Part shown: in pieces, positions 1 through 64,000 of the stretch | Position numbering within the stretch: position 1 is the first letter of the stretch | Layout of the letters: every line of letters starts with the position of its first letter | Assembly (NCBI GenBank): GCA_029246505.1 | Contig: JAQWNC010000028.1 | Span: forward strand, 1 to 64,000 | Source of the DNA: Arenicellaceae bacterium | GTDB lineage: Bacteria; Pseudomonadota; Gammaproteobacteria; Arenicellales; Arenicellaceae | Length of the DNA stretch: 64,000 nucleotides | Reading direction: 5' to 3' | Program-made: the position numbers and the translations under genes | The notes under the pieces: generated by a model | The model's input: the letters and a program-made list of their open reading frames with translations, nothing else | What the model was told of the DNA's origin: nothing | Database searches by the model: none

Positions 1-33
1 GGCTTCAAGGTGTTTTTTATCGTGCTTTGACAT
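1..33 (-). CDS. N-terminus of a gene running off the left edge
   Basis: Only eleven codons lie in the window. On the minus strand an ATG at 31-33 opens the reading frame MSKHDKKHLEA, which continues past base 1. A GGAG ribosome-binding sequence (41-44 read in reverse) lies seven bases upstream of the ATG, which supports a genuine start. The charged N-terminus is too short to identify. It points the same way as sixA further right. Confidence 0.5.
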   Translation of the reverse strand, partial: MSKHDKKHLEA

Positions 34-463
34 AATGTATCTCCGATTTTGAGAAATATTTATCGAGTGGGAACCATCGCTAGATTCTGATATCTATAAG
101 AACTCACAAATGCCTTATCCGGCTAGTATGCCCGAATATTAACTAGTAATCCCGGAAAACGAAGGGATATTCAAGCAGTTAAGTGCGGGATATGGGCCAA
201 GCTTTTGCCTGTGATATGGTTGTTAGGTGTATCTTTACTAAAAGTGACTTAATGCGAGAGCCTCAGATTGGGAGGAATGAAAAACAAACTATCAAACCCT
301 AAACAACTTTGTCTCGCATAACACACCTGCATGGTTAAAAGCCTTTCCGTAGACTCATTACCTCCGGCACATTCAACACAATTAAGATGGGCTGCTAATT
401 TCACTGCATTTGACATTGTTGGTCTGCGCTACCAGTAGCCGGGCTGTTGTCTGCCAACGACCA
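34..463. other. Intergenic stretch without a recognised gene
   Basis: About 430 bases separate the left-edge gene from sixA. I see no confident gene. One item stands out: a GGGAGGA sequence directly before an ATG at 277, followed by a 14-codon frame ending in TAA at 319 that then stays open in the same frame to TAG at 436. This could be a broken small gene or chance. No tRNA-like fold or strong terminator was seen. Confidence 0.4.
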
Positions 464-964
464 TTAATAAGTTTGTCTTTTCTGAAGCAACTTAGGAGTT
501 TCAAAGTACTCTACCTCAGCGCAATCATCGCCCAGTTCATCCCAATCGTTGATCGCACACTGTAGCGCAACAATACCGGATGTCGGTACATTGGTAATCT
601 CAGAATTGCTTAAAAGATTAACTACTTGGGTAATTGCAGGATTGTGAGCGACAATGGCCACATGCTGCGCTTCACCTGGCAAACTTCGTAGAATCTCTAA
701 TAGCTCGTCAACGCTAAAGGTATAAAAAGAAAGGTCTGGTACAAGAGTGAAGCCACAGAATTCACTGATAATCTGCGCAAAATCAAGCGCCCGGTTTGCA
801 GTACTGGAATATATAACGTCCAACGCCTCATCTCGTTCCATCAGGTATCGAGACATAGTTATCGAATCCCGCTCTCCCCGGCGGTTTAATGGTCGTTCAT
901 GGTCATCCAGTTCCAAAAATTTCGAGCTGGACTTTGCGTGACGAATTAAAAGTAGTTTACGCAT
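464..964 (-). CDS. sixA: SixA-type phosphohistidine phosphatase
   Basis: Small histidine phosphatase of the SixA family. In this family such enzymes remove phosphate from histidine-containing phosphotransfer domains or PTS proteins in the cytoplasm. The 166 residues open with the RHAKS signature at 8-12, whose His9 would be the phospho-accepting nucleophile. The second catalytic histidine lies in VAHNP in the C-terminal half. The length matches the family (about 160 residues), with no extra domain. The ATG has no clear Shine-Dalgarno sequence. yaeQ lies 35 bases upstream on the same strand, so the two may be co-transcribed. The substrate cannot be read from sequence. Confidence 0.85.
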   Translation of the reverse strand: MRKLLLIRHAKSSSKFLELDDHERPLNRRGERDSITMSRYLMERDEALDVIYSSTANRALDFAQIISEFCGFTLVPDLSFYTFSVDELLEILRSLPGEAQHVAIVAHNPAITQVVNLLSNSEITNVPTSGIVALQCAINDWDELGDDCAEVEYFETPKLLQKRQTY

Positions 965-999
965 TTAGAATTGCACAAAAAAACTGAGGCTAGCGATAG

Positions 1000-1536
1000 T
1001 CATAGCAACTGCAAAGGTTCCCACGTCACTTCACATTCACCCAATTCGGTAGCAATAAAAGCCGAGTTACCTGTAATCGTTATAGAAATATCCATAGTGC
1101 GTTCAATAAATCCAGAAAGCTCTTTTATGCATTGGGAGTCAAAACGAAACAAGGATGCTTTTAGCATGGCAAACTTTGACCGTCCGTGCTCCCACCAAAC
1201 ATCTGATTTAGAATTAAAACTGTAAACCTTAACTTCGCCCGCAAGCCGGGTCGCCTTTTTGATTCGCTCAACTGAAGGTTCACCAACATCGATCCATAAA
1301 GACGTTTGTCCATCCAGCATTGGTATCCAAATATCAGGCTCTTCTACAGAACTCAGTCCTTTTGTAAACATTAATCCGGCTTGGGCATTAACGCTAAATG
1401 CCAATACCCTTGCCATCATCCGTTCCAAACTCTCAGATGGGTGTTGTGCAATAGTTAAATTAAGTGCGTCATAATAGTTCCGCTCCAAGTCTGACAGCGC
1501 GATTCTAATTTTATAAATAGTAGCTTTTTGTACCAA
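1000..1536 (-). CDS. yaeQ: YaeQ family protein
   Basis: YaeQ-family protein of 178 residues, matching the usual length (about 180). Recognisable family features are the N-terminal KATIYKIRI strand, HPSESLERMMARVLAF, a FTKGLSSVEEPDIW segment, WIDVGEPSVERIKKA and the V-WWE region. The fold is a compact PD-(D/E)XK-like barrel, and the biochemical role is not established. The frame aligns with known YaeQ N-termini from a TTG codon at 1536, so an unusual TTG start is inferred. No good ribosome-binding site precedes it. The 179-base gap to sseA on the opposite strand would hold divergent promoters. Confidence 0.85.
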   Translation of the reverse strand: MVQKATIYKIRIALSDLERNYYDALNLTIAQHPSESLERMMARVLAFSVNAQAGLMFTKGLSSVEEPDIWIPMLDGQTSLWIDVGEPSVERIKKATRLAGEVKVYSFNSKSDVWWEHGRSKFAMLKASLFRFDSQCIKELSGFIERTMDISITITGNSAFIATELGECEVTWEPLQLL

Positions 1537-1715
1537 AAAATATTTACGGATGTTGTTTTAAGCTGAATTGAATCGAGGATAAGGCTAATAAAGTGCCCTT
1601 CCTCTTCCTACATAGATAATTTATTATCCTCATTTGAGAGTTAAATTACGAACTATTTACAAGCGTAATAGCCGATAATCTTGAAACCTGATCTGAACAA
1701 CCTCCAATAATAAAT

Positions 1716-2567
1716 ATGGCGTCATCTGATCACTTAATTACTACGCAAGAGCTAGCAACTGCGCTCAAAACCGAGGGTAGCAAAGATATAGTCATCTTAG
1801 ATTGCTCCTGGTACTTACCCGCTCAAAAACGAAACGCTCAAGCTGAATTTATAAACAGCCACATTCCTGGGGCTAGGTATTTCGATATTGATACCATATG
1901 CGACAAAAGCAGTGAATTGCCACATATGCTACCCACTGCAGCAGCGTTTTCCGATGCAGTTGGCAGCTTGGGAATTAGTAATAACAGTATTGTTATTGTT
2001 TACGACGGTGCGGGCCTATTCTCTGCTGCACGGGTCTGGTGGATGTTCCATGTTTTTAATCATCAAAACGTCCGCGCCTTAAACGGTGGCTTTCCAAAGT
2101 GGGTAGCAGAAGATAGGGAGATAGAGAAAAATATTCAGCATCGACCAACTTGCCAGTTTGTCTCGAATAAATCAGATGATCTCATCGTATCGATGACAGA
2201 CATGCTCGATATTTGTAGTTCAAAAGAGGCGGTAATATTAGATGCCCGCTCTTCAGGAAGATTCCAAGGAACTGCTCCGGAACCACGTCTGGAATTGCCT
2301 AGCGGTCATATGCCGGGAGCGATTTCGCTGCCCTTTGACCAACTTCAATCCAACGGTTTACTAAAGCCGGCCAAGGAATTACGTGCGATTTTTAATAAGC
2401 TTGGCGCAACTGGCAATGACCGGATAATCACTACTTGTGGTTCTGGTGTTACTGCAGCAATCATAACATTAGCTTTAGCTGAGGCTGGTTTCGGATTACA
2501 TCATCTATACGATGGCGCTTGGTCTGAATGGGCGGCAGCGGAAAACACACCGATAATAAGTACTTAA
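1716..2567 (+). CDS. sseA: 3-mercaptopyruvate/thiosulfate sulfurtransferase
   Basis: Two-domain rhodanese, 283 residues, cytoplasmic. It transfers sulfane sulfur from 3-mercaptopyruvate or thiosulfate to a thiol or cyanide acceptor. The N-terminal rhodanese domain (about 10-135) is inactive-like. The C-terminal domain holds the persulfide loop CGSGVTAA with Cys241, and the CGSGVT form is characteristic of mercaptopyruvate sulfurtransferases. The HIPGARYFDID and GHMPGAISLPFD segments are conserved linker motifs of the two repeats. The length equals E. coli SseA. It stands alone, divergent from yaeQ, and starts at an ATG. Family assignment is firm; substrate preference is inferred from the loop. 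Confidence 0.88.
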   Translation: MASSDHLITTQELATALKTEGSKDIVILDCSWYLPAQKRNAQAEFINSHIPGARYFDIDTICDKSSELPHMLPTAAAFSDAVGSLGISNNSIVIVYDGAGLFSAARVWWMFHVFNHQNVRALNGGFPKWVAEDREIEKNIQHRPTCQFVSNKSDDLIVSMTDMLDICSSKEAVILDARSSGRFQGTAPEPRLELPSGHMPGAISLPFDQLQSNGLLKPAKELRAIFNKLGATGNDRIITTCGSGVTAAIITLALAEAGFGLHHLYDGAWSEWAAAENTPIIST

Positions 2568-2741
2568 AATGAATCAGCCTTAGGTCCACTATAAAACTTT
2601 ATTTATCAAAAAGGTTCCCAACCATGATTCGAGTGATCCAGAATTTAGTTATATTCGTATTACTAGTATTAAATAAAATTTAGGTTCTGTGCTTGTCAAG
2701 AATAATTGACTAAACCAAGTCGAATCAACCGCACACATACC

Positions 2742-2771
2742 TTGACTAATCACCATGCCTACGACTATGAA
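2742..2771 (+). promoter_or_regulatory. Possible sigma-70 promoter for the decarboxylase gene
   Basis: TTGACT at 2742-2747 and TATGAA at 2766-2771 are separated by 18 bases. They lie about 75 bases before the ATG at 2848, in a 280-base gap with no other recognisable content. The match is by eye only. Confidence 0.3.
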
Positions 2772-2847
2772 TTATTGATGAATAATAATTATCCGCGGAT
2801 TTTTCACATGGGTAGTAACTTTAGCGTGAGACTGATGAGCACCAAAC

Positions 2848-3876
2848 ATGGCTACTGCACAAACTATTTTTAAGAGAATCGCCACCGAAGAGGCGTTCGT
2901 TACGCAGGAAATCGCGGACGAATGGGACAAAATAATCGCTACTGGAGCACCGGGTGACCCCGGCTTCAGGATGATGGGTCAAACAATTTTAAAACCCAGC
3001 CCCGGCACTAAAATTATTCATAAGCGCCTTACAGATCTTGGTGCGGGCCGGATCAAAGATATGGAGGCCGACGGAATTGATATGCAGGTGATTTCAATCA
3101 CCTCGCCCGGAGTGCAGGTGCTAGAAGGCTCTTTAGCGCACGAATTAGCTGTACACGCAAATGACCAACTAGCAGCGGCCGTTAAAAAGCACCCGCATCG
3201 CTTCGCAGGCCTGGCTGCTATTGCACCGCAACGAGCCGAACTAGCTGCCATTGAATTAGACCGTGCAGTATCAACACTCGGGCTGAAAGGCGCGCTTATA
3301 AATTCGCACACCAACGGTAAATATCTGGATGATAAAATATATTGGCCGATTTTGGATGCAGCCAACGCACTAAAAGTACCTATATACCTGCACCCCCAAA
3401 CGCCTTCACCCAGCATGGTTAAACCATACTTAGATTATGGGCTGTATTTTGCTGGCTGGGGATTTGCAGCCGAAACCAGCTTGCATGCCTTGCGGCTAAT
3501 CATGAGTGGTGTATTCGATCAATTCCCAAATTTAATAATTATTCTCGGCCATATGGGCGAGGGAATTCCATTTCATCTGCAACGAATAGACAATCGCTAT
3601 CTGTTGCAAGTAAAAATCGGTGCAGTTAAAAAAATGCAAAAGCTTCCCAGTGAATATTTTAAAGATAACTTTGTCATTACTACCTCGGGTGTGGTGCAAC
3701 AGTCCTCACTACAACTATCATTAGAAGAACTCGGTGCTGACCGAATTTTATATGCTGCCGATTACCCGTATGAATCAGTTACTGAATCAGTGCACTTTAT
3801 AGACGAAGCCAAAATTAGCGATAACGACAAACACAAAGTTTATCACGGCAACGCAGAACGACTATTTTCGCTCTAA
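2848..3876 (+). CDS. Amidohydrolase-2 family decarboxylase, LigW-like
   Basis: Metal-dependent amidohydrolase-fold protein of 342 residues in the ACMSD/gamma-resorcylate decarboxylase group. These enzymes cleave a carboxylate from aromatic acids without a redox cofactor. The sequence resembles sphingomonad 5-carboxyvanillate decarboxylase LigW: IATEEAF at 11-17 (the metal-binding Glu segment), TSPGVQ, ALINSHTNGKYLDD, the metal His in YLHPQTPS, GHMGEGIP, and a late Asp in ADYPYE. No signal peptide is present. It is isolated, with a possible promoter upstream and two pseudogenes downstream. Substrate is unproven; related 2,3-dihydroxybenzoate decarboxylases are the main alternative. Confidence 0.75.
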   Translation: MATAQTIFKRIATEEAFVTQEIADEWDKIIATGAPGDPGFRMMGQTILKPSPGTKIIHKRLTDLGAGRIKDMEADGIDMQVISITSPGVQVLEGSLAHELAVHANDQLAAAVKKHPHRFAGLAAIAPQRAELAAIELDRAVSTLGLKGALINSHTNGKYLDDKIYWPILDAANALKVPIYLHPQTPSPSMVKPYLDYGLYFAGWGFAAETSLHALRLIMSGVFDQFPNLIIILGHMGEGIPFHLQRIDNRYLLQVKIGAVKKMQKLPSEYFKDNFVITTSGVVQQSSLQLSLEELGADRILYAADYPYESVTESVHFIDEAKISDNDKHKVYHGNAERLFSL

Positions 3877-3945
3877 TTTCGTCATCACTAATTCGACTTA
3901 CTAAAGCCTAATAGCACTTACGATACAACCAATAGCCCACACCCT

Positions 3946-4523
3946 TTGACAACGTTTTCAAATCTTTTGAGCGCGGTTAGAGCCTATAATATCTGCGAGA
4001 CCAAATTACCTCACGGCACTCGTCCAGTTCTTCAGATCGATCCAGAGGCAAAGATTCTGATCGCCGGCCAAGCACCGGGTCGAGTAGTTTATAAATCAGG
4101 TGTACCGTTTGAAGACTCAAGTAGAATTCGTCTAAGAGAATGGTTAGGTGTATCACGCGAAGCATTCTATGACCCAAAAAAATAGCTCTTTTGCCGATGG
4201 GCTTCTGCTTTCCCGGCACCGAAAAGTCAGGAGATTTACCGCCAAGTCCGGAATCTGCCCCCGCATGGCGTTATCAGCTGCTAACGCATCTAGGCAACCT
4301 AAAACTGACTGTGATACTCGGGTAGTATTCACAGGGCTACCACTTTAAAAATAATCCTGGTTCAGTTACTGAGTTAGTTAAATCAGGGCAGGATCACTGT
4401 CCAAGTATGATTCCACTACCGCACCCCAGCCCTAGAAATAATATCTGGCTATGCCGAAATTCGTGGTTTGAAATCAAGTTACTTCCTGCGCTTCAAAACC
4501 GCGTTGAGGAGGTTCTTCAGTAG
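3946..4523 (+). pseudogene. Broken uracil-DNA glycosylase family gene
   Basis: A decayed member of the uracil-DNA glycosylase superfamily (COG1573-like), which would excise uracil from DNA. From a TTG at 3946 the frame reads through GQAPGRVVYKSGVPFEDSS and FYDPKK, then hits TAG at 4183-4185 after a run of seven A. Adding one A would restore IALLPMGFCFPGTEKSGDLP in the next frame. That frame has a second lesion, TAG where family members have Gln (LG-stop-YSQGYHF), and then continues to the conserved LPHPSPRNNIWL motif and a final stop at 4521-4523. One frameshift plus one nonsense change make it non-functional unless the homopolymer is a sequencing error. Confidence 0.8.
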
Positions 4524-4544
4524 TACATCTGATACAAAATACTC

Positions 4545-5008
4545 CGTGCAGTAAAAATCAAAATAACCGGATTAACCTGGAAGTATTGGATTTGAATGAC
4601 TATGCATTACCATTATTCGGTCAAGGTTTAGAAGATTAGAATGGACAGCAAGATAACGCCAATGCGTTTCTAGCATAAATTAATGAGGCCGATGGGATTA
4701 TACCTCCTTCGCTGAGCACAACGGCAACTATTCGGCAGCATGGGGAAATTGATTAGATAAGTGCTCTAGAATCGAAGGCAAGGTATTTCAAAATACACCG
4801 ATAGTGATACTTTCTACTTCACCGGGAGCACGTGGGTCGCATCATTAATAGAGTTGACTCTAAACTCGCCCCAAGATTTGGCACAGATATTAAGGCAAGC
4901 TTATCTATGTCCAGTTTTAATAAAAATTTTGATATTCAGACCGGTAAACTTACGGACCCGGACCTACAAAAAAAGGACCAACAAGCCGTAGCCAAACTGA
5001 TTAAATAG
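4545..5008 (+). pseudogene. Remains of an NAD(P)H-dependent FMN reductase gene
   Basis: Heavily eroded gene of the NADPH-dependent FMN reductase/azoreductase-like flavodoxin family. Readable pieces in shifting frames are LEVLDLNDYALPLFG near 4577, ADGII followed in another frame by AEHNGNYSAAWGN near 4710-4750, EGKVFQN, VILSTSPGARG near 4806-4833, and APRFGTDIKASLS to a stop at 5006-5008. The AEHNG and SPGARG motifs bind FMN in intact relatives. At least two frameshifts and several stops separate the pieces, and the N-terminus with its GxSN phosphate-binding loop is gone. It directly follows the glycosylase pseudogene on the same strand. Confidence 0.75.
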
Positions 5009-5045
5009 CGAAATATCTAGAATATAGAAAAAGTAAAAACTTCGC

Positions 5046-7028
5046 CTACTTGCACTTTGGTTTTGATCTTCGTCCACGACGCATAATATTCATATCAACT
5101 ATTTGAGAAGGTAGTTTTAACGCTTCATCTTTCTGGGTTCGCTTCTTTCGCTTACCTGCCTTTTTATTCTTTGGCGAATCAGAACGTTTAGGTGACTTGG
5201 CAAAAGAGGAACGTTTCGATTCTGAATCTTCTTTACCGTAGTATGAAAGGTCCAGAGGCTTACCAGCGACATGCACTCGCTTAAGCAGCTTTAACATACC
5301 TCTAGGCATATCTGCCGGTAAATCAACGGTGGAGAAATATTCCCGAATCTCTATTTCGCCAATGTACTTAGCATCCAGATCCGCTTCATTCGCAATAGCA
5401 CCTACGATGTTTCCAGGCTTCACCTGATCTGTATGTCCAACGTCCAAACGGAATCGTGCCATTTCAATATCAGGAAAATCGGTGAGCGGCGTCGGCTTTA
5501 AAGCAGGCGCTGGTTTATCACCACGTGCTTTACTGCGCCTATTACCAAACTCTGCATGGTCCGGGCGATCACCTCGTTGCGGCCGATCCCGTCGACTGCG
5601 ATTGGTACCATCCCGGTTACGGTTACTCGAATCGCTATCTTTTGCATTACTGGTTTGTAGATCACTATCCTGGATAAACAATGGCGCTTGACCTTGAGCA
5701 AGCAATGCAAAAGCAGCGGCAATTAAATCATTATCGAGATCACTTTTCTGGGTAAGCTCATTATATATCTCTCGAAAAGTTTCAATATTTTTACTATTAG
5801 TAGCGTTAAGCGCCCTTTGCTTAAATCGCTCGACACGCGCTTTGTTTATGTCGCTTGTACTTGGCAATTGCAAGGCAGGTATTTTCTGTTTAGTCGCTCG
5901 CTCAATAGTACCGAGCATCCGTTTCTCGCGTGGTGTTAGAAAAAGAACTGCGCAGCCACTGCGCCCGGCGCGCCCAGTACGGCCAACACGGTGAATGTAG
6001 GACTCTGTATCATGGGGTGCATCATAATTGATAACGTGACTAATTCGGTCAACATCCAATCCACGAGCCACCACGTCAGTGGCTACCAATAAATTTAGCC
6101 GCCCCCGTTTTAGCTGCTCCACAATTTTTTCGCGTTGATTCTGCGCGACATCACCATTCAAAGCTTCAGCCTTATAACCGAGACCTTCCAGTTTACTTGC
6201 TACTTCATTGGTAGCAATTTTAGTACGTACAAATATGATTACTCCGTCATGTTCTTCCCCTTCCAACACTCGGACCATCGCATCCAACTTGTGCCTCTGC
6301 GCTACTATTGCGTAACGCTGAGATGTAGTAGAGACCGTTGCCGTCTTATTAATAATTTTTATATGTTTCGGATTCTGTAAATGCTTGTCGGCAATACGTT
6401 TTATTTGTGCCGGCATTGTTGCTGAAAATAAAGCTATTTGGCGCGTATCGGGGGTCTGCTCAAGAATCCACTCAACATCATCAATAAAACCCATACGAAG
6501 CATTTCATCGGCCTCATCTAACACCAAAGCCTGTAAATCCTGTAGTTTTAGGGTTTTACGACGCAAATGATCCATCACCCGGCCAGGAGTACCTACAACG
6601 ACTTGTGCTCCACGTTTAAGCTGACGTAATTGGTTATCATAAGATTGGCCCCCATAAACCGCCAAAACATTTAGTCCCTGAAGGTGTTTAGCGTAAGTGT
6701 TACAAGCTTCCGCCACCTGGATGGCCAGTTCACGCGTAGGGGCTAATATGATTATTTGAGTTTTATTCGACTTAATATCGATATTCGCAAGTAAGGGTAA
6801 AGCAAAGGCGGCAGTTTTCCCGGTACCTGTTTGAGCTTGTCCCAACACATCTCGGCCTTGCAATAACACGGGAATACTTTGCGCTTGAATCGGCGATGGC
6901 ACTTCATATCCAACGTCCGTAACCGCTTTCATTAAAGGCTCTGGCAAGCCTAAATCACTAAACAAAACGGTATCCACTCTCGCCTTCTCAGGCGAATCCG
7001 AGCTATGCTCGGTCGATTCATTAGACAT
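5046..7028 (-). CDS. deaD: ATP-dependent DEAD-box RNA helicase DeaD/CsdA
   Basis: DEAD-box helicase acting in ribosome assembly and mRNA turnover, especially in the cold. The 660 residues comprise a RecA-like domain 1 with Q-motif GYEVPSPIQ, Walker A AQTGTGKT at 65-72, PTRELA, TPGR, DEAD and SAT, then domain 2 with ARGLD and HRVGRTGRAG. A C-terminal DbpA-type RNA-binding domain contains FRLDVGHTDQVKPGNIVGAI, flanked by an Arg/Gly-rich linker and a basic tail, as in E. coli DeaD. The start at 7028 has GGAGAGAGGG just before the ATG; the frame is open to a GTG at 7070 but lacks a comparable site. Single gene. Confidence 0.93.
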   Translation of the reverse strand: MSNESTEHSSDSPEKARVDTVLFSDLGLPEPLMKAVTDVGYEVPSPIQAQSIPVLLQGRDVLGQAQTGTGKTAAFALPLLANIDIKSNKTQIIILAPTRELAIQVAEACNTYAKHLQGLNVLAVYGGQSYDNQLRQLKRGAQVVVGTPGRVMDHLRRKTLKLQDLQALVLDEADEMLRMGFIDDVEWILEQTPDTRQIALFSATMPAQIKRIADKHLQNPKHIKIINKTATVSTTSQRYAIVAQRHKLDAMVRVLEGEEHDGVIIFVRTKIATNEVASKLEGLGYKAEALNGDVAQNQREKIVEQLKRGRLNLLVATDVVARGLDVDRISHVINYDAPHDTESYIHRVGRTGRAGRSGCAVLFLTPREKRMLGTIERATKQKIPALQLPSTSDINKARVERFKQRALNATNSKNIETFREIYNELTQKSDLDNDLIAAAFALLAQGQAPLFIQDSDLQTSNAKDSDSSNRNRDGTNRSRRDRPQRGDRPDHAEFGNRRSKARGDKPAPALKPTPLTDFPDIEMARFRLDVGHTDQVKPGNIVGAIANEADLDAKYIGEIEIREYFSTVDLPADMPRGMLKLLKRVHVAGKPLDLSYYGKEDSESKRSSFAKSPKRSDSPKNKKAGKRKKRTQKDEALKLPSQIVDMNIMRRGRRSKPKCK

Positions 7029-7459
7029 CCCTCTCTCCGGTCGTAAAGAAGCCGGCGGTTCCAACATCACCTTTACGCAAACCCTAACTGGCGTAAAGAA
7101 GCGATCACACGGAGATGCTAACTTCAGGGGCGCGAAGTATAACCATAAACTAGAAAAATACGAGTATTATTAATTATTTACGCACCTAACTTAAACTACC
7201 GGTTAGATTTCACTACGCATCGCTTCGTTACCTAAATCTATAAACTCACTTAGATACCCAAAGATGGACTCCAACCATTCAATAAACGGGATAAAATAAA
7301 ATTTCACTCCAGTTACGAGCTAACTTATTTGAGAAAATAATTTAACCGAATTAAATCGTCGGCTAAAATAAAAAAGGTGCATCTCTAAGTAGAGAATGCA
7401 CCTTACTGAGGATAGCCTTAACTAATATCACCCACCCATCCATTCGTTTTAACCCCCTA
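7029..7459. other. Gap between deaD and the oxidase operon
   Basis: This roughly 430-base stretch holds the upstream region of deaD on its left side and the terminator of the oxidase operon at 7374-7404 on its right. Both neighbours are on the minus strand. No further gene was recognised. Confidence 0.5.
7362..7404 (-). terminator. Rho-independent terminator of the oxidase operon
   Basis: The arms at 7374-7386 and 7391-7404 form a stem of about 13 bp with one bulged base and a four-base loop. Read on the minus strand the stem is followed by a run of T interrupted by single A bases (7362-7375). It lies 55 bases after the stop codon of the last oxidase gene, exactly where an operon terminator is expected. 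Confidence 0.85.
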
Positions 7460-7813
7460 TTAGTGTTCAACCCCATGCTCGATCGGAACAAAAGCTGCCG
7501 GACTAAAAAAGGTATCTCGTGTGATATTAGTATTATTCCCTTCGAGCACCATAAGCGCAATAAATACTAACAGGCAACCCATCGGTACTAATATCGCCGC
7601 CACCATTGCCAATCGTTCCCAGACCATATGCATAAATATGGCGATAATGAATCCAGACTTCAAAAACATGAAAACTAAAATTAGCGTCCATCTAAGGGTA
7701 CCCTGTAGCGCCATATAATCCACCGCATATGAACCAGCGCTAAAAACAAAGAGTAATCCCCAGACCCAAAAATAAACGCTTATGGGATGTTGTTGACCTT
7801 CTACTTCAGACAT
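7460..7813 (-). CDS. Cytochrome c oxidase subunit IV-like membrane protein
   Basis: Small integral membrane subunit of the haem-copper oxidase, 117 residues with three predicted membrane helices (about 13-33, 44-64 and 72-92). It resembles prokaryotic subunit IV/CyoD-type proteins in length, topology and the KSGFIIAIFMHMVWE helix. It is the last gene of the operon, 11 bases after the second subunit III gene, and is followed by a terminator. The ATG at 7813 has GGGAG eight bases upstream; a longer in-frame reading to 7882 overlaps the preceding gene and was not used. It corresponds in position to coxQ-like genes but is not catalytic. Confidence 0.8.
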   Translation of the reverse strand: MSEVEGQQHPISVYFWVWGLLFVFSAGSYAVDYMALQGTLRWTLILVFMFLKSGFIIAIFMHMVWERLAMVAAILVPMGCLLVFIALMVLEGNNTNITRDTFFSPAAFVPIEHGVEH

Positions 7814-7824
7814 ATTCTTGCTCC

Positions 7825-8532
7825 CTACCACAAATAAAAGAATGCAAAGATAAACACCCAAACCAAATCGACAAAATGCCAATAAAGACCCATGCTCTCT
7901 ACGATTTCGTAGTTACCCTTTCGGCCAGTCATAAACCCCGGTGTTTCATTATCATAACTACCACGCAATACCTTTACAGCAGTAATAATTAGAAATATAA
8001 CGCCCACGGAAACGTGAAAACCATGAAAGCCGGTAACCATAAAAAAAACGGCGCCAAACTGCTCTGCACCCATTGGGTTACCCCAGGGACGTATACCTTC
8101 TTCAACAATCAACTTAGTCCACTCAAATGCCTGCATACCAACAAAAGAGGCACCTAAAAGAGCGGTGACAATAAGCAAAAACCCGGTCATATTTTTATTT
8201 TTTTGATACCCAAATCTAACCGCCATCGCCATCGTGCCACTACTGGTAATCAAAATAAACGTCATGATTGCAATAAGAAGCAACGGTATATGATGTCCGT
8301 TTATGGTTAGCGCGAAAACCTCACTCGAGCTCGGCCATGGTAAAGTGGTGGTTATACGTACTTTCATATAGCTAATTAAAAAGCACGCAAATATAAATGT
8401 ATCACTGAGAAGAAATACCCACATCATGGCTTTATGCCACGGCACACCTTTAAACGCGCGCTGATCAGACGACCAGTCGGCCGCCATGCCAGCCAGTGCA
8501 CCGGTTTTCTCATTTTCTACTACTTCACTCAT
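7825..8532 (-). CDS. coxP: Cytochrome c oxidase subunit III (first of two)
   Basis: Haem-copper oxidase subunit III, 235 residues, inner membrane. Predicted helices fall at about 35-55, 82-105, 114-135, 165-185 and 212-233. The family motif MVTGFHGFHVSVG and the terminal YWHFVDLVWVFIFAFFYLW are intact, including the conserved WHFVD acidic position near the entry of the D proton channel. This protein resembles the CoxP partner of Bradyrhizobium coxMNOP operons, which also carry two subunit III genes. It sits 14 bases after the other subunit III gene, so transcription is shared. Symbol by analogy of order. Confidence 0.85.
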   Translation of the reverse strand: MSEVVENEKTGALAGMAADWSSDQRAFKGVPWHKAMMWVFLLSDTFIFACFLISYMKVRITTTLPWPSSSEVFALTINGHHIPLLLIAIMTFILITSSGTMAMAVRFGYQKNKNMTGFLLIVTALLGASFVGMQAFEWTKLIVEEGIRPWGNPMGAEQFGAVFFMVTGFHGFHVSVGVIFLIITAVKVLRGSYDNETPGFMTGRKGNYEIVESMGLYWHFVDLVWVFIFAFFYLW

Positions 8533-8546
8533 GGTTTATATCCTAT

Positions 8547-9212
8547 TTACGTCGACAACATCAAACCAAACAAAACTAGCCATACTATTAACAAAAAATG
8601 CCAATATACAGCGCACAATTCCACACTTATAGACACCTTCGCAGCCTCAACTCCGCTCCATACTCTAAATGCGGCCCTAATCCAGGCAACCAAACCACCT
8701 AGTAAATGCAGCCCATGTAATGCAGTAAATAGGTAGAAAAAGGAATTCGCCGGATTTGAACTTAGAAAATAGCCATCTTCAGCCAGTTGCTGCCATGCAA
8801 ATAGCTGCCCAAAAATAAAGGTAACACTCAATGCACCTGCTAAATAAAGGCCACGCTTTAGACTTACATCTCGTCCATGCTTGGCAGACTGCCGAGCCCA
8901 CTGAAAAGAAATGCTACTTAATACCAATAAGCCGGTGTTAAGCCATAATACATCTGGTTCTGGCAATGGTGTCCAATCCCCCAGTGACATCCGCATTGCA
9001 TAAGCACTCATAAAAAGACAAAACATTGAAGTGACTACTGCGAGAAATGCCAAAAGACCAGACTTCGCTCTTGGTTGCAAAATCGCATCGGCATCAAGGT
9101 CCGGAATTAATCCAGTGTCAGCAATCCACGGCTGGACATTGATGGTTTGCTTAACCAGCCACCATACAATCACACCCATTATGCCGGCCATAAATATCAA
9201 AGTAATTGTCAT
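8547..9212 (-). CDS. coxO: Cytochrome c oxidase subunit III (second, divergent copy)
   Basis: Second subunit III-family protein, 221 residues, with helices near 2-18, 52-72, 88-108, 122-142, 158-178 and 198-218. Conserved pieces are FYLFTALHGLHLLGGLVAW and CAVYWHFLLIVWLVLFGLM. It is clearly divergent from its neighbour: the WHF position lacks the following V-D acid. Tandem, unequal subunit III genes are typical of coxMNOP-type oxidases. A GGAAG sequence precedes the ATG at 9212. An 84-base gap separates it from subunit I, within the same operon. Catalysis resides in subunits I and II; this copy is likely structural. Confidence 0.82.
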   Translation of the reverse strand: MTITLIFMAGIMGVIVWWLVKQTINVQPWIADTGLIPDLDADAILQPRAKSGLLAFLAVVTSMFCLFMSAYAMRMSLGDWTPLPEPDVLWLNTGLLVLSSISFQWARQSAKHGRDVSLKRGLYLAGALSVTFIFGQLFAWQQLAEDGYFLSSNPANSFFYLFTALHGLHLLGGLVAWIRAAFRVWSGVEAAKVSISVELCAVYWHFLLIVWLVLFGLMLST

Positions 9213-9296
9213 TATCTTACTTCCAGAACCTTTCTATAAACTATTAATCAAATATCCTGTAGCTGCTCTTTTAACTACTTAGCACTATGCGTGCTA

Positions 9297-11051
9297 CTAG
9301 CTGCGAGGTGGCTCATTTTGCGGTATAAAATCTTTGTCTGCACCAGGAACGCTATAATCGTAGGCCCAGCGAAAAACCTTCGGTAATTCTTTTCCAAAAT
9401 TTCCGTGTCCAGGTGGCGTAGTAGCTGTCTGCCACTCCAATGTGGTCGCATTCCAGGGGTTATCTGATGCCTTTTTACCATTAAATAAGCTCCACACAAG
9501 ATTATAAATAAACACCAATTGTGTAATTCCGACAATTATCGCGGCGATAGAAATCGCTTGATTCAAACTTGCTGCCGATGCAGGAATGAAGTCGGTATTG
9601 CCTAATGAAAAGTAACGTCGTGGCACACCCAAAAATCCTAGATAGTGCATCGGATAATAGATCGCGTATGAGCCTATAAAAGTAAACCAAAAATGAAACA
9701 TCCCCATACCATCATGCAGCATTCTACCGGTGATCTTTGGATACCAATGGTAAATAGCACCAAAAACCACTAACACCGGAGACACCGCCATAACCATATG
9801 GAAATGAGCTACCACAAACATGGTGTCTGAAAGCGGAAGATCCACAGTCACATTACCTAGAAATAACCCCGTCAACCCACCATTAACAAACGTAAAAATA
9901 AACCCAATTGCAAAGTACATAGGTACTGTTAGATGGATGTTTCCACGCCACAATGTAAGCACCCAGTTATAGACTTTGAGTGCTGTTGGAACTGCAATAA
10001 TAAGCGTCGTAGTGGCAAAGAAAAAACCGAAGTAAGGATTCATTCCACTCACATACATATGATGTGCCCAGACTATAAAGCTAAGCCCACCAATGGCGAC
10101 TATCGCCCATACCATCATGCGATATCCAAAGATTGCCTTTCTAGCATGTACACTTAATAAATCCGAAACAATTCCAAATGCAGGTAGCGCAACGATATAA
10201 ACTTCCGGATGACCAAAAAACCAAAATAGATGCTGGAATAGAATCGGGCTACCACCACCATATTCAAGTTGCTCTCCCATCGAAACGAGCGCCGGCATGA
10301 AAAAACTGGTCCCAAGCAATATATCCAAAAGCATCATGATACAACTCACCAGAAGTGCGGGAAATGCAAGTAGAGCCAATATAGTAGCGATAAAAATACC
10401 CCAAACCGTCAATGGCAAGCGCATTAAAGTCATACCTCTAGTACGGGCCTGCAACACTGTAATCACGTAGTTCAGTCCACCCATGGTAAATCCCACGATG
10501 AACATAAACAAAGAGATCAGCATCAAAATAATGCCCCATTCTGTACCAGGCGTACCTTCAAGAATTGCCTGAGGGGGATACAGGGTCCAGCCAGCACCAC
10601 TAGGCCCACCAGGCACGAAAAAGCTGGCGACCAAAACCACAACAGCTAGAAAGTATATCCAAAAACTCAGCATATTCAGGAATGGAAATACCATATCCCT
10701 GGCACCAACCATCACCGGAATCAGATAGTTACCAAACCCCCCGAGAAACAATGCGGTTAATAGATAAACCACCATGATCATGCCGTGCATGGTCACATAT
10801 TGATAATAGGCTGTCGGGGTAATAAACGAGAACGCATTTGGAAATCCAAGCTGCAAGCGCATTAATAAGGAAAGAACCAACGCGACCATGCCTATAGCAA
10901 TCGCCGTAAAGGCGTATTGAATCGCAATTACTTTCGCATCCTGTGAAAAAACATATTTTCCTAACCAGGTTTTCGCGTGATAGAGCTCCATCTCTCCGAC
11001 TTCTGCCGGCGGAACATAACTAGTTTCATCATGTGTAGTAGCGGTAGACAT
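9297..11051 (-). CDS. coxN: Cytochrome c oxidase subunit I
   Basis: Catalytic subunit of an A-type haem-copper oxidase, 584 residues, about twelve to thirteen membrane helices. Ligands are visible: MHGMIMVVY (low-spin haem His), FGHPEVYIVALPAFG with the CuB His and the cross-linked Tyr, WAHHMYVSGMNP with the two further CuB His, and VVAHFHMVMA with the two haem His. The GHPEVY form places it in subfamily A1. It reduces oxygen to water and pumps protons. A GAGGG sequence precedes the ATG. It follows subunit II by 76 bases and precedes both subunit III genes. Haem type (a or o) is not certain from sequence. Confidence 0.95.
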   Translation of the reverse strand: MSTATTHDETSYVPPAEVGEMELYHAKTWLGKYVFSQDAKVIAIQYAFTAIAIGMVALVLSLLMRLQLGFPNAFSFITPTAYYQYVTMHGMIMVVYLLTALFLGGFGNYLIPVMVGARDMVFPFLNMLSFWIYFLAVVVLVASFFVPGGPSGAGWTLYPPQAILEGTPGTEWGIILMLISLFMFIVGFTMGGLNYVITVLQARTRGMTLMRLPLTVWGIFIATILALLAFPALLVSCIMMLLDILLGTSFFMPALVSMGEQLEYGGGSPILFQHLFWFFGHPEVYIVALPAFGIVSDLLSVHARKAIFGYRMMVWAIVAIGGLSFIVWAHHMYVSGMNPYFGFFFATTTLIIAVPTALKVYNWVLTLWRGNIHLTVPMYFAIGFIFTFVNGGLTGLFLGNVTVDLPLSDTMFVVAHFHMVMAVSPVLVVFGAIYHWYPKITGRMLHDGMGMFHFWFTFIGSYAIYYPMHYLGFLGVPRRYFSLGNTDFIPASAASLNQAISIAAIIVGITQLVFIYNLVWSLFNGKKASDNPWNATTLEWQTATTPPGHGNFGKELPKVFRWAYDYSVPGADKDFIPQNEPPRS

Positions 11052-11127
11052 TAAAGCACCCTCTTTGCGGAACGTTCGTCAGTTTCAATTTGCATAGATT
11101 TCATCATTATTAATTCCAGAACTTGCA

Positions 11128-12483
11128 CTATGGCAAAGTATTTATGTAAGCGGCCAAGTCGTCGATGGTTTGATCATCAGCCAGCGTAGCTGCCAGCATT
11201 GTCATCTGGTGGCCATACATATCCTTACGATTCGCGCCGCGTATACCTTTCCGAAAGTTTTTCAATTGTGTCACTAAATACCAGTCGGTCATACCAGATA
11301 AACGAGGAGCATTGAGCGCCCATCGTCCCTGTCCTTGAGAACCATGACAAGCAGCGCAGGTTTCGTACACCTTCTGACCACGACCAACGTCTCCACTAAC
11401 TGTTGCCGCTGAGCGCACATCTGGTAGGGAGTCAATATAAGCAACCACATTATTAATCGCGGCATCATCTATTAATGTCGCCGCCATTGCTATCATCTGC
11501 TTGCCAAAAATATCACCTTCGTGGGTACCACGCGCGCCAGACTTAAAGTATTCCAGCTGTCGCTTCATATACCAGCCATCCTGGCCACTAATTTTCGGTG
11601 AGTTAAGTTGCGGATTACCTTCACCCTGTGCACCATGGCAAGCAGCGCAAACCACGTACGCAGATGCACCAGCCACAGGGTCTCCGACTGGTTGAGCCAA
11701 TATTTCTGCATATGTTAGCTGATCATCAAGCCACACCTGGTAATCTGCATCTTCATCGACGGTAACTCTACCTCGCATCGCGAAATGACCTACACCACAA
11801 TACTCTTCACACAAAATATCGTATTCACCAACCTTAGTTGGCGTATACCATAAATAAGTGACCATACCGGGCACTAGATCCATTTTTACTCGAAACTCTG
11901 TAACTGTAAAATTGTGCAGTACGTCATTTGAACGTAACAACATTTTGACCGGTGTACCTACAGGTACGTGTAGCTCATTGCTCGCTATAAGAAAGTCATC
12001 TTGACCATTCGGGTCATCAGGATTCATACCAAACGGATTGGCTTCGGTGATGTAACTAGAATCTATAGTGCCGAGCTTATTATCTACACCGGGCAAGCGA
12101 AAGCTCCAGTGCCATTGTTGACCAATCGCTTCTATTTCCGTTGCTTCTTCTGGAACCGTGACAAAATCAGACCATACCAAAAGCCCTGGTGCTAACATCG
12201 CCGCCACACCAAGTGAGGTGAATATCGTTAGCCAGAATTCAAGTTTCTGATTCTCCGGCTCGTAATCTGCTGTATTCCCATCGCTTTTCTTGTAGCGAAT
12301 TACGCACCAAGCCATAAATAAATTTACGGCTATAAAAACAATTCCGGTAACCCAAAACGTCAAATCAATGGTGTCGTCAATATTTCCCCAATTGGATGCC
12401 AGGGGCGTTAAATACCACGGGCTCAATAAATGAAACAGTACTGAACCAACTACCAATAGAACTAATGCAATTGCGAAGACCAT
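11128..12483 (-). CDS. coxM: Cytochrome c oxidase subunit II with two fused cytochrome c domains
   Basis: Electron-entry subunit, 451 residues. After three hydrophobic segments (about 1-20, 42-62, 85-104) comes the CuA cupredoxin domain with WHWSF at 124-128 and ligands His190, Cys225, Cys229, His233 and Met236. Two class I cytochrome c domains follow, with CAACH at 279-283 and 376-380 and downstream Met-containing IAMAATL and TMLAATL segments as sixth-ligand regions. The two haem domains are similar to each other, suggesting internal duplication. Most caa3-type subunits carry one such domain. It lies 56 bases after ctaB and would deliver electrons to CuA. Confidence 0.93.
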   Translation of the reverse strand: MVFAIALVLLVVGSVLFHLLSPWYLTPLASNWGNIDDTIDLTFWVTGIVFIAVNLFMAWCVIRYKKSDGNTADYEPENQKLEFWLTIFTSLGVAAMLAPGLLVWSDFVTVPEEATEIEAIGQQWHWSFRLPGVDNKLGTIDSSYITEANPFGMNPDDPNGQDDFLIASNELHVPVGTPVKMLLRSNDVLHNFTVTEFRVKMDLVPGMVTYLWYTPTKVGEYDILCEEYCGVGHFAMRGRVTVDEDADYQVWLDDQLTYAEILAQPVGDPVAGASAYVVCAACHGAQGEGNPQLNSPKISGQDGWYMKRQLEYFKSGARGTHEGDIFGKQMIAMAATLIDDAAINNVVAYIDSLPDVRSAATVSGDVGRGQKVYETCAACHGSQGQGRWALNAPRLSGMTDWYLVTQLKNFRKGIRGANRKDMYGHQMTMLAATLADDQTIDDLAAYINTLP

Positions 12484-12539
12484 ACCTATATATACCTTTA
12501 ACCTGTATGCGCTACTTTAATATTTGTGATTTATCAACG

Positions 12540-13451
12540 TTAGACCAGACCGCCGCTAAACGACCCGCTACACTGACAATCAACGAAAATCATGACGAAT
12601 AAAACTAGTAAATAAATGATTGAAAACCCGAACAACTTTCGAGCACCTCGAGGAGTTACCGGTTCCATCATAAATTTTATCGTCAACCCTAAATATGCCA
12701 ACCCTAATCCAATAGCCGTGACTAAGTAAGCTAAACCAACAAATCCAAGCCCATACATCGCAGCAGTTACCGGAAGCAAGGCAAGGGTATAAACCAGCAT
12801 TCGAAATTTTGTTACACGCGTTCCACGTGCCACTGGCAGCATCGGTATGCCAGCTCGTCGATACTCGTCTACCCGCAATAACGCCAAGGCCCAAAAATGA
12901 GGTGGCTGCCACAAGAACATAATCAAAAACATGACCAAGGCCGGCCAACCAATATCATTGGTAACGGCAGCCCACCCAAGAACCGGTGGCAAAGCTCCCG
13001 CGACACCGCCAATTTCGGTACAAAGCGGAGAACTTCGCTTTAACCAAGCGGTATAAATCACTACATAGAACAATATTGTTCCCACCGCCAACGCAGCAGT
13101 TAAAGGATTGACCGCATAAAAAAGAATCACGAACCCGGTAAAGCCCAGCAACAAACCAAAACCTAAGGCTATTTGTGGATCCAATCTCCCAGTAGGCAGC
13201 GCACGATTACGCGTCCGCGTCATAACCTTGTCAATCTCACGATCAATATAGTTATTTAGTACACCACTGGATGCAGATGCCAGACCCGTGCCCAGCAGAG
13301 TAAAAAAAACAAGTTCTAGAGAGAGTACGCCACCCGATGCCAGCCACATTCCACTATAAGTTGTGACTAACACCAATAGAGCTATCCGTGGTTTTGTCAT
13401 TTCGACAAAATCATTAGCCTGACTTCGAACTGCTGTTAACGTGGCACTCAA
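12540..13451 (-). CDS. ctaB: Protohaem IX farnesyltransferase
   Basis: UbiA-family prenyltransferase that converts haem b to haem o in the inner membrane, the first step towards haem a. The 303 residues contain eight to nine predicted helices. Catalytic aspartate motifs are NNYIDREIDKVMTRTRNR (Asp70, Asp74) and a later DEYRRAGIPMLPV. The start is TTG at 13451, chosen because GGGAGG lies eight bases upstream and because MSATLTAVR is a normal N-terminus. As first gene of the operon it links haem supply to oxidase synthesis; no haem A synthase gene is visible nearby. The 264 bases upstream should contain the operon promoter, which I could not place. Confidence 0.92.
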   Translation of the reverse strand: MSATLTAVRSQANDFVEMTKPRIALLVLVTTYSGMWLASGGVLSLELVFFTLLGTGLASASSGVLNNYIDREIDKVMTRTRNRALPTGRLDPQIALGFGLLLGFTGFVILFYAVNPLTAALAVGTILFYVVIYTAWLKRSSPLCTEIGGVAGALPPVLGWAAVTNDIGWPALVMFLIMFLWQPPHFWALALLRVDEYRRAGIPMLPVARGTRVTKFRMLVYTLALLPVTAAMYGLGFVGLAYLVTAIGLGLAYLGLTIKFMMEPVTPRGARKLFGFSIIYLLVLFVMIFVDCQCSGSFSGGLV

Positions 13452-13715
13452 TTCAGTTTCCTCCCAGAAACCATGGACTTATAATGAATAGATTATCGGT
13501 ACAGTCTATTGGTAAAGTTGAAACTTATTAGTGAATTTTAGCTTGAGTAATTAGTGTTTATCCAAGCCTCGTACTATTTACAGGCGCTTTATAGCATATG
13601 ATTTTTATATCACAAAGCCATAATAATACTTATGAGAGGCATAGCCCAATAGATGCTATTTATTTAATGAAAAATGCCTAATTATGTTCTATAAATTTAT
13701 ACAAATACGACCTTA

Positions 13716-14438
13716 TTAATACCTTCGCCATAAGTGCAGAATCAACGCTGTTAGCATCGCACCAACGAACAAAGCCAGCATTAAATAATTACGGCTGGCT
13801 TTGGGTAAATAAGTATCTGGCCGGAAACTTCGACTGACTCCGGGAATACTCCACAAATCACCACTACCTTTTCCTACCTTAAGCTGCGCCTTCATACCCA
13901 TTTCCATATGCTGAGCCATATCACAATGCACTAAATAGGTCTTATCGTCGCTGGGAACGATAAAGGTACCCTCTCGAATCTGCCCGCCCGCAGCCTCTAG
14001 ATGAAACATACCCCCAGGGTACAAATATCTAGGTAGACCATGAATCATCCACTGATGGCGAATATCATCGGTATTTATAAACTTTATAGTGACACTACTA
14101 CATGGCTCGACCAGAATTTCGCGTTCGCTCATACCATAAATAGTTCCAGGATAATCAGATGAAAACTCAGTACCAGCATAGACTTCAAACTTATATTCCC
14201 GAATAATCTTAGCGCAATCCTGTGGCAGCGTCTGCCAATTACTGTTCATCGCCATCCCATCACTATCCAACGTCATATTGTGCTCGCCGTGATTAGATTG
14301 TAAATCTCCCATATCATTCTGTCCGCGCGGGTCTTCCATATTATGGGCTACATGCGAATCCACTTGCTGCGCCTGCAGCAGTGGAAAAAAATTAATCGCC
14401 AACAAGCAAACAGCAAAAAAAATCTTTTTCGCCGACAT
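13716..14438 (-). CDS. Exported, membrane-anchored cupredoxin-domain protein
   Basis: Secreted copper-binding protein of 240 residues. It has a signal peptide (about 1-23), a Met/His-rich stretch at 29-65, a cupredoxin fold at about 82-188 and a C-terminal membrane helix at 217-236. The type 1 copper pattern is intact: His128 upstream, then Cys172, His177 and Met182 in the C-x4-H-x4-M arrangement. The Met/His-rich segment resembles copper-chelating tails of copper resistance proteins. It begins seven bases after the multicopper oxidase gene, so the two are co-translated. A role in periplasmic copper relay or oxidation is inferred from context; no close named family was recognised. Confidence 0.7.
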   Translation of the reverse strand: MSAKKIFFAVCLLAINFFPLLQAQQVDSHVAHNMEDPRGQNDMGDLQSNHGEHNMTLDSDGMAMNSNWQTLPQDCAKIIREYKFEVYAGTEFSSDYPGTIYGMSEREILVEPCSSVTIKFINTDDIRHQWMIHGLPRYLYPGGMFHLEAAGGQIREGTFIVPSDDKTYLVHCDMAQHMEMGMKAQLKVGKGSGDLWSIPGVSRSFRPDTYLPKASRNYLMLALFVGAMLTALILHLWRRY

Positions 14439-14445
14439 TTATCTA

Positions 14446-16113
14446 TTAATGAGCACGTTTACGGATAAAGCCAAGCAGCAGCACGATAATCATACCTAGT
14501 GAAAGTGCAAACCCCAGTAATCGCAATAACATCCATCTATCTGTACCTACCATCAAAAAAACACTACCTGCAAGGCCGCCCCATACTGGCAACTCTTTTC
14601 TATAATAGGCCTCAGTAAAGTACGGGTCGTAATCTACCCCTTGAGTCTTCGGCCAACCGTTTTCCTGCAAATATTCCTCATAAACGATGGCGCTAATATT
14701 TCCACCGGGACTAACACCATCGGTGGTAATCCCTTTCTCCTGATGATCGTGGAACAACCAAATACCAGAGCCATAAGAGTGCAGGCCATCGTTTGTGGTT
14801 TCCAGATCCAAATCAACTCGCTGTGCACTTGCAATCCATACTACATCACGGGTAACACGTGCTGCAGGGTTGGTTTCAACCCCATCCAAATGCGTCGTGG
14901 TTACTTTATGCCCATGCGTGTGCAGGGCGATGCCACTACTACCACCGTTGACGACACGTAATTTAATATGCTCGTTTGGTTTGGTAACTACTAACGACTC
15001 TCGAAAGGTATACGGGAAGGATCGTCCGTTAATAGTAAAGTAATCGCTTGTCGCGTCAGTTATATCGTAACGATTATGCATCTGTTCAGTTATTACACGC
15101 GGATCACTGGAGGCTTGAATTAAATTATTAAGTTCCCTGTCTATATCGAGATATTGCAAATCATATTCGCGATCAAACTCTTCAGCTACCGCCACAGAAG
15201 GAACCCGCACTTGGCCTGCACCTACATTGAGCGTTTGTAGCCAATTATCTGGTCTATTTTCTTCTACAATAAACAAGCCTTGCAGGCCCATCATAATATG
15301 TACCTGCGGCTGCACATGGCAATGATAAAACATAGTGCCCGTTTGTCGGGGCTGCATATCGTAAGTCCGTACCCCGCCGGGCATAACTGGTTGCTCGCTA
15401 GTTATTGGCACCCCATCATTCCCTTCGCCATCAGCGTCCACGAACGGATGATCCACACCATGAAAATGAACGGTATGCGGCATGTAGTGGCTATTTTCAA
15501 GCGTAATTTTAATCTTGTCTCCCTGCTCGACACGTATTGCGGGCGAAGGCACTCGTAATATAGATCGAGCTTTTAAAGACTCAAAATTCTCGGTTGCCAT
15601 ACCAAAAGTTTTTGGCACAAACACCCAAAAGCCGGGCTTTATACCTGGCGCGATAGCGTACTGGGCCGTAAGTTCATTTAGGTCTGGTGAACTACCATTG
15701 AGCTCGGCTACTTCTAACCGAATATGGATCTCATCAGGATCGCCATCACCATCCAGATCGCGCCCCTTTTCAACAGCATCCGGCGTTAATCCACTATCTA
15801 AAAGAACTTGCTGAGAAACATTATTTGTCCCTCGCACAAAGGCTGCAACTGCACTGGGATTGTCTGCTACACAGGTCGGCGAAGAACGAATATCCACGCC
15901 AGCGATTGTTTGGGCTTCACGCCAAGCTTGCAAATCTTCCGGGCACGCGACTTCACTGGCTAGCTCTGTTGCCGCCAGCGAGTTAGGCCGGGCGCGATAA
16001 TCCTGTGCACCAAACCAATCGCTAAACAGCAACCGAATGGGCTCGGGATACCATTGAGCTGGCAAACAAACTAGTGCAGAAAGAATGGCTATGAATAGCA
16101 ATCTTATACGCAT
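14446..16113 (-). CDS. Exported multicopper oxidase, two-domain type
   Basis: Multicopper oxidase of 555 residues with a signal peptide (1-20) and a C-terminal membrane helix (about 525-550). Copper ligands are visible: HTVHFH at 213-218 and YHCHVQPQVH at 263-272 in the first cupredoxin domain, HTHGH at 398-402 and HDH at 455-457 in the second. The only Cys-containing (type 1) site is therefore in domain 1, unlike standard laccases and CueO where it is C-terminal. A DLDGDGDPDE loop at 119-128 resembles a calcium-binding motif. The ATG is preceded by AGGAATAG. Likely substrates are Cu(I) or phenols; not determinable here. Confidence 0.78.
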   Translation of the reverse strand: MRIRLLFIAILSALVCLPAQWYPEPIRLLFSDWFGAQDYRARPNSLAATELASEVACPEDLQAWREAQTIAGVDIRSSPTCVADNPSAVAAFVRGTNNVSQQVLLDSGLTPDAVEKGRDLDGDGDPDEIHIRLEVAELNGSSPDLNELTAQYAIAPGIKPGFWVFVPKTFGMATENFESLKARSILRVPSPAIRVEQGDKIKITLENSHYMPHTVHFHGVDHPFVDADGEGNDGVPITSEQPVMPGGVRTYDMQPRQTGTMFYHCHVQPQVHIMMGLQGLFIVEENRPDNWLQTLNVGAGQVRVPSVAVAEEFDREYDLQYLDIDRELNNLIQASSDPRVITEQMHNRYDITDATSDYFTINGRSFPYTFRESLVVTKPNEHIKLRVVNGGSSGIALHTHGHKVTTTHLDGVETNPAARVTRDVVWIASAQRVDLDLETTNDGLHSYGSGIWLFHDHQEKGITTDGVSPGGNISAIVYEEYLQENGWPKTQGVDYDPYFTEAYYRKELPVWGGLAGSVFLMVGTDRWMLLRLLGFALSLGMIIVLLLGFIRKRAH

Positions 16114-16141
16114 CTCTATTCCTGTGTAGTTTTGGGTATAC

Positions 16142-16214
16142 AGTATTCCTTCTGTTCTATATGGACACTAAACACTCTGAATTCAATTAAGGCGCTGAAT
16201 TTAGTACATTAATA
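16142..16214. repeat. 73-bp dispersed repeat, copy 1
   Basis: This non-coding sequence recurs at 52589-52661 in the same orientation with 72 of 73 positions identical (the difference is A here, C there, in CTCTGAATT). It lies 28 bases before the multicopper oxidase ATG. Within it, CTGAATTC and GAATTTAG can pair as a weak 8-bp stem. On the minus strand TTGAAT followed by CATATA after 17 bases is a possible promoter. No open frame crosses it. Confidence 0.9.
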
Positions 16215-16282
16215 ATTGTTATAGGACAAGTAATTATCTATTAAATCACGTTGGGTTAGTTAGACTGAGTCCAGACAAGAAT

Positions 16283-16873
16283 CTAGCTTGAAACTTTACG
16301 CTTCCGCGAGCTAAGCCAGTAAAGACCTTGAGCGAGCACCACCAGCATGATAAAAAGTGGAAGATAACCGTAATCATCGCCACCCACCTGAAAAAAGAAC
16401 ACCGCGTGATAGATTTTATCTTGCGCCGGATGCTCAGCATTAACAATCCCAATGTAACTGCCAGCCTCTTGAAAATCATACTCCACTGTAAGTACCCCAT
16501 CTGCCCGCTTCACAGGTTGTTGATAAAAAACCGTATCACTTTCAATGTCATCAAGTCCTGCAATATCTTCCCACTTAGCAAATATTCCAAACTCATGAGT
16601 ATCTTTTACTATACGAAAGTCAACCGGCATTTCCTTCAAAAAGTCATGCAAATAATCTAAAACAAAAATGCTACTAGTAACACTAGGTATGTCTTCGCAA
16701 AACTCCTCTGAGGCACTTGATTGGGTTTGGTATACAGTAAAATGTGCTTCTAGAAACCCGATGCTCAGTTTACAAACGTCGTCATCAAACGAGACGCCGC
16801 CGTGTGCAATCACTTGCTCACCGGTCGCTAGCAACAGGCCTAAACAAAATATACAGATTCTTGCTACGCACAT
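16283..16873 (-). CDS. Exported membrane-anchored protein of unknown function
   Basis: Unrecognised protein of 196 residues. It has an N-terminal signal peptide ending near AHGG (24-27), a soluble region with two cysteines (about 34 and 59), a KADG-like beta-rich segment with EYDFQEAGSYIGIV, and a single C-terminal helix (about 170-188) followed by a basic RKRK tail. This fits a periplasmic domain tethered by its C-terminus, the same topology as the two copper proteins downstream. All three are on the minus strand and probably form one unit, although a 169-base gap with the repeat separates it from the oxidase. A copper-related role is context-based inference only. Confidence 0.65.
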   Translation of the reverse strand: MCVARICIFCLGLLLATGEQVIAHGGVSFDDDVCKLSIGFLEAHFTVYQTQSSASEEFCEDIPSVTSSIFVLDYLHDFLKEMPVDFRIVKDTHEFGIFAKWEDIAGLDDIESDTVFYQQPVKRADGVLTVEYDFQEAGSYIGIVNAEHPAQDKIYHAVFFFQVGGDDYGYLPLFIMLVVLAQGLYWLSSRKRKVSS

Positions 16874-17007
16874 GTGATTACAATCTTAATGTAGGGAAGC
16901 TATTTGGTGCCATGCGCTCTGGCTATGGTTAAAATATATTTGTATTTGGACTCTAACCAAACAGTTTAATGAGCCCTGTAGGCCAAATTGAACTTTGCTT
17001 GCACCTT

Positions 17008-17355
17008 TTACATTCTACTATTTTGAACACGAACTCTGATAAAAACAAATATGGCTATTTCAGCCGTTAACATTGCCAAAGCAAGGCTATTAGAATTATC
17101 ACTCTTCAACGCTAGAACAACAAATATCAATGGGATTATTGAAGCAAGCAAAGAAATAATCGCTTCAGGAATTTGCGGATTAAAACGAGACAATAAAAAA
17201 CCAAATCCGTACGCAAATCCAGCAAATATCGTGATAACCATCATGACTCCAGCCGTACCGTAAACAGAACCAAAAAACTCAACTAACAGACTAGCGGCGA
17301 GCCCTCAAAGCATTGCTTGTATAAAAGCAACTATTCGCTTGCCGACAATACTCAT
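17008..17355 (-). pseudogene. Small membrane protein gene interrupted by a TGA stop
   Basis: From an ATG at 17355 the frame runs 116 codons to 17008, but codon 17 is TGA (17305-17307). Removing that stop gives one continuous protein with a basic N-terminus (MSIVGKRIVAFIQAML), a hydrophobic LAASLLVEFFGS segment and three to four further helices. The stop probably replaces Trp (TGG) or Arg (CGA). Translation could restart at the ATG pair near 17244, giving 78 residues with three helices, so a shorter product is possible. It begins 13 bases after the preceding 69-residue gene. No family recognised. Confidence 0.5.
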
Positions 17356-17368
17356 TTCCCAACCAGAT

Positions 17369-17578
17369 TCATTTCAAAGTTTGAATAAAACGATAAGTAA
17401 TGGCCAATATTCCGAACCCTACGTAGAAACCAATTAATGCTATTAGCATCAGCAGCATTATTTGAATGCTAACGACATTTTTGTAGCCTAGAAAAATTAT
17501 CAAAACCGCAAGACTGGTGAAAACTAAGGCAAAGCCGATAACGATCTTTGAATTTTTACTTTTAGGTTTTGATTGCAA
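17369..17578 (-). CDS. Small two-helix membrane protein, unknown
   Basis: Short protein of 69 residues with a basic N-terminus (MQSKPKSKNSK) and two predicted membrane helices (about 12-30 and 38-60). The start is a TTG at 17578 with GGAG nine bases upstream. The stop is 13 bases before the ATG of the interrupted membrane gene, so the two were probably translated together. The size and pairing recall accessory subunits beside transporters or oxidases, but I recognise no family and infer no function. Confidence 0.5.
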   Translation of the reverse strand: MQSKPKSKNSKIVIGFALVFTSLAVLIIFLGYKNVVSIQIMLLMLIALIGFYVGFGILAITYRFIQTLK

Positions 17579-17685
17579 ATTTACTCCAGCGCTATCGGAT
17601 TGCCTGGAACGACCAAATGATAAGTACAGACTACAAATTCAGGCAGTAGATGGAGCGAGTTATTACACCCGTTACAGCTCGCTTG

Positions 17686-18042
17686 CTAGTCGACATCGAT
17701 TTGTTTGATTGGACGACTTTGGTACATGATCATAGCACCAACCAAGTAGCAAAGATTTAGCCAGCTGGCCCACTGCAACCAGTGATCCTCGGTCAAAAAG
17801 AAAAATCCTATTGGAAAGAACGATAAGAAAAACACTAAGAATAGCCCCAAACTGTGGCCTTTGATAGAGACGATAATCGCCAGTATCGCGAGCAGGCTCA
17901 GTACAAATGCACCAGACAAAGTGATACCAGATAGTGACATCACAGATGCGGGCGCCCACATTGCATAACACCATATTGCAAACACCACGGTGCCTGACAG
18001 CACGCCAATCGACTGCCCGACCATAAAAATTATTTTGCGCAA
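17686..18042 (-). CDS. Membrane protein of unknown function
   Basis: Protein of 118 residues with four predicted membrane helices (about 8-28, 36-56, 60-80 and 92-110) and short polar loops. The last loop, TEDHWLQWAS, is Trp-rich. The C-terminus QSRPIKQIDVD is hydrophilic. It is followed, after 107 bases, by the 69-residue membrane gene on the same strand. I do not recognise a family. The region from 16.9 to 18 kb therefore holds three small membrane genes of unknown role between the copper trio and acs. Confidence 0.55.
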   Translation of the reverse strand: MRKIIFMVGQSIGVLSGTVVFAIWCYAMWAPASVMSLSGITLSGAFVLSLLAILAIIVSIKGHSLGLFLVFFLSFFPIGFFFLTEDHWLQWASWLNLCYLVGAMIMYQSRPIKQIDVD

Positions 18043-18282
18043 AATATTGTACCCATTTTATTTGTAGCCTGTAGTTTTGTAGACGTAAATTCTATGCCAT
18101 TAGCCAAGCAATTTAGAATGTAGATGGGGCAAGCGACTAGCATAAAGTGTAAGGCTTTTTTATAACCCCTAACTCCAAAGGCCCCCCAATGCCGCTAATT
18201 TACATGATAGATATATAAAACGAAACCAGCAGGAATCTAATCCAGTACTTTAGTAATTTTTTATAATCTAACTCACGTAGAA

Positions 18283-20229
18283 CTAGCGATTTAGACGATT
18301 CTCGATCAGGTCTTCTACCACTGACGGATCAGCAAGTGTTGAGGTGTCGCCCAGTTCATCATGCTCATTAGTCGCGATTTTACGCAATATACGACGCATA
18401 ATTTTTCCAGAGCGCGTTTTCGGTAACCCCACGGCCCACTGAATAAAATCTGGAGTTGCGATCGCACCAATCTCCTGACGAATCAAATCGACCACTTCAT
18501 GCTGCAGTTCATTCGACGGACTAACACCAGAATTTAGTGTCACATAGATATAGATACCCTGCCCCTTTATATCATGCGGGCAAGCAACCACCGCAGCTTC
18601 AGCTACTTTCTCATGCAGTACTACCGCACTTTCAATTTCGGCAGTACCGAGTCTATGCCCAGAAACATTCAACACATCATCCATACGGCCGGTAATCCAT
18701 AAGTAATCGTCAGCATCGCGCATAGCACCATCGCCAGCAAAATACTTGCCCGGAAAAGTTGAGAAATAAGTAGCAATAAATCGCTTATGATCGCCATACA
18801 CTGTTCGACTTTGTCCGGGCCAACTATCTAAAAGCACTAAACTACCTTCAGATTCTCCCTCTAACTGCACACCATCAGCATTCACTAATGCTGGCTGTAC
18901 ACCAAAGAAAGGCTGCACAGCAGATCCCGGCTTCAGGTCTGTAACGCCGGGCAAAGGGGTGATCATGATACCGCCCGTTTCAGTTTGCCACCAGGTATCT
19001 ACTATTGGACAAGCACGTTTCCCCATTGTCTCGTAGTACCATTCCCACGCTGCTGGATTGATGGGCTCGCCCACGCTGCCCAATATTTTTAAACTGCCTC
19101 GGTCGGTATCTTCCACCGCAGCATCGCCTTGAGCCATCAATGCTCGAATAGCAGTGGGAGCGGTATACAGAATGTTTACCCCATGTTTGTCTATCACCTG
19201 TGCCATGCGAGCAACAGATGGATAAGTCGGTACGCCTTCAAACATAATATTAATAGCACCGTTAGCGAGCGGTCCATAGACAATATAGGTATGCCCTGTA
19301 ATCCACCCTACGTCAGCCGCTGCCCAATAAATATCACCCTGGTGATAATCGAATACGTATTCATGCGTCAGTGAGGCATAAACGAGATAGCCCCCGGTAG
19401 TGTGGACTACGCCTTTGGGAGCACCCGTGGAACCCGATGTATAGAGTATAAATAGTGGATCTTCAGCGTTCATTTCTTCGCAAGGGCACTTTACTGATTC
19501 ATTGGCAACTAAATCCTGCCAGCAGCAGTCTACGGAATTGTTCCATCCAACTTCACCGCCAGTAGAAGTAAACGAGATCACTGTATGGATTTGTTCTGTG
19601 CCCTCTTTGGTTAGCGCCTCATCTACATTCGCCTTAAGTGGAAAAACACGTCCGCCGCGTCGATTTTCATCTGCCGTAATGACCGCTGTGCTTCCACATG
19701 CTTTAATTCGACTGGCAATTGCTTCCGGAGAAAACCCACCAAATATAACCGAATGAGGCGCACCAATACGGGCGCACGCGAGCATCGCCACTGCTGCCTC
19801 CGGAATCATTGGCATATATATAGTGACCACATCTCCCTTACCAACTCCGCGAGCCTTAAGCGCATTAGCTAATTTGCATACCTTCTCATGAAGCTGCTTA
19901 TAGGTAATCGTCGCTGAAATTGAAGGGTCATCACCCTCCCAAATAATAGCGGGTTGCTTACCTTTGGTTAGGAGATGACGATCAACACAGTTATAGCAAG
20001 CATTAAGAGTACCATCCTCATACCAGCGAATATCAACGTTGCCCAACTCAAATGACGTATTCTTCACTTTGGTATATGGCTTGACCCAATCAATGCGTTT
20101 ACCTTGTCCATCCCAAAAGGTGTTTGGGTCCTCTATCGACTCCTGATACATGCGCTGATAAGTGCTGTCATCAATTAAAGCACGAGCCGAGACTTTCGCG
20201 CTGACAGGATATACTTGAACTTCAGACAT
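18283..20229 (-). CDS. acs: Acetyl-CoA synthetase
   Basis: AMP-forming acetate:CoA ligase, 648 residues, the normal length (E. coli 652). It activates acetate through acetyl-AMP for entry to the TCA cycle or glyoxylate shunt. The N-terminal ACS signature, the P-loop [15 protein letters not shown], the [12 protein letters not shown] motif, TWWQTETGG and the C-terminal [15 protein letters not shown] segment, whose Lys is the acetylation target in homologues, are all present. An AAGGAAG sequence precedes the ATG. It stands alone on the minus strand, with a 528-base upstream region that should contain its promoter. Confidence 0.96.
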
Positions 20230-20757
20230 AATTTGAGCTTCCTTGGGGCTTGGTTGTACTAGTGGCCATCCAGTTAAAAGTGACTTAATTATTACAAATC
20301 AACGAACTAAATTCATCTTCAAGGCTGCACTTATTAATCCTTCTAAACAGTACTTTATACGCCCTTAGAACATAATTTTTCATACAAACAAATGAGAGCA
20401 CGATTTGAAGAAACTTATGCCAGCAACAAGTGGGGTTAGGGTAGGCTCTATTTATAGTAACACTAAGGAATATGCCAAATTTCTTAATAAATTTATTCGC
20501 CGACACAATATAAAATCTGTTATTGATCTCGAAGGATGGCGATTTTAGATGCCTTGATATTCCACTTCCAACATTTAACGTAGGAGCCAAAGAAGTATAT
20601 TCGTTCCGTAAACCTCAAGGACTATTGCAGCGATGCAGGTTCGAGCGACCCAACTGAATCAAAACAATACTCTTGCTATAAAATACCGTTTAGGCCTCTG
20701 TAATACTGGTTATGGAATGCCCCCTTCCATAGTATTCAATACGAAAAAGAATATGCC
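20230..20757. other. Gap upstream of acs with a decayed fragment
   Basis: About 530 bases between acs and the small coiled-coil gene. The left side should hold the acs promoter, which I could not place. The middle (20404-20549) shows methyltransferase-like remains on the plus strand. The right side (20550-20757) contains no recognised gene. A 101-codon minus-strand frame across the left side has no family features and runs opposite to the remnant. Confidence 0.5.
20404..20549 (+). pseudogene. Fragment resembling a class I SAM methyltransferase
   Basis: On the plus strand FEETYASNKWG near 20404 is followed, after a stop and frame change, by EYAKFLNKFIRRHNIKSVIDL and WRF ending at TAG (20547-20549). 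This pattern fits the start of SAM-dependent methyltransferases of the type FE-YA-WG...FLN-FI---I-SVVDLGCGDW. Between VIDL and WRF only Glu-Gly remains where the SAM-binding GCGD would be, so the binding loop is largely deleted. No further coding continuity is visible downstream. This is a weak, motif-based call. Confidence 0.4.
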
Positions 20758-20985
20758 TTAGTGGTTAAAAACCTTTCTTAATTCTGTGGCGATTTCCCCC
20801 CAATATGCCTTAAGGCCATCGTATTTATGATCAATATGATCGAGATATTCATCCAAGTGATCAATCGCCTGACGCTGCTCTTCTTCCTCTATAACCTGCA
20901 ATTTATGCCTGAGTTTTGCGAGTGAGGTTTCCAATTCGAATACCTTTTCTTTCAATTCAGATTTACGTTTTTTTATTTCACTCAT
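20758..20985 (-). CDS. Small coiled-coil protein of unknown function
   Basis: Protein of 75 residues, almost entirely alpha-helical and charged. Heptad-like Leu/Ile spacing across SELKEKVFELETSLAKLRHKL (shown in part) suggests a coiled coil from about 5 to 40. The start at 20985 was chosen because AGGAGG lies eight bases before the ATG; a longer frame to 21027 would overlap the upstream gene. It lies 31 bases after the Na/Pi symporter gene, so it may be its partner or regulator. No family recognised. Confidence 0.6.
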   Translation of the reverse strand: MSEIKKRKSELKEKVFELETSLAKLRHKLQVIEEEEQRQAIDHLDEYLDHIDHKYDGLKAYWGEIATELRKVFNH

Positions 20986-21016
20986 CCGCCCCTCCTGGAT
21001 ACAGGTAGCAATCTCA

Positions 21017-22186
21017 CTAAACTCCAAATAACCGACTAGCGCCGATCAACAATCCCGGTACTACAAAAAACGCACCAAAAAGATAAATTGCAGCATAAAG
21101 TTTATTCACCACGGTTAGCGCGGCTAATTTTTCAGCAGCAATTACTGGTAATTCACGCAAAAACGGTGTGCCATAAACAAAAACCACGCCGAAGATATTG
21201 TATAACAAATGTATCAAGGCAATTTGTAAAGCAAATACTGCATTTGCCCCCACAATTGCGGTTGCAGCCAACAAGCCAGTAATGCAAGTTCCAATGTTCG
21301 CTCCCAAAGTAAATGGATAGACCTGTCTCAAAGTAAAAATACCATTGCCGGCCAAAGGAACGATCAAACTGGTGGTGGTAGATGAAGATTGAACCAATAT
21401 GGTGGTAATCGCACCAGAGGTCATGCCTGACAAAGGACCACGACCTACGGCACTGCGCAGCATTTCTTTTGCCCGACCCACCATCAGTACCTTTAAAAGC
21501 TTTCCAATGGTAGTTAAGGAAGTAAAAATAAATAACACACCCAGTGCAACAAGAAGTATGCCGGCAGCAACATCAGACAAACTAGCGGTATAATCTTTAA
21601 TAAAATCTAACGGCGGTCCAATCAGTGGCTTTATAAAGTTATAACTCTTCACTGATACTGACTCACCACCGACTAAATAACTGGCAAGTATCGATCCAGA
21701 CTTCTCGAGAATTCCGAACATAATTTCCAGCGGTAAAAATATCGCCACGTTGAGTAGATTGAAAAAATCATGAATGGTGGCAGCAGAAAAGGCTCTCCTA
21801 AACTCCTCTGTCTGCTTAATATGGCCTAAACTTACAATGGTATTCGTAACCGTTGTGCCAATGTTTGCCCCCATAACCATCGGAATGGCGAGGCCAACAG
21901 GTAAACCCCCAGCCACCAACCCAACAATAATCGATGTGACAGTGCTCGACGACTGAATTAAAGCCGTAGCGACAATACCAATAACCAAGCCGGTTACCGG
22001 ATTACTGGCAAACTGGAATAACTCGGTGGCCTGCTCTCCAGCGGCCAGCTTAAAGCCACTCCCTATAAGAGATACTGCCAGTAGCAGAAGATATACCAGC
22101 GCAGCTATGCCTATCCACTTCCTCCAATTTGAAGATTCTGCGGTATCGCTTATAAGAACCTCTCCGGAACTCTTTATCTCACCCAT
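21017..22186 (-). CDS. Na/phosphate symporter family protein
   Basis: Membrane carrier of the Na/Pi cotransporter II family (NptA/YjbB type), about 389 residues from the chosen start. The two inverted repeat units each carry the diagnostic QSSS motif: ALIQSSSTVTSIIVGL and ILVQSSSTTTSLIVPL, each followed by a GANIGT motif. Eight or more helices are predicted. The frame is open upstream to 22381, but the extra 65 residues are Arg-rich, without family features, and the family N-terminus begins near MGEIKSS at 22186. There is no PhoU domain. The coiled-coil gene follows. Phosphate uptake or export is the likely role. Confidence 0.82.
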   Translation of the reverse strand: MGEIKSSGEVLISDTAESSNWRKWIGIAALVYLLLLAVSLIGSGFKLAAGEQATELFQFASNPVTGLVIGIVATALIQSSSTVTSIIVGLVAGGLPVGLAIPMVMGANIGTTVTNTIVSLGHIKQTEEFRRAFSAATIHDFFNLLNVAIFLPLEIMFGILEKSGSILASYLVGGESVSVKSYNFIKPLIGPPLDFIKDYTASLSDVAAGILLVALGVLFIFTSLTTIGKLLKVLMVGRAKEMLRSAVGRGPLSGMTSGAITTILVQSSSTTTSLIVPLAGNGIFTLRQVYPFTLGANIGTCITGLLAATAIVGANAVFALQIALIHLLYNIFGVVFVYGTPFLRELPVIAAEKLAALTVVNKLYAAIYLFGAFFVVPGLLIGASRLFGV

Positions 22187-22563
22187 GCTTCTCGCTCTGG
22201 CTGTTACCCAAAACAGCCGACCATCAGGCCGACTGCGAAATAATTCTAGAACGAAATTGTGCTTGGTAGCTGGCCGACTCGCAATAGCTAAATAAAATAA
22301 GTGTCCTCGCCGACCAAAAGCCAAAATTTCATTGTCTGCGCGTAAGTACCTGTCACGTGAATGGCTCTTTGTTCTAGTCAAACATTCTCTACATCAGTAA
22401 CAAATTCTTTCTGAGCGTAAGCCTTGCTTGCGAATCACCCCAGTTAGCGCCAACATGGAGTTCTCCACTTATTATCGTAACTCCAGCCTAACAAACTCTG
22501 GCTTCTAATAGCCTGGCCAAGAACACCTTCCCTCAGACAACTAACTAGAAGTCACCAATAATA

Positions 22564-24003
22564 ATGAACGGTAAAAAATTGACCCCGGGTAATAGAGCAA
22601 CCGACGAGCCTAAACCAGTACCCAAAGGTGACTGCGGAAAACTAACCTCGGGTTCAATCCCGCAACACTTTCGCAGCATGGCTGTGCCGATAGCTATTGG
22701 TATGGTTTTCAGCACGCTATATGCGGTTATTGATACTTTTTATGCCGGCCTCATTAGCACCGATGCCCAAGCTGGCCTAGTCATCGCCTCACAAGTGTTT
22801 ATGTTACTAATAGCGCTGGGATTCGGCTTAAGCACGGCAATGGGAGCGCTGATAGGTAACGCTCTGGGAGAGAAAATGTCCACAGATGCCAGACAGCTCG
22901 CCTGTCAGGGCATCGTGTTTGGTATGGGCACTTCGATCATTATTAGCGCCGTCGGATATTTCTATTCGGCAGATATTCTGTCGGTCATTTCCAAGCCAGG
23001 CGCATATCAGGATGCTGCGATTGATTACCTACAACTACTACTCTTGGGCGCCATCGCTTTCCTATTAGCATTTGGCGCGAACGGGATTTTGCAAGCGCAA
23101 GGCAATATGAAAGCCATGCAGCGAGCACAAGTATGGGCATTTTTTGCCAATTTAGGCCTAAATCCGCTATTTATCTTCGGTATCCCAAACATCGTACCCG
23201 CAATGGGTTTTACTGGTATTGCGGTAAGTACTCTGGTCAGTCAAAGCGGAGTGTTGGTTTACGTGTTATATCGGGTATTTAAGTCAGACCTAATGATTGG
23301 CGCCACCAGGGCCTTGTTTTTACCCAAATTTAAGGACAACATGACCATCCTGACCCAGGCTCTACCTAGCAGTTTTAGTATAATAGTCATGATGCTCGCG
23401 GGCATAGTGGTACAGTTTTTCCTCAAAGAATTTGGAGCCAATGCGGTAGCGGGATTTGGCGTAGCACTCAGGCTTGAACAGCTGTTACTACTTCCTGCGT
23501 TCGGATTAACTGGGAGCTTATTGCCAATCGCCGCACAAAATTTCGGTGCAGGCAACTACGATAGAGTTCGTGAAGCTACACGATACTGCCTTAAGGTTGG
23601 ATGTGTTTTGATGGTTGGTGCCATGGTCATTATATGGCTTGTAGGCGGCGGCGCCATCTCACTCTTTACCAGCGACCCTGAAGTGATTCGATATGGAATA
23701 GGCTACTTGAGAGTAGACTCAATCATTTTGCCAGTCTATGTGGCGCTATTTACGATCAATTCCGTATTCCAGGCCTTTAAAAAACCTATTTGGAGCGTCT
23801 GGATAGGAATTTATAGACAAGGAATTGGTGTTGCTTTATTTAGCTATATTGGCATTGTTTACCTACAGCTAGGTGTATTCGGGATTTGGTTTGGAATAGT
23901 GACTAGCGTGATCACTGGACTAATTCTTTCACTATTCTTAGTCGAACGTATTGCCCGTAAAGAAATAGGCGGCCTACTATTTACCAAGCATAAACAATCG
24001 TAG
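22564..24003 (+). CDS. MATE family multidrug/sodium antiporter
   Basis: Multidrug and toxin extrusion protein, 479 residues, inner membrane, using a Na+ or H+ gradient. Two six-helix bundles are visible, starting about residue 40 (MAVPIAIGMVFSTLYAVIDTFY) and residue 265 (ALPSSFSIIVMMLAGIVVQFFLKEFG). GFGVALRLEQLLLLPAFGL and the N-NPLFIFG-P---MGFTGIA segment are typical of the NorM/DinF superfamily. A hydrophilic 35-residue N-terminal extension precedes the first helix. It is divergent from the Na/Pi symporter and converges with the HI0933-type gene. Substrate unknown. Confidence 0.88.
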   Translation: MNGKKLTPGNRATDEPKPVPKGDCGKLTSGSIPQHFRSMAVPIAIGMVFSTLYAVIDTFYAGLISTDAQAGLVIASQVFMLLIALGFGLSTAMGALIGNALGEKMSTDARQLACQGIVFGMGTSIIISAVGYFYSADILSVISKPGAYQDAAIDYLQLLLLGAIAFLLAFGANGILQAQGNMKAMQRAQVWAFFANLGLNPLFIFGIPNIVPAMGFTGIAVSTLVSQSGVLVYVLYRVFKSDLMIGATRALFLPKFKDNMTILTQALPSSFSIIVMMLAGIVVQFFLKEFGANAVAGFGVALRLEQLLLLPAFGLTGSLLPIAAQNFGAGNYDRVREATRYCLKVGCVLMVGAMVIIWLVGGGAISLFTSDPEVIRYGIGYLRVDSIILPVYVALFTINSVFQAFKKPIWSVWIGIYRQGIGVALFSYIGIVYLQLGVFGIWFGIVTSVITGLILSLFLVERIARKEIGGLLFTKHKQS

Positions 24004-24027
24004 CCCAGACCAAAATAATCTCTTGCC

Positions 24028-25206
24028 CTATAAGTGCTTCGCGCAACAATAAGCCGAGGCCCACGCCCACTGAAAATTATAACCACCCAACCAGCCGGTT
24101 ACGTCCACTGCCTCGCCTATGGCATAAAGGCCAGGTACTTTAGTACACTCAAAGGTTTGCGAAGATAGTTCATCCGTACTAATTCCGCCTAAAGTAACTT
24201 CCGCAGTTCTATAACCTTCGCTGCCTCCAGGCCGAAATTCCCAGTTTGCGAAACACTCGGTAACTTTATTCAGCTGCTTAGGCGAGTAACTTCCAATTTT
24301 AGTATCCTCAAACCATTTTCCTGCGACCTTGTCAACGAATCGCCTGGGTAGTTGGTTCCTTAAAAGCGTTGATAACCTATTCTGAGGCTTGGTTTCACGC
24401 TGTTCAAGCAGCCAATCAAGAACGTTGTTATTTGGCAAACAGTTAATAAAAATCGAATCACCTTCTCGCCAATAGGAGGATATTTGTAGAATCGCTGGGC
24501 CGCTTAGGCCACGGTGAGTAAATAGCACTCCTCCATCAAAGCTATAACCATTACAACTCACCTGACCAGTAAACGATATGCCACTAAGTGATTCAAAAAA
24601 AGGTTTATCCCCTGAATTCCAGGTTAACGGTACCAAACCCGCGCGCGGCGGAACAAGCTGTAAATCAAAATGGTTGGCTATTGAATAGGCAAGATCGCTT
24701 GCAATTTTAGGGAGTGATAAACCTCCGCACGCTACCACTACTTTGGAAGCAGAAAAAGATGCACCATCAAGCTCTACATTAAAACTGCCAGAGCGTTTAA
24801 CAACATTACGTACTCGACTATTTAGCCGAATGTCTACTCCGACCCTCTCGCATTCTTCGAGCAACATTGCTTGTATTTGTTTTGAAGAATCATCACAAAA
24901 TAGCTGGCCCAATATTTTTTCATGGTAGGCAACTCCGTGTTTTTCAACCAACTCGATGAAATTTGATGGGCTATACCGACGCATAGCAGAAATACAAAAG
25001 TGTGGATTTTGAGAAATGTAGTGTTCACGAGGGTCTGCCGACAGGTTTGTAAAGTTGCAACGCCCGCCTCCAGATATCAATATCTTCATACCGGCTTTTT
25101 GATTCTTCTCAAGAACCAATACATTCAAATTTTTATTGCCTGCGTAAAATGCACACATGAGCCCACTAGCTCCACCACCGAGTATGATGACGTCGTAGTT
25201 TTTCAC
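24028..25206 (-). CDS. HI0933/YhiN family FAD-dependent oxidoreductase
   Basis: Flavoprotein of 392 residues from the HI0933-like (YhiN) family. The FAD-binding Rossmann motif ILGGGASGLMCAFYAG lies at 8-23. The family hallmark ISGGGRCNFTN follows at about 45-55, and the C-terminal GLYAIGEAVDVTGWLGGYNFQWAWASAY closes the FAD site. The usual length is about 390-410. The physiological substrate of the family is unknown. It converges with the MATE gene 24 bases away and is divergent from proS, with about 140 bases between the two starts. Confidence 0.88.
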   Translation of the reverse strand: MKNYDVIILGGGASGLMCAFYAGNKNLNVLVLEKNQKAGMKILISGGGRCNFTNLSADPREHYISQNPHFCISAMRRYSPSNFIELVEKHGVAYHEKILGQLFCDDSSKQIQAMLLEECERVGVDIRLNSRVRNVVKRSGSFNVELDGASFSASKVVVACGGLSLPKIASDLAYSIANHFDLQLVPPRAGLVPLTWNSGDKPFFESLSGISFTGQVSCNGYSFDGGVLFTHRGLSGPAILQISSYWREGDSIFINCLPNNNVLDWLLEQRETKPQNRLSTLLRNQLPRRFVDKVAGKWFEDTKIGSYSPKQLNKVTECFANWEFRPGGSEGYRTAEVTLGGISTDELSSQTFECTKVPGLYAIGEAVDVTGWLGGYNFQWAWASAYCCAKHL

Positions 25207-25346
25207 AAATATTCTTTATATCGCTTAGTTATCGTAGAATCACTTTTACTAATAAATCATCGCGCCCGGTGATTACGGTGGTTCAGGCCACCCGCATTTC
25301 CCTGTATGATTCGCGCGACAACCCTTAAACTTAATAAACTTACCAC

Positions 25347-27071
25347 ATGCGTGCCTCCCAGTACCTAATAGCTACCCTTAAAGAAACCCCTGCAGATGCA
25401 GAAATTATTAGTCATCAGTTGATGCTGAGGGCAGGTTTAATCCGAAAACTAGCTTCAGGCCTCTACACTTGGTTGCCCACCGGTCTGCGTGTATTACGCA
25501 AAGTGGAACGAATTGTGCGTGAGGAGATGAATTTTGCTGGTGCGCAAGAAGTCCTAATGCCGGCCGTACAACCTGCAGAACTTTGGCAGGAATCTGGACG
25601 GTGGGATATGTATGGCGGCGAACTACTACGTTTTAAGGACCGACACGATCGCGAATTTTGCTTTGGCCCTACGCACGAAGAGGTAATCACTAATCTTGCA
25701 AGCACAGAAATTAAAAGCTACAAGCAACTACCGTTGAACTTTTATCAAATTCAGACTAAATTTCGCGATGAAACCCGCCCTCGTTTTGGCGTCATGCGAG
25801 CTCGCGAATTTATCATGAAAGATGCGTACTCCTTCCATGTCGACGATGCTTCTCTGGAACAAACGTATCAAATCATGTTTCAGGCATATACCAATATATT
25901 TACTCGCCTTGGCCTGGGCTTCCGTCTAGTCGAAGCAGATACAGGTAGCATAGGTGGTAACACTTCACATGAGTTTCATGTGTTAGCAGATTCAGGCGAA
26001 GATGCCATCGCGGTCTGTGATAAATATGAATACGCGGCAAATGTTGAGCTTGCCGAAGCACGAGCGCCTGCGCCTGGTACTGAAAAGTCTAAGGACCTGG
26101 TGGAGCACGACACACCAAGCATTGAGACGATTGAAGAAATAAGCCAGTACCTAAAAGTTAGCGCTGATAAGACGGTAAAGACTCTTATTGTGGTAGGTGT
26201 TGATGGATTAGTCGCTCTGGTTATACGTGGCGATCACGAACTCAATACAGTTAAAGCGGAAAAACATAGCCTCATCGCCGCACCTCTGGAATTTGCTACC
26301 GAGCAATTATTGAAAACTTTTTTGAGCATTAAACCTGGATCAATCGGCCCTGTGGGGCTGAATATCCCGGTAATAGTCGATCGCTCTGCTGCTGCATTAA
26401 AAAACTTTATTTGTGGTGCAAATCAAGATGACAAGCACTTGAGTAACGTAAATTGGGATCGCGATACTGTTATTGAGGAAATTGTAGATCTTAGAAAAGT
26501 GATAGCAGGCGATATCTGCGCCCGCGCAGGTGACGACAGTAGCGATGGAGCCAAACTCTCAATTAAACGAGGCATCGAAGTCGGACACATTTTCCAGCTT
26601 GGCGTTAAATACAGTACGGCAATGAATGCCCGCTGTCTTGATCAAAATGGCAAAGCCATTACCATGCCAATGGGGTGTTATGGCATCGGCATATCAAGAA
26701 TTGTTGCTGCGGCGATAGAACAAAACCATGACGACAAGGGTATCATCTGGCCATCTGCTATTGCGCCTTTTGAGGTTGTAATTGTGACTATTGGTTACAA
26801 AAAATCGGAAGCAGTGCGTGCAAAAGCAGATGCCCTCTATCAGAAAATCAATGAACTCGGTATAGATGTTTTACTGGATGATAGAAATGAACGTCCCGGG
26901 ATTATGTTTGCAGATGCTGAACTGATGGGCATACCGCATCGGCTAGTTATCGGAGATCGGGGGCTTGAAAAAGGAGTGATCGAATACAAAGCGCGTGACA
27001 AGGCAGACTCGGAAGACATACCTTTAAATAAGCTTGAGCAATCGTTAGCGACATTAATCACACGATCTTAG
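25347..27071 (+). CDS. proS: Prolyl-tRNA synthetase
   Basis: Class II aminoacyl-tRNA synthetase charging tRNA-Pro, 574 residues (E. coli 572). Motif 2 is [17 protein letters not shown], motif 3 [17 protein letters not shown]. An editing (INS/YbaK-like) domain that hydrolyses Ala-tRNA-Pro occupies about 225-385 between them, which marks the bacterial type. The anticodon-binding domain fills the C-terminal 110 residues. An ATG start with weak ribosome-binding context is used because [18 protein letters not shown] is the normal N-terminus. Single gene, convergent with yihY. Confidence 0.97.
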
Positions 27072-27188
27072 AATTACCGACCTATGGCAAACCGAAACCC
27101 TACGTAACGGCCACGGTTAACACAGCGACCAATTTTGTTGGCCGATTACGGGCCTACCATGCCACCCCAAGTCTGCAGGCAACAAAAG

Positions 27189-28019
27189 TCAGGCTGACGA
27201 TGACTCATCTAGGCTTGCCACGAACTCAGCCCCAAACAAGGTCACCAGCCAAGACAAATATATCCAAATGAGAAATATTGGAATAGTCGCTAATACGCCA
27301 TATAAAACTTCATAACTATTAAAATTAAGGATAAACAAACTAAAAAATTTCTTACTTACTTCGAATAACAACGCGGCGACTAAGGAACCCCAGGCCGCTG
27401 CTCGCCAACTTACACGTTTGTTCGGCATGGTCGAATAGAGCAACAAAAATGCTAGCGCTTCTATTAGAAATGGCAACAAGCTTAGGCCCAGTGATCGTGT
27501 TTGCACCTCTAATTCACTCCCCTGAATAATCTGAGTAGACAGTAAGTAGGTTGATAAAGATAAACTGGCACCCATTAAAATTGGGCCTAAAGTAACCATT
27601 GACCAATAAACCGTAATCCGTTGCGTAATTGACCGACCCTTTTTTACTCGCCATATCTCATTAAAAGAATCTTCGATATTGAACAACAATAACAGTGCAG
27701 TCAGCACAAATGTCAGCAAGCCAACCGCGGTTAAAGCTCCCGCTTGTGAAGCAAATTGCTCTAAATACTGCTGAACTTCGTCACCTGCAGTTGGTATTAA
27801 ATAGCGGTAAATAAAGTCCTCCATTCCTTCGCCGATTGCTACGGTTGCCGAAAATAGTGAAAACATAGAGAAAATTATCGCGACTATCGGTACTAAAGCC
27901 AACAAAGAGCTATAAGAAAGCGCCGAGGCCTGTCGTATGCAGCTGTCACCTTGAAAACGTGAGATAACTGAAAATATGAACTTACCTAAACGCTGCATAG
28001 ACTGTTTTACAAATTGCAT
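27189..28019 (-). CDS. YihY/BrkB family inner membrane protein
   Basis: Integral membrane protein of 276 residues, six predicted helices. Family features are an N-terminal FQGDSCIRQASALSYSSLLALVPIVAI, the FNEIWRVKKGRSITQRITVYWSMVTLGP segment (quoted in pieces), and the C-terminal IPIFLIWIYLSWLVTLFGAEF. Proteins of this family were once annotated as ribonuclease BN, an assignment since withdrawn; the actual role is unknown. It is divergent from arsC-wrbA, a neighbourhood seen in other gammaproteobacteria. The start is at an ATG at 28019. Confidence 0.85.
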   Translation of the reverse strand: MQFVKQSMQRLGKFIFSVISRFQGDSCIRQASALSYSSLLALVPIVAIIFSMFSLFSATVAIGEGMEDFIYRYLIPTAGDEVQQYLEQFASQAGALTAVGLLTFVLTALLLLFNIEDSFNEIWRVKKGRSITQRITVYWSMVTLGPILMGASLSLSTYLLSTQIIQGSELEVQTRSLGLSLLPFLIEALAFLLLYSTMPNKRVSWRAAAWGSLVAALLFEVSKKFFSLFILNFNSYEVLYGVLATIPIFLIWIYLSWLVTLFGAEFVASLDESSSA

Positions 28020-28108
28020 ATTTTAAAATCCTTATAAAATTGTGTATTACAGCAAGATCATGGCATATTGATATACTGTATGAAACGTTTAAACCTGAAT
28101 TCGAAAAT

Positions 28109-28459
28109 ATGGAATTTATGATTTATCACAACCCTCGGTGCTCAAAATCACGTGCAACTCTACAAGTGCTGGAAGACAATGGTATAAATCCACAAGTATT
28201 TCACTATCTTAAGACACCACCAGATCACCAGCAGCTTGATAGTATTTTGCGTGGACTGGATAAGGAGCCTCGCGAGCTATTGCGAAAGAACGGACCTGAA
28301 TATCCTGAGTTGGATATCGACAACCCTTCGTTGGGTCGAGACCATCTGATCGAAATCATGATTGCCCATCCGTGCCTTATTGAAAGGCCTATTGTCCTTG
28401 CTGGTGATCGTATAGTTATTGGTCGACCACCAGAAAGTGTGCTCGAACTACTAAATTGA
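28109..28459 (+). CDS. arsC: Arsenate reductase, glutaredoxin-dependent ArsC type
   Basis: Thioredoxin-fold reductase of 116 residues. The catalytic cysteine lies in NPRCSKSRATL near residue 11, and the C-terminal PRELLRKNGPEYPELDI, HPCLIERPIV and GRPPESVLELL segments match ArsC of the glutaredoxin-coupled class. The reading frame is open from 28040, but family alignment starts at MEFMIYHNPRC, so the ATG at 28109 (or the next at 28118) is preferred. wrbA begins 11 bases after its stop. No arsenite exporter or ArsR gene is nearby, so arsenate detoxification is uncertain; such genes also sit in housekeeping contexts. Confidence 0.88.
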   Translation: MEFMIYHNPRCSKSRATLQVLEDNGINPQVFHYLKTPPDHQQLDSILRGLDKEPRELLRKNGPEYPELDIDNPSLGRDHLIEIMIAHPCLIERPIVLAGDRIVIGRPPESVLELLN

Positions 28460-28469
28460 GACGTTAGAA

Positions 28470-29069
28470 TTGACTAATAAATTAAAGACGCTCCTTGTCC
28501 TCTACTACAGTGTTGGTGGCTCTACCAAAGGTTTAGCTAACTGTATTGCACGTGGTGCACGCAAAGTTGATGGCATTGAAGTGAAACTGCGTACAGTCGC
28601 AAAAATTTCTCCAGATACTCAGGCTTCAGAGCCTGTCATACCCCACGACGGCGATCCATATTGCTCGCTAGATGATCTAGCTAATTGCAATGCATTGGCA
28701 CTCGGTAGCCCAACAAGATTCGGAAATATGGCAGCCCCGTTAAAGTATTTTATTGATGGTACCGCCAACCTTTGGGCAAATGGCTCGCTTGAAGGTATTC
28801 CCGCGGCAGTATTTACCTCAAGCTCATCACTTCATGGCGGGCAAGAGAGCACTTTACTATCGATGATGCTGCCATTATTACATCATGGCATGCTAATCAC
28901 CGGAGTACCCTACAGTGAACATGCGATCAGAAAAACCTTATCTGGCGGAACGCCCTATGGCCCTAGCCACTACGAAAGTCATAGCGCAGGTGCAGAAATT
29001 AGCGAGGAAGAAAAGTCTATAGCAATGACCTTGGGTGAGCGGCTTGCGAACCTAGCTTTAAAACTTTAA
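28470..29069 (+). CDS. wrbA: NAD(P)H:quinone oxidoreductase, WrbA-like
   Basis: Flavodoxin-fold FMN protein of 199 residues. The FMN phosphate loop is YYSVGGSTKGLA near 12-23, and the WrbA signature ALGSPTRFGNMAAPLKYFID with the TSSSSLHGGQESTLLSMM loop is intact. It would reduce quinones by two electrons in the cytoplasm. The start is a TTG at 28470 without a strong ribosome-binding sequence, chosen from the family N-terminus and because it follows arsC by 11 bases. It ends next to the convergent hda stop. Confidence 0.88.
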   Translation: MTNKLKTLLVLYYSVGGSTKGLANCIARGARKVDGIEVKLRTVAKISPDTQASEPVIPHDGDPYCSLDDLANCNALALGSPTRFGNMAAPLKYFIDGTANLWANGSLEGIPAAVFTSSSSLHGGQESTLLSMMLPLLHHGMLITGVPYSEHAIRKTLSGGTPYGPSHYESHSAGAEISEEEKSIAMTLGERLANLALKL

Positions 29070-29070
29070 G

Positions 29071-29790
29071 TCACAGTCGCTGCGAAAGGATTTCCTTTAA
29101 AAATGGCACCGTGATTTTTCGACCTGCCTGCAAAGTCTTTTCGTCCATAGTTTCTAATAATTGAAATAAGCTGTGCATATCGCGTGCAAAATGTTTAACC
29201 AAATAGCGAACCGGCTCATCAGCTATAGTGAATCCTCGATGCTCCGCTCGTAATTTTAATGCCTCCATACGCTCACCTTCAGACAGTAATACTAATTTGA
29301 ATTGCAATCCACTGGATAACCGACTGACCAAATCAACTAATTCAAAACCCGCCGCATCAGCACTCGCGCTCGAGCTTGCTACCCAACCACCTCTGGCTCG
29401 TTTTACCCGCTCGTATAGCGCAAACAATGCCTGCTCGTTCACTGAATTTCCAGCCCAAACATCGACATCATCCAGTAATACCAATTGGTCAGCCGCTAAT
29501 GTTTCCAACATCTCAACTGAAACTGACTTATCGGATAAGGCCAAATAACTTAACCGTTGAGTAGAATCGCCCCGCCCCGACATTCCCCTTAACCGATTAG
29601 CCACAGCATAAAGTATATGACTTTTACCGGTGCCCCGATGTCCAAACAAGAATATTGGATCTAATGGCCATGTTTCATCGATAAATAATTGACTTAGCGA
29701 TTGAAAGACCAAGGCATTGGGGCCAGCGAAGTAGTTACTAAATCGTGCTGTATCGCTAACCCGAATCGGTAATACTAATTGATGAATCAT
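29071..29790 (-). CDS. hda: DnaA regulatory inactivator Hda
   Basis: AAA+ protein of 239 residues homologous to DnaA domain III. With the loaded beta clamp it stimulates hydrolysis of DnaA-ATP and so limits re-initiation. The clamp-binding motif QLVLP lies at 4-8, Walker A is GHRGTGKS, and Walker B is LVLLDDVDVW. The length equals E. coli Hda (about 233-248). It overlaps the pgsA-like gene by four bases (ATGA), showing translational coupling. It converges with wrbA with one base between the stops. Confidence 0.93.
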   Translation of the reverse strand: MIHQLVLPIRVSDTARFSNYFAGPNALVFQSLSQLFIDETWPLDPIFLFGHRGTGKSHILYAVANRLRGMSGRGDSTQRLSYLALSDKSVSVEMLETLAADQLVLLDDVDVWAGNSVNEQALFALYERVKRARGGWVASSSASADAAGFELVDLVSRLSSGLQFKLVLLSEGERMEALKLRAEHRGFTIADEPVRYLVKHFARDMHSLFQLLETMDEKTLQAGRKITVPFLKEILSQRL

Positions 29791-30347
29791 TTTTTTGGCT
29801 CGTACATCTCAGGACTGCGATGTAAGGAAAAGCCCCATTGCCAAACATAAAATGCGCCGCTTAGAACCGACGAAAGCAAAACTGCGTAGCAAAAGGTACC
29901 TAAATACGGACTGAAATCAAACCAGGTTGCGGAAGTCATAAGCACCACTACAATAGTAATAATCTGCAAACAAGTATTGAGCTTGCTCAACCTGGAAGGA
30001 GACATGTCTGGCATTTTATCGATCAGTGTAATGAGTAAGCAACCTCCCAAAATAATGACGTCTCGAGACACTACAACAATCATTAACCAAAACGGGATCA
30101 TCTCTAAGCCAGCCAACATAAGGTAAGCAGCAATCAGCAGTGCCTTGTCGGCTAGAGGATCCAATATCGCACCTATTCTCGTTTCGCATTCAAAGCGCTT
30201 TGCGATAAACCCATCTAGTGCGTCCGTAATGCCAGCCACAATAAACACCACCAAAGCCTCACCAAATCGATTTTCATCGATTAGAATGATAAATAGTGGC
30301 ACCAATGCAAGGCGCATAACAGTAAGAATGTTGGGCACAAAGAACAC
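29787..30347 (-). CDS. CDP-alcohol phosphatidyltransferase, PgsA-like
   Basis: Inner membrane enzyme of 186 residues with about five helices. The CDP-alcohol phosphotransferase motif is complete: DALDGFIAKRFECETRIGAI followed by LDPLADK, giving the D-x2-D-G-x2-A-K-R-x8-G-x3-D-x3-D pattern. The nearest function is phosphatidylglycerophosphate synthesis or a related polar lipid step. A gene of this type beside hda and purM is common in gammaproteobacteria. The start ATG lies at 30347, divergent from purM, so the 148-base gap should carry both promoters. Confidence 0.85.
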   Translation of the reverse strand: MFFVPNILTVMRLALVPLFIILIDENRFGEALVVFIVAGITDALDGFIAKRFECETRIGAILDPLADKALLIAAYLMLAGLEMIPFWLMIVVVSRDVIILGGCLLITLIDKMPDMSPSRLSKLNTCLQIITIVVVLMTSATWFDFSPYLGTFCYAVLLSSVLSGAFYVWQWGFSLHRSPEMYEPKK

Positions 30348-30495
30348 CTATGGCCGCCTCTTTCGAATAAATTTAGATAGTGATTATCTCGTGGATTTAA
30401 GTCAGGAACAACAGCTCGCCAATCAAATCTGAATTTGGTTGGCGACAATCCAGTTTACGGTACAATACCCCATTTTTGAACATCAGGAATTAGGC

Positions 30496-31545
30496 GTGAC
30501 TCAAGCCAACAACTCACCAAAAAAATCTCTCAGCTATAAAGATGCAGGCGTCGATATCAATGCCGGTGATCAGTTTATAGACGAGATAAAGCCTTTTGCT
30601 AAGTCCACTATGCGTAAAGGCTGCCTTGGTGGCCTGGGTGGCTTTGGCGCTCTTTTCGAAATACCGGAATCTTATAAACAGCCAGTACTGGTTTCAGGCA
30701 CTGACGGTGTCGGCACCAAGTTGAAACTCGCCGTCGATAGCGGACTGCACGATAGCATCGGAATTGACCTGGTAGGGATGTGCGTCAACGATGTATTGGT
30801 GCAGGGTGCTGAGCCTTTGTTTTTTTTAGATTACTTTGCGACCGGAAAGTTAAACCCAAAAACCGGAGCCCAAGTGGTTAAGGGCATCGCAGAAGGCTGC
30901 CTACAAGCTGGTGCGGCTCTTATTGGAGGCGAAACTGCTGAAATGCCTGGCATGTATAGCGATGGGGACTACGATCTCGCAGGGTTTTGTGTGGGTGCGG
31001 TTGAAAAAAGTCGTATTATCGACGGTTCCAAAGTTACGCCGGGTGACGTGCTGATCGGGTTACCCTCTAGCGGGCCACACTCCAATGGCTACTCTCTGAT
31101 TCGTAAAGTCATTGAAAGAGCTAATGCAAGTTTTGATATGCCGCTGGATGGCAGGTCACTGCTGGAACACGTAATGGCACCTACCCAAATATACGTTAAA
31201 CCAATATTAGCATTACTCGCAGAGGTCGATGTACATGCCCTTGCCCATATTACCGGCGGCGGTATTCCTGGCAACCTGGTGCGTGTGCTACCTGATAGCT
31301 GCCACGCCGTCATCGATAAAACCAAGTGGAATTGGCCCGCTATTTTTGACTGGTTAAAAGCGGAAGGTAATATCGACCAAATAGAAATGTACCGGACCTT
31401 TAATTGTGGCCTGGGTATGATTTTATTGGTCGCTGCTAGCGACGCTCAAGCAGTAATTGCCAATCTGGAATCTAACGGTCAAGCTGCGATGATCATCGGT
31501 GAACTACACGATGGTAACAATAGCGAAGCTGTCACCATTCGTTAG
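30496..31545 (+). CDS. purM: Phosphoribosylformylglycinamidine cyclo-ligase
   Basis: AIR synthetase of de novo purine synthesis, 349 residues, ATP-dependent. Family motifs are [62 protein letters not shown] (quoted in pieces), [11 protein letters not shown] and [11 protein letters not shown]. The start used is GTG at 30496, preceded by AGGAATTAGGC; the frame is open to a TTG at 30439, but the added residues have no counterpart in the family. purN follows after 18 bases in the same operon. Confidence 0.95.
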
Positions 31546-31563
31546 TAATCCAAACAGTACATT

Positions 31564-32217
31564 ATGACCAACAAAACGAGAGTTGCTGTGCTTGTGTCTG
31601 GCTTCGGTAGCAATTTGCAGGCTTTTATCGATGGCGCGCAAAACAGTAGCCTCCCGATCGACATCGTGGGCGTAATTTCGAATGTTGAAGGAGCCTTTAG
31701 CTTAGATCGAGCCAGGAACGCAGGCATTCCAAACCAATGTATTCCGCACGGCCAATTTCCGGACCGTGAAATATTTGATCAGGCCCTGCTAACTCAACTT
31801 GATAAATGGCAACCTGAGTTAGTTGTATTGGCTGGGTTTATGCGGATACTCAGCAGTAACTTTGTAGATCGCTTTAAAAATCGTTTGATCAATATTCATC
31901 CATCCTTACTGCCAGATTACACGGGGTTAAATACCCATCAACGAGTTATTGATGCTGGCGAACAATGGCATGGGAGTAGCGTTCACTTTGTTATCCCGGA
32001 ACTTGATGCAGGCCCGGTTATTGTTCAAGGAAAGCTACAAGTCCACAATGACGACACCGCCGAAACGTTACAACAACGTATTCACATTATTGAACATCAA
32101 ATATATCCTCTAGCAATCCAGTGGTTTGCTGAAGACAGGCTTAATGTAACCAAGAAAGGCGATGTGCTGTTAAACAACCTGAAAAATACAGATCAGCTGA
32201 TCACCTTTAACATATAA
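31564..32217 (+). CDS. purN: Phosphoribosylglycinamide formyltransferase
   Basis: GAR transformylase of purine biosynthesis, 217 residues, using 10-formyltetrahydrofolate. The active-site sequence INIHPSLLPDYTGLNTH contains the catalytic Asn and His. The Asp lies in PELDAGPVIVQG. The N-terminal phosphate loop is VSGFGSNLQAFID. The C-terminus is slightly extended with respect to E. coli PurN (212 residues). Forms an operon with purM. ATG start. Confidence 0.95.
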   Translation: MTNKTRVAVLVSGFGSNLQAFIDGAQNSSLPIDIVGVISNVEGAFSLDRARNAGIPNQCIPHGQFPDREIFDQALLTQLDKWQPELVVLAGFMRILSSNFVDRFKNRLINIHPSLLPDYTGLNTHQRVIDAGEQWHGSSVHFVIPELDAGPVIVQGKLQVHNDDTAETLQQRIHIIEHQIYPLAIQWFAEDRLNVTKKGDVLLNNLKNTDQLITFNI

Positions 32218-32298
32218 ATACTTTGATCTTATGACCTTCAGCATTACTCGAGTGTAATGTAGCGTCCACTCCATCGCTCGACTCTATAAAGTCGCGGC

Positions 32299-33042
32299 AT
32301 GAACAATACACTACCCCCAAAAAAATGCTGGTTTCGCCTAGTATCTCTAGCGGCACTGACCTTTTTCAGTGTAAGTGCAATATCTCAATCGACTCCTGAC
32401 ATCACTCTCAACTACACGATAAAGGTTAGCGGTGCGAAATTGGGGACTCTGGCTGCGAAGCTCTCCTTCAACGGAACTACTTATCAAAGCACTTCGGAAA
32501 CACGCGCGGAAGGCCTCGCGTCCATTTTATTGGGCGGCGACTTGTTCGAATCTTGTACTTTTACATTCGACGGACAAAAAGTTATTTCCACTAGCTATTC
32601 ATCCTTCAAGCAAGGTCGTGGGGCTTATCAAAATGACACTAACTTTGATTGGGAAAACAGAAAAATTAGTTTCGGGCCTGAAAAGACCTTAATTCTTGAT
32701 ATCCCTAACGGTTACGTTGTAGATAATTGCAATATGGCGTTTGCCGCTACCTTATCAAAAGGCCAAATGAGTACCGATGAACCCTTTTATATAGTCGATG
32801 CGAAAATGCACCGTATTCGGGGTTATCTTGTACTTAACATTACCAATGAAATGATTGGCACAGAAATTGGCGATCTCAATACGATTAAAATTGAAATGCA
32901 AAGAGAGGCGGTCCCAGATCGCACTTTAACCCTATGGTTAGCAGAGGATGAACAATATGTGCTGGTGCGAATGGTTGAGAAAAGAAGTTCACGGACGACA
33001 ACCATGGACATCGAGTCAATTGATGGGGTTTTTATTCACTAG
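32299..33042 (+). CDS. DUF3108 domain-containing exported protein
   Basis: Predicted periplasmic protein of 247 residues with a signal peptide (about 1-30, basic MNNTLPPKK then a hydrophobic core ending near SAISQS). The remainder is beta-rich and matches DUF3108: LNYTIKVSGAKLGTLAAKLSF, TRAEGLASILLGGDLFES, and a late TLTLWLAEDEQYVLVRM segment. Members often follow purN in this phylum and may act at the outer membrane, but the function is not established. ATG start, 81 bases after purN. Converges with clpA. Confidence 0.8.
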   Translation: MNNTLPPKKCWFRLVSLAALTFFSVSAISQSTPDITLNYTIKVSGAKLGTLAAKLSFNGTTYQSTSETRAEGLASILLGGDLFESCTFTFDGQKVISTSYSSFKQGRGAYQNDTNFDWENRKISFGPEKTLILDIPNGYVVDNCNMAFAATLSKGQMSTDEPFYIVDAKMHRIRGYLVLNITNEMIGTEIGDLNTIKIEMQREAVPDRTLTLWLAEDEQYVLVRMVEKRSSRTTTMDIESIDGVFIH

Positions 33043-33080
33043 TCAAACAGCATAGCGTACTTCTCCACTCACTTATTTAA

Positions 33081-33122
33081 TAAAACTGTCGGTGTAATAC
33101 CTGGCGTAATAATTATACCGAC
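33081..33122 (-). terminator. Probable terminator overlapping the end of clpA
   Basis: On the minus strand an 11-bp stem with one mismatch (arms 33088-33098 and 33112-33122) and a 13-base loop is followed by AGTTTTATT. One arm includes the clpA stop codon. The position after clpA and the U-rich tail fit a Rho-independent terminator, though the tail is short. Confidence 0.5.
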
Positions 33123-35386
33123 ACCAGATCTTTCGATTGCTTAGCTTCAATTGCAAATTTGAGTTTATTTCTGACTGCACTCAGAACCACCGTGCCTCCG
33201 TTTACCAAGCCTCCAAACAACAACTCATCAGCCAACCCTCTCTTTATCTCAGTCTGAATTAGTCGACCCAATGGTCTTGCACCCATTTGCGGGTCATATC
33301 CGTGTTCAGCCAACCAGTCGCGCGCGCTTTGCCCTACTTCCAGGCTAACACCTTTTTCTACGAGTTGGCGCTCTACCTGCAACAGTTCTTTATCAACTAC
33401 CATTGCCAACACCTCGCGACTTAAGGGGTTAAAGCGAATAATTGCGTCAATTCGATTTCGAAATTCTGGCGTAAATAATTTTTGGATGGCTTCTGTATCA
33501 TCGGTACTATTGTCCTGCTCCTTAAATCCTACGCTATTTCTGGAAACTGCCGCTGCCCCAGCATTTGTCGTCATCACCAGTATTACGTTTCGAAAATCTG
33601 CTTTTCTACCATTATTGTCAGTTAACGCACCATGATCCATAACCTGCAATAGCAGATTGAACACATCGGGATGCGCCTTCTCAATTTCGTCGAGCAATAC
33701 CACACAATGCGGGTGCTTATTGATTTCATCAGTTAGCAAACCACCCTGGTCGTAACCCACATAACCCGGAGGTGCCCCGATCAAGCGAGAAACTGTGTGC
33801 CGTTCCATATATTCAGACATATCAATACGCACTAACTCAACGCCCATAACGTGCGCCAGCTGCTTGGTCACCTCAGTTTTACCCACCCCCGTAGGGCCAG
33901 AAAACAGAAATGAGCCTATCGGTTTACCAGGATCGCCCAAACCTGAGCGTGACATTTTAATTGCCGAGGACAAAACCTGTATTGCATCATCCTGACCAAA
34001 TACTACAAGTTTCAGGTTTCGCTCAAGATTCTTAAGAGCATCAACATCAGTGGTAGAAACGGTTTTCGCAGGGACGCGCGCAATACTCGCGACTACATCT
34101 TCAATTTCGTGTACGCCGACAATCAATGGTTTATCATCGTCGCGCTCTCCAGAAGTTTTTAAACGAACTCGGGCACCCGCCTCATCAATTACATCTATCG
34201 CTTTATCTGGCATAAAGCGATCGTTAATGTAGCGGTCTGCTAATTGCACGGCACTATGCAACGCTTCTGGCGTATAGCTAACTTGGTGGTGTTCCTCAAA
34301 TCGAGACTTAAGTCCCTTTAGAATGAGCACCGTCTCTTTAAGACTAGGCGGCTCGATATCAACCTTTTGAAAGCGTCGCGACAAGGCACGATCCTTCTCA
34401 AAAATACCCCTGTACTCTTGATAAGTGGTCGAACCTATACATCGCAATTCACCGGAAGAGAGTGAAGGTTTAAGTAAATTCGACGCATCCATGGCGCCCC
34501 CAGAAGCCGCGCCAGCGCCAATAATAGTATGAATTTCATCAATGAAAAGGATCGCTTCTGGTTCCTTTTTTAAGGCACGCAACACCGCTTTCAATCGCTT
34601 TTCAAAATCGCCTCTATACTTGGTCCCTGCTAACAAGGCACCCATATCCAAGGAGTATATAGTCGCGTCATTCAACACATCCGGCACGTCCTTTTCTACA
34701 ATGCGTTTAGCTAGCCCTTCGGCAATTGCAGTTTTACCGACCCCCGATTCACCGACAAACAATGGGTTATTTTTACGTCGACGACATAAAATCTGAACCG
34801 TGCGTTCCAACTCTTTTTCGCGCCCTATAAGAGGATCAATGCGACCGTCCAGAGCAAGTTCATTCAGGTTCTGCGTATATGATTCAAGCGGCCCAGTCTG
34901 GGGCTCTTCAGCAGCCTGATCTGGCGCCGGCAATTCTGGAATTTCACCACCATCATCAGATATCACACCATGTGATATATAGCTTACTGCATCATAACGA
35001 GTAATATCTTGTTGGTCGAGAAAGTATGCTGCATACGAATCTTTCTCCGCAAACAGGGCAATTAAAACGTTTGCTCCTTCGACTTGACCTTTTCCAGTAC
35101 CCTGCACGTGCAAAACTGCACGTTGAATTACCCGCTGAAAACCGATACTCGGTTGAGTGTGAAAATCCTCTTCATCGGGCAAATGGGGAAGGTGTTCTTC
35201 CATGTGCTTGACCAAATCGACACGTAACAACTCAACCTCCCCACCACAAGCGCCTATTACTTGCTGCGCTGAACGATTATCAAGCAAGGCCAGCAATAAA
35301 TGCTCTGTCGTAACAAATTCATGATGCGCCTCCTGAGCTACCTGGACTGCAAAACTAATAGTTTTTTCAAGTTCGGCTGATAACAT
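33113..35386 (-). CDS. clpA: ATP-dependent Clp protease ATPase subunit ClpA
   Basis: AAA+ unfoldase of 757 residues (E. coli 758) that feeds substrates to ClpP. The double Clp-N domain occupies about 1-140. D1 has Walker A GESGVGKT at 212-219 and a Walker B ILFIDEIHT; D2 has Walker A GPTGVGKT and Walker B VVLLDEIEKAHPDV. The ClpP-contact loop is of the IGF type (NSVGFKEQ region). It overlaps clpS by one base (TAATG), and the GAGGAAAG ribosome-binding site lies inside the clpS end, so both are translated together. A terminator follows. Confidence 0.96.
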   Translation of the reverse strand: MLSAELEKTISFAVQVAQEAHHEFVTTEHLLLALLDNRSAQQVIGACGGEVELLRVDLVKHMEEHLPHLPDEEDFHTQPSIGFQRVIQRAVLHVQGTGKGQVEGANVLIALFAEKDSYAAYFLDQQDITRYDAVSYISHGVISDDGGEIPELPAPDQAAEEPQTGPLESYTQNLNELALDGRIDPLIGREKELERTVQILCRRRKNNPLFVGESGVGKTAIAEGLAKRIVEKDVPDVLNDATIYSLDMGALLAGTKYRGDFEKRLKAVLRALKKEPEAILFIDEIHTIIGAGAASGGAMDASNLLKPSLSSGELRCIGSTTYQEYRGIFEKDRALSRRFQKVDIEPPSLKETVLILKGLKSRFEEHHQVSYTPEALHSAVQLADRYINDRFMPDKAIDVIDEAGARVRLKTSGERDDDKPLIVGVHEIEDVVASIARVPAKTVSTTDVDALKNLERNLKLVVFGQDDAIQVLSSAIKMSRSGLGDPGKPIGSFLFSGPTGVGKTEVTKQLAHVMGVELVRIDMSEYMERHTVSRLIGAPPGYVGYDQGGLLTDEINKHPHCVVLLDEIEKAHPDVFNLLLQVMDHGALTDNNGRKADFRNVILVMTTNAGAAAVSRNSVGFKEQDNSTDDTEAIQKLFTPEFRNRIDAIIRFNPLSREVLAMVVDKELLQVERQLVEKGVSLEVGQSARDWLAEHGYDPQMGARPLGRLIQTEIKRGLADELLFGGLVNGGTVVLSAVRNKLKFAIEAKQSKDLVSV

Positions 35387-35745
35387 TAACTTTCCTCATC
35401 GTCACCGGATTCTGGCTCCATAACACATTGCAACGGATGCTGATTTTTTCTAGCCGCCTGCATTACTTGGTCTACTTTGGTTTCAGCAATTTCTCTAGGA
35501 TAAACCCCACAAACACCCATACCCCGCTGATGAACGTTCAGCATAACTTGTACAGATTGCTCCTGAGTCAACATAAAGTACCCTTGCAGTAACCCCACCA
35601 CGAAATCCATCGGAGTGTAATCATCATTCAATAACAGCACTTTATATAGTGGGGGCCGTTTTAACTTTGGCTTGGTTTCTTCAAGTACCAACCCATCGAT
35701 ATCACCGAAGTCTTCTTCGGCCGGGTTGTCCGAACTCTGGCTCAT
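35386..35745 (-). CDS. clpS: ClpS adaptor of ClpAP, N-degron recognition
   Basis: Adaptor of 119 residues that binds N-terminal Leu/Phe/Tyr/Trp degrons and hands them to ClpA. The core begins [27 protein letters not shown] and continues with the [20 protein letters not shown] segment; the NDD and the TPMDFV residues line the degron pocket. The start at 35745 gives a family-like 35-residue N-terminal extension; an alternative TTG lies at 35790 in frame. Neither has a strong ribosome-binding site. Divergent from the cold-shock gene, as in E. coli. Confidence 0.94.
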
Positions 35746-36064
35746 TGTATTACATAGAGAAATCACATCAATTTTATCTTGGTATAACAAACCTAGGCCG
35801 ACAATAGATCAGTAACAATTTTTAAACGAAACATAGTGACTATGAGTTTGAGGGCTAAAGCTTAAAATTCAAGTTAATTCAGATACATTTTACCAGTTAA
35901 TGCACCGCTTCTTTACCCGCTATCTACTTAACTACACAACAACATAACGAAAGAATATTCCTCTCTCGCTATTTAATGTGCACAATTTTGATACGTAAGT
36001 TCGCGTAAGACTGCGCAAAAGAAAGTCATTATGCAGTTTGTACTATCAAAAGGGGGCTACAAAT

Positions 36065-36274
36065 ATGCTTAACGGCACTGTAAAATGGTTTAATTCTGCC
36101 AAAGGGTTCGGGTTTATAACACCTGACGAGGGTGGCAATGAGGTTTTTGCACATTTCCCCGCAATTCAGATGGATGGATATAAACTGCTCAATGAAGGAC
36201 AAGAAGTCGAAGATGGCCTGCCTGGGCCAAAGGCACTATTATCCAATCGGCTAGTTCGACCGAACAAACAGTAG
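36065..36274 (+). CDS. cspD: Cold-shock domain protein, CspD-like
   Basis: Single cold-shock domain of 69 residues. RNP1 is KGFGFI and RNP2 is VFAHF, both within the usual [17 protein letters not shown] (17 residues) and [16 protein letters not shown] context. Position beside and divergent from clpS and the IQMDGYK segment point to CspD, which inhibits replication by binding single-stranded DNA in E. coli. The segment after GQEVE is one residue shorter and lacks the usual aromatic residue (DGLPGPKA), and the end is short (NKQ). The ATG at 36065 follows an AAAGGGGG ribosome-binding sequence. Confidence 0.82.
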
Positions 36275-36456
36275 TATATATACCACCGCTGATGATCTCT
36301 ATGCTTAGAACCTGAAGCAATTGGTCCAATCAAAAAATCTAAAACAAAAACCAAAAACCAAACTCGATGTTAATTAGCCAACATTTTAATACCAGCTAAT
36401 TACCAGAACGGATTTTTGTGGTTGGTTGTTCGACGTTAAATAGAACCGTTTAATAG

Positions 36457-38694
36457 CTAGCCAGCGTTAAAGTTGTCGATCACTGAGTTCAAAGTTTCAC
36501 TAGGCCGCATAGCGGCAACAGCCTTTGCTTCATTCGGAAAGTAATAGCCCGCAAGATCGACCGAATCACCTTGCACACCGTTTAGTTCCGACACAATAGC
36601 CTGTTCATTTTCAATCAGCTTAGAAGCTAATGGCGCAAATATTTCCGCCAACGCATTATCATCGCTCTGTTTTACTATTGCTTGCGCCCAATAAAAGGCA
36701 AGATAAAAATGACTACCGCGATTATCCAATTCGCCTACTTTACGAGACGGCGACTTTCGATTACTAAGTAACTGCCCAGTGGCCTCTCCCAAGGTATCTG
36801 ATAAAACCTTCGCGCCAGTACTTTGGCTAACTTCGGAGTAGTGCTGTAGCGACTCTGCTAACGCCAGAAACTCACCGAGACTATCCCAACGCAAATGATT
36901 CTCTTGCTCAAATTGCTGTACGTGCTTGGGTGCTGATCCGCCAGCTCCAGTTTCAAATAAGCCACCACCTTGCATTAAAGGAACAATAGATAGCATTTTT
37001 GCACTGGTGCCCAATTCTAGAATGGGAAACAAATCAGTTAAATAATCCCGTAAAACATTGCCCGTCACTGAAATCGTATCAAGGCCATTTGCAGTCCGCT
37101 CTAGGGTGAAATGAGTTGCCTCGGCAACAGACATCACATGAATCTCTAACCCATCGGTATCATGCTCCGCCAAATAGGTCTCTACCTTATCTATCAACTG
37201 TAAATCATGCGCTCGAGCCTTATCCAGCCAGAATACTGCAGGTATCAGCGATGCGCGAGCACGCTTAACCGCCAACTTAACCCAATCCTGAATTGGCAAA
37301 TCCTTAACCTGACACATGCGCCATATATCACCAGCCTGAACTTCATGCTCGATCAATACCGCACCAACATCATCAACAACCCGCACCAAACCATCAAAAG
37401 GAATTTCAAACGTCTTGTCATGCGAGCCATATTCTTCTGCTTTTTGCGCCATAAGGCCTACATTAGACACCGTTCCCATAGTTGTAGGGTCAAACGCCCC
37501 ATGTTCACGGCAATATTCAATAGTCTCTGAATAAAGCGGTGCATAACTACTATCGGGAATAACTGCTTTTGTATCCTGCAGCTTACCGTCAGCATCCCAC
37601 ATTTGACCCGAAGTTCGTATCATCGCAGGCATTGAAGCATCAATAATCACATCACTAGGCACATGTAAGTTTGTAATCCCTTTATCTGAATTGACCATCG
37701 CAAGGTCCGGGCCATTTTCATACGCGAGATCTATATCCGCCTGAATCGCATCGCGTTGGCTTACCGGCAACTCCTTAATCGCTGCCAGTAAATTCCCAAA
37801 GCCATTATTTACATTTACTCCAGCTTGTTCCAACACGTCGGCATGCTTTTCAAATACCTGACTAAAAAATGCCTTAACACCATGGCCAAAAATAATTGGG
37901 TCAGACACCTTCATCATGGTCGCTTTTAAATGATACGAGAACAGCACACCTTTTTCTTTTGCATCTTTAACCTGATTATCAAGAAAACTTAATAAAGCAC
38001 TCTTACTCATAAAAGTACCATCAACAATCTCACTGGCCATCACTACTACTGATTCTTTCAGTATGGTCGTTTGCCCATCATTATGAACTAATTCAATTCG
38101 TAAACTTCCATCACGGGAAATCGTTACTGATTTTTCATTAGCACGAAAATCACCAGTGCCCATAGTCGCTACATGAGTTTTAGATTGATTGGGCCATATA
38201 CCCATCGAATGTGGGTTGTTTCGTGCATACTCTTTTACCGCCCTGGGTGCTCGACGATCCGAGTTACCTTCACGTAAAACCGGGTTGACGGCACTACCTT
38301 TAATTTTATCGTAGTTCAGCTTTACGGCCCTCTCATCATCAGTGCTGGGGCTATCTGGGTAATCGGGCAATACGAAACCCTGTTGCTGCAGTTCAATGAT
38401 CGTTTCTTTCAGTTGAGGCACCGAAGCGCTGATGTTGGGCAACTTAATAATATTGGCGCCGGGATCTTGAGTCATTTTACCAAGCTCAGCCAAGTCGTCA
38501 GATACTTTTTGCTCATCCGTTAAATATTCTGGAAACACTGCCAATATGCGTGCGGCGAGTGAAATGTCACGTGTTTCAACAACTACACCACAAGTTTTAG
38601 TAAAGGCGGAAACAATTGGCAGTAACGAGCGAGCTGCAAGCGCAGGGGCTTCATCCGTTAGGGTATAAATGATAGTCGAATTATTTTCGGACAT
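36457..38694 (-). CDS. icd: Isocitrate dehydrogenase, NADP-dependent, monomeric type
   Basis: Monomeric NADP-dependent isocitrate dehydrogenase of 745 residues, unrelated in size to the 416-residue dimeric enzyme. It oxidises isocitrate to 2-oxoglutarate in the TCA cycle. Family segments include [75 protein letters not shown] and [18 protein letters not shown], which line the substrate and cofactor sites. The start at 38694 is preceded by GAGAG; a frame to 38709 adds five residues. Single gene, with a 360-base region upstream. Confidence 0.96.
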
Positions 38695-39054
38695 ATAGAA
38701 ATCTCTCAATCTATTTGACAGGTAAGGTAGCCACGACGCTTTAAAACTTAAGTATCAATACCAAAACAAAAGCACACGCCGGCTGTTATATAAATGCCAC
38801 TAACAAAACTAACCCCATGATTTACGCGACGCATGCCATTATTATGGCGAGTCAATTAGCATGAGAGCCATGAGGGGCGCGGATTCTATCATACATTTCG
38901 ACCTTATTTTCGATCCAAAAAAAAGCGACATAAAATATACTAAGATACTGCAAATTAAGCCGAAAAATATTCACCCTAAATAGCACTTGTGGCAGTATCT
39001 ATGGCCAATAACGCGAAACAACCAGCTGAATAATACTCAGAGCAAAGAACGCAA
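38695..39054. promoter_or_regulatory. Divergent intergenic region icd/nudJ
   Basis: 360 bases between the icd start (minus) and the nudJ start (plus). It must contain promoters for both, but no convincing -35/-10 pair, operator or hairpin was found by eye. No coding frame of note. Confidence 0.4.
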
Positions 39055-39546
39055 ATGACAAATCTACAACGCTGGCATCCACATGTAACCGTAGCAACCG
39101 TTATCAAACGTTCTAATCAATACTTGATGGTCGAAGAACGTAGCGAACAACTCGGTTTAGTTATAAATCAACCCGCCGGGCATGTGGATCCTGGTGAAGG
39201 TATAGTGGATGCAGCAATTCGGGAGACACTGGAAGAAACCTGTTGGTCAATTAGTATCGACCATCTGGTCGGTATTTACCAATGGTCCTTACCGCAAAAA
39301 CAGAAGCAAAACCTTCCAACCAAAACCTACTTACGGTTTACTTTCGCTGGCCAGATAATCGAGGATCATAGCGGTCAAGTAAAGTTAGATGCCGATATTG
39401 TCGATACTCATTGGTTAACACTAAGTGAAATCGAAAATAAATTTATCGTCCGAAGCCCGCTTGTTGTTAAATCCATTATAGATTATGAAACCGGTAGGAA
39501 AATTCCTCTGAATACATACCAAAATTTAGATTTGGCGGTAAATTAA
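39055..39546 (+). CDS. nudJ: Nudix hydrolase NudJ
   Basis: Nudix pyrophosphatase of 163 residues, acting on nucleoside di- or triphosphates and, in E. coli, on HMP-PP. The Nudix box [20 protein letters not shown] has all acidic metal ligands, though the usual Gly after EEx is Cys (EETCW). [12 protein letters not shown] and the ending [17 protein letters not shown] match NudJ. Directly upstream of mnmA (13 bases), the order seen in E. coli (nudJ-mnmA-hflD-purB). ATG start. Confidence 0.9.
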
Positions 39547-39559
39547 GCTCGCAACAAAT

Positions 39560-40684
39560 ATGCTATTTGACCCTAGCCATCCAGTTACCGGTAAAAAACC
39601 TTCCAAAACCCACGTTATTGTCGGTATGTCGGGTGGAGTGGATTCTTCTGTCGCCGCAATGCTACTGCGTGACGCTGGCTTCTCGGTTAGCGGGCTATTT
39701 ATGAAAAACTGGGAAGAAGATGACACGGAAGAATACTGTGCCGCAGCCGCTGATATGGCCGATGCTCAATTGGTATGCGACAAACTAGGCATCGAATTAA
39801 CAAGCGTGAATTTTGCCGCCGAATATTGGGATAGAGTATTCGAACATTTTCTGGCGGAATATGCCGCAGGTCGAACCCCTAACCCCGATATTCTATGTAA
39901 CCGAGAAATTAAATTTCACGAGTTTTTACTACAAGCGGATTCGCTTGGCGCAGACTACATAGCTACTGGGCACTATGTCGCCAGCGATAAATCTGAGGGT
40001 CAGTATCGATTGCGACGCGCCACCGACGGTAATAAAGACCAAAGCTACTTCTTATACGCGCTGGGACAGCACCAAATAAAGAGAAGTTTGTTCCCACTTG
40101 GCGAGATTGACAAACCGCGCGTCCGCGCTTTAGCACAAGCAGCAGGCCTGGTGACTCATAATAAAAAAGATAGTACCGGCATCTGTTTCATAGGGGAACG
40201 TCGCTTCGATGATTTTCTGGCGAACTATCTAAAACCTTGCCCGGGCGAAATGCGTAGTGATAGAGGCCAGCTGATGGGCACGCATCAAGGGTTGATGTAC
40301 CACACCATCGGCCAACGGCATGGTTTGGATATTGGTGGTCCAGGAAGTGCATGGTATGTGGCAGGAAAAAACTTAAAATCAAATACACTGATCGTTGTAC
40401 AGGGCCATAATCATTCTGGATTACTATCCGACTCGCTCGATGCCTCTGAGCCTGAATGGGTAAGCAATTCGCCCGATAATGGAAGCAAATTAACAGCTAA
40501 AATACGCTATCGCCAAGCCGACCAGGTCTGCACCTATATCCAAACAGGCAGTAGTTTTAGCCTTAAGTTCGATCTGCCGCAACGTGCCGTTACACCAGGC
40601 CAAGCCGTTGTTTTATATCAGGGCAGAAACTGCCTCGGCGGCGGAACAATCATGCATGCCAACGCACCACTTTTATTAGGCTAA
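39560..40684 (+). CDS. mnmA: tRNA-specific 2-thiouridylase MnmA
   Basis: Enzyme of 374 residues that thiolates U34 of tRNA-Lys, -Glu and -Gln, with ATP activation and sulfur from the Tus relay. The PP-loop [15 protein letters not shown] is near 23-37. The two catalytic cysteines lie in [14 protein letters not shown] and [12 protein letters not shown]. The ending [28 protein letters not shown] (in pieces) is the usual C-terminal beta-barrel. The start could be this ATG ([12 protein letters not shown] leader). Follows nudJ in an operon. Confidence 0.96.
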
Positions 40685-40696
40685 TCGACCAATACA

Positions 40697-41380
40697 CTAT
40701 TTGGAAGTAAATAATAACCGGCTGAGTCTGCGCACTAACTGCCCTATTGCCCGTAACACTAATCCCGGTCTCCCTCCGACATGAGTACTAACCGTCGGGT
40801 CAGGTAATAGATCGGGGACGATCTTAGATTTTAATTTTAATACGGCTGATTCATCCACTGCGCACAAACCACGAAAGACCGCATTTGCGACATAATTCCA
40901 GCTTGAACCCTTGCCACTTGAAGCAACAAAATCAACTAGCACTGGATTAGCATTTTTATCTATGAGTATATTCCCCGGGCTGCGCAAATCTCCATGCGCA
41001 ATACCAGCTGTGTGCATACGTCGAATTAACCGCTCCAGGCTATCAAACCAGGCTTGCCAGTCTTCTATGTGCGGATAGCTTTTTGCTTCTATAGCTTCAG
41101 CGTATTCAATTAGGACCGAACGCGCATCAGGCCTTGCTAATAAAACAGGGATCCCAGAAACTTTTTTAAGCCTAACAAGCGCACGGGCTTCTCGCCAGGT
41201 CAGTAACGGACCAACAAGCATTGCAAACCACCGGTCACAGGCATTTTGGTCTTTCAATACTGCCCGCACGCCACCAATTTCTACTAGTAAGACATCCGGC
41301 CGGGTTCCCTGCCCTTCACGAAGTACATCAATCGTATGCTCACGCAATTCTTTCAAGCTATATTGTGCAATAGTCTTCAT
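40697..41380 (-). CDS. Kinase-like protein, RIO/lipopolysaccharide-kinase fold
   Basis: Protein of 227 residues with eukaryotic-like kinase motifs: Lys43 in RAVLKD, the catalytic loop HGDLRSPGNIL at 129-139 with Asp131 and Asn137, and Asp150 in the VLVDF metal-binding position. The HGDxxxxN catalytic loop is shared by RIO kinases and by Kdo/lipid kinases such as WaaP. It has no membrane segment and a basic C-terminus (VRRLSRLLFTSK). It lies antisense between mnmA and purB, the place hflD holds in relatives. Substrate unknown; a sugar or lipid kinase is likelier than a protein kinase. Confidence 0.65.
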   Translation of the reverse strand: MKTIAQYSLKELREHTIDVLREGQGTRPDVLLVEIGGVRAVLKDQNACDRWFAMLVGPLLTWREARALVRLKKVSGIPVLLARPDARSVLIEYAEAIEAKSYPHIEDWQAWFDSLERLIRRMHTAGIAHGDLRSPGNILIDKNANPVLVDFVASSGKGSSWNYVANAVFRGLCAVDESAVLKLKSKIVPDLLPDPTVSTHVGGRPGLVLRAIGQLVRRLSRLLFTSK

Positions 41381-41607
41381 TGATTGTTGCCGATCCTAAC
41401 GGCTGCAAGTGTGCCTAATCAGACTGAAATTTTGAACCTTATGATACCATCTGGACTAATCTATTAGAGTGATCTCAGGCACCACATATGCAGTATATTT
41501 GGCCCTGTTTAATCCTTACAATTAGCCGAAAAACTGCTTTAATCTAATCCTTACGTAAAATACATGCAACATAGTAGCGGTTGCCGACTCGACAGGATCA
41601 GTAATAA

Positions 41608-43047
<1,440 letters not shown>

Positions 43048-43053
43048 ATACTA

Positions 43054-43794
43054 ATGACAGAGGTCACCCGACTATCTAAGGTTATGGCTAATCGCGGCCT
43101 GTGCTCCAGACGCGAAGCTGACAAAATGATCGAGGCAGGTCTGGTAAGTGTGGACGGCACAATCGTCTCTTTACTCGGATCCAAGGTCGCTCTGGATGCC
43201 AACATTCAAATTGCTGCGGTGGCTGAAGAAGCACGTGATGCAGCAGTGACGATCATGATAAACAAACCCATAGGCTACGTTTCAGGCCAAGCTGAAGACG
43301 ATTACGTCCCTGCTATTAGGCTATTCAACGCGGACAATCAATATCACGATGGTTCAATTTATACTCGATTTAATCACAAGCATACCCGTAAGCTTGCCCC
43401 GGCTGGCAGGTTAGACATCGACTCACAAGGACTACTAGTCATGACCCAGGACGGGCGAATAGCAAAAGCGCTAGTTGGTGAGAATAGCCAAATTGAAAAA
43501 GAGTATTTGGTTCGTATAGATGGCAGTGTCGGCGAAAATAAAATTCGCAAACTTAGCCACGGCCTAGAACTTGACGGCAAGAAACTAAAGCCCGCCAAGA
43601 TACGCGTTCAAAACGAAGATCAACTTAACTTTATTCTCACCGAGGGCAAGAAAAGACAAATTCGCCGCATGTGCGAACTTGTCGATCTAAAAGTGGTCGG
43701 AATTAAACGGGTGCGAATTGGAAAACTTCGACTCGGTAAGTTACCTGAAGGCCAATGGCAATATGTAGATCGCAGCTACTTCATAGATTCATAG
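43054..43794 (+). CDS. 23S rRNA pseudouridine synthase, RluF/RluB-like
   Basis: Pseudouridine synthase of 246 residues: an N-terminal S4 RNA-binding domain (RLSKVMANRGLCSRREADKMI), then the catalytic domain with GRLDIDSQGLLVMTQDG, whose first Asp is the nucleophile, and the conserved KEYLVRIDG and EGKKRQIRRMCE segments. The NKPIGYVSGQ loop and the KVVGIKRVRIGKLRLGKLPEGQW ending (in pieces) resemble RluF, which modifies U2604, more than RluB, but the exact uridine is not certain. It follows purB directly and precedes pyrD. Confidence 0.85.
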   Translation: MTEVTRLSKVMANRGLCSRREADKMIEAGLVSVDGTIVSLLGSKVALDANIQIAAVAEEARDAAVTIMINKPIGYVSGQAEDDYVPAIRLFNADNQYHDGSIYTRFNHKHTRKLAPAGRLDIDSQGLLVMTQDGRIAKALVGENSQIEKEYLVRIDGSVGENKIRKLSHGLELDGKKLKPAKIRVQNEDQLNFILTEGKKRQIRRMCELVDLKVVGIKRVRIGKLRLGKLPEGQWQYVDRSYFIDS

Positions 43795-43814
43795 CTGTGA
43801 TCCAACCAAAAAAA

Positions 43815-44915
43815 GTGTCCTATCTGTATAAATTTATAATGTCATTACTTTTTGCGCTCGATGCCGAAAAAGCTCATGACATTACGCTAGGCGTATTGGG
43901 TGGGGTATCGCGTTCAAATTTTCTAAGCCAAATACTACAATCTGGTATTGGGAACCGGGTTCCAGATATACCAACACGCCTTATGGGGCTGGAATTTCGC
44001 CACCCAGTTGGATTAGCTGCCGGACTAGATAAAAATGCCAGAGCCTATGAAGCATTCAGCGCGTTGGGGTTTAGTAGTATAGAAACTGGAACTGTAACTC
44101 CGAAACCCCAACCAGGAAGTGAAAAGCCACGTATTTTCCGACTTGTACAAGACCAGGCTATTATCAATCGACTTGGATTCAATAGCGAGGGGCTTGATAA
44201 CTACAAAAGTAATCTTCAAAAACGACGAACCAAATCAATTATCGGTGGGAATGTCGGCAAGAATGCTAGCACCTCCCTAGATAGAGCCCACGAAGACTAT
44301 GTCACAGGCATGCGTCAAATCTACAAGTTAGTCGACTATATTACGATCAATATTTCATCACCGAACACTAAAGCGTTACGCGAATTACAAAATGCCGAAT
44401 ATCTAGATGATTTATTGTTTAAAGTAAAAGATACGCAGAGTAAGCTAAATAAAGTTTCGGGAATTTACACGCCTGTAGCTCTTAAAATCGCCCCTGACCT
44501 TCAGCCTGACGAATTAGAAACGCTTTGTGAACTGGCTACCAGCCACGAATTCGATGCGCTTATTGCAACAAACACGACGATAGATAGACCAACGACCCTT
44601 GCTTCGGAACAAAAGACCGAAATTGGTGGTTTAAGCGGAAAACCATTAAACGATAAAAGTACCGATACTATCCGTACCGCAGCTTTTTACCTTGAAGGAA
44701 AGTTGCCGATTATTGGAGTTGGTGGCATCACCAACACTCGCGATGCGTGGGACAAACTAATGGCCGGTGCAGAGTACCTCCAAATCTATACCTCTTTCAT
44801 TTATCAGGGACCTGCAATTATTGAAACTATCGTCAAAGGACTGCAAGCACGGCTTGAGCACTATCAATGCCAAACAATTGCTGAGGCCCGTCGAAAGCTT
44901 ACAAAAGACCAATAG
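43815..44915 (+). CDS. pyrD: Dihydroorotate dehydrogenase, class 2 (quinone)
   Basis: Membrane-associated flavoenzyme of pyrimidine synthesis, passing electrons from dihydroorotate to quinones. Family features are the amphipathic N-terminus, FRHPVGLAAGLDKNARAYEAF, GSIE-like FSSIETGTVTPKPQPG, INRLGFNSEG, the catalytic Ser in INISSPNTKALRELQ, and GVGGITNTRDAWDKL. The frame is open from 43755, overlapping the previous gene; alignment of YLYKFIMSLLFALDAEKAH with E. coli PyrD favours the GTG at 43815 (366 residues). No clear ribosome-binding sequence. ATG at 43839 is an alternative. Confidence 0.93.
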   Translation: MSYLYKFIMSLLFALDAEKAHDITLGVLGGVSRSNFLSQILQSGIGNRVPDIPTRLMGLEFRHPVGLAAGLDKNARAYEAFSALGFSSIETGTVTPKPQPGSEKPRIFRLVQDQAIINRLGFNSEGLDNYKSNLQKRRTKSIIGGNVGKNASTSLDRAHEDYVTGMRQIYKLVDYITINISSPNTKALRELQNAEYLDDLLFKVKDTQSKLNKVSGIYTPVALKIAPDLQPDELETLCELATSHEFDALIATNTTIDRPTTLASEQKTEIGGLSGKPLNDKSTDTIRTAAFYLEGKLPIIGVGGITNTRDAWDKLMAGAEYLQIYTSFIYQGPAIIETIVKGLQARLEHYQCQTIAEARRKLTKDQ

Positions 44916-45158
44916 CGCTATCAAGAAACCGTTACATACCGGGTAAATCGATCAGCCTGAATTCGAGGCAAATAGAATAAATAAATATTTAGCATTAAAT
45001 GTATACGTCTTGTACGAAAGGGTATTACAGTACTTTTTATACGGCCGCAATCCGTATGTGATAAGTTAATCGTCAGTCAGATTAGCAACCAGAGAATAGG
45101 TTAAAAATTCTCGATACTTAGCTGACAATAAACATTTCGCACCGGCAAGGAGGTCAAT

Positions 45159-45903
45159 GTGAAACAAAGTAAAAATTATAAAGGTAATAGCTCTTTTCAC
45201 ACTAGTAGCACTACTTGGAAGAGTTTTCTACCTTCCACCACTAGGATAAGTAGAAATTTTAATTGGCTTGTGCATGCGCCATGTCCGATATGCCGAAAAT
45301 CCCAACAAAATTTATCTACAATCGCTTGTGACGGGTGCGCTGACAGCATTCAACTTAACGTCGCTGGCTGCGGTATCTGCAACGATCACATCGAAAGCGC
45401 TAACATTTTCAGTAGGTGTATTACTAACCCACTCTACTTTGATTGTTTAATCGCCACATGGCTATATAAAACTCCACTGGATATTTTAATTAGTAAGGCA
45501 TCTGGGGTACTCAGCGGTTCATTACCCTTTAACTAGTTATTCCCATAACCCTCCCGTAGGCTCTAGTGCCAGTAACGCTGCACGTGTGCTGTTTGCGCGA
45601 ACGTGGCTACAATCAGGCAAAACTTATAGCCAGGGCTATTTCGACAGCACCCGGTATACCTGTCTTCGAAAATATGGCGCGTAAAAAACACGCGACTCTA
45701 CCGCAAAGTAAGCTTGGAGTTAGAAAACGATTAGTCAGTTTAAAGCAGGCATTTTCAGCAAATAAATGGCCTAACATTGATCGTCTTGCGATTATTGACG
45801 ATGTCGCGACGTCCGAGGCAACACTAAATGAACTCGCCAAAACATTAAAGAACGTGGTTGATAAACAGGTGGACTGCTGATGTATTGCAAGGACAAAAAA
45901 ACA
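45159..45903 (+). pseudogene. Disrupted comF family gene
   Basis: A ComF/GntX-type phosphoribosyltransferase gene in pieces. From a GTG at 45159 with AAGGAGG upstream, 125 codons encode the N-terminal zinc-finger part (CPICRKSQ, CDGC, CGIC) and end in TAG at 45534-45536. The C-terminal half resumes in another frame near 45566: VTLHVCCLRERGYNQAKLIA, ARKKHATLPQSKLG and the PRPP-binding IIDDVATSEATL. Further on, KQVDC-TGA-CIAR shows TGA at a position where homologues have Trp. One frameshift, a probable deletion and one nonsense change make it inactive. Intact ComF aids DNA uptake in competent bacteria. Confidence 0.85.
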
Positions 45904-46206
45904 ATGAATTTGACTAGGGGACTTTATGTAAATGGTTTAAAATCAGTAGCTAACGAGATAAAGTTAGATACATATATTAGGAATGCTTTGATATTCACGA
46001 TCGCACCGCCCCAATCCTTAACGCCCCATGAAGAGCCGCGCGTTACCTTACGCTATTTTGGGGCCGACAGGTGTATGACCTTAAAAAGCCCCGCAGTATC
46101 GATTTACTTAAGCAAGCTATTACAAATACTGGTTAAGAAAATTTATACTCAAGAGCTCAATCTACAAGACATCGCCGTTAAATTAGGGCCTAACCGTGAT
46201 ATATAG
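45904..46206 (+). other. Unrecognised open stretch, possible gene remnant
   Basis: A frame from ATG 45904 (contiguous with the comF frame after its TGA) reads about 100 codons to TAG at 46204-46206. Its sequence (LTRGLYVNGLKSVANEIKLD, PRVTLRYFGADRC) has no family I recognise. Another frame over 46037-46128 also looks protein-like (LFWGRQVYDLKKPRSIDLL). Lying between a comF pseudogene and pilus remnants, it is more likely debris than a functional gene. Confidence 0.35.
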
Positions 46207-46873
46207 AATAGCGGCAGCAGAAGTATTAGTACTCGGTCAAAGCCCTAACCAAGCAGAGCCCCACCCAAGTTCTATAATTTCCGAAACCAACAAACGTAGC
46301 GACCTGCTTGCCAAATGCTGGGGGATCGATAGCTGGTGGGCGTTGGTAGTAGCTGGTGAAGAGTCGGGTAAACTCGGCACTATACTGGACCGAATAGCCA
46401 CATACCAGGAAAAAATGGAGGCTATAAAGAGCAAAGTGAAGTCTGCGTTGATGTCCCCTACAGTAGTGTTATCTATCGCAATTGCAGTGATCATTATACT
46501 GCCACTGTCCGTAATTCCTTCCTTTGAGAAAATGTTCAAAAGTTTTGGATCAGACTTGCCAACGTTGACCCAAATGATGGTAGATGCATCACACTGGGTT
46601 AGTTCGAATTGGCCATTCATGCTGCTTGTTAGCGTAGGTGGCTCAATGATTTTCTCATCCATCTGCAAGCGATCGACAAACATGCAATACACCGCTGATC
46701 GACTGATACTTAAAGCACCCATTATTGGTGTAATTGTTAACAAATCAGCTATCGTGCTAAAGCGTACTTCGCGCAGCAAACCTATTCCGTTTGGGCCATT
46801 TTTAGCATCTGGCACGGTAATAGCGCTGCTATGGGGCAACGACATCATCACAGCTTATTTAAGCACGCTGTAA
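46196..46873 (+). pseudogene. pilC fragment fused to the tail of pilD
   Basis: Open frame of 225 codons joining two type IV pilus genes. Residues about 47-187 match the middle of PilC, the inner membrane platform: WALVVAGEESGKLGTILDRI, EKMEAIKSKVKSAL, FEKMFKSFGSDLPTLTQM and LILKAPIIGVIVNKSAI. Residues about 192-225 match the extreme C-terminus of the prepilin peptidase PilD: KPIPFGPFLASGTVIALLWG. The second half of PilC and nearly all of PilD, with its catalytic aspartates, are missing, and no pilB lies upstream. The first 46 residues are unrelated. This is a deletion scar of the usual pilB-pilC-pilD-coaE order; the product cannot be functional. Confidence 0.85.
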
Positions 46874-46877
46874 TCAT

Positions 46878-47492
46878 ATGAGCTTACGTGTCGGGCTTAC
46901 CGGTGGTATTGGCTCAGGAAAAACACAAATCTCCAATCGGTTGGGTGAGCTAGGTGTCGAAATTATAGATACCGATAAAATCGCACGAGAAATCGTTGTT
47001 CCAGCATTACCAACACTAAATCGAATCGTCGACCACTTTGGTACAGACGCGCTCACAAATACTAAGCATCTTGATCGCGCTTGGTTGCGCAAGCACGTAT
47101 TCGATCACCCGAATGCTCGCGTAGAACTCGATAGAATCACCCATCCAGTTATTGCCAAACTAACCGCGCAACGACTCAGCATGTCACAAGGAGCATACTG
47201 TGTTGCAGTTATTCCCCTTCTCATCGAAACCTCTTTTAAAAGACTGCTGGATCACGTAGTTGTAGTTACTGCGCCTATAGAAAAGCGTATTACCTGGATT
47301 ATGAATAGAAACCAGCTATCACGATCCGAAGTGCTTAAAATAATAGACTCTCAAGTCAGTGATGATGAACGAGTTGCTCAGGCAAACGCTACCGTTCAAA
47401 ATAATGGCAGCCTCGAAGCGCTTCTACTTGCCACAGATAAACTACATTTAGACCTACATAATTTAGCCACCAAAAAATCAAATACAAAATAA
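46878..47492 (+). CDS. coaE: Dephospho-CoA kinase
   Basis: Last enzyme of coenzyme A synthesis, phosphorylating the 3'-hydroxyl of dephospho-CoA; 204 residues. The P-loop is GLTGGIGSGKTQISNRL near 6-22. The IDTDKIAREIV segment carries the acidic substrate-binding residues, and HPVI and the lid region RITWIMNRNQLSRSE follow. It is intact and lies four bases after the pilC/pilD scar, keeping the place coaE has at the end of pil operons. Its original promoter may have been lost with the pilus genes, so transcription from remnant sequence is likely. ATG start. Confidence 0.94.
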   Translation: MSLRVGLTGGIGSGKTQISNRLGELGVEIIDTDKIAREIVVPALPTLNRIVDHFGTDALTNTKHLDRAWLRKHVFDHPNARVELDRITHPVIAKLTAQRLSMSQGAYCVAVIPLLIETSFKRLLDHVVVVTAPIEKRITWIMNRNQLSRSEVLKIIDSQVSDDERVAQANATVQNNGSLEALLLATDKLHLDLHNLATKKSNTK

Positions 47493-47562
47493 CTCCACGT
47501 TACTGTCCGCCTTTAACTTTTTAATTCAAGTGCTGAGAAAACCTTATGCGAAACTAAAGAGC

Positions 47563-48537
47563 TTAGCCCCAGGCTGCAGAAATCATGGCTACTCCTTGCC
47601 CTCCGGCTCGGCGAATTTGCTCGATATTATCCTCGCGCATTCCACCTACCGCATATACCGGAACATTCGCCATCACCGAGAGTCTAGAAAACTCAGTTAT
47701 CCCTAGTACTTCCCCATCAGAATGCGACCGAGTACTAGCAATACTCCCCACAGTAATGTAATCAGCCTCAATTACTTTGGCCATATGAATCTCCTCAGCA
47801 CTATGACATGAGCAACCGAGCAGCAAGCCATGAGGTTTTTTACACCCTTCCGCCAAAGCTCTACGCACATTGGACACACTTAGATGAATCCCTGCTATAC
47901 CCTCGACCATTTCAAATCCGAGGTTATCATTTCGAGTAACCTGCACAGACGAACCTCTAGTACAACTCACCAATCGCGTAGTAAATTCATTACGCTCTGT
48001 CAAATTTAAGTCCGGTTCTCGCACCTGAATCATCGCAGAAATACCGTGTTTGACTTCGGCGGCAACCGCTTCGCAAATATGATTCATACCAAACCTTTTG
48101 GTATCTGTAATCATTATGCGTTGCGGTAAAGTCAGTGCGCTAAAAATTGGTTGCGTAGCCTCCAAAAAATCTTTGACATGGGTATTAGCGAGCGATATCC
48201 ACTCAATCGCCTGACCCTCTCGTCCATGCGGTTCGCCCAGATACGAATTCACTTCCATAACGTACAAACGAACTTTTCTATCCGGGTAATCATGATCCAA
48301 TTGTATAAGTGGTCTAGATCCTGTTATCTGAATACCTAACTCTTCGCTGAGTTCTCTAGCAAGTGCATGTTCAGGTGTTTCACAAGACTCCAATTTTCCG
48401 CCTGGAAACTCCCAGCGCTCGAAGTAACGATCTTGCACCAAGCGCTGCCCGACTAGAACTTCGTCGTTACCTCGCCGAATAACGCCTACCGCGACCTCTA
48501 TACGCTTTGATATTTGCTCAACTTCGATAGTCGGCAT
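47563..48537 (-). CDS. Nudix MutT domain fused to thiamine phosphate synthase-like domain
   Basis: Fusion of 324 residues. The N-terminal MutT domain (about 13-135) has a complete Nudix box, with Gly47, Glu53, Arg61, Glu62, Glu65, Glu66 and Gly68, and would sanitise 8-oxo-dGTP. The C-terminal domain (about 140-324) is a TIM barrel of the ThiE/TenI type: SAMIQVREPDL, GIHLSVSNVRRALAE, SCHSAEEIHMAKVIEADYITVG (in pieces) and VYAVGGMREDNIEQIRRAGGQGVAMI. This architecture is known next to argJ-secA in gammaproteobacteria. It overlaps argJ by 20 bases. Whether the second domain makes thiamine phosphate is unproven. Confidence 0.9.
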   Translation of the reverse strand: MPTIEVEQISKRIEVAVGVIRRGNDEVLVGQRLVQDRYFERWEFPGGKLESCETPEHALARELSEELGIQITGSRPLIQLDHDYPDRKVRLYVMEVNSYLGEPHGREGQAIEWISLANTHVKDFLEATQPIFSALTLPQRIMITDTKRFGMNHICEAVAAEVKHGISAMIQVREPDLNLTERNEFTTRLVSCTRGSSVQVTRNDNLGFEMVEGIAGIHLSVSNVRRALAEGCKKPHGLLLGCSCHSAEEIHMAKVIEADYITVGSIASTRSHSDGEVLGITEFSRLSVMANVPVYAVGGMREDNIEQIRRAGGQGVAMISAAWG

Positions 48538-49741
48538 TTATACTTACATAATCATGTGAAAAGTCAGAAGTCCATACAGTAGCAACTTGATCGCCACTAG
48601 CTATTCTTACATCTATTCTCAAATCAACCTGGTTAAAGGCCGTTTGACCGTCAGACTCCTGATAATCCGATACAAGTTCCCCTGCCCGCACTATCGAAAC
48701 ACCATTGATACTTATAGAAACTTCTTGCATATTAATTTCATCGCTTGAAATTGGTGCACGCCCAATCGCGGCGAGTATTCGCCCCCAATTCGGGTCACTT
48801 GCAAATATCGCAGTTTTAACTAACGGTGACAGCGCAATCGTATTGGCAACAGACTTACAAGCATCATAGTGACCACCCAACACATTTATCTCAACAAACT
48901 TTGTAGCGCCTTCCGCGTCCCTAACAACACTTTTTGCAAGTGCCTGAGTCAATTCATATAACGCTGCTTGAAACTTCTTAAAACGCGGATCTGCGCTATC
49001 TTCTATTATCGAAATATCGCATCTACCTGTCGCTGTAAGGCTACAGGCATCGTTAGTAGAAGTATCACCATCCACTGTAATACAGTTAAAGCTTCGATCA
49101 ACGGCAAACTCCAATGACTGCTGCAATAACGAATGGGCTACTGGAGCATCTGTGCCAATAAACGCTAACATGGTCGCCATATCTGGATGAATCATACCCG
49201 ACCCTTTTACTACCCCCGTCAACGTCACAAGCTCACCATCAATCTGTAACTGTATAGACTCGCCCTTAGCCACCGTATCGGTCGTCATAATAGCGTTTGC
49301 AGCCTCGACCCATCGGTCCTTACTCAGGTCTGTGGCCAGCGAAGGTACTGCAATACTAAACCGCTCAATCAGTAAATGTTCACCTATCACTCCTGTAGAA
49401 AACGGTAACACTTGTTCAGGCAATAGTCCTAATTCTGCAGCCACTAACGCGCTACACTGTAGCGCATCGTCCAATCCCTGTTGGCCGGTTCCGGCATTCG
49501 CATTGCCAGCATTAATCAAAAGTGCCCGAGGCTGCGTTATTTTATAGTGCCTTGCGGCAATTTGGACCGGTGCTGCACTAAATCGGTTTTGAGTTTGAAC
49601 TAATGCCGTATTACTCCCTTCATCCAGTACGATCAGCACTAAATCATCACGATCAGCATAGCGAATTCCTGCAGCACAAGTCGCAAGTTGAAGGCCATCA
49701 ACTGCTAGCAACTGACTAACGCTGTCCAATCCTACTGCCAT
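48518..49741 (-). CDS. argJ: Bifunctional ornithine acetyltransferase/N-acetylglutamate synthase
   Basis: Arginine biosynthesis enzyme of 407 residues, recycling the acetyl group from N-acetylornithine to glutamate. It is made as a precursor that self-cleaves at MAT-ML: the motif GSGMIHPDMATML is present with the nucleophile Thr190. Other conserved segments are LLINAGNANAGTGQQGL, VLPFSTGVIGE, NCITVDGDTSTNDACSL and DPNWGRILAAIGRA. Located 56 bases after secA on the same strand and overlapping the Nudix fusion downstream. ATG start at 49741. Confidence 0.95.
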   Translation of the reverse strand: MAVGLDSVSQLLAVDGLQLATCAAGIRYADRDDLVLIVLDEGSNTALVQTQNRFSAAPVQIAARHYKITQPRALLINAGNANAGTGQQGLDDALQCSALVAAELGLLPEQVLPFSTGVIGEHLLIERFSIAVPSLATDLSKDRWVEAANAIMTTDTVAKGESIQLQIDGELVTLTGVVKGSGMIHPDMATMLAFIGTDAPVAHSLLQQSLEFAVDRSFNCITVDGDTSTNDACSLTATGRCDISIIEDSADPRFKKFQAALYELTQALAKSVVRDAEGATKFVEINVLGGHYDACKSVANTIALSPLVKTAIFASDPNWGRILAAIGRAPISSDEINMQEVSISINGVSIVRAGELVSDYQESDGQTAFNQVDLRIDVRIASGDQVATVWTSDFSHDYVSINADYRS

Positions 49742-49797
49742 TTTACAAATCTTGAATCATACTGGTCAGTACATCACCGAAATCTACGATGCCTCCA

Positions 49798-52530
49798 TCA
49801 AGCCAACTTCCCGTGGCATTGCTTATACTTTTTGCCGGAACCACAGGGGCACGGGCTATTTCGACCCACTTTAGGTTGGTCACGCACCAGCGGGCGCATT
49901 ACGGATGCACCGGATAAAGCGCTGCTGGGCACATTAGCACTACCCATAGGTGCTGTAAGGGGCTCTTGCGCCTCACCAGATTTAGGGTGCACCATATGCA
50001 TATTTCGCTGTTGCACTTGGCGGCGTTCGCGCTCAGTGCGTTCGAGATCATCTTCCTCACGCAATTTTACGCGAGAAAGAAATATCACCACTTCACGCTT
50101 CACTCGCTCAAGCATCGCAGTAAACATTTCAAATGCTTCGCGTTTATATTCCTGCTTCGGGTTTTTTTGCGCATACCCACGCAACCCAATACCCTGACGC
50201 AAATAATCCATCGCTGAAAGATGCTCCTTCCACTGAGCATCAAGAACTTGCAGCGTCACAGACTTTTCAAGGTGCCGCATAAGCTCGTCGCCAAAGTTTT
50301 TGCACTTAAGCGCGTAAGCCGCATCAATGTGCTCCAATAATTTATCACGTAATTTTTCCTCATGCAGGTTGATGTCGTTTGCCAACCACTGGCGAACCGG
50401 CGTATCGACGCCGAAATCCCTTTTAAAATCCTGCTCTAATTGCTCAAGATTCCACTGCTCAGGCAAACTTTGTGGTGGAATGCTCATATTGACAGCTTGC
50501 TCAACAACTTCTTCGCGCATCTCTGCAACATTATCAGATACGTCGGCAGCCGCCATTAGTTCACGCCGCTCACCGTAAACCAGTTTTCTCTGTTCGTTTG
50601 CTACATCATCGTATTCTAATAATTGCTTACGGATATCAAAGTTTCGGCCTTCAACTTTACGCTGAGCATTTTCTATCGCTCGTGTTACCCACGGGTGTTC
50701 AATTGCCTCGCCTTCCTCCATACCAAGTTTTTGCATTAAACTGGATATTCGATCCGACCCGAAGATACGCATCAACCCATCGTCCATAGATAGATAAAAG
50801 CGGCTTTCTCCAGCATCACCTTGCCGACCCGAACGGCCACGTAACTGATTATCTATTCGGCGGGATTCATGACGTTCAGTACCAATCACATACAAGCCGC
50901 CTGCATCTAACACCTTTTGATGGCGCAACGCCCATTGATCTCGTAATTTGGCATGTTGGGATTCCTCAGCACCTTCTAATTCGCGTTCTAGATTTCCCCC
51001 CAAAACAATATCTGTACCACGACCTGCCATATTAGTGGCAATTGTAATAGCCCCTGGCGCGCCCGCTTGAGCGATAATATCTGCTTCACGCTCGTGTTGT
51101 TTTGCATTAAGAACTTCGTGCTTCAGGCCGCCTTTATCAAGCGCCTTTGACAATAGCTCAGAAACTTCAATAGATGCCGTTCCCAACAGTACCGGTTGGT
51201 AAGCCTTACTCCGCTCTTTTACATCTTCTGCTATCGCCTCAAACTTTTCTGCAATGGTACGATAGATCAAATCTGGCTGATCTATGCGTATCATGTCTTT
51301 ATGCGTTGGAATCACCACAACTTCAAGGCCATAAATCTGATGGAATTCAGGTGCCTCTGTGTCAGCCGTACCCGTCATCCCTGAAAGCTTATCGTACAAC
51401 CGAAAATAATTTTGAAAAGTGATCGATGCCAGAGTTTGATTTTCCTGTTGCACAACCACGCCTTCTTTAGCCTCTACAGCCTGGTGAAGCCCATCAGACC
51501 AACGTCGGCCAGACATCATACGGCCGGTAAATTCATCTATGATGACTATATGCCCGTCATCAACAATATAATCGACGTCTTTTTGAAACAAATTGTGAGC
51601 GCGTATTGCCGCATATAAATGATGAAGCAAAGCAATGCTACCGACGTCATAAAGGCTAGAGTCGTCCGGCAGTAAGCCCATACTCTCAAGGAGCTGTTCA
51701 GCCTTCTCGTGTCCGTCTTCAGTAAGATAGGCCTGGCGCCCTTTTTCATCAACTGAAAAATCCCCCGGTCCATCTTCTTCCTCTTGCTTTACAAGTTTCG
51801 GAATGACTTTGTCAATTTTTTGATAGAGGTCAGTACTGGTGTCTGCTGGGCCAGAAATAATGAGAGGTGTACGGGCTTCGTCTATCAAGATTGAATCAAC
51901 CTCGTCGACAATTGCAAAACCCAGACCACGTTGCGCGCAATCATTGGAAGAGAAAGCCATATTGTCACGTAGGTAATCAAAACCAAACTCATTATTAGTT
52001 CCGTACACTATGTCGCAAGCATATGCCTTTCGCTTCTCATCAGGGGCCTGTCCAGACTTAATAACGCCAACCGTTAAGCCAAGAAAGTTGTACACAGCCG
52101 CCATCCAATCAGCATCACGTTGAGCCAAATAATCGTTTACCGTAACTACGTGTACTGATTCTCCAGACAGCGCATTGAGGTAGGCTGGCAAAGTCGCCAT
52201 TAGGGTCTTGCCCTCGCCTGTACGCATTTCAGCTATTTTTCCGCTATTGAGCACCAACCCACCAACTAACTGTGCATCAAAAGGTCGCATCCCTAAAGAC
52301 CGTTGAGAGCCTTCTCTGGCTACTGCAAAGGCTTCTATCAATAGATCATCAATAGGCTCACCATTTGATACTCGGGTCCGAAAATTTTCCGTACAAGCCT
52401 TCAGTTGATCGTCACTTAAAGCCTGATACTTTTCTTCAAGTACATTGATCTGACTTATCGTCTTACCAAATCCACTTATTAGCCGATCATTTCGACTGCC
52501 TACAAATTTCTTGATTACTTTGGAAAACAT
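49798..52530 (-). CDS. secA: Preprotein translocase ATPase SecA
   Basis: Motor of the Sec export pathway, 910 residues (E. coli 901). Nucleotide-binding domain 1 has [17 protein letters not shown], and [20 protein letters not shown] (in pieces) is the Walker B and linker to the preprotein-binding domain. [19 protein letters not shown] and [18 protein letters not shown] belong to nucleotide-binding domain 2. The C-terminus holds the zinc ligands of [14 protein letters not shown], which bind SecB and lipids. The start at 52530 is standard ([16 protein letters not shown]). No secM lies upstream; instead a repeat and a hairpin fill the 260-base leader. Confidence 0.97.
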
Positions 52531-52588
52531 ATCTGTTCAAGTTTGGTAAATGACGTCGCTGTAACAATTTGCGCACTACATACTATAA

Positions 52589-52661
52589 AGTATTCCTTCT
52601 GTTCTATATGGACACTAAACACTCTGCATTCAATTAAGGCGCTGAATTTAGTACATTAATA
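52589..52661. repeat. 73-bp dispersed repeat, copy 2
   Basis: Second copy of the sequence at 16142-16214, with 72 of 73 bases identical and in the same orientation. It lies 58 bases before the secA ATG. Its right end, ATTAATA, is also the start of the large inverted repeat at 52655-52697. No coding frame crosses it. Function unknown: promoter cassette or small mobile element remnant. Confidence 0.9.
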
Positions 52662-52697
52662 GATGACCCAGATTACTGATCTGTGTCATCTATTAAT
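52655..52697. repeat. 19-bp inverted repeat in the secA leader
   Basis: Arms 52655-52673 and 52679-52697 pair over 19 positions with one mismatch around the five-base loop TACTG. No run of T follows on either strand, so it is not a standard terminator. It sits about 125 bases before the secA start and 94 bases after the M23 peptidase stop, and would fold in any transcript that reads from one to the other. Confidence 0.85.
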
Positions 52698-52790
52698 GGG
52701 TACGGATGGTAACCGCCTGTGCGGGGTTCCACAATGAAAAACTAGGCTGCCGAGCCCGTTTTAATTAGCACTAGAGCTAAAAACTGACCG

Positions 52791-53687
52791 TCAAATTTTG
52801 TTCTTGATGTATGGGTACGGATTGACCGTTTTTCCAGATTGTTTAACCTCAAAATGTACATGGGGCCCGGTAGATCTTCCGGTGCTACCCAAGAGGGCTA
52901 TTACCTGCCCTTTATGGACAGTATCACCAACCTCTACCAGATTTTCTTTATTGTGGCTATATTGTGTTTGCATGCCATCACCATGATTCAATTCGACAGT
53001 CCAACCATAACTTCCCGCGTATTTGGATTGCAAAACCACACCACCGGCAACAGCAACTACTTGAGAGCCCGAATATCCGGGAATATCTACGCCTTGATGA
53101 AATTGCGGTTTACCAGTCAACGGATTAGTCCTGATTCCATAACCGGAGGATATCCAGCCATCATCAACTGGCCAGCCAGAAGGCTCTCTACTTTGGGACT
53201 GCTGATTATCGCTTAGTAAATATCCTAAAGCTTCAAATTGAACTGCATTTGCAGAAATACTCAATTCAAGCTTACGCAATTGAGCAACTAGACTACCTTC
53301 ATTAATACTCCCCGTATCTGGGGATGCTCCGCCAACGCCAGAATCACTTTCAAATTGAAAAGCCTCCAGATCCAGACCAACCTGTTCAGCTAAGCGCTCA
53401 GCAACCGCCTCAATTCTGGACATTTGTGCTTGGAATGCACCCATTCGCTTCGCATATGCAGTCAATGTTTGCTGTGCATCCTGGCGCAGAAGAGCCACTT
53501 GCTCCTGATAACTTACTAAATCATCGGGCTTTGAAGAGCTTACTGGGCCATACCAAATACTTGCAGCCGCTATCAACAAAAAGCAAGGGAAGGCGATAAC
53601 ACCAGCTCGGATCAACTTTAGCTGCTGAGAATTAAAGCTAAACGTCCTTGGCTTACTCTGCGTATCTTTTATAACTATTAGTTTCAA
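52791..53687 (-). CDS. M23 family metallopeptidase, membrane-anchored
   Basis: Envelope peptidase of 298 residues, probably acting on or regulating murein cross-links. There is one N-terminal membrane helix (about 28-48), a coiled coil (about 58-100), and a C-terminal lysostaphin-type domain (about 190-298) with zinc ligands in FHQGVDIPG (HxxxD) and PHVHFEV (HxH). All catalytic residues seem present, so it may be an active enzyme rather than an EnvC-type activator. The gene lies between dciA and secA, a conserved position in gammaproteobacteria. ATG start, divergent from dciA. Confidence 0.9.
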   Translation of the reverse strand: MKLIVIKDTQSKPRTFSFNSQQLKLIRAGVIAFPCFLLIAAASIWYGPVSSSKPDDLVSYQEQVALLRQDAQQTLTAYAKRMGAFQAQMSRIEAVAERLAEQVGLDLEAFQFESDSGVGGASPDTGSINEGSLVAQLRKLELSISANAVQFEALGYLLSDNQQSQSREPSGWPVDDGWISSGYGIRTNPLTGKPQFHQGVDIPGYSGSQVVAVAGGVVLQSKYAGSYGWTVELNHGDGMQTQYSHNKENLVEVGDTVHKGQVIALLGSTGRSTGPHVHFEVKQSGKTVNPYPYIKNKI

Positions 53688-53900
53688 AACTACACCGATC
53701 GTATTATTGTTGAACCATCACAACCCCAAACATTCAAAACACTAATATTAAAAGTGCATCTGATCGGACTGAATCAATTACATCCGCCCGCAAAACTATC
53801 AGCTGTTTGTCACCTGTATAATAAATTAAATGTTTTTGCAGCTGCCCTTGAATTTAAAATTTTATTTTATGTATCCAGCGCAACAACCAACTCTAGCATC

Positions 53901-54365
53901 ATGTCTAAAAAATCAAATCGGAATATTACAACGCTGTTAGATGATTTACCAGTTACCCGTAAGCTGAAAAGCTCATCGAAGATTGTTTCTCCAATCACGG
54001 ATAAATGGCTCCAGTTACTTGATCAACCGCTAAGTGTTCATTCCTCACCCTCTTATTTTGAAGGTGGAACCCTTACCATCGTGGTTGATGGGCCAGTCTG
54101 GGTAACCGAATTGCGTCACAATATTCCAAGCGTACTGCGTAAGCTCCATTTACTTGGGCATAATCAAATCATCAATATAAAAATAATACTCAGGCCAGAC
54201 AATATTGGGCCAGCGCAGAAAAAAAGTATCGTAAGGCCATCAGTTGATGTCCATGCACTTGATGCGCTTACAAATAGCGCTGAATATGTAAAAGAGGAAG
54301 TTTTAGCTAAAGCCCTCAAAAGTCTTGGCAAAACCCTGGCCAAAAACCCAAAGGAACTCGACTGA
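53901..54365 (+). CDS. dciA: DciA/DUF721 replicative helicase loader
   Basis: DUF721 (DciA) protein of 154 residues, the ancestral loader of DnaB helicase in bacteria without DnaC. The central fold has LTIVVDGPVWVTELRHNIPSVLRKL (in pieces), a typical KH-like domain with the conserved W-LR. The C-terminus is Lys-rich and probably disordered. The frame is open from 53754, but MSKKSNRN at 53901 is the likely start. It is the only plus-strand gene in the dcw/secA block, divergent from the M23 peptidase gene and convergent with lpxC. Confidence 0.85.
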   Translation: MSKKSNRNITTLLDDLPVTRKLKSSSKIVSPITDKWLQLLDQPLSVHSSPSYFEGGTLTIVVDGPVWVTELRHNIPSVLRKLHLLGHNQIINIKIILRPDNIGPAQKKSIVRPSVDVHALDALTNSAEYVKEEVLAKALKSLGKTLAKNPKELD

Positions 54366-54562
54366 GAGCGATCTCTCGATCGATCCACGAACTTGCAATA
54401 ACTGAACCTAAGAGAAAAGACTTCCCTATACACACGGGATGCGCTTAGTTCAATAAAGGAACAGCTTACTGCGCTATAGCAATATCTCTAGCGGACTAAA
54501 TTTCTAATGGACCGCGGATGAGGCTGAGGAACTAGGCGCAGTTATTAATTTGATGCAAATGA

Positions 54563-55480
54563 CTAAGTGGCTTGCGCACTAGCAAGCTGCATAAATGATA
54601 TTGGCGCTTCCTCTGGATTGTCAAACGTCACCAACTCCCACGCTGCATCATCTGCAAGAAGCGTCCTAAGCAACTTGTTATTCAATGAATGACCAGATTT
54701 ATGGGCACTAAACTCACCAATCATTGGATGACCGAGTAAATACAAATCACCAATAGCATCCAGAATCTTATGCTTAACAAATTCGTCTTCATAGCGCAAT
54801 CCATCGTCATTCAATATATTAAACCCATCCATAACGATTGCGTTGTCCTGACTACCACCTAATGCGAGCCCACGCTCGCGCAACGCCTCTACATCGTGCA
54901 TAAACCCGAAAGTTCTGGCGCGACTAACTTCCTTTACAAATGATGTTGTCGAAAAATCTACCATCGCATGTTGAGGTGCTTTAATAAATATTGGATGATC
55001 AAAATCTATCGAAAAGGCAACTTTAAACCCCTCGAAGGGCTTAAATTCAGCCCACTTATCACCTTCTTCAACTTTTACATTTTTGCGAACACGCAAAAAT
55101 GTCTTGGCCGCCTTTTGTTCGACAACACCGGCACTTTGAATCAAGAAAACAAAGGGTCCGGCACTACCATCCATGATGGGTACTTCAGGTTCGGTTAACT
55201 CAACATAAACGTTATCGACACCTAGGCCTGCGAATGCTGACATTAAATGCTCGACAGTTGAGATTGTCACATCACCATTATGCAATGCAGTCGACAATCG
55301 AGTGTCGCCGACATATTCAGGTTTAGCTGGAAGTTCGATAACCGGATCCAAGTCAACTCGTCTAAATATGATTCCGGTATCTACTGCCGCTGGACGTAAA
55401 GTAAGGTAGACTTTTTTACCGGTATGCAAACCGATGCCGGTCGCACGAATTACATTTTTTAGCGTGCGTTGATTAATCAT
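54563..55480 (-). CDS. lpxC: UDP-3-O-acyl-N-acetylglucosamine deacetylase
   Basis: Zinc-dependent deacetylase, 305 residues, catalysing the committed step of lipid A synthesis. Zinc ligands are the His in [17 protein letters not shown], the His and Asp in [19 protein letters not shown], and the catalytic His in [12 protein letters not shown]; the [11 protein letters not shown] loop contacts the substrate. The length equals E. coli LpxC. An ATG start is used. It stands 385 bases after ftsZ, which suggests its own promoter. In E. coli LpxC is degraded by FtsH through the C-terminal tail; here the tail ends SAQAT, Ala-rich as in that degron. Confidence 0.96.
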
Positions 55481-55865
55481 TTAATTGAGGTGCTCGGACT
55501 TCTGTTGGCATACAATGCAAAGGCTGACCCAAAATTATTCTATTTATAAATTACCACCCAAAATTAAATCGCAGCGACGCAAGCTTGGATAGTACTTCTC
55601 TTATAGAGACTTTATTGAACGATCATTCAAACTGGCAAATTGATCTTCATATTTATATTTATATCCGCCGGAAGACACATTAAAAATTTCCAATAAGCTT
55701 CTACGACGTAGCTATGCGAGATAACTATGCGGCGATACTACACCAAACGGGAGTGTAAGTGTAGTATCAGCCGGATAACCAATATTTAGAGACTGAACAG
55801 AGAAAGGTCCCTCCCGGCTGCATATCCAATGTTGGATAACCAGTAATAAGATAGATTTTTAACTT
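55481..55865. promoter_or_regulatory. ftsZ-lpxC intergenic region
   Basis: 385 bases, the largest gap inside the dcw block. It must contain the lpxC promoter or leader. It holds a perfect 10-bp inverted repeat (55734-55743 and 55759-55768, GATACTACAC/GTGTAGTATC) with a 15-base loop, and a small palindrome near 55832-55848. Neither is followed by T runs. No coding frame was recognised. Confidence 0.45.
55734..55768. repeat. 10-bp inverted repeat between ftsZ and lpxC
   Basis: GATACTACAC and GTGTAGTATC pair perfectly around 15 bases. It lies about 255 bases before the lpxC start and about 100 bases after the ftsZ stop. No T run follows. It could be a protein-binding site or an mRNA hairpin that protects the ftsZ transcript. 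Confidence 0.6.
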
Positions 55866-57011
55866 TTAGTCTGCTTGCCGGCGTAAAAAGGTCGGAATAT
55901 CTAACCCATCAGCATCATCAGCATTCGAGCGTGCGTCGTAACTTGCACGCCGATGATATAGCATATCATCCTCGCTTATATCGGGCCCGTTAACCACACG
56001 TTGCAGCGGTTGCACAACCTTATATGGTTTTTCTTGCCCACCACCGGCGGCCCTACCCTGTTCAAGACCAGTAGCCACCATGGTTACTCTAAGGTTATCC
56101 CCAAGACTGCTATCGATTGCGGTACCAATAACCACCGTTGCATCATCAGCAGCAATATCTCGAATAATGGTTCCAACCTCACCAAACTCACCAATAGACA
56201 GGTCCGGTCCGGCAGTCACATTAACCAAAATACCTCTAGCACCTGAAATACTGGTTTTTTCCAGCAAGGGGCTGCTCAACGCACTTTGAGCAGCATCAAG
56301 AGCGCGATCTGGACCGCTGGCAGTTGCCGATCCCATCATCGCTTGTCCCATCTCGGACATAACCGTTCTAACATCAGCGAAATCTACATTGATCAAACCA
56401 GGACGCGTAATCAGCTCGGATATGCCTTGCACTGCGCTACGCAGCACCTCATTAGCCTGCCCGAAAGCGTCCTGCAGGCTGGCATCCTTACCCATAACAT
56501 CCATTAGACGCTGATTCGGAATAGTAATAAGGGAATCAACGGTCTCCGCCAGCGCGTCCAGACCCTGCTGAGCAACTTTGGCGCGCCGCCCACCTTCAAA
56601 ATCAAATGGTTTGGTAACCACCGCAACCGTTAATGCGCCCAATTCACGGGCAATTTCGGCAACAACAGGCGCAGCACCTGTGCCAGTACCTCCACCCATT
56701 CCAGCCGTTATAAATACCATGTCGGCATCGCCCAAAGCATCGGCAATGCGTTCTCGATCCTCAATAGCTGCCTGACGGCCTATTTCCGGATTTGCACCGG
56801 CACCAAGACCTTTGGTTAAGGTTGAACCCAGTTGTAGCACTGTATTTGCACCTGTGTTTTGTAAAGCCTGCGAATCGGTGTTAGCGATTATAAAATCGAC
56901 GCCAGCCATATCGCCATCGACCATATAATTGACGGCATTTCCTCCTCCTCCGCCAACGCCAACGACCTTAATAATGGCCTGCTGGTCCACTGTATCCAAT
57001 AACTCAATCAT
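55866..57011 (-). CDS. ftsZ: Cell division GTPase FtsZ
   Basis: Tubulin homologue forming the division ring, 381 residues (E. coli 383). The N-terminal [13 protein letters not shown] loop and the tubulin signature GGGTGTG at 106-112 bind GTP, and the T7 loop [15 protein letters not shown] completes the active site across the filament. The C-terminal peptide [11 protein letters not shown] (371-381) binds FtsA and ZipA. It follows ftsA by 54 bases. ATG start. Confidence 0.97.
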
Positions 57012-57065
57012 CTTTGTATCTCCCGTTGTAAAAAAACTAGGTTTTCACTCGCTTAAAGTTAAATG

Positions 57066-58301
57066 TCAAAAATTAGTTTCAAACCAACCGCGCATGCGCG
57101 TCCAAACCGAATTACGATCGGCACCACAAAATCCGTCTAACTGCCCTCGCCCTCTATTTAGTAAGCCAAACTGAATTAATCCAACACCGGTTGCATAAAT
57201 TGGATTCTTAACAGTTTCGCTTTGCCCCCCGACATTCTTTGGAATCCCAAGACGCACAGGAGCGTGAAAAACTTCTTCCGCCAACTCGACCATTCCTTCC
57301 ATTTTAGAACTACCACCTGTCAATACGACCCCCGAACTAACCAACTCTTCGAAGCCGCTGCGCCGTAATTCGTACAGTACCAATTCGTACAGTTCCTCAA
57401 TTCTTGGCTCGATTACCTCGGCCAAGGTCTGTCTTGAAAGTTTTCTTACCGGTCGATCGCCCAAGCTATGGACCTCAATCGTCTGACCACTATCGGCTAA
57501 TTGCCTAAGCGCGCAACCGTATTGCTTTTTCAGTTCTTCTGCAGATTTCGTAGGTGTTCTTAACGCAATAGCAATGTCGTTGGTGATTTGATCACCTGCC
57601 ACAGGGATAACCGCTGTATGCTTAATTGAACCCTCCGTGTACACCGCAATATCGGAAGTTCCACCACCTATATCTACAAGACAAACACCGAGCTCTTTTT
57701 CATCCTCAGTCAGCACTGACTGACTGGAGGCTAGCTGCTCTAACACAATGTCATCAACTTCCAAACCAACTCGACGAATGCACTTAATAATGTTTTGTGC
57801 CGCACTTACCGAACCGGTGATCATGTGCACCTTGGCTTCAAGTCGTACACCACTCATCCCTATTGGCTCTCGAATCCCTTCTTGCCTATCGATAATGTAT
57901 TCCTGCGGCAAAATATGCAAAATCTTCTGATCGTTTGGTATTGCTACCGCGCGTGCTGCTTCTATAACCCGATCAACGTCACTTTGGGTAACTTCTCCAT
58001 CGTGTACTGCCACGACTCCATGCGAATTAAAGCTACTAATATGCGCTCCAGCAATACCGGCATAGACCGATACGATTTCACAACCAGTCATTAACTCGGC
58101 TTCTTCTACTGCTCGCTGAATGGACGTTACGGTAGATTCAATATTTGCAACCACCCCTTTGCGCATGCCCTTCGCTGCATGACTACCGCTACCAATAATT
58201 TCAATTTCACCGTCAGGCGACACCTCACCAACGATCGCTAACACCTTTGATGTACCTATATCCAAGCCCACAATAAGATTTTCGTCTTTGTTACGCGTCA
58301 T
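57066..58301 (-). CDS. ftsA: Cell division protein FtsA
   Basis: Actin-fold ATPase of 411 residues that tethers FtsZ to the membrane and recruits later division proteins. The phosphate-1 motif is VGLDIGTSKVLAIVG, phosphate-2 CLVDIGGGTSDIAVY, and the adenosine motif VLTGGSSKMEGMVELAEE. The 1C subdomain follows the first motif. The last residues (WTRMRGWFETNF) form the amphipathic membrane-targeting helix. It lies 10 bases after ftsQ. ATG start. Confidence 0.96.
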   Translation of the reverse strand: MTRNKDENLIVGLDIGTSKVLAIVGEVSPDGEIEIIGSGSHAAKGMRKGVVANIESTVTSIQRAVEEAELMTGCEIVSVYAGIAGAHISSFNSHGVVAVHDGEVTQSDVDRVIEAARAVAIPNDQKILHILPQEYIIDRQEGIREPIGMSGVRLEAKVHMITGSVSAAQNIIKCIRRVGLEVDDIVLEQLASSQSVLTEDEKELGVCLVDIGGGTSDIAVYTEGSIKHTAVIPVAGDQITNDIAIALRTPTKSAEELKKQYGCALRQLADSGQTIEVHSLGDRPVRKLSRQTLAEVIEPRIEELYELVLYELRRSGFEELVSSGVVLTGGSSKMEGMVELAEEVFHAPVRLGIPKNVGGQSETVKNPIYATGVGLIQFGLLNRGRGQLDGFCGADRNSVWTRMRGWFETNF

Positions 58302-58311
58302 TATTTTTAAC

Positions 58312-59109
58312 CTAACCCGGCGGCGGCCGGTCGAATGATTGAACGCCGGCTATTGCCAAACCATCGGGGTAGCGGGCATCAACAAAAACTGCACCACCAC
58401 CTGGTGCCAATAAGCCTTTTCGATAAGCGAGAAGGAAGCGCTCAAAACGTTGTTCCAGATTTATTGTGCCAAGTGCAACTTCTATCCGAGCCCGTTTTTC
58501 CAGCTTATCCTCCGAGACTACTAATCTCCATGATCGCCAATCACTCACATCAAGCGATATCAACTGTAAACCAAGTGCCTCTAATTCTTCAGACCACTCA
58601 TAAGTTCGCAGCATGATTTGCATATTCTGTCTCTGCGGGCCGTAAACGGTAATTGCATCACTGTTCTCGAAATTGGGTAACTCAACAATACGTCCGTCAC
58701 GCGTCAACCACCCTCCAGACTTCCAACGCATTATGGGAACACTTTCTACTAACTCGACCGCCAATGTATTTGGCCACTCTCGGCGAATCATTGAACGCTC
58801 AACCCATGTTTCTGAATCAACAATGCGTTTAATTTCTTCCAAATCTATTGTGAAAAAGTTACGCCCGAGTTCTGCTTCAATTTTTGGCTGTAGCGCCATC
58901 GGACTTAGGTATGTAAAACTACCTTTGATAACGAGGCGATCAACAATCAGTACGTTCGGTCTGAACAAGTAATCCAATCCAAGTAACACAGCGGTCACCA
59001 AAGACACCATAGTTATCGCAAAAATGATTAACCTGCGGGTAACGTGCGCACGTTTAATTCGTGTTCTCTTATACTGCCTAATAGCCAGCGCTCTTGGTGC
59101 TGCGGTCAT
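58312..59109 (-). CDS. ftsQ: Cell division protein FtsQ
   Basis: Bitopic divisome protein of 265 residues. A basic cytoplasmic tail precedes one membrane helix (about 26-48); then come a POTRA domain (LIVDRLVIKGSFTYLSPMAL region) and a beta domain that binds FtsB and FtsL. Conserved segments are WVERSMIRREWPNTLAVELVE and WLTRDGRIVELP. It overlaps ddl by four bases (ATGA) and precedes ftsA, the usual dcw order. ATG start. Confidence 0.93.
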   Translation of the reverse strand: MTAAPRALAIRQYKRTRIKRAHVTRRLIIFAITMVSLVTAVLLGLDYLFRPNVLIVDRLVIKGSFTYLSPMALQPKIEAELGRNFFTIDLEEIKRIVDSETWVERSMIRREWPNTLAVELVESVPIMRWKSGGWLTRDGRIVELPNFENSDAITVYGPQRQNMQIMLRTYEWSEELEALGLQLISLDVSDWRSWRLVVSEDKLEKRARIEVALGTINLEQRFERFLLAYRKGLLAPGGGAVFVDARYPDGLAIAGVQSFDRPPPG

Positions 59110-60017
59110 AGACTGGTCTCCAATATCCGCACTACTAATTCGCTAAAACCTATACCAGCACTTTTTGCTGCCATTGGAACTAAACTATGATTCGTCATAC
59201 CTGGCACCAAATTTGCCTCAAGTAATTGCGGTTGTCCTTCACCATCGAGTATCAGATCAATCCGCCCCCAACCACTGCAACCGAGAGAATGAAACGCTTT
59301 CTCCGCCAGGCGCTGGATCTGAAGCTCGAATGAACCGGCTAAACCTGATGGGCAGTGATAACTTGTTGAGTCAAGAATATATTTAGCCCGATAATCATAA
59401 AAGTCGTTTGCTGCCTCAATACGAATCAGCGGCAACGCTTTTCCGTCCAATATCCCTACCGTTAACTCATCGCCAGGTATATATTCCTCAATCAATGCAT
59501 CACAGTTCAAGTCCCACGCACGCTCCAATGCGGCTTTTAAACCAGATGAATCCAGGACCTTTGTAATCCCAATGCTGGAACCTTCCAGTGCAGGCTTAAC
59601 AAAAACTGGATACTGTAAATTTTGTGGTTGAAAATTTGCCTGCAACTCTCGAACAGCAACCCAGAACTTAGCAGTTGGCAAGCTATCTTGTAGCCAAAGT
59701 TTTTTCGACTTCACCTTATCCATTGCGAGTGCGCAAGAAAGCACATCACTGCCGGTATAGGGCATTCCAACAAAATCCAACGCACCCTGAATTGCGCCGT
59801 CTTCGCCGCCGCGTCCGTGCAAGGCAATCCATGCGCGATCAAAACTCGCATCAAGCATTGCCTTAATTCCGTGTTTGCCTGTATCAAACTCATGCGCATT
59901 TACCGAAGCCTCTCGCAGCCCCTGACAAACCGCGCGGCCACTGTTTAAAGATACCTCTCTCTCAGCGGAATCTCCCCCCATTAACACGGCCACTTTGCCA
60001 AACTTAGGGTTCACCAT
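59106..60017 (-). CDS. ddl: D-alanine--D-alanine ligase
   Basis: ATP-grasp ligase of 303 residues (DdlB length in E. coli 306) making the D-Ala-D-Ala dipeptide for lipid II. Signatures are VLMGGDSAEREVSLNSG, HGRGGEDGAIQGALDF, PVFVKPALEGSSIGITKV and the metal site GWGRIDLILDGEGQPQLLEANLVPGMTNHSL (in pieces). The SLVPMAA ending is normal. It overlaps murB by 14 bases and ftsQ by four, so it is translated within the same polycistron. ATG start. Confidence 0.95.
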   Translation of the reverse strand: MVNPKFGKVAVLMGGDSAEREVSLNSGRAVCQGLREASVNAHEFDTGKHGIKAMLDASFDRAWIALHGRGGEDGAIQGALDFVGMPYTGSDVLSCALAMDKVKSKKLWLQDSLPTAKFWVAVRELQANFQPQNLQYPVFVKPALEGSSIGITKVLDSSGLKAALERAWDLNCDALIEEYIPGDELTVGILDGKALPLIRIEAANDFYDYRAKYILDSTSYHCPSGLAGSFELQIQRLAEKAFHSLGCSGWGRIDLILDGEGQPQLLEANLVPGMTNHSLVPMAAKSAGIGFSELVVRILETSL

Positions 60018-60921
60018 TTTTGTCCCCTATAATTTGAACTTCGGTTTGAAGAGAAACACCCATTTTTTCAATTACTTTTTTTTGCGCCAAATCAATCAGA
60101 AACTCAATATCAGCAGCCGAAGCACCACCATTATTGATAATAAAATTTGCGTGCTTTTCAGCGATCTCAGCTCCGCCTTTTTGCGTACCCTTTAAGCCAC
60201 AACCTTCTATAAGCGCCGCCGCAAAACCTTCTTCAGGGTTACGAAACACACAACCCGCATTGGCTGACTGAATAGGTTGTGATGCGCCTCGCTGGGCCAG
60301 CATAGATTTAATTTCTAATACTCCGTCAAACCCCGCAGGTGCTTTTTCAAAATTAAATTCTGCACCTAGAAACCAGTCCTCCGGACCGCTAACAGAGCGA
60401 TAGCCTACTTTATAATCCTCTGAAGTTCTGGTTCGCACTTGTCCGTGACGGTTAAGAGTTTCTAACTGCCTGACGTACTGCCAAGTCTCGCCACCCCAAG
60501 CACCAGCATTCATAGCCAAAGCTCCACCAATTGTGCCTGGAATACCGGCAAAAAATTCAGCCCCGGCAAACCCATTTGCCACCGCAAAACGAGCTAGTTT
60601 TGCTCCGGGCACGCCAGCACCAGCGCACAATAGCCCCTGTGAATTTAATTCCAGCATAGCCAGCGCTTTACGAGTATCGATAACAGCACCATCGTAACCA
60701 GCGTCTCTGACCAACAAATTACTTCCCAAGCCTAGCCACAAAACATCTATATCTGGCTCCAGCTGAATAACAAATTCTATTAAGTCGGCTTGATCTACGG
60801 GTGTAAAGAAAATTGCGGCATTCCCGCCTGCACGCCAGGAAGTGTGACGAGCCATTGATTCAGCAAAGCGTAGCTCACCGCGCACATCAAAACCGTTATT
60901 CACTGATGCAGCGCTCATCAC
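60004..60921 (-). CDS. murB: UDP-N-acetylenolpyruvoylglucosamine reductase
   Basis: FAD enzyme of 305 residues reducing UDP-enolpyruvyl-GlcNAc to UDP-MurNAc with NADPH. The FAD-binding segment is WLGLGSNLLVRDAGYDGAVI, and GFAGAEFFAGIPGTIGGALAMNAGAWGGE (in pieces) marks the type I fold, with the catalytic Ser in SANAGCVFRNP and the Glu at the C-terminus (LQTEVQIIG). The frame starts GTG-ATG, overlapping the murC stop by four bases with the GTG or one with the ATG. This length fits the shorter, non-E. coli MurB type. Confidence 0.94.
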   Translation of the reverse strand: MMSAASVNNGFDVRGELRFAESMARHTSWRAGGNAAIFFTPVDQADLIEFVIQLEPDIDVLWLGLGSNLLVRDAGYDGAVIDTRKALAMLELNSQGLLCAGAGVPGAKLARFAVANGFAGAEFFAGIPGTIGGALAMNAGAWGGETWQYVRQLETLNRHGQVRTRTSEDYKVGYRSVSGPEDWFLGAEFNFEKAPAGFDGVLEIKSMLAQRGASQPIQSANAGCVFRNPEEGFAAALIEGCGLKGTQKGGAEIAEKHANFIINNGGASAADIEFLIDLAQKKVIEKMGVSLQTEVQIIGDKNGEP

Positions 60922-62333
60922 GCAGATACCCCCAAGGACGACATAGTATTTATGGCCGACGGAAGCTCACGGGCGAATTTGCCTATACTTCCAGCACCTA
61001 ATGTTAAAACAATGTCTCCGTCGCTAAGAATAGGCCACATTGACTGTCCCAAATCGTCAATATTTTCTATAAATATCGGTTCCACTTTTCCACGTGAACG
61101 AACTACCCGGCAAACGCTACGCCCGTCTGCACCGGGTATTTTAGCCTCCCCAGCCGCATATACTTCAAGCACAAATAACACATCGCTTTCAGACAACGCT
61201 CGTGCGAAATCGTCAAGTAAGTCTCTAGTTCTGGTATATCGATGCGGCTGAAAAACCAGCACCAATCGGGACTCTGGCCAAGCACCCCGAGCAGCAGATA
61301 TAGTCACGTCTAGCTCACTAGGGTGATGCGCGTAATCATCTACCAGAACCGCTGTTCCACCGGCTTTTACTTTCAAATCTTGCATCCGCTCAAATCGCCG
61401 TCTAATACCCGCAAACGCTGCCAACGCTGAGACAATATGCTTATCCTCAACTCCGAGGCGATCTGCAACTGCTATCGCAGCTAATGCGTTTAAAACATTA
61501 TGCTCACCCGGTAAGGCAAGCTCGATGGTTAGCTCACCCTTGTCCGCACGCTGTACTTTAAAGTTCATACCCAGATTACTAGGCGACACATTTACGCCCC
61601 TAACATCAGCGGACTCCGAAAACCCGTACCTTAAAATCGGTTTGTGTACCGCCGGCAAAATACTTACTAACTCCTCATTGTCCGCACACACAATGGCCAA
61701 TCCATAAAATGGTAATGCCTGCAGAAATTCTACAAAAGCAGCCTTCAGCCTGCTGAAATCTCCACCATAAGTCTGCATATGATCGGCATCAATATTCGTA
61801 ACTACAGCCATTTCTGGTTTCAGGCGTAAAAATGATGCGTCACTCTCATCCGCTTCTGCTACCAGATATTCTCCCTCCCCTAAACGTGCATTAGTTCCTG
61901 CGCCTTTGACCTGGCCACCAACGACAAAAGTTGGATCTAACCCGGCCTCAACCAATATGGCTGCGACCAAACTTGTAGTCGTTGTTTTACCGTGGGTTCC
62001 GGCCACCGCGATACCCTTTTGAAAACGCATTAACTCACCCAACATTTCCGCCCTTGGAATTACCGTAATGCGCGCATTCATCGCAGCGAGTACCTCAGGG
62101 TTCACGGAATCAATCGCAGTTGATACAACCAGGACATCTGCTCCGACAATGTTTGTAGCAGAGTGCCCAATAGTCACCTGTGCTCCAAGCGAACTTAGCC
62201 GTTGAATCGCAGCGCTATCTGCGATGTCTGAGCCACTCACTTTATATCCGCTGTTTACCAATACTTCTGCAATACCGCACATACCACTGCCACCAATGCC
62301 GACAAAGTGAATATGTCTAACCCAATTACGCAT
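60918..62333 (-). CDS. murC: UDP-N-acetylmuramate--L-alanine ligase
   Basis: Mur ligase of 471 residues adding L-Ala to UDP-MurNAc. Motifs: HIHFVGIGGSGMCGIAEVL for UDP binding, GTHGKTTTTSLVAAIL (P-loop), VTNIDADHMQTYGGD with metal ligands, and the C-terminal DDYAHHPSELDVTISAAR. The start at 62333 is used because GGAGG lies eight bases upstream; the frame is open to 62354. It overlaps the murG stop by eight bases. In this cluster murC precedes murB. Confidence 0.95.
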   Translation of the reverse strand: MRNWVRHIHFVGIGGSGMCGIAEVLVNSGYKVSGSDIADSAAIQRLSSLGAQVTIGHSATNIVGADVLVVSTAIDSVNPEVLAAMNARITVIPRAEMLGELMRFQKGIAVAGTHGKTTTTSLVAAILVEAGLDPTFVVGGQVKGAGTNARLGEGEYLVAEADESDASFLRLKPEMAVVTNIDADHMQTYGGDFSRLKAAFVEFLQALPFYGLAIVCADNEELVSILPAVHKPILRYGFSESADVRGVNVSPSNLGMNFKVQRADKGELTIELALPGEHNVLNALAAIAVADRLGVEDKHIVSALAAFAGIRRRFERMQDLKVKAGGTAVLVDDYAHHPSELDVTISAARGAWPESRLVLVFQPHRYTRTRDLLDDFARALSESDVLFVLEVYAAGEAKIPGADGRSVCRVVRSRGKVEPIFIENIDDLGQSMWPILSDGDIVLTLGAGSIGKFARELPSAINTMSSLGVSA

Positions 62334-63438
62334 CTGCCGCCTCCATGCACACATCAGCGATCACGCTAGTAGAATCTTGCCTATACAGCTTGGCAGCTCG
62401 AGAACCCATTTCCTTCATCCGCTCGCGGTCATCCAATAACTCTTTCAACGTACTCGCTAAATCTTCAGCACTGGTAGCGGCTTCTTGACAAATTAACGCC
62501 GCGCCAGCACCAGACAAAAAATTTGCGTTAGCGGTTTGATGGTCACCGACAGCGTATGGGAATGGAATTAGTATAGAGGGGAGGCCCGCCGCTGCGATTT
62601 CGGTAACCGTCATTGCACCAGATCTGGCAACTATAATATCTGCCCACTCATAGGCTTTACCCATATCCTTAATAAACTCATCCACGCGAGCAGCTATACC
62701 TACTTTTTGATAGGCCGCAGTAACATCTGGTTCCTTGTTAGCACCGGTTTGATGCCAAACTTCAAATGTTTGACCTGCCCCTTTATCTCGCTCGCCTCCC
62801 AGGTCTGTTTGTGTCAATTGCCTACACCGTATAAGTGCAAGCGCCTCTGACACAAGCTGATTTAATTTCAATGCACCTTGACTACCGCCTGTTATAAGAA
62901 TGTGTGGATGCAGTGAAGATGATTCATCAAGGGCAGTATTTGGTGCAAACTTCCTAACTGGATTACCAACCCAACTAAAGTTCTTACTCAAACCCTCCAC
63001 GTTGGGGAAACCACTAAGCACACTATCAGCTAGTCTGGATAACAACTTGTTAGTTAATCCAACCGCTGCATTTTGTTCATGAATAATTAATGGAATACCG
63101 AGCAATTTAGCACTTACCCCACCTGGCCCGGCAACAAAGCCGCCCATGCCAAGCACAGACACCGGTTTGAGTTTTCGAAATACAGATAAGCTCTGTGCAA
63201 TCGCCTTGAAAATTCGCACTGGTGAAACTAACCAGCCTAAAGCACCATTCCCTCGTAACCCACGAATCGATATCCACTCAATTGGGAAGCCTGCTTGCGG
63301 GACTACTCGTGCTTCCATTCCATTGCGCGTCCCTAGCCAAATCACGTCTATGCCACGATCACGCAGCTCGCTGGCCACCGCTAAAGCAGGGAAAATGTGC
63401 CCCCCCGTACCACCGGCCATCACCATTACGAGGCTCAT
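62326..63438 (-). CDS. murG: UDP-GlcNAc:MurNAc-pentapeptide transferase MurG
   Basis: Glycosyltransferase of family GT28, 370 residues, converting lipid I to lipid II on the inner face of the membrane. Glycine-rich loops are MAGGTGGHIFPALAVA, LGMGGFVAGPGGVSAKLLGIPLIIHEQNA (in pieces) and ITGGSQGALKLNQ; ARSGAMTVTEIAAAGLPSILIP binds the donor. A 15-residue insert around QTDLGGERDKGAGQTFE is longer than in E. coli MurG (355 residues). It overlaps ftsW by four bases (ATGA). Confidence 0.95.
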   Translation of the reverse strand: MSLVMVMAGGTGGHIFPALAVASELRDRGIDVIWLGTRNGMEARVVPQAGFPIEWISIRGLRGNGALGWLVSPVRIFKAIAQSLSVFRKLKPVSVLGMGGFVAGPGGVSAKLLGIPLIIHEQNAAVGLTNKLLSRLADSVLSGFPNVEGLSKNFSWVGNPVRKFAPNTALDESSSLHPHILITGGSQGALKLNQLVSEALALIRCRQLTQTDLGGERDKGAGQTFEVWHQTGANKEPDVTAAYQKVGIAARVDEFIKDMGKAYEWADIIVARSGAMTVTEIAAAGLPSILIPFPYAVGDHQTANANFLSGAGAALICQEAATSAEDLASTLKELLDDRERMKEMGSRAAKLYRQDSTSVIADVCMEAADA

Positions 63439-64000
63439 ACCACGCCCCTTGATAGCCGCCTTTGTCCATCTTTAACGCTAGATACCCTGACCGGCGTCTT
63501 AAGCTTAGTGTTAGTAATTTTTACAGGCAAATCTACATACAAACATTGGCGTTGTACCGCAAGCAATAAACCTATCGCGGCACAGCACATCAACATACTA
63601 CTCCCACCATAACTTATGAACGGAAGGGTTAATCCTTTGGTTGGTAATACACCTAGGTTTACTCCTATATTAATGAGCGCCTGAACGACTAACAGTGCAC
63701 CAACACCCTCAGCCAACCTGGCTGCAAATAGATAACCCGCCTGCGCCGCCAAACGCCCGGTCTGTAACGCAAACCAAAGTAGGGGCCCAAATAGAAACAC
63801 TACAAAACTAATACCCAAAAAGCCTAACTCTTCGCCAATAATTGCCAGAATAAAGTCATTATTCGCGTGCGGTAAGTAATACAACTTTTGAATACTTCCG
63901 CCAAGTCCGACACCGAAGAGTTCGCCTCGACCAACTGCGATTAATGCCTGCACAAGCTGGAAACCGCTATTAAAAGGGTCAGCAAACGGATCAGTAAAAC
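63435..64000 (-). CDS. ftsW: FtsW lipid II polymerase, C-terminal part (cut by window edge)
   Basis: C-terminal 188 codons of the SEDS-family septal glycosyltransferase; the gene continues beyond 64000. Readable segments are FADPFNSGFQLVQALIAVGRGELFGVGLGGS (in pieces), YLPHANNDFILAIIGEELGFLG and GLTLPFISYGGSSM, all diagnostic. About four membrane helices are present. The frame is open to the window edge, so a GTG near 63953 is not the real start. It ends with a basic tail overlapping murG by four bases. Confidence 0.95.
   Translation of the reverse strand, partial: FTDPFADPFNSGFQLVQALIAVGRGELFGVGLGGSIQKLYYLPHANNDFILAIIGEELGFLGISFVVFLFGPLLWFALQTGRLAAQAGYLFAARLAEGVGALLVVQALINIGVNLGVLPTKGLTLPFISYGGSSMLMCCAAIGLLLAVQRQCLYVDLPVKITNTKLKTPVRVSSVKDGQRRLSRGVV

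Follow-up and report, generated by a model that had tools for sequence, protein, structure and literature searches.

Microhomology-mediated break-induced replication is known mainly from gene-scale rearrangements. Near-perfect hairpins have been described as products of template switching (Monttinen & Loytynoja 2022, PMC8794818), and so have the quasipalindrome mutations of E. coli (PMC7202029). Two further descriptions concern non-coding DNA and are used here as they are given in the citing papers, namely putative mobile promoters (Matus-Garcia et al. 2012, cited in PMC8049555) and intergenic-region switching (Oren et al. 2014, cited in PMC5890482).

The locus examined here combines a short intergenic repeat and a hairpin. 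Both were analyzed within the window, i.e. the whole 64,000-nt stretch of DNA under study, and by comparison with the rest of the genome and with relatives. The repeat is read as a one-off, lineage-specific short dispersed duplication produced by replication template switching, including a hairpin-forming fold-back, with a probability of about 0.6. The duplication is probably an ordinary single mutation, neither a mobile element nor a proven portable promoter, and most likely belongs to a known type of event. The case warns against assuming that a near-identical non-coding repeat must be a mobile element or a conserved promoter.

Two copies of an intergenic repeat

Positions 16142-16214 and 52589-52661 are identical at 72/73 positions in direct orientation, as the preliminary description had reported, and the match reaches 76/78 when the alignment is widened over the adjoining TATAxA (16137-16214 and 52584-52661). 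The copies start 36,447 nt (~36 kb) apart. Both are intergenic, sense-oriented and 5' of a minus-strand gene, in agreement with the non-coding placement given earlier, and the distances to the minus-strand starts had also been given correctly: copy 1 ends 28 nt before the ATG at 16113 of a multicopper oxidase gene, and copy 2 58 nt before the ATG at 52530 of secA. The presence of near-identical DNA ahead of two unrelated genes of one genome, at distances of 28 and 58 nt, is one trait of putative mobile promoters. Copy 1 contains an 18-nt tandem half-repeat in which AATTCAG occurs twice, and the corresponding motifs of copy 2 are AATTCAG and AATGCAG. By itself, the repeat folds no better than shuffled sequences. 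Elsewhere in the window, positions 16874-18280 form a stretch of ~1.4 kb without any ORF with a Pfam match; two small unassigned ORFs lie near 17672-18042, and the stretch possibly represents decayed or fast-evolving genes.

A chance origin of the match was ruled out, since a pattern of the 25-nt core allowing up to 3 mismatches matched twice in the window and never in 100 shuffles. The number of copies, which the preliminary description had left to be counted, was established by a BLAST-type search of the whole genome (2.64 Mb in 30 contigs, 97.5% complete). Exactly two copies were returned (E values of 3.5e-32 and 5.7e-31), with the third-best match (E ~1) taken as chance, and two sub-patterns searched genome-wide with up to 3 mismatches recovered the same two copies and none further. 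A separate non-coding direct repeat, 71 bp in length with 96% identity between copies 180 nt apart, was observed on contig C11 (108486-108736; L171:4486-4556 and 4666-4736), ~100 nt from a tRNA-Lys gene (L171:4832-4907).

The closest comparison is one genome of the same genus (the sister species), no conspecific genome having been found. Its orthologues are 83-88% (secA) and 80% (oxidase) identical to those of the window, and both loci are recognizable, with the repeat missing at each. In the sister species, 7 nt separate the oxidase gene from the ORF upstream of it, versus 169 nt here, and the secA leader is 167 nt versus 260 nt, a net difference of 93 nt. The corresponding oxidase gap is likewise short (up to about 100 nt) in the other relatives viewed and lacks the repeat. 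No significant match to the repeat was obtained in the sole other genome of the genus, among ~145 relatives, or in 109 genomes of the order; weak matches in relatives (E 0.017-0.06 over 145 genomes), each to a different short section of the query, were dismissed as chance. Exact repeat patterns were absent from IMG/VR and the exact core from GTDB genome contigs, both collections that may omit very near records, and the repeat was absent from the phages and plasmids searched; with no match, a phage, plasmid or viral source was rejected. From these comparisons the repeat is judged to be lineage-specific, because it is missing from the sister loci and from the oxidase gaps of relatives, and young, because the copies have diverged by only 1/73. 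Its absence from both sister loci and the single difference between copies support the recent duplication proposed earlier; strong selection, proposed alongside it, is not needed for a repeat that is lineage-specific and young.

Coordinates of the repeat copies, neighboring genes and features of the secA leader (positions in the window)
Feature	Position	Strand	Basis or remark
Repeat copy 1, likely donor	16142..16214	-	169-nt gap between upstream 196-aa ORF and multicopper oxidase
Repeat copy 2, likely recipient	52589..52661	-	secA leader, 72/73 versus copy 1
Multicopper oxidase gene, downstream of copy 1	14446..16113	-	ORF and Pfam/NCBIfam
secA gene, downstream of copy 2	49798..52530	-	ORF and Pfam/NCBIfam
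Hairpin CATTAATAGATGACACAGAT-CAGTA-ATCTGGGTCATCTATTAATG	52654..52698	-	19/20 pairs, 5-nt loop
Right arm	52654-52673	-	8-nt overlap with repeat
Left arm	52679-52698	-	likely native
Microhomology TATTAATG, 8 nt	52654..52661	-	fold-back arm and donor; proposed second switch point
Predicted inserted segment, right arm plus repeat, 85 nt	52589..52673	-	sister comparison
Conserved secA-leader block, upstream of insertion	52689..52742	-	78% over 54 nt versus sister

Hairpin and predicted insert in the secA leader

A clue overlooked in the preliminary description lies beside the secA copy, where a near-perfect 45-nt hairpin (52654-52698) overlaps the end of the copy by 8 nt. The sense strand of the leader reads CATTAATAGATGACACAGAT CAGTA ATCTGGGTCATCTATTAATG TACTAAATTCAGC, and the right arm finishes with the 8-nt TATTAATG, with which the repeat begins. 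The hairpin has a z value of -8.7 as DNA and reaches -22.7 kcal/mol as RNA. Its 20-nt arms are complementary at 19/20 positions, as a fold-back would leave them, and the 8-nt microhomology is present in both the arm and the donor, as a template switch would require. This anatomy of the junction, with two copies, a hairpin at the junction and 8 nt in common, is directly seen, as is the lack of the repeat at both sister loci.

Apart from 52654-52698, the 130-kb contig contains no hairpin whose arms reach 14 bp with no more than one mismatch. The background sample comprised ~230 kb of further genome stretches; in 160 kb of another contig there are two hairpins with arms of at least 18 bp, whose GC stems flanked by A/T runs look like bidirectional terminators, unlike the hairpin described here. 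The hairpin at secA ends on a repeat boundary. For one hairpin per 64 kb, the chance of coming as close as 8 nt to one of the four boundaries is roughly 0.001 by our own arithmetic, and higher if the count is restricted to intergenic space. Copy 1 has no significant fold and no matching hairpin, and the hairpin therefore does not belong to an element common to the copies. There is one mismatch in the 73 nt of the repeat and one in the 20-bp stem, values compatible with a similar age of the two.

Other functions of the hairpin were also considered. An intrinsic terminator was rejected since no T-run follows the hairpin, and the sole terminator-like site in the secA leader lies upstream (52757-52744). 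Rfam gave no gathering-level match in the window; matches below threshold at the secA leader were attributed to chance, and a structured RNA leader was rejected.

In order to place the insert, the secA leader was shortened by every possible segment of 40-169 nt and scored against the sister leader, blind to hairpin and repeat. The best-fitting removal (52594-52675, 82 nt, score 98.2) agrees with the predicted 52589-52673 to 2-5 nt per side and includes the right arm, the copied arm thus being missing from the sister species, while a near-tied removal (52569-52643, score 98.1) leaves the right arm out. As the sister secA leader has diverged, the boundaries of the insert are not unique. The first 10 nt of the left arm lie in the block aligned to the sister leader, and on that ground the left arm is taken as the probable native sequence, of which the right arm would be a newly made inverted copy.

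Proposed template switching and alternative explanations

We infer which switch came first, which way copying ran and when it took place as follows. During replication of the secA leader, the nascent strand would have turned back on itself and been extended by the reverse complement of its final ~20 nt, giving rise to the hairpin. A second switch via TATTAATG would then have led to the multicopper oxidase leader 36 kb away, of which about 65-70 nt would have been copied before a return to the secA leader, perhaps via TATA, beside which there is one mismatch. The oxidase copy would be the donor and the secA copy the recipient, an assignment based upon the hairpin and, weakly, upon the single mismatch in the AATTCAG/AATGCAG half-repeat. 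A single event of this kind would account for the presence and placement of the hairpin, the 8 nt of overlap, the insert length, and the absence of further copies. Against it stand the ambiguous boundaries of the insert and the unusual length of a 36-kb switch; in addition, the oxidase copy is not polarized by an outgroup, the sister species lacking the repeat in its 7-nt gap, and only one example was observed. Judged from the leader sequence, the event most likely lengthened the secA 5' leader by ~85 nt and added a strong hairpin, with a putative effect on expression. If read correctly, the footprint suggests that a bacterium may gain a hairpin and a foreign leader segment before an essential gene in one step.

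The duplication as such is certain, and it could have arisen by another route, such as insertion of a stray fragment or ectopic repair, in which case the hairpin would pre-date it or have nothing to do with it; the sister alignment permits other boundaries. This explanation appears unlikely, considering that the only long hairpin of the contig sits exactly at the boundary with 8 nt in common with the repeat, and that the best-scoring sister comparison puts the right arm within the insert.

Selected copying of regulatory DNA, in which a promoter or operator of the oxidase leader was copied and secA rewired through a mobile promoter or an intergenic-region switch, is doubtful and somewhat harder to sustain. 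The sense orientation of both copies 5' of genes, the tandem half-repeat of copy 1, and the presence in the genome of another modular, promoter-like dispersed family speak in its favor. However, neither copy has a sigma-70 match above shuffles. The TTGAAT-17-CATATA that had been put forward as a portable promoter scores 2.6 bits with the sigma-70 matrix, and the best candidates within the repeat reach 4.45-5.13 bits versus shuffle means of ~5.7 (sigma-70 only), leaving that proposal unsupported; a consensus promoter scan likewise found none within the repeat. Furthermore, the block upstream of the insertion that is conserved in the sister species can hold the native secA promoter, there are two copies only, and recent origin accounts for their identity without selection. 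This block (52689-52742) contains TTGTGG-17-TACCAT in both species (6.27 bits, no better than shuffles) and could be a candidate site of the native promoter. A combined explanation, in which a single serial template switch moved a working oxidase regulatory leader together with the hairpin to secA and the two genes are now co-regulated, is given still less credence; if true, it would constitute instant regulatory rewiring of an essential gene. Were secA transcription to begin within the copied patch, the locus would be a clean case of regulatory rewiring by replication error.

Two observations concern promoters elsewhere. The secA leaders of the neighboring genus (e.g. L021, L031, L034) contain a clear conserved TTGGAATTT...CCTTATACTT block well 5' of the start, also reading TTGGAATTT...AAAGCCTTATACTTG, which is not evident in the genus of the window; turnover of the secA promoter between genera is possible on this comparison. 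The modular dispersed family pairs a REP-like palindromic module (CCGCTATATACTCAAAGCGGTCATTCGTAATGTTAGAGATAA) with one that resembles a promoter (CTTATTGATTTAGG..GGTTTATGCTTCCTATACT), with 11 matches in this genome (contigs C3, C7, C18, C8, C23, C6, C10 and C1) and one weak match in the sister species. Nine of the 11 are sense-oriented and lie up to about 260 nt upstream of an ORF, making the family a better candidate for a portable promoter than the 73-bp repeat.

A small non-autonomous mobile element was also suggested earlier, and could be MITE-like or derived from IS200/IS605. It would fit the insertion-like absence at both sister loci, the TA-rich ends, and the hairpin adjoining one copy. 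This origin is very unlikely, with two copies only, no hairpin at copy 1 to match that of copy 2, no inverted repeats around copy 1 when arms of 8 or more were required, and no match among relatives, viruses, phages or plasmids. No Y1 (IS200/IS605) or DDE_3 (IS630) transposase was found genome-wide in a search limited to two families (PF01797 and PF13358). A check of the flanks for target-site duplication yielded the common ends TATAxA/ATTAATA and no consistent duplication, and no convincing terminal inverted repeats common to the copies were detected, the hairpin of copy 2 being the only such structure.

Fold-back chimeras are typical of multiple-displacement amplification, and the sister and most relatives are MAGs, as this genome may be. 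An assembly or amplification artefact (a chimeric join) is nevertheless highly improbable, given the mismatches observed (1/73 between the copies, 1/20 in the stem) where an artefact would tend to identity, and given that native leader aligns with the sister on both sides of the secA copy. Despite their direct orientation 36 kb apart, the repeats are in practice refuted as attL/attR of an integrated element, since no integrase was found and the Pfam-identified genes of the interval are core (secA, argJ, prolyl-tRNA synthetase-like, purM/purN-like, clpA/clpS, purB-like, mnmA-like, monomeric isocitrate dehydrogenase, and coaE). At positions 45159-46873, several short ORFs follow one another, and the final one matches the C-terminal portion of type II secretion/pilus protein F (PilC-like); this region appears to be a pilus gene that has decayed or been frameshifted.

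Comparison with known systems

The repeat resembles MITEs and REP-like elements as a short non-coding repeat with a hairpin beside one copy, but differs from them in having two copies, no common terminal inverted repeats, and a hairpin at one copy only. As mobile promoters and intergenic-region switching are summarized in the citing papers, near-identical non-coding DNA 5' of unrelated genes in one genome is a common trait; unlike mobile promoters as summarized there, the repeat has no detectable sigma-70 promoter signal, two copies, and no sign of propagation. Similarities with microhomology-mediated break-induced replication, or serial template switching, would include the several proposed switches, an 8-nt microhomology, and a small duplicated patch. 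The switch distance of 36 kb is longer than in usual quasipalindrome events. With hairpin-creating template switches, the locus shares a near-perfect reverse-complement copy of a neighboring native stretch, presumably made from the nascent or complementary strand, and it differs from them in that copying appears to have produced a 73-nt dispersed duplication by running on to a second template 36 kb away.
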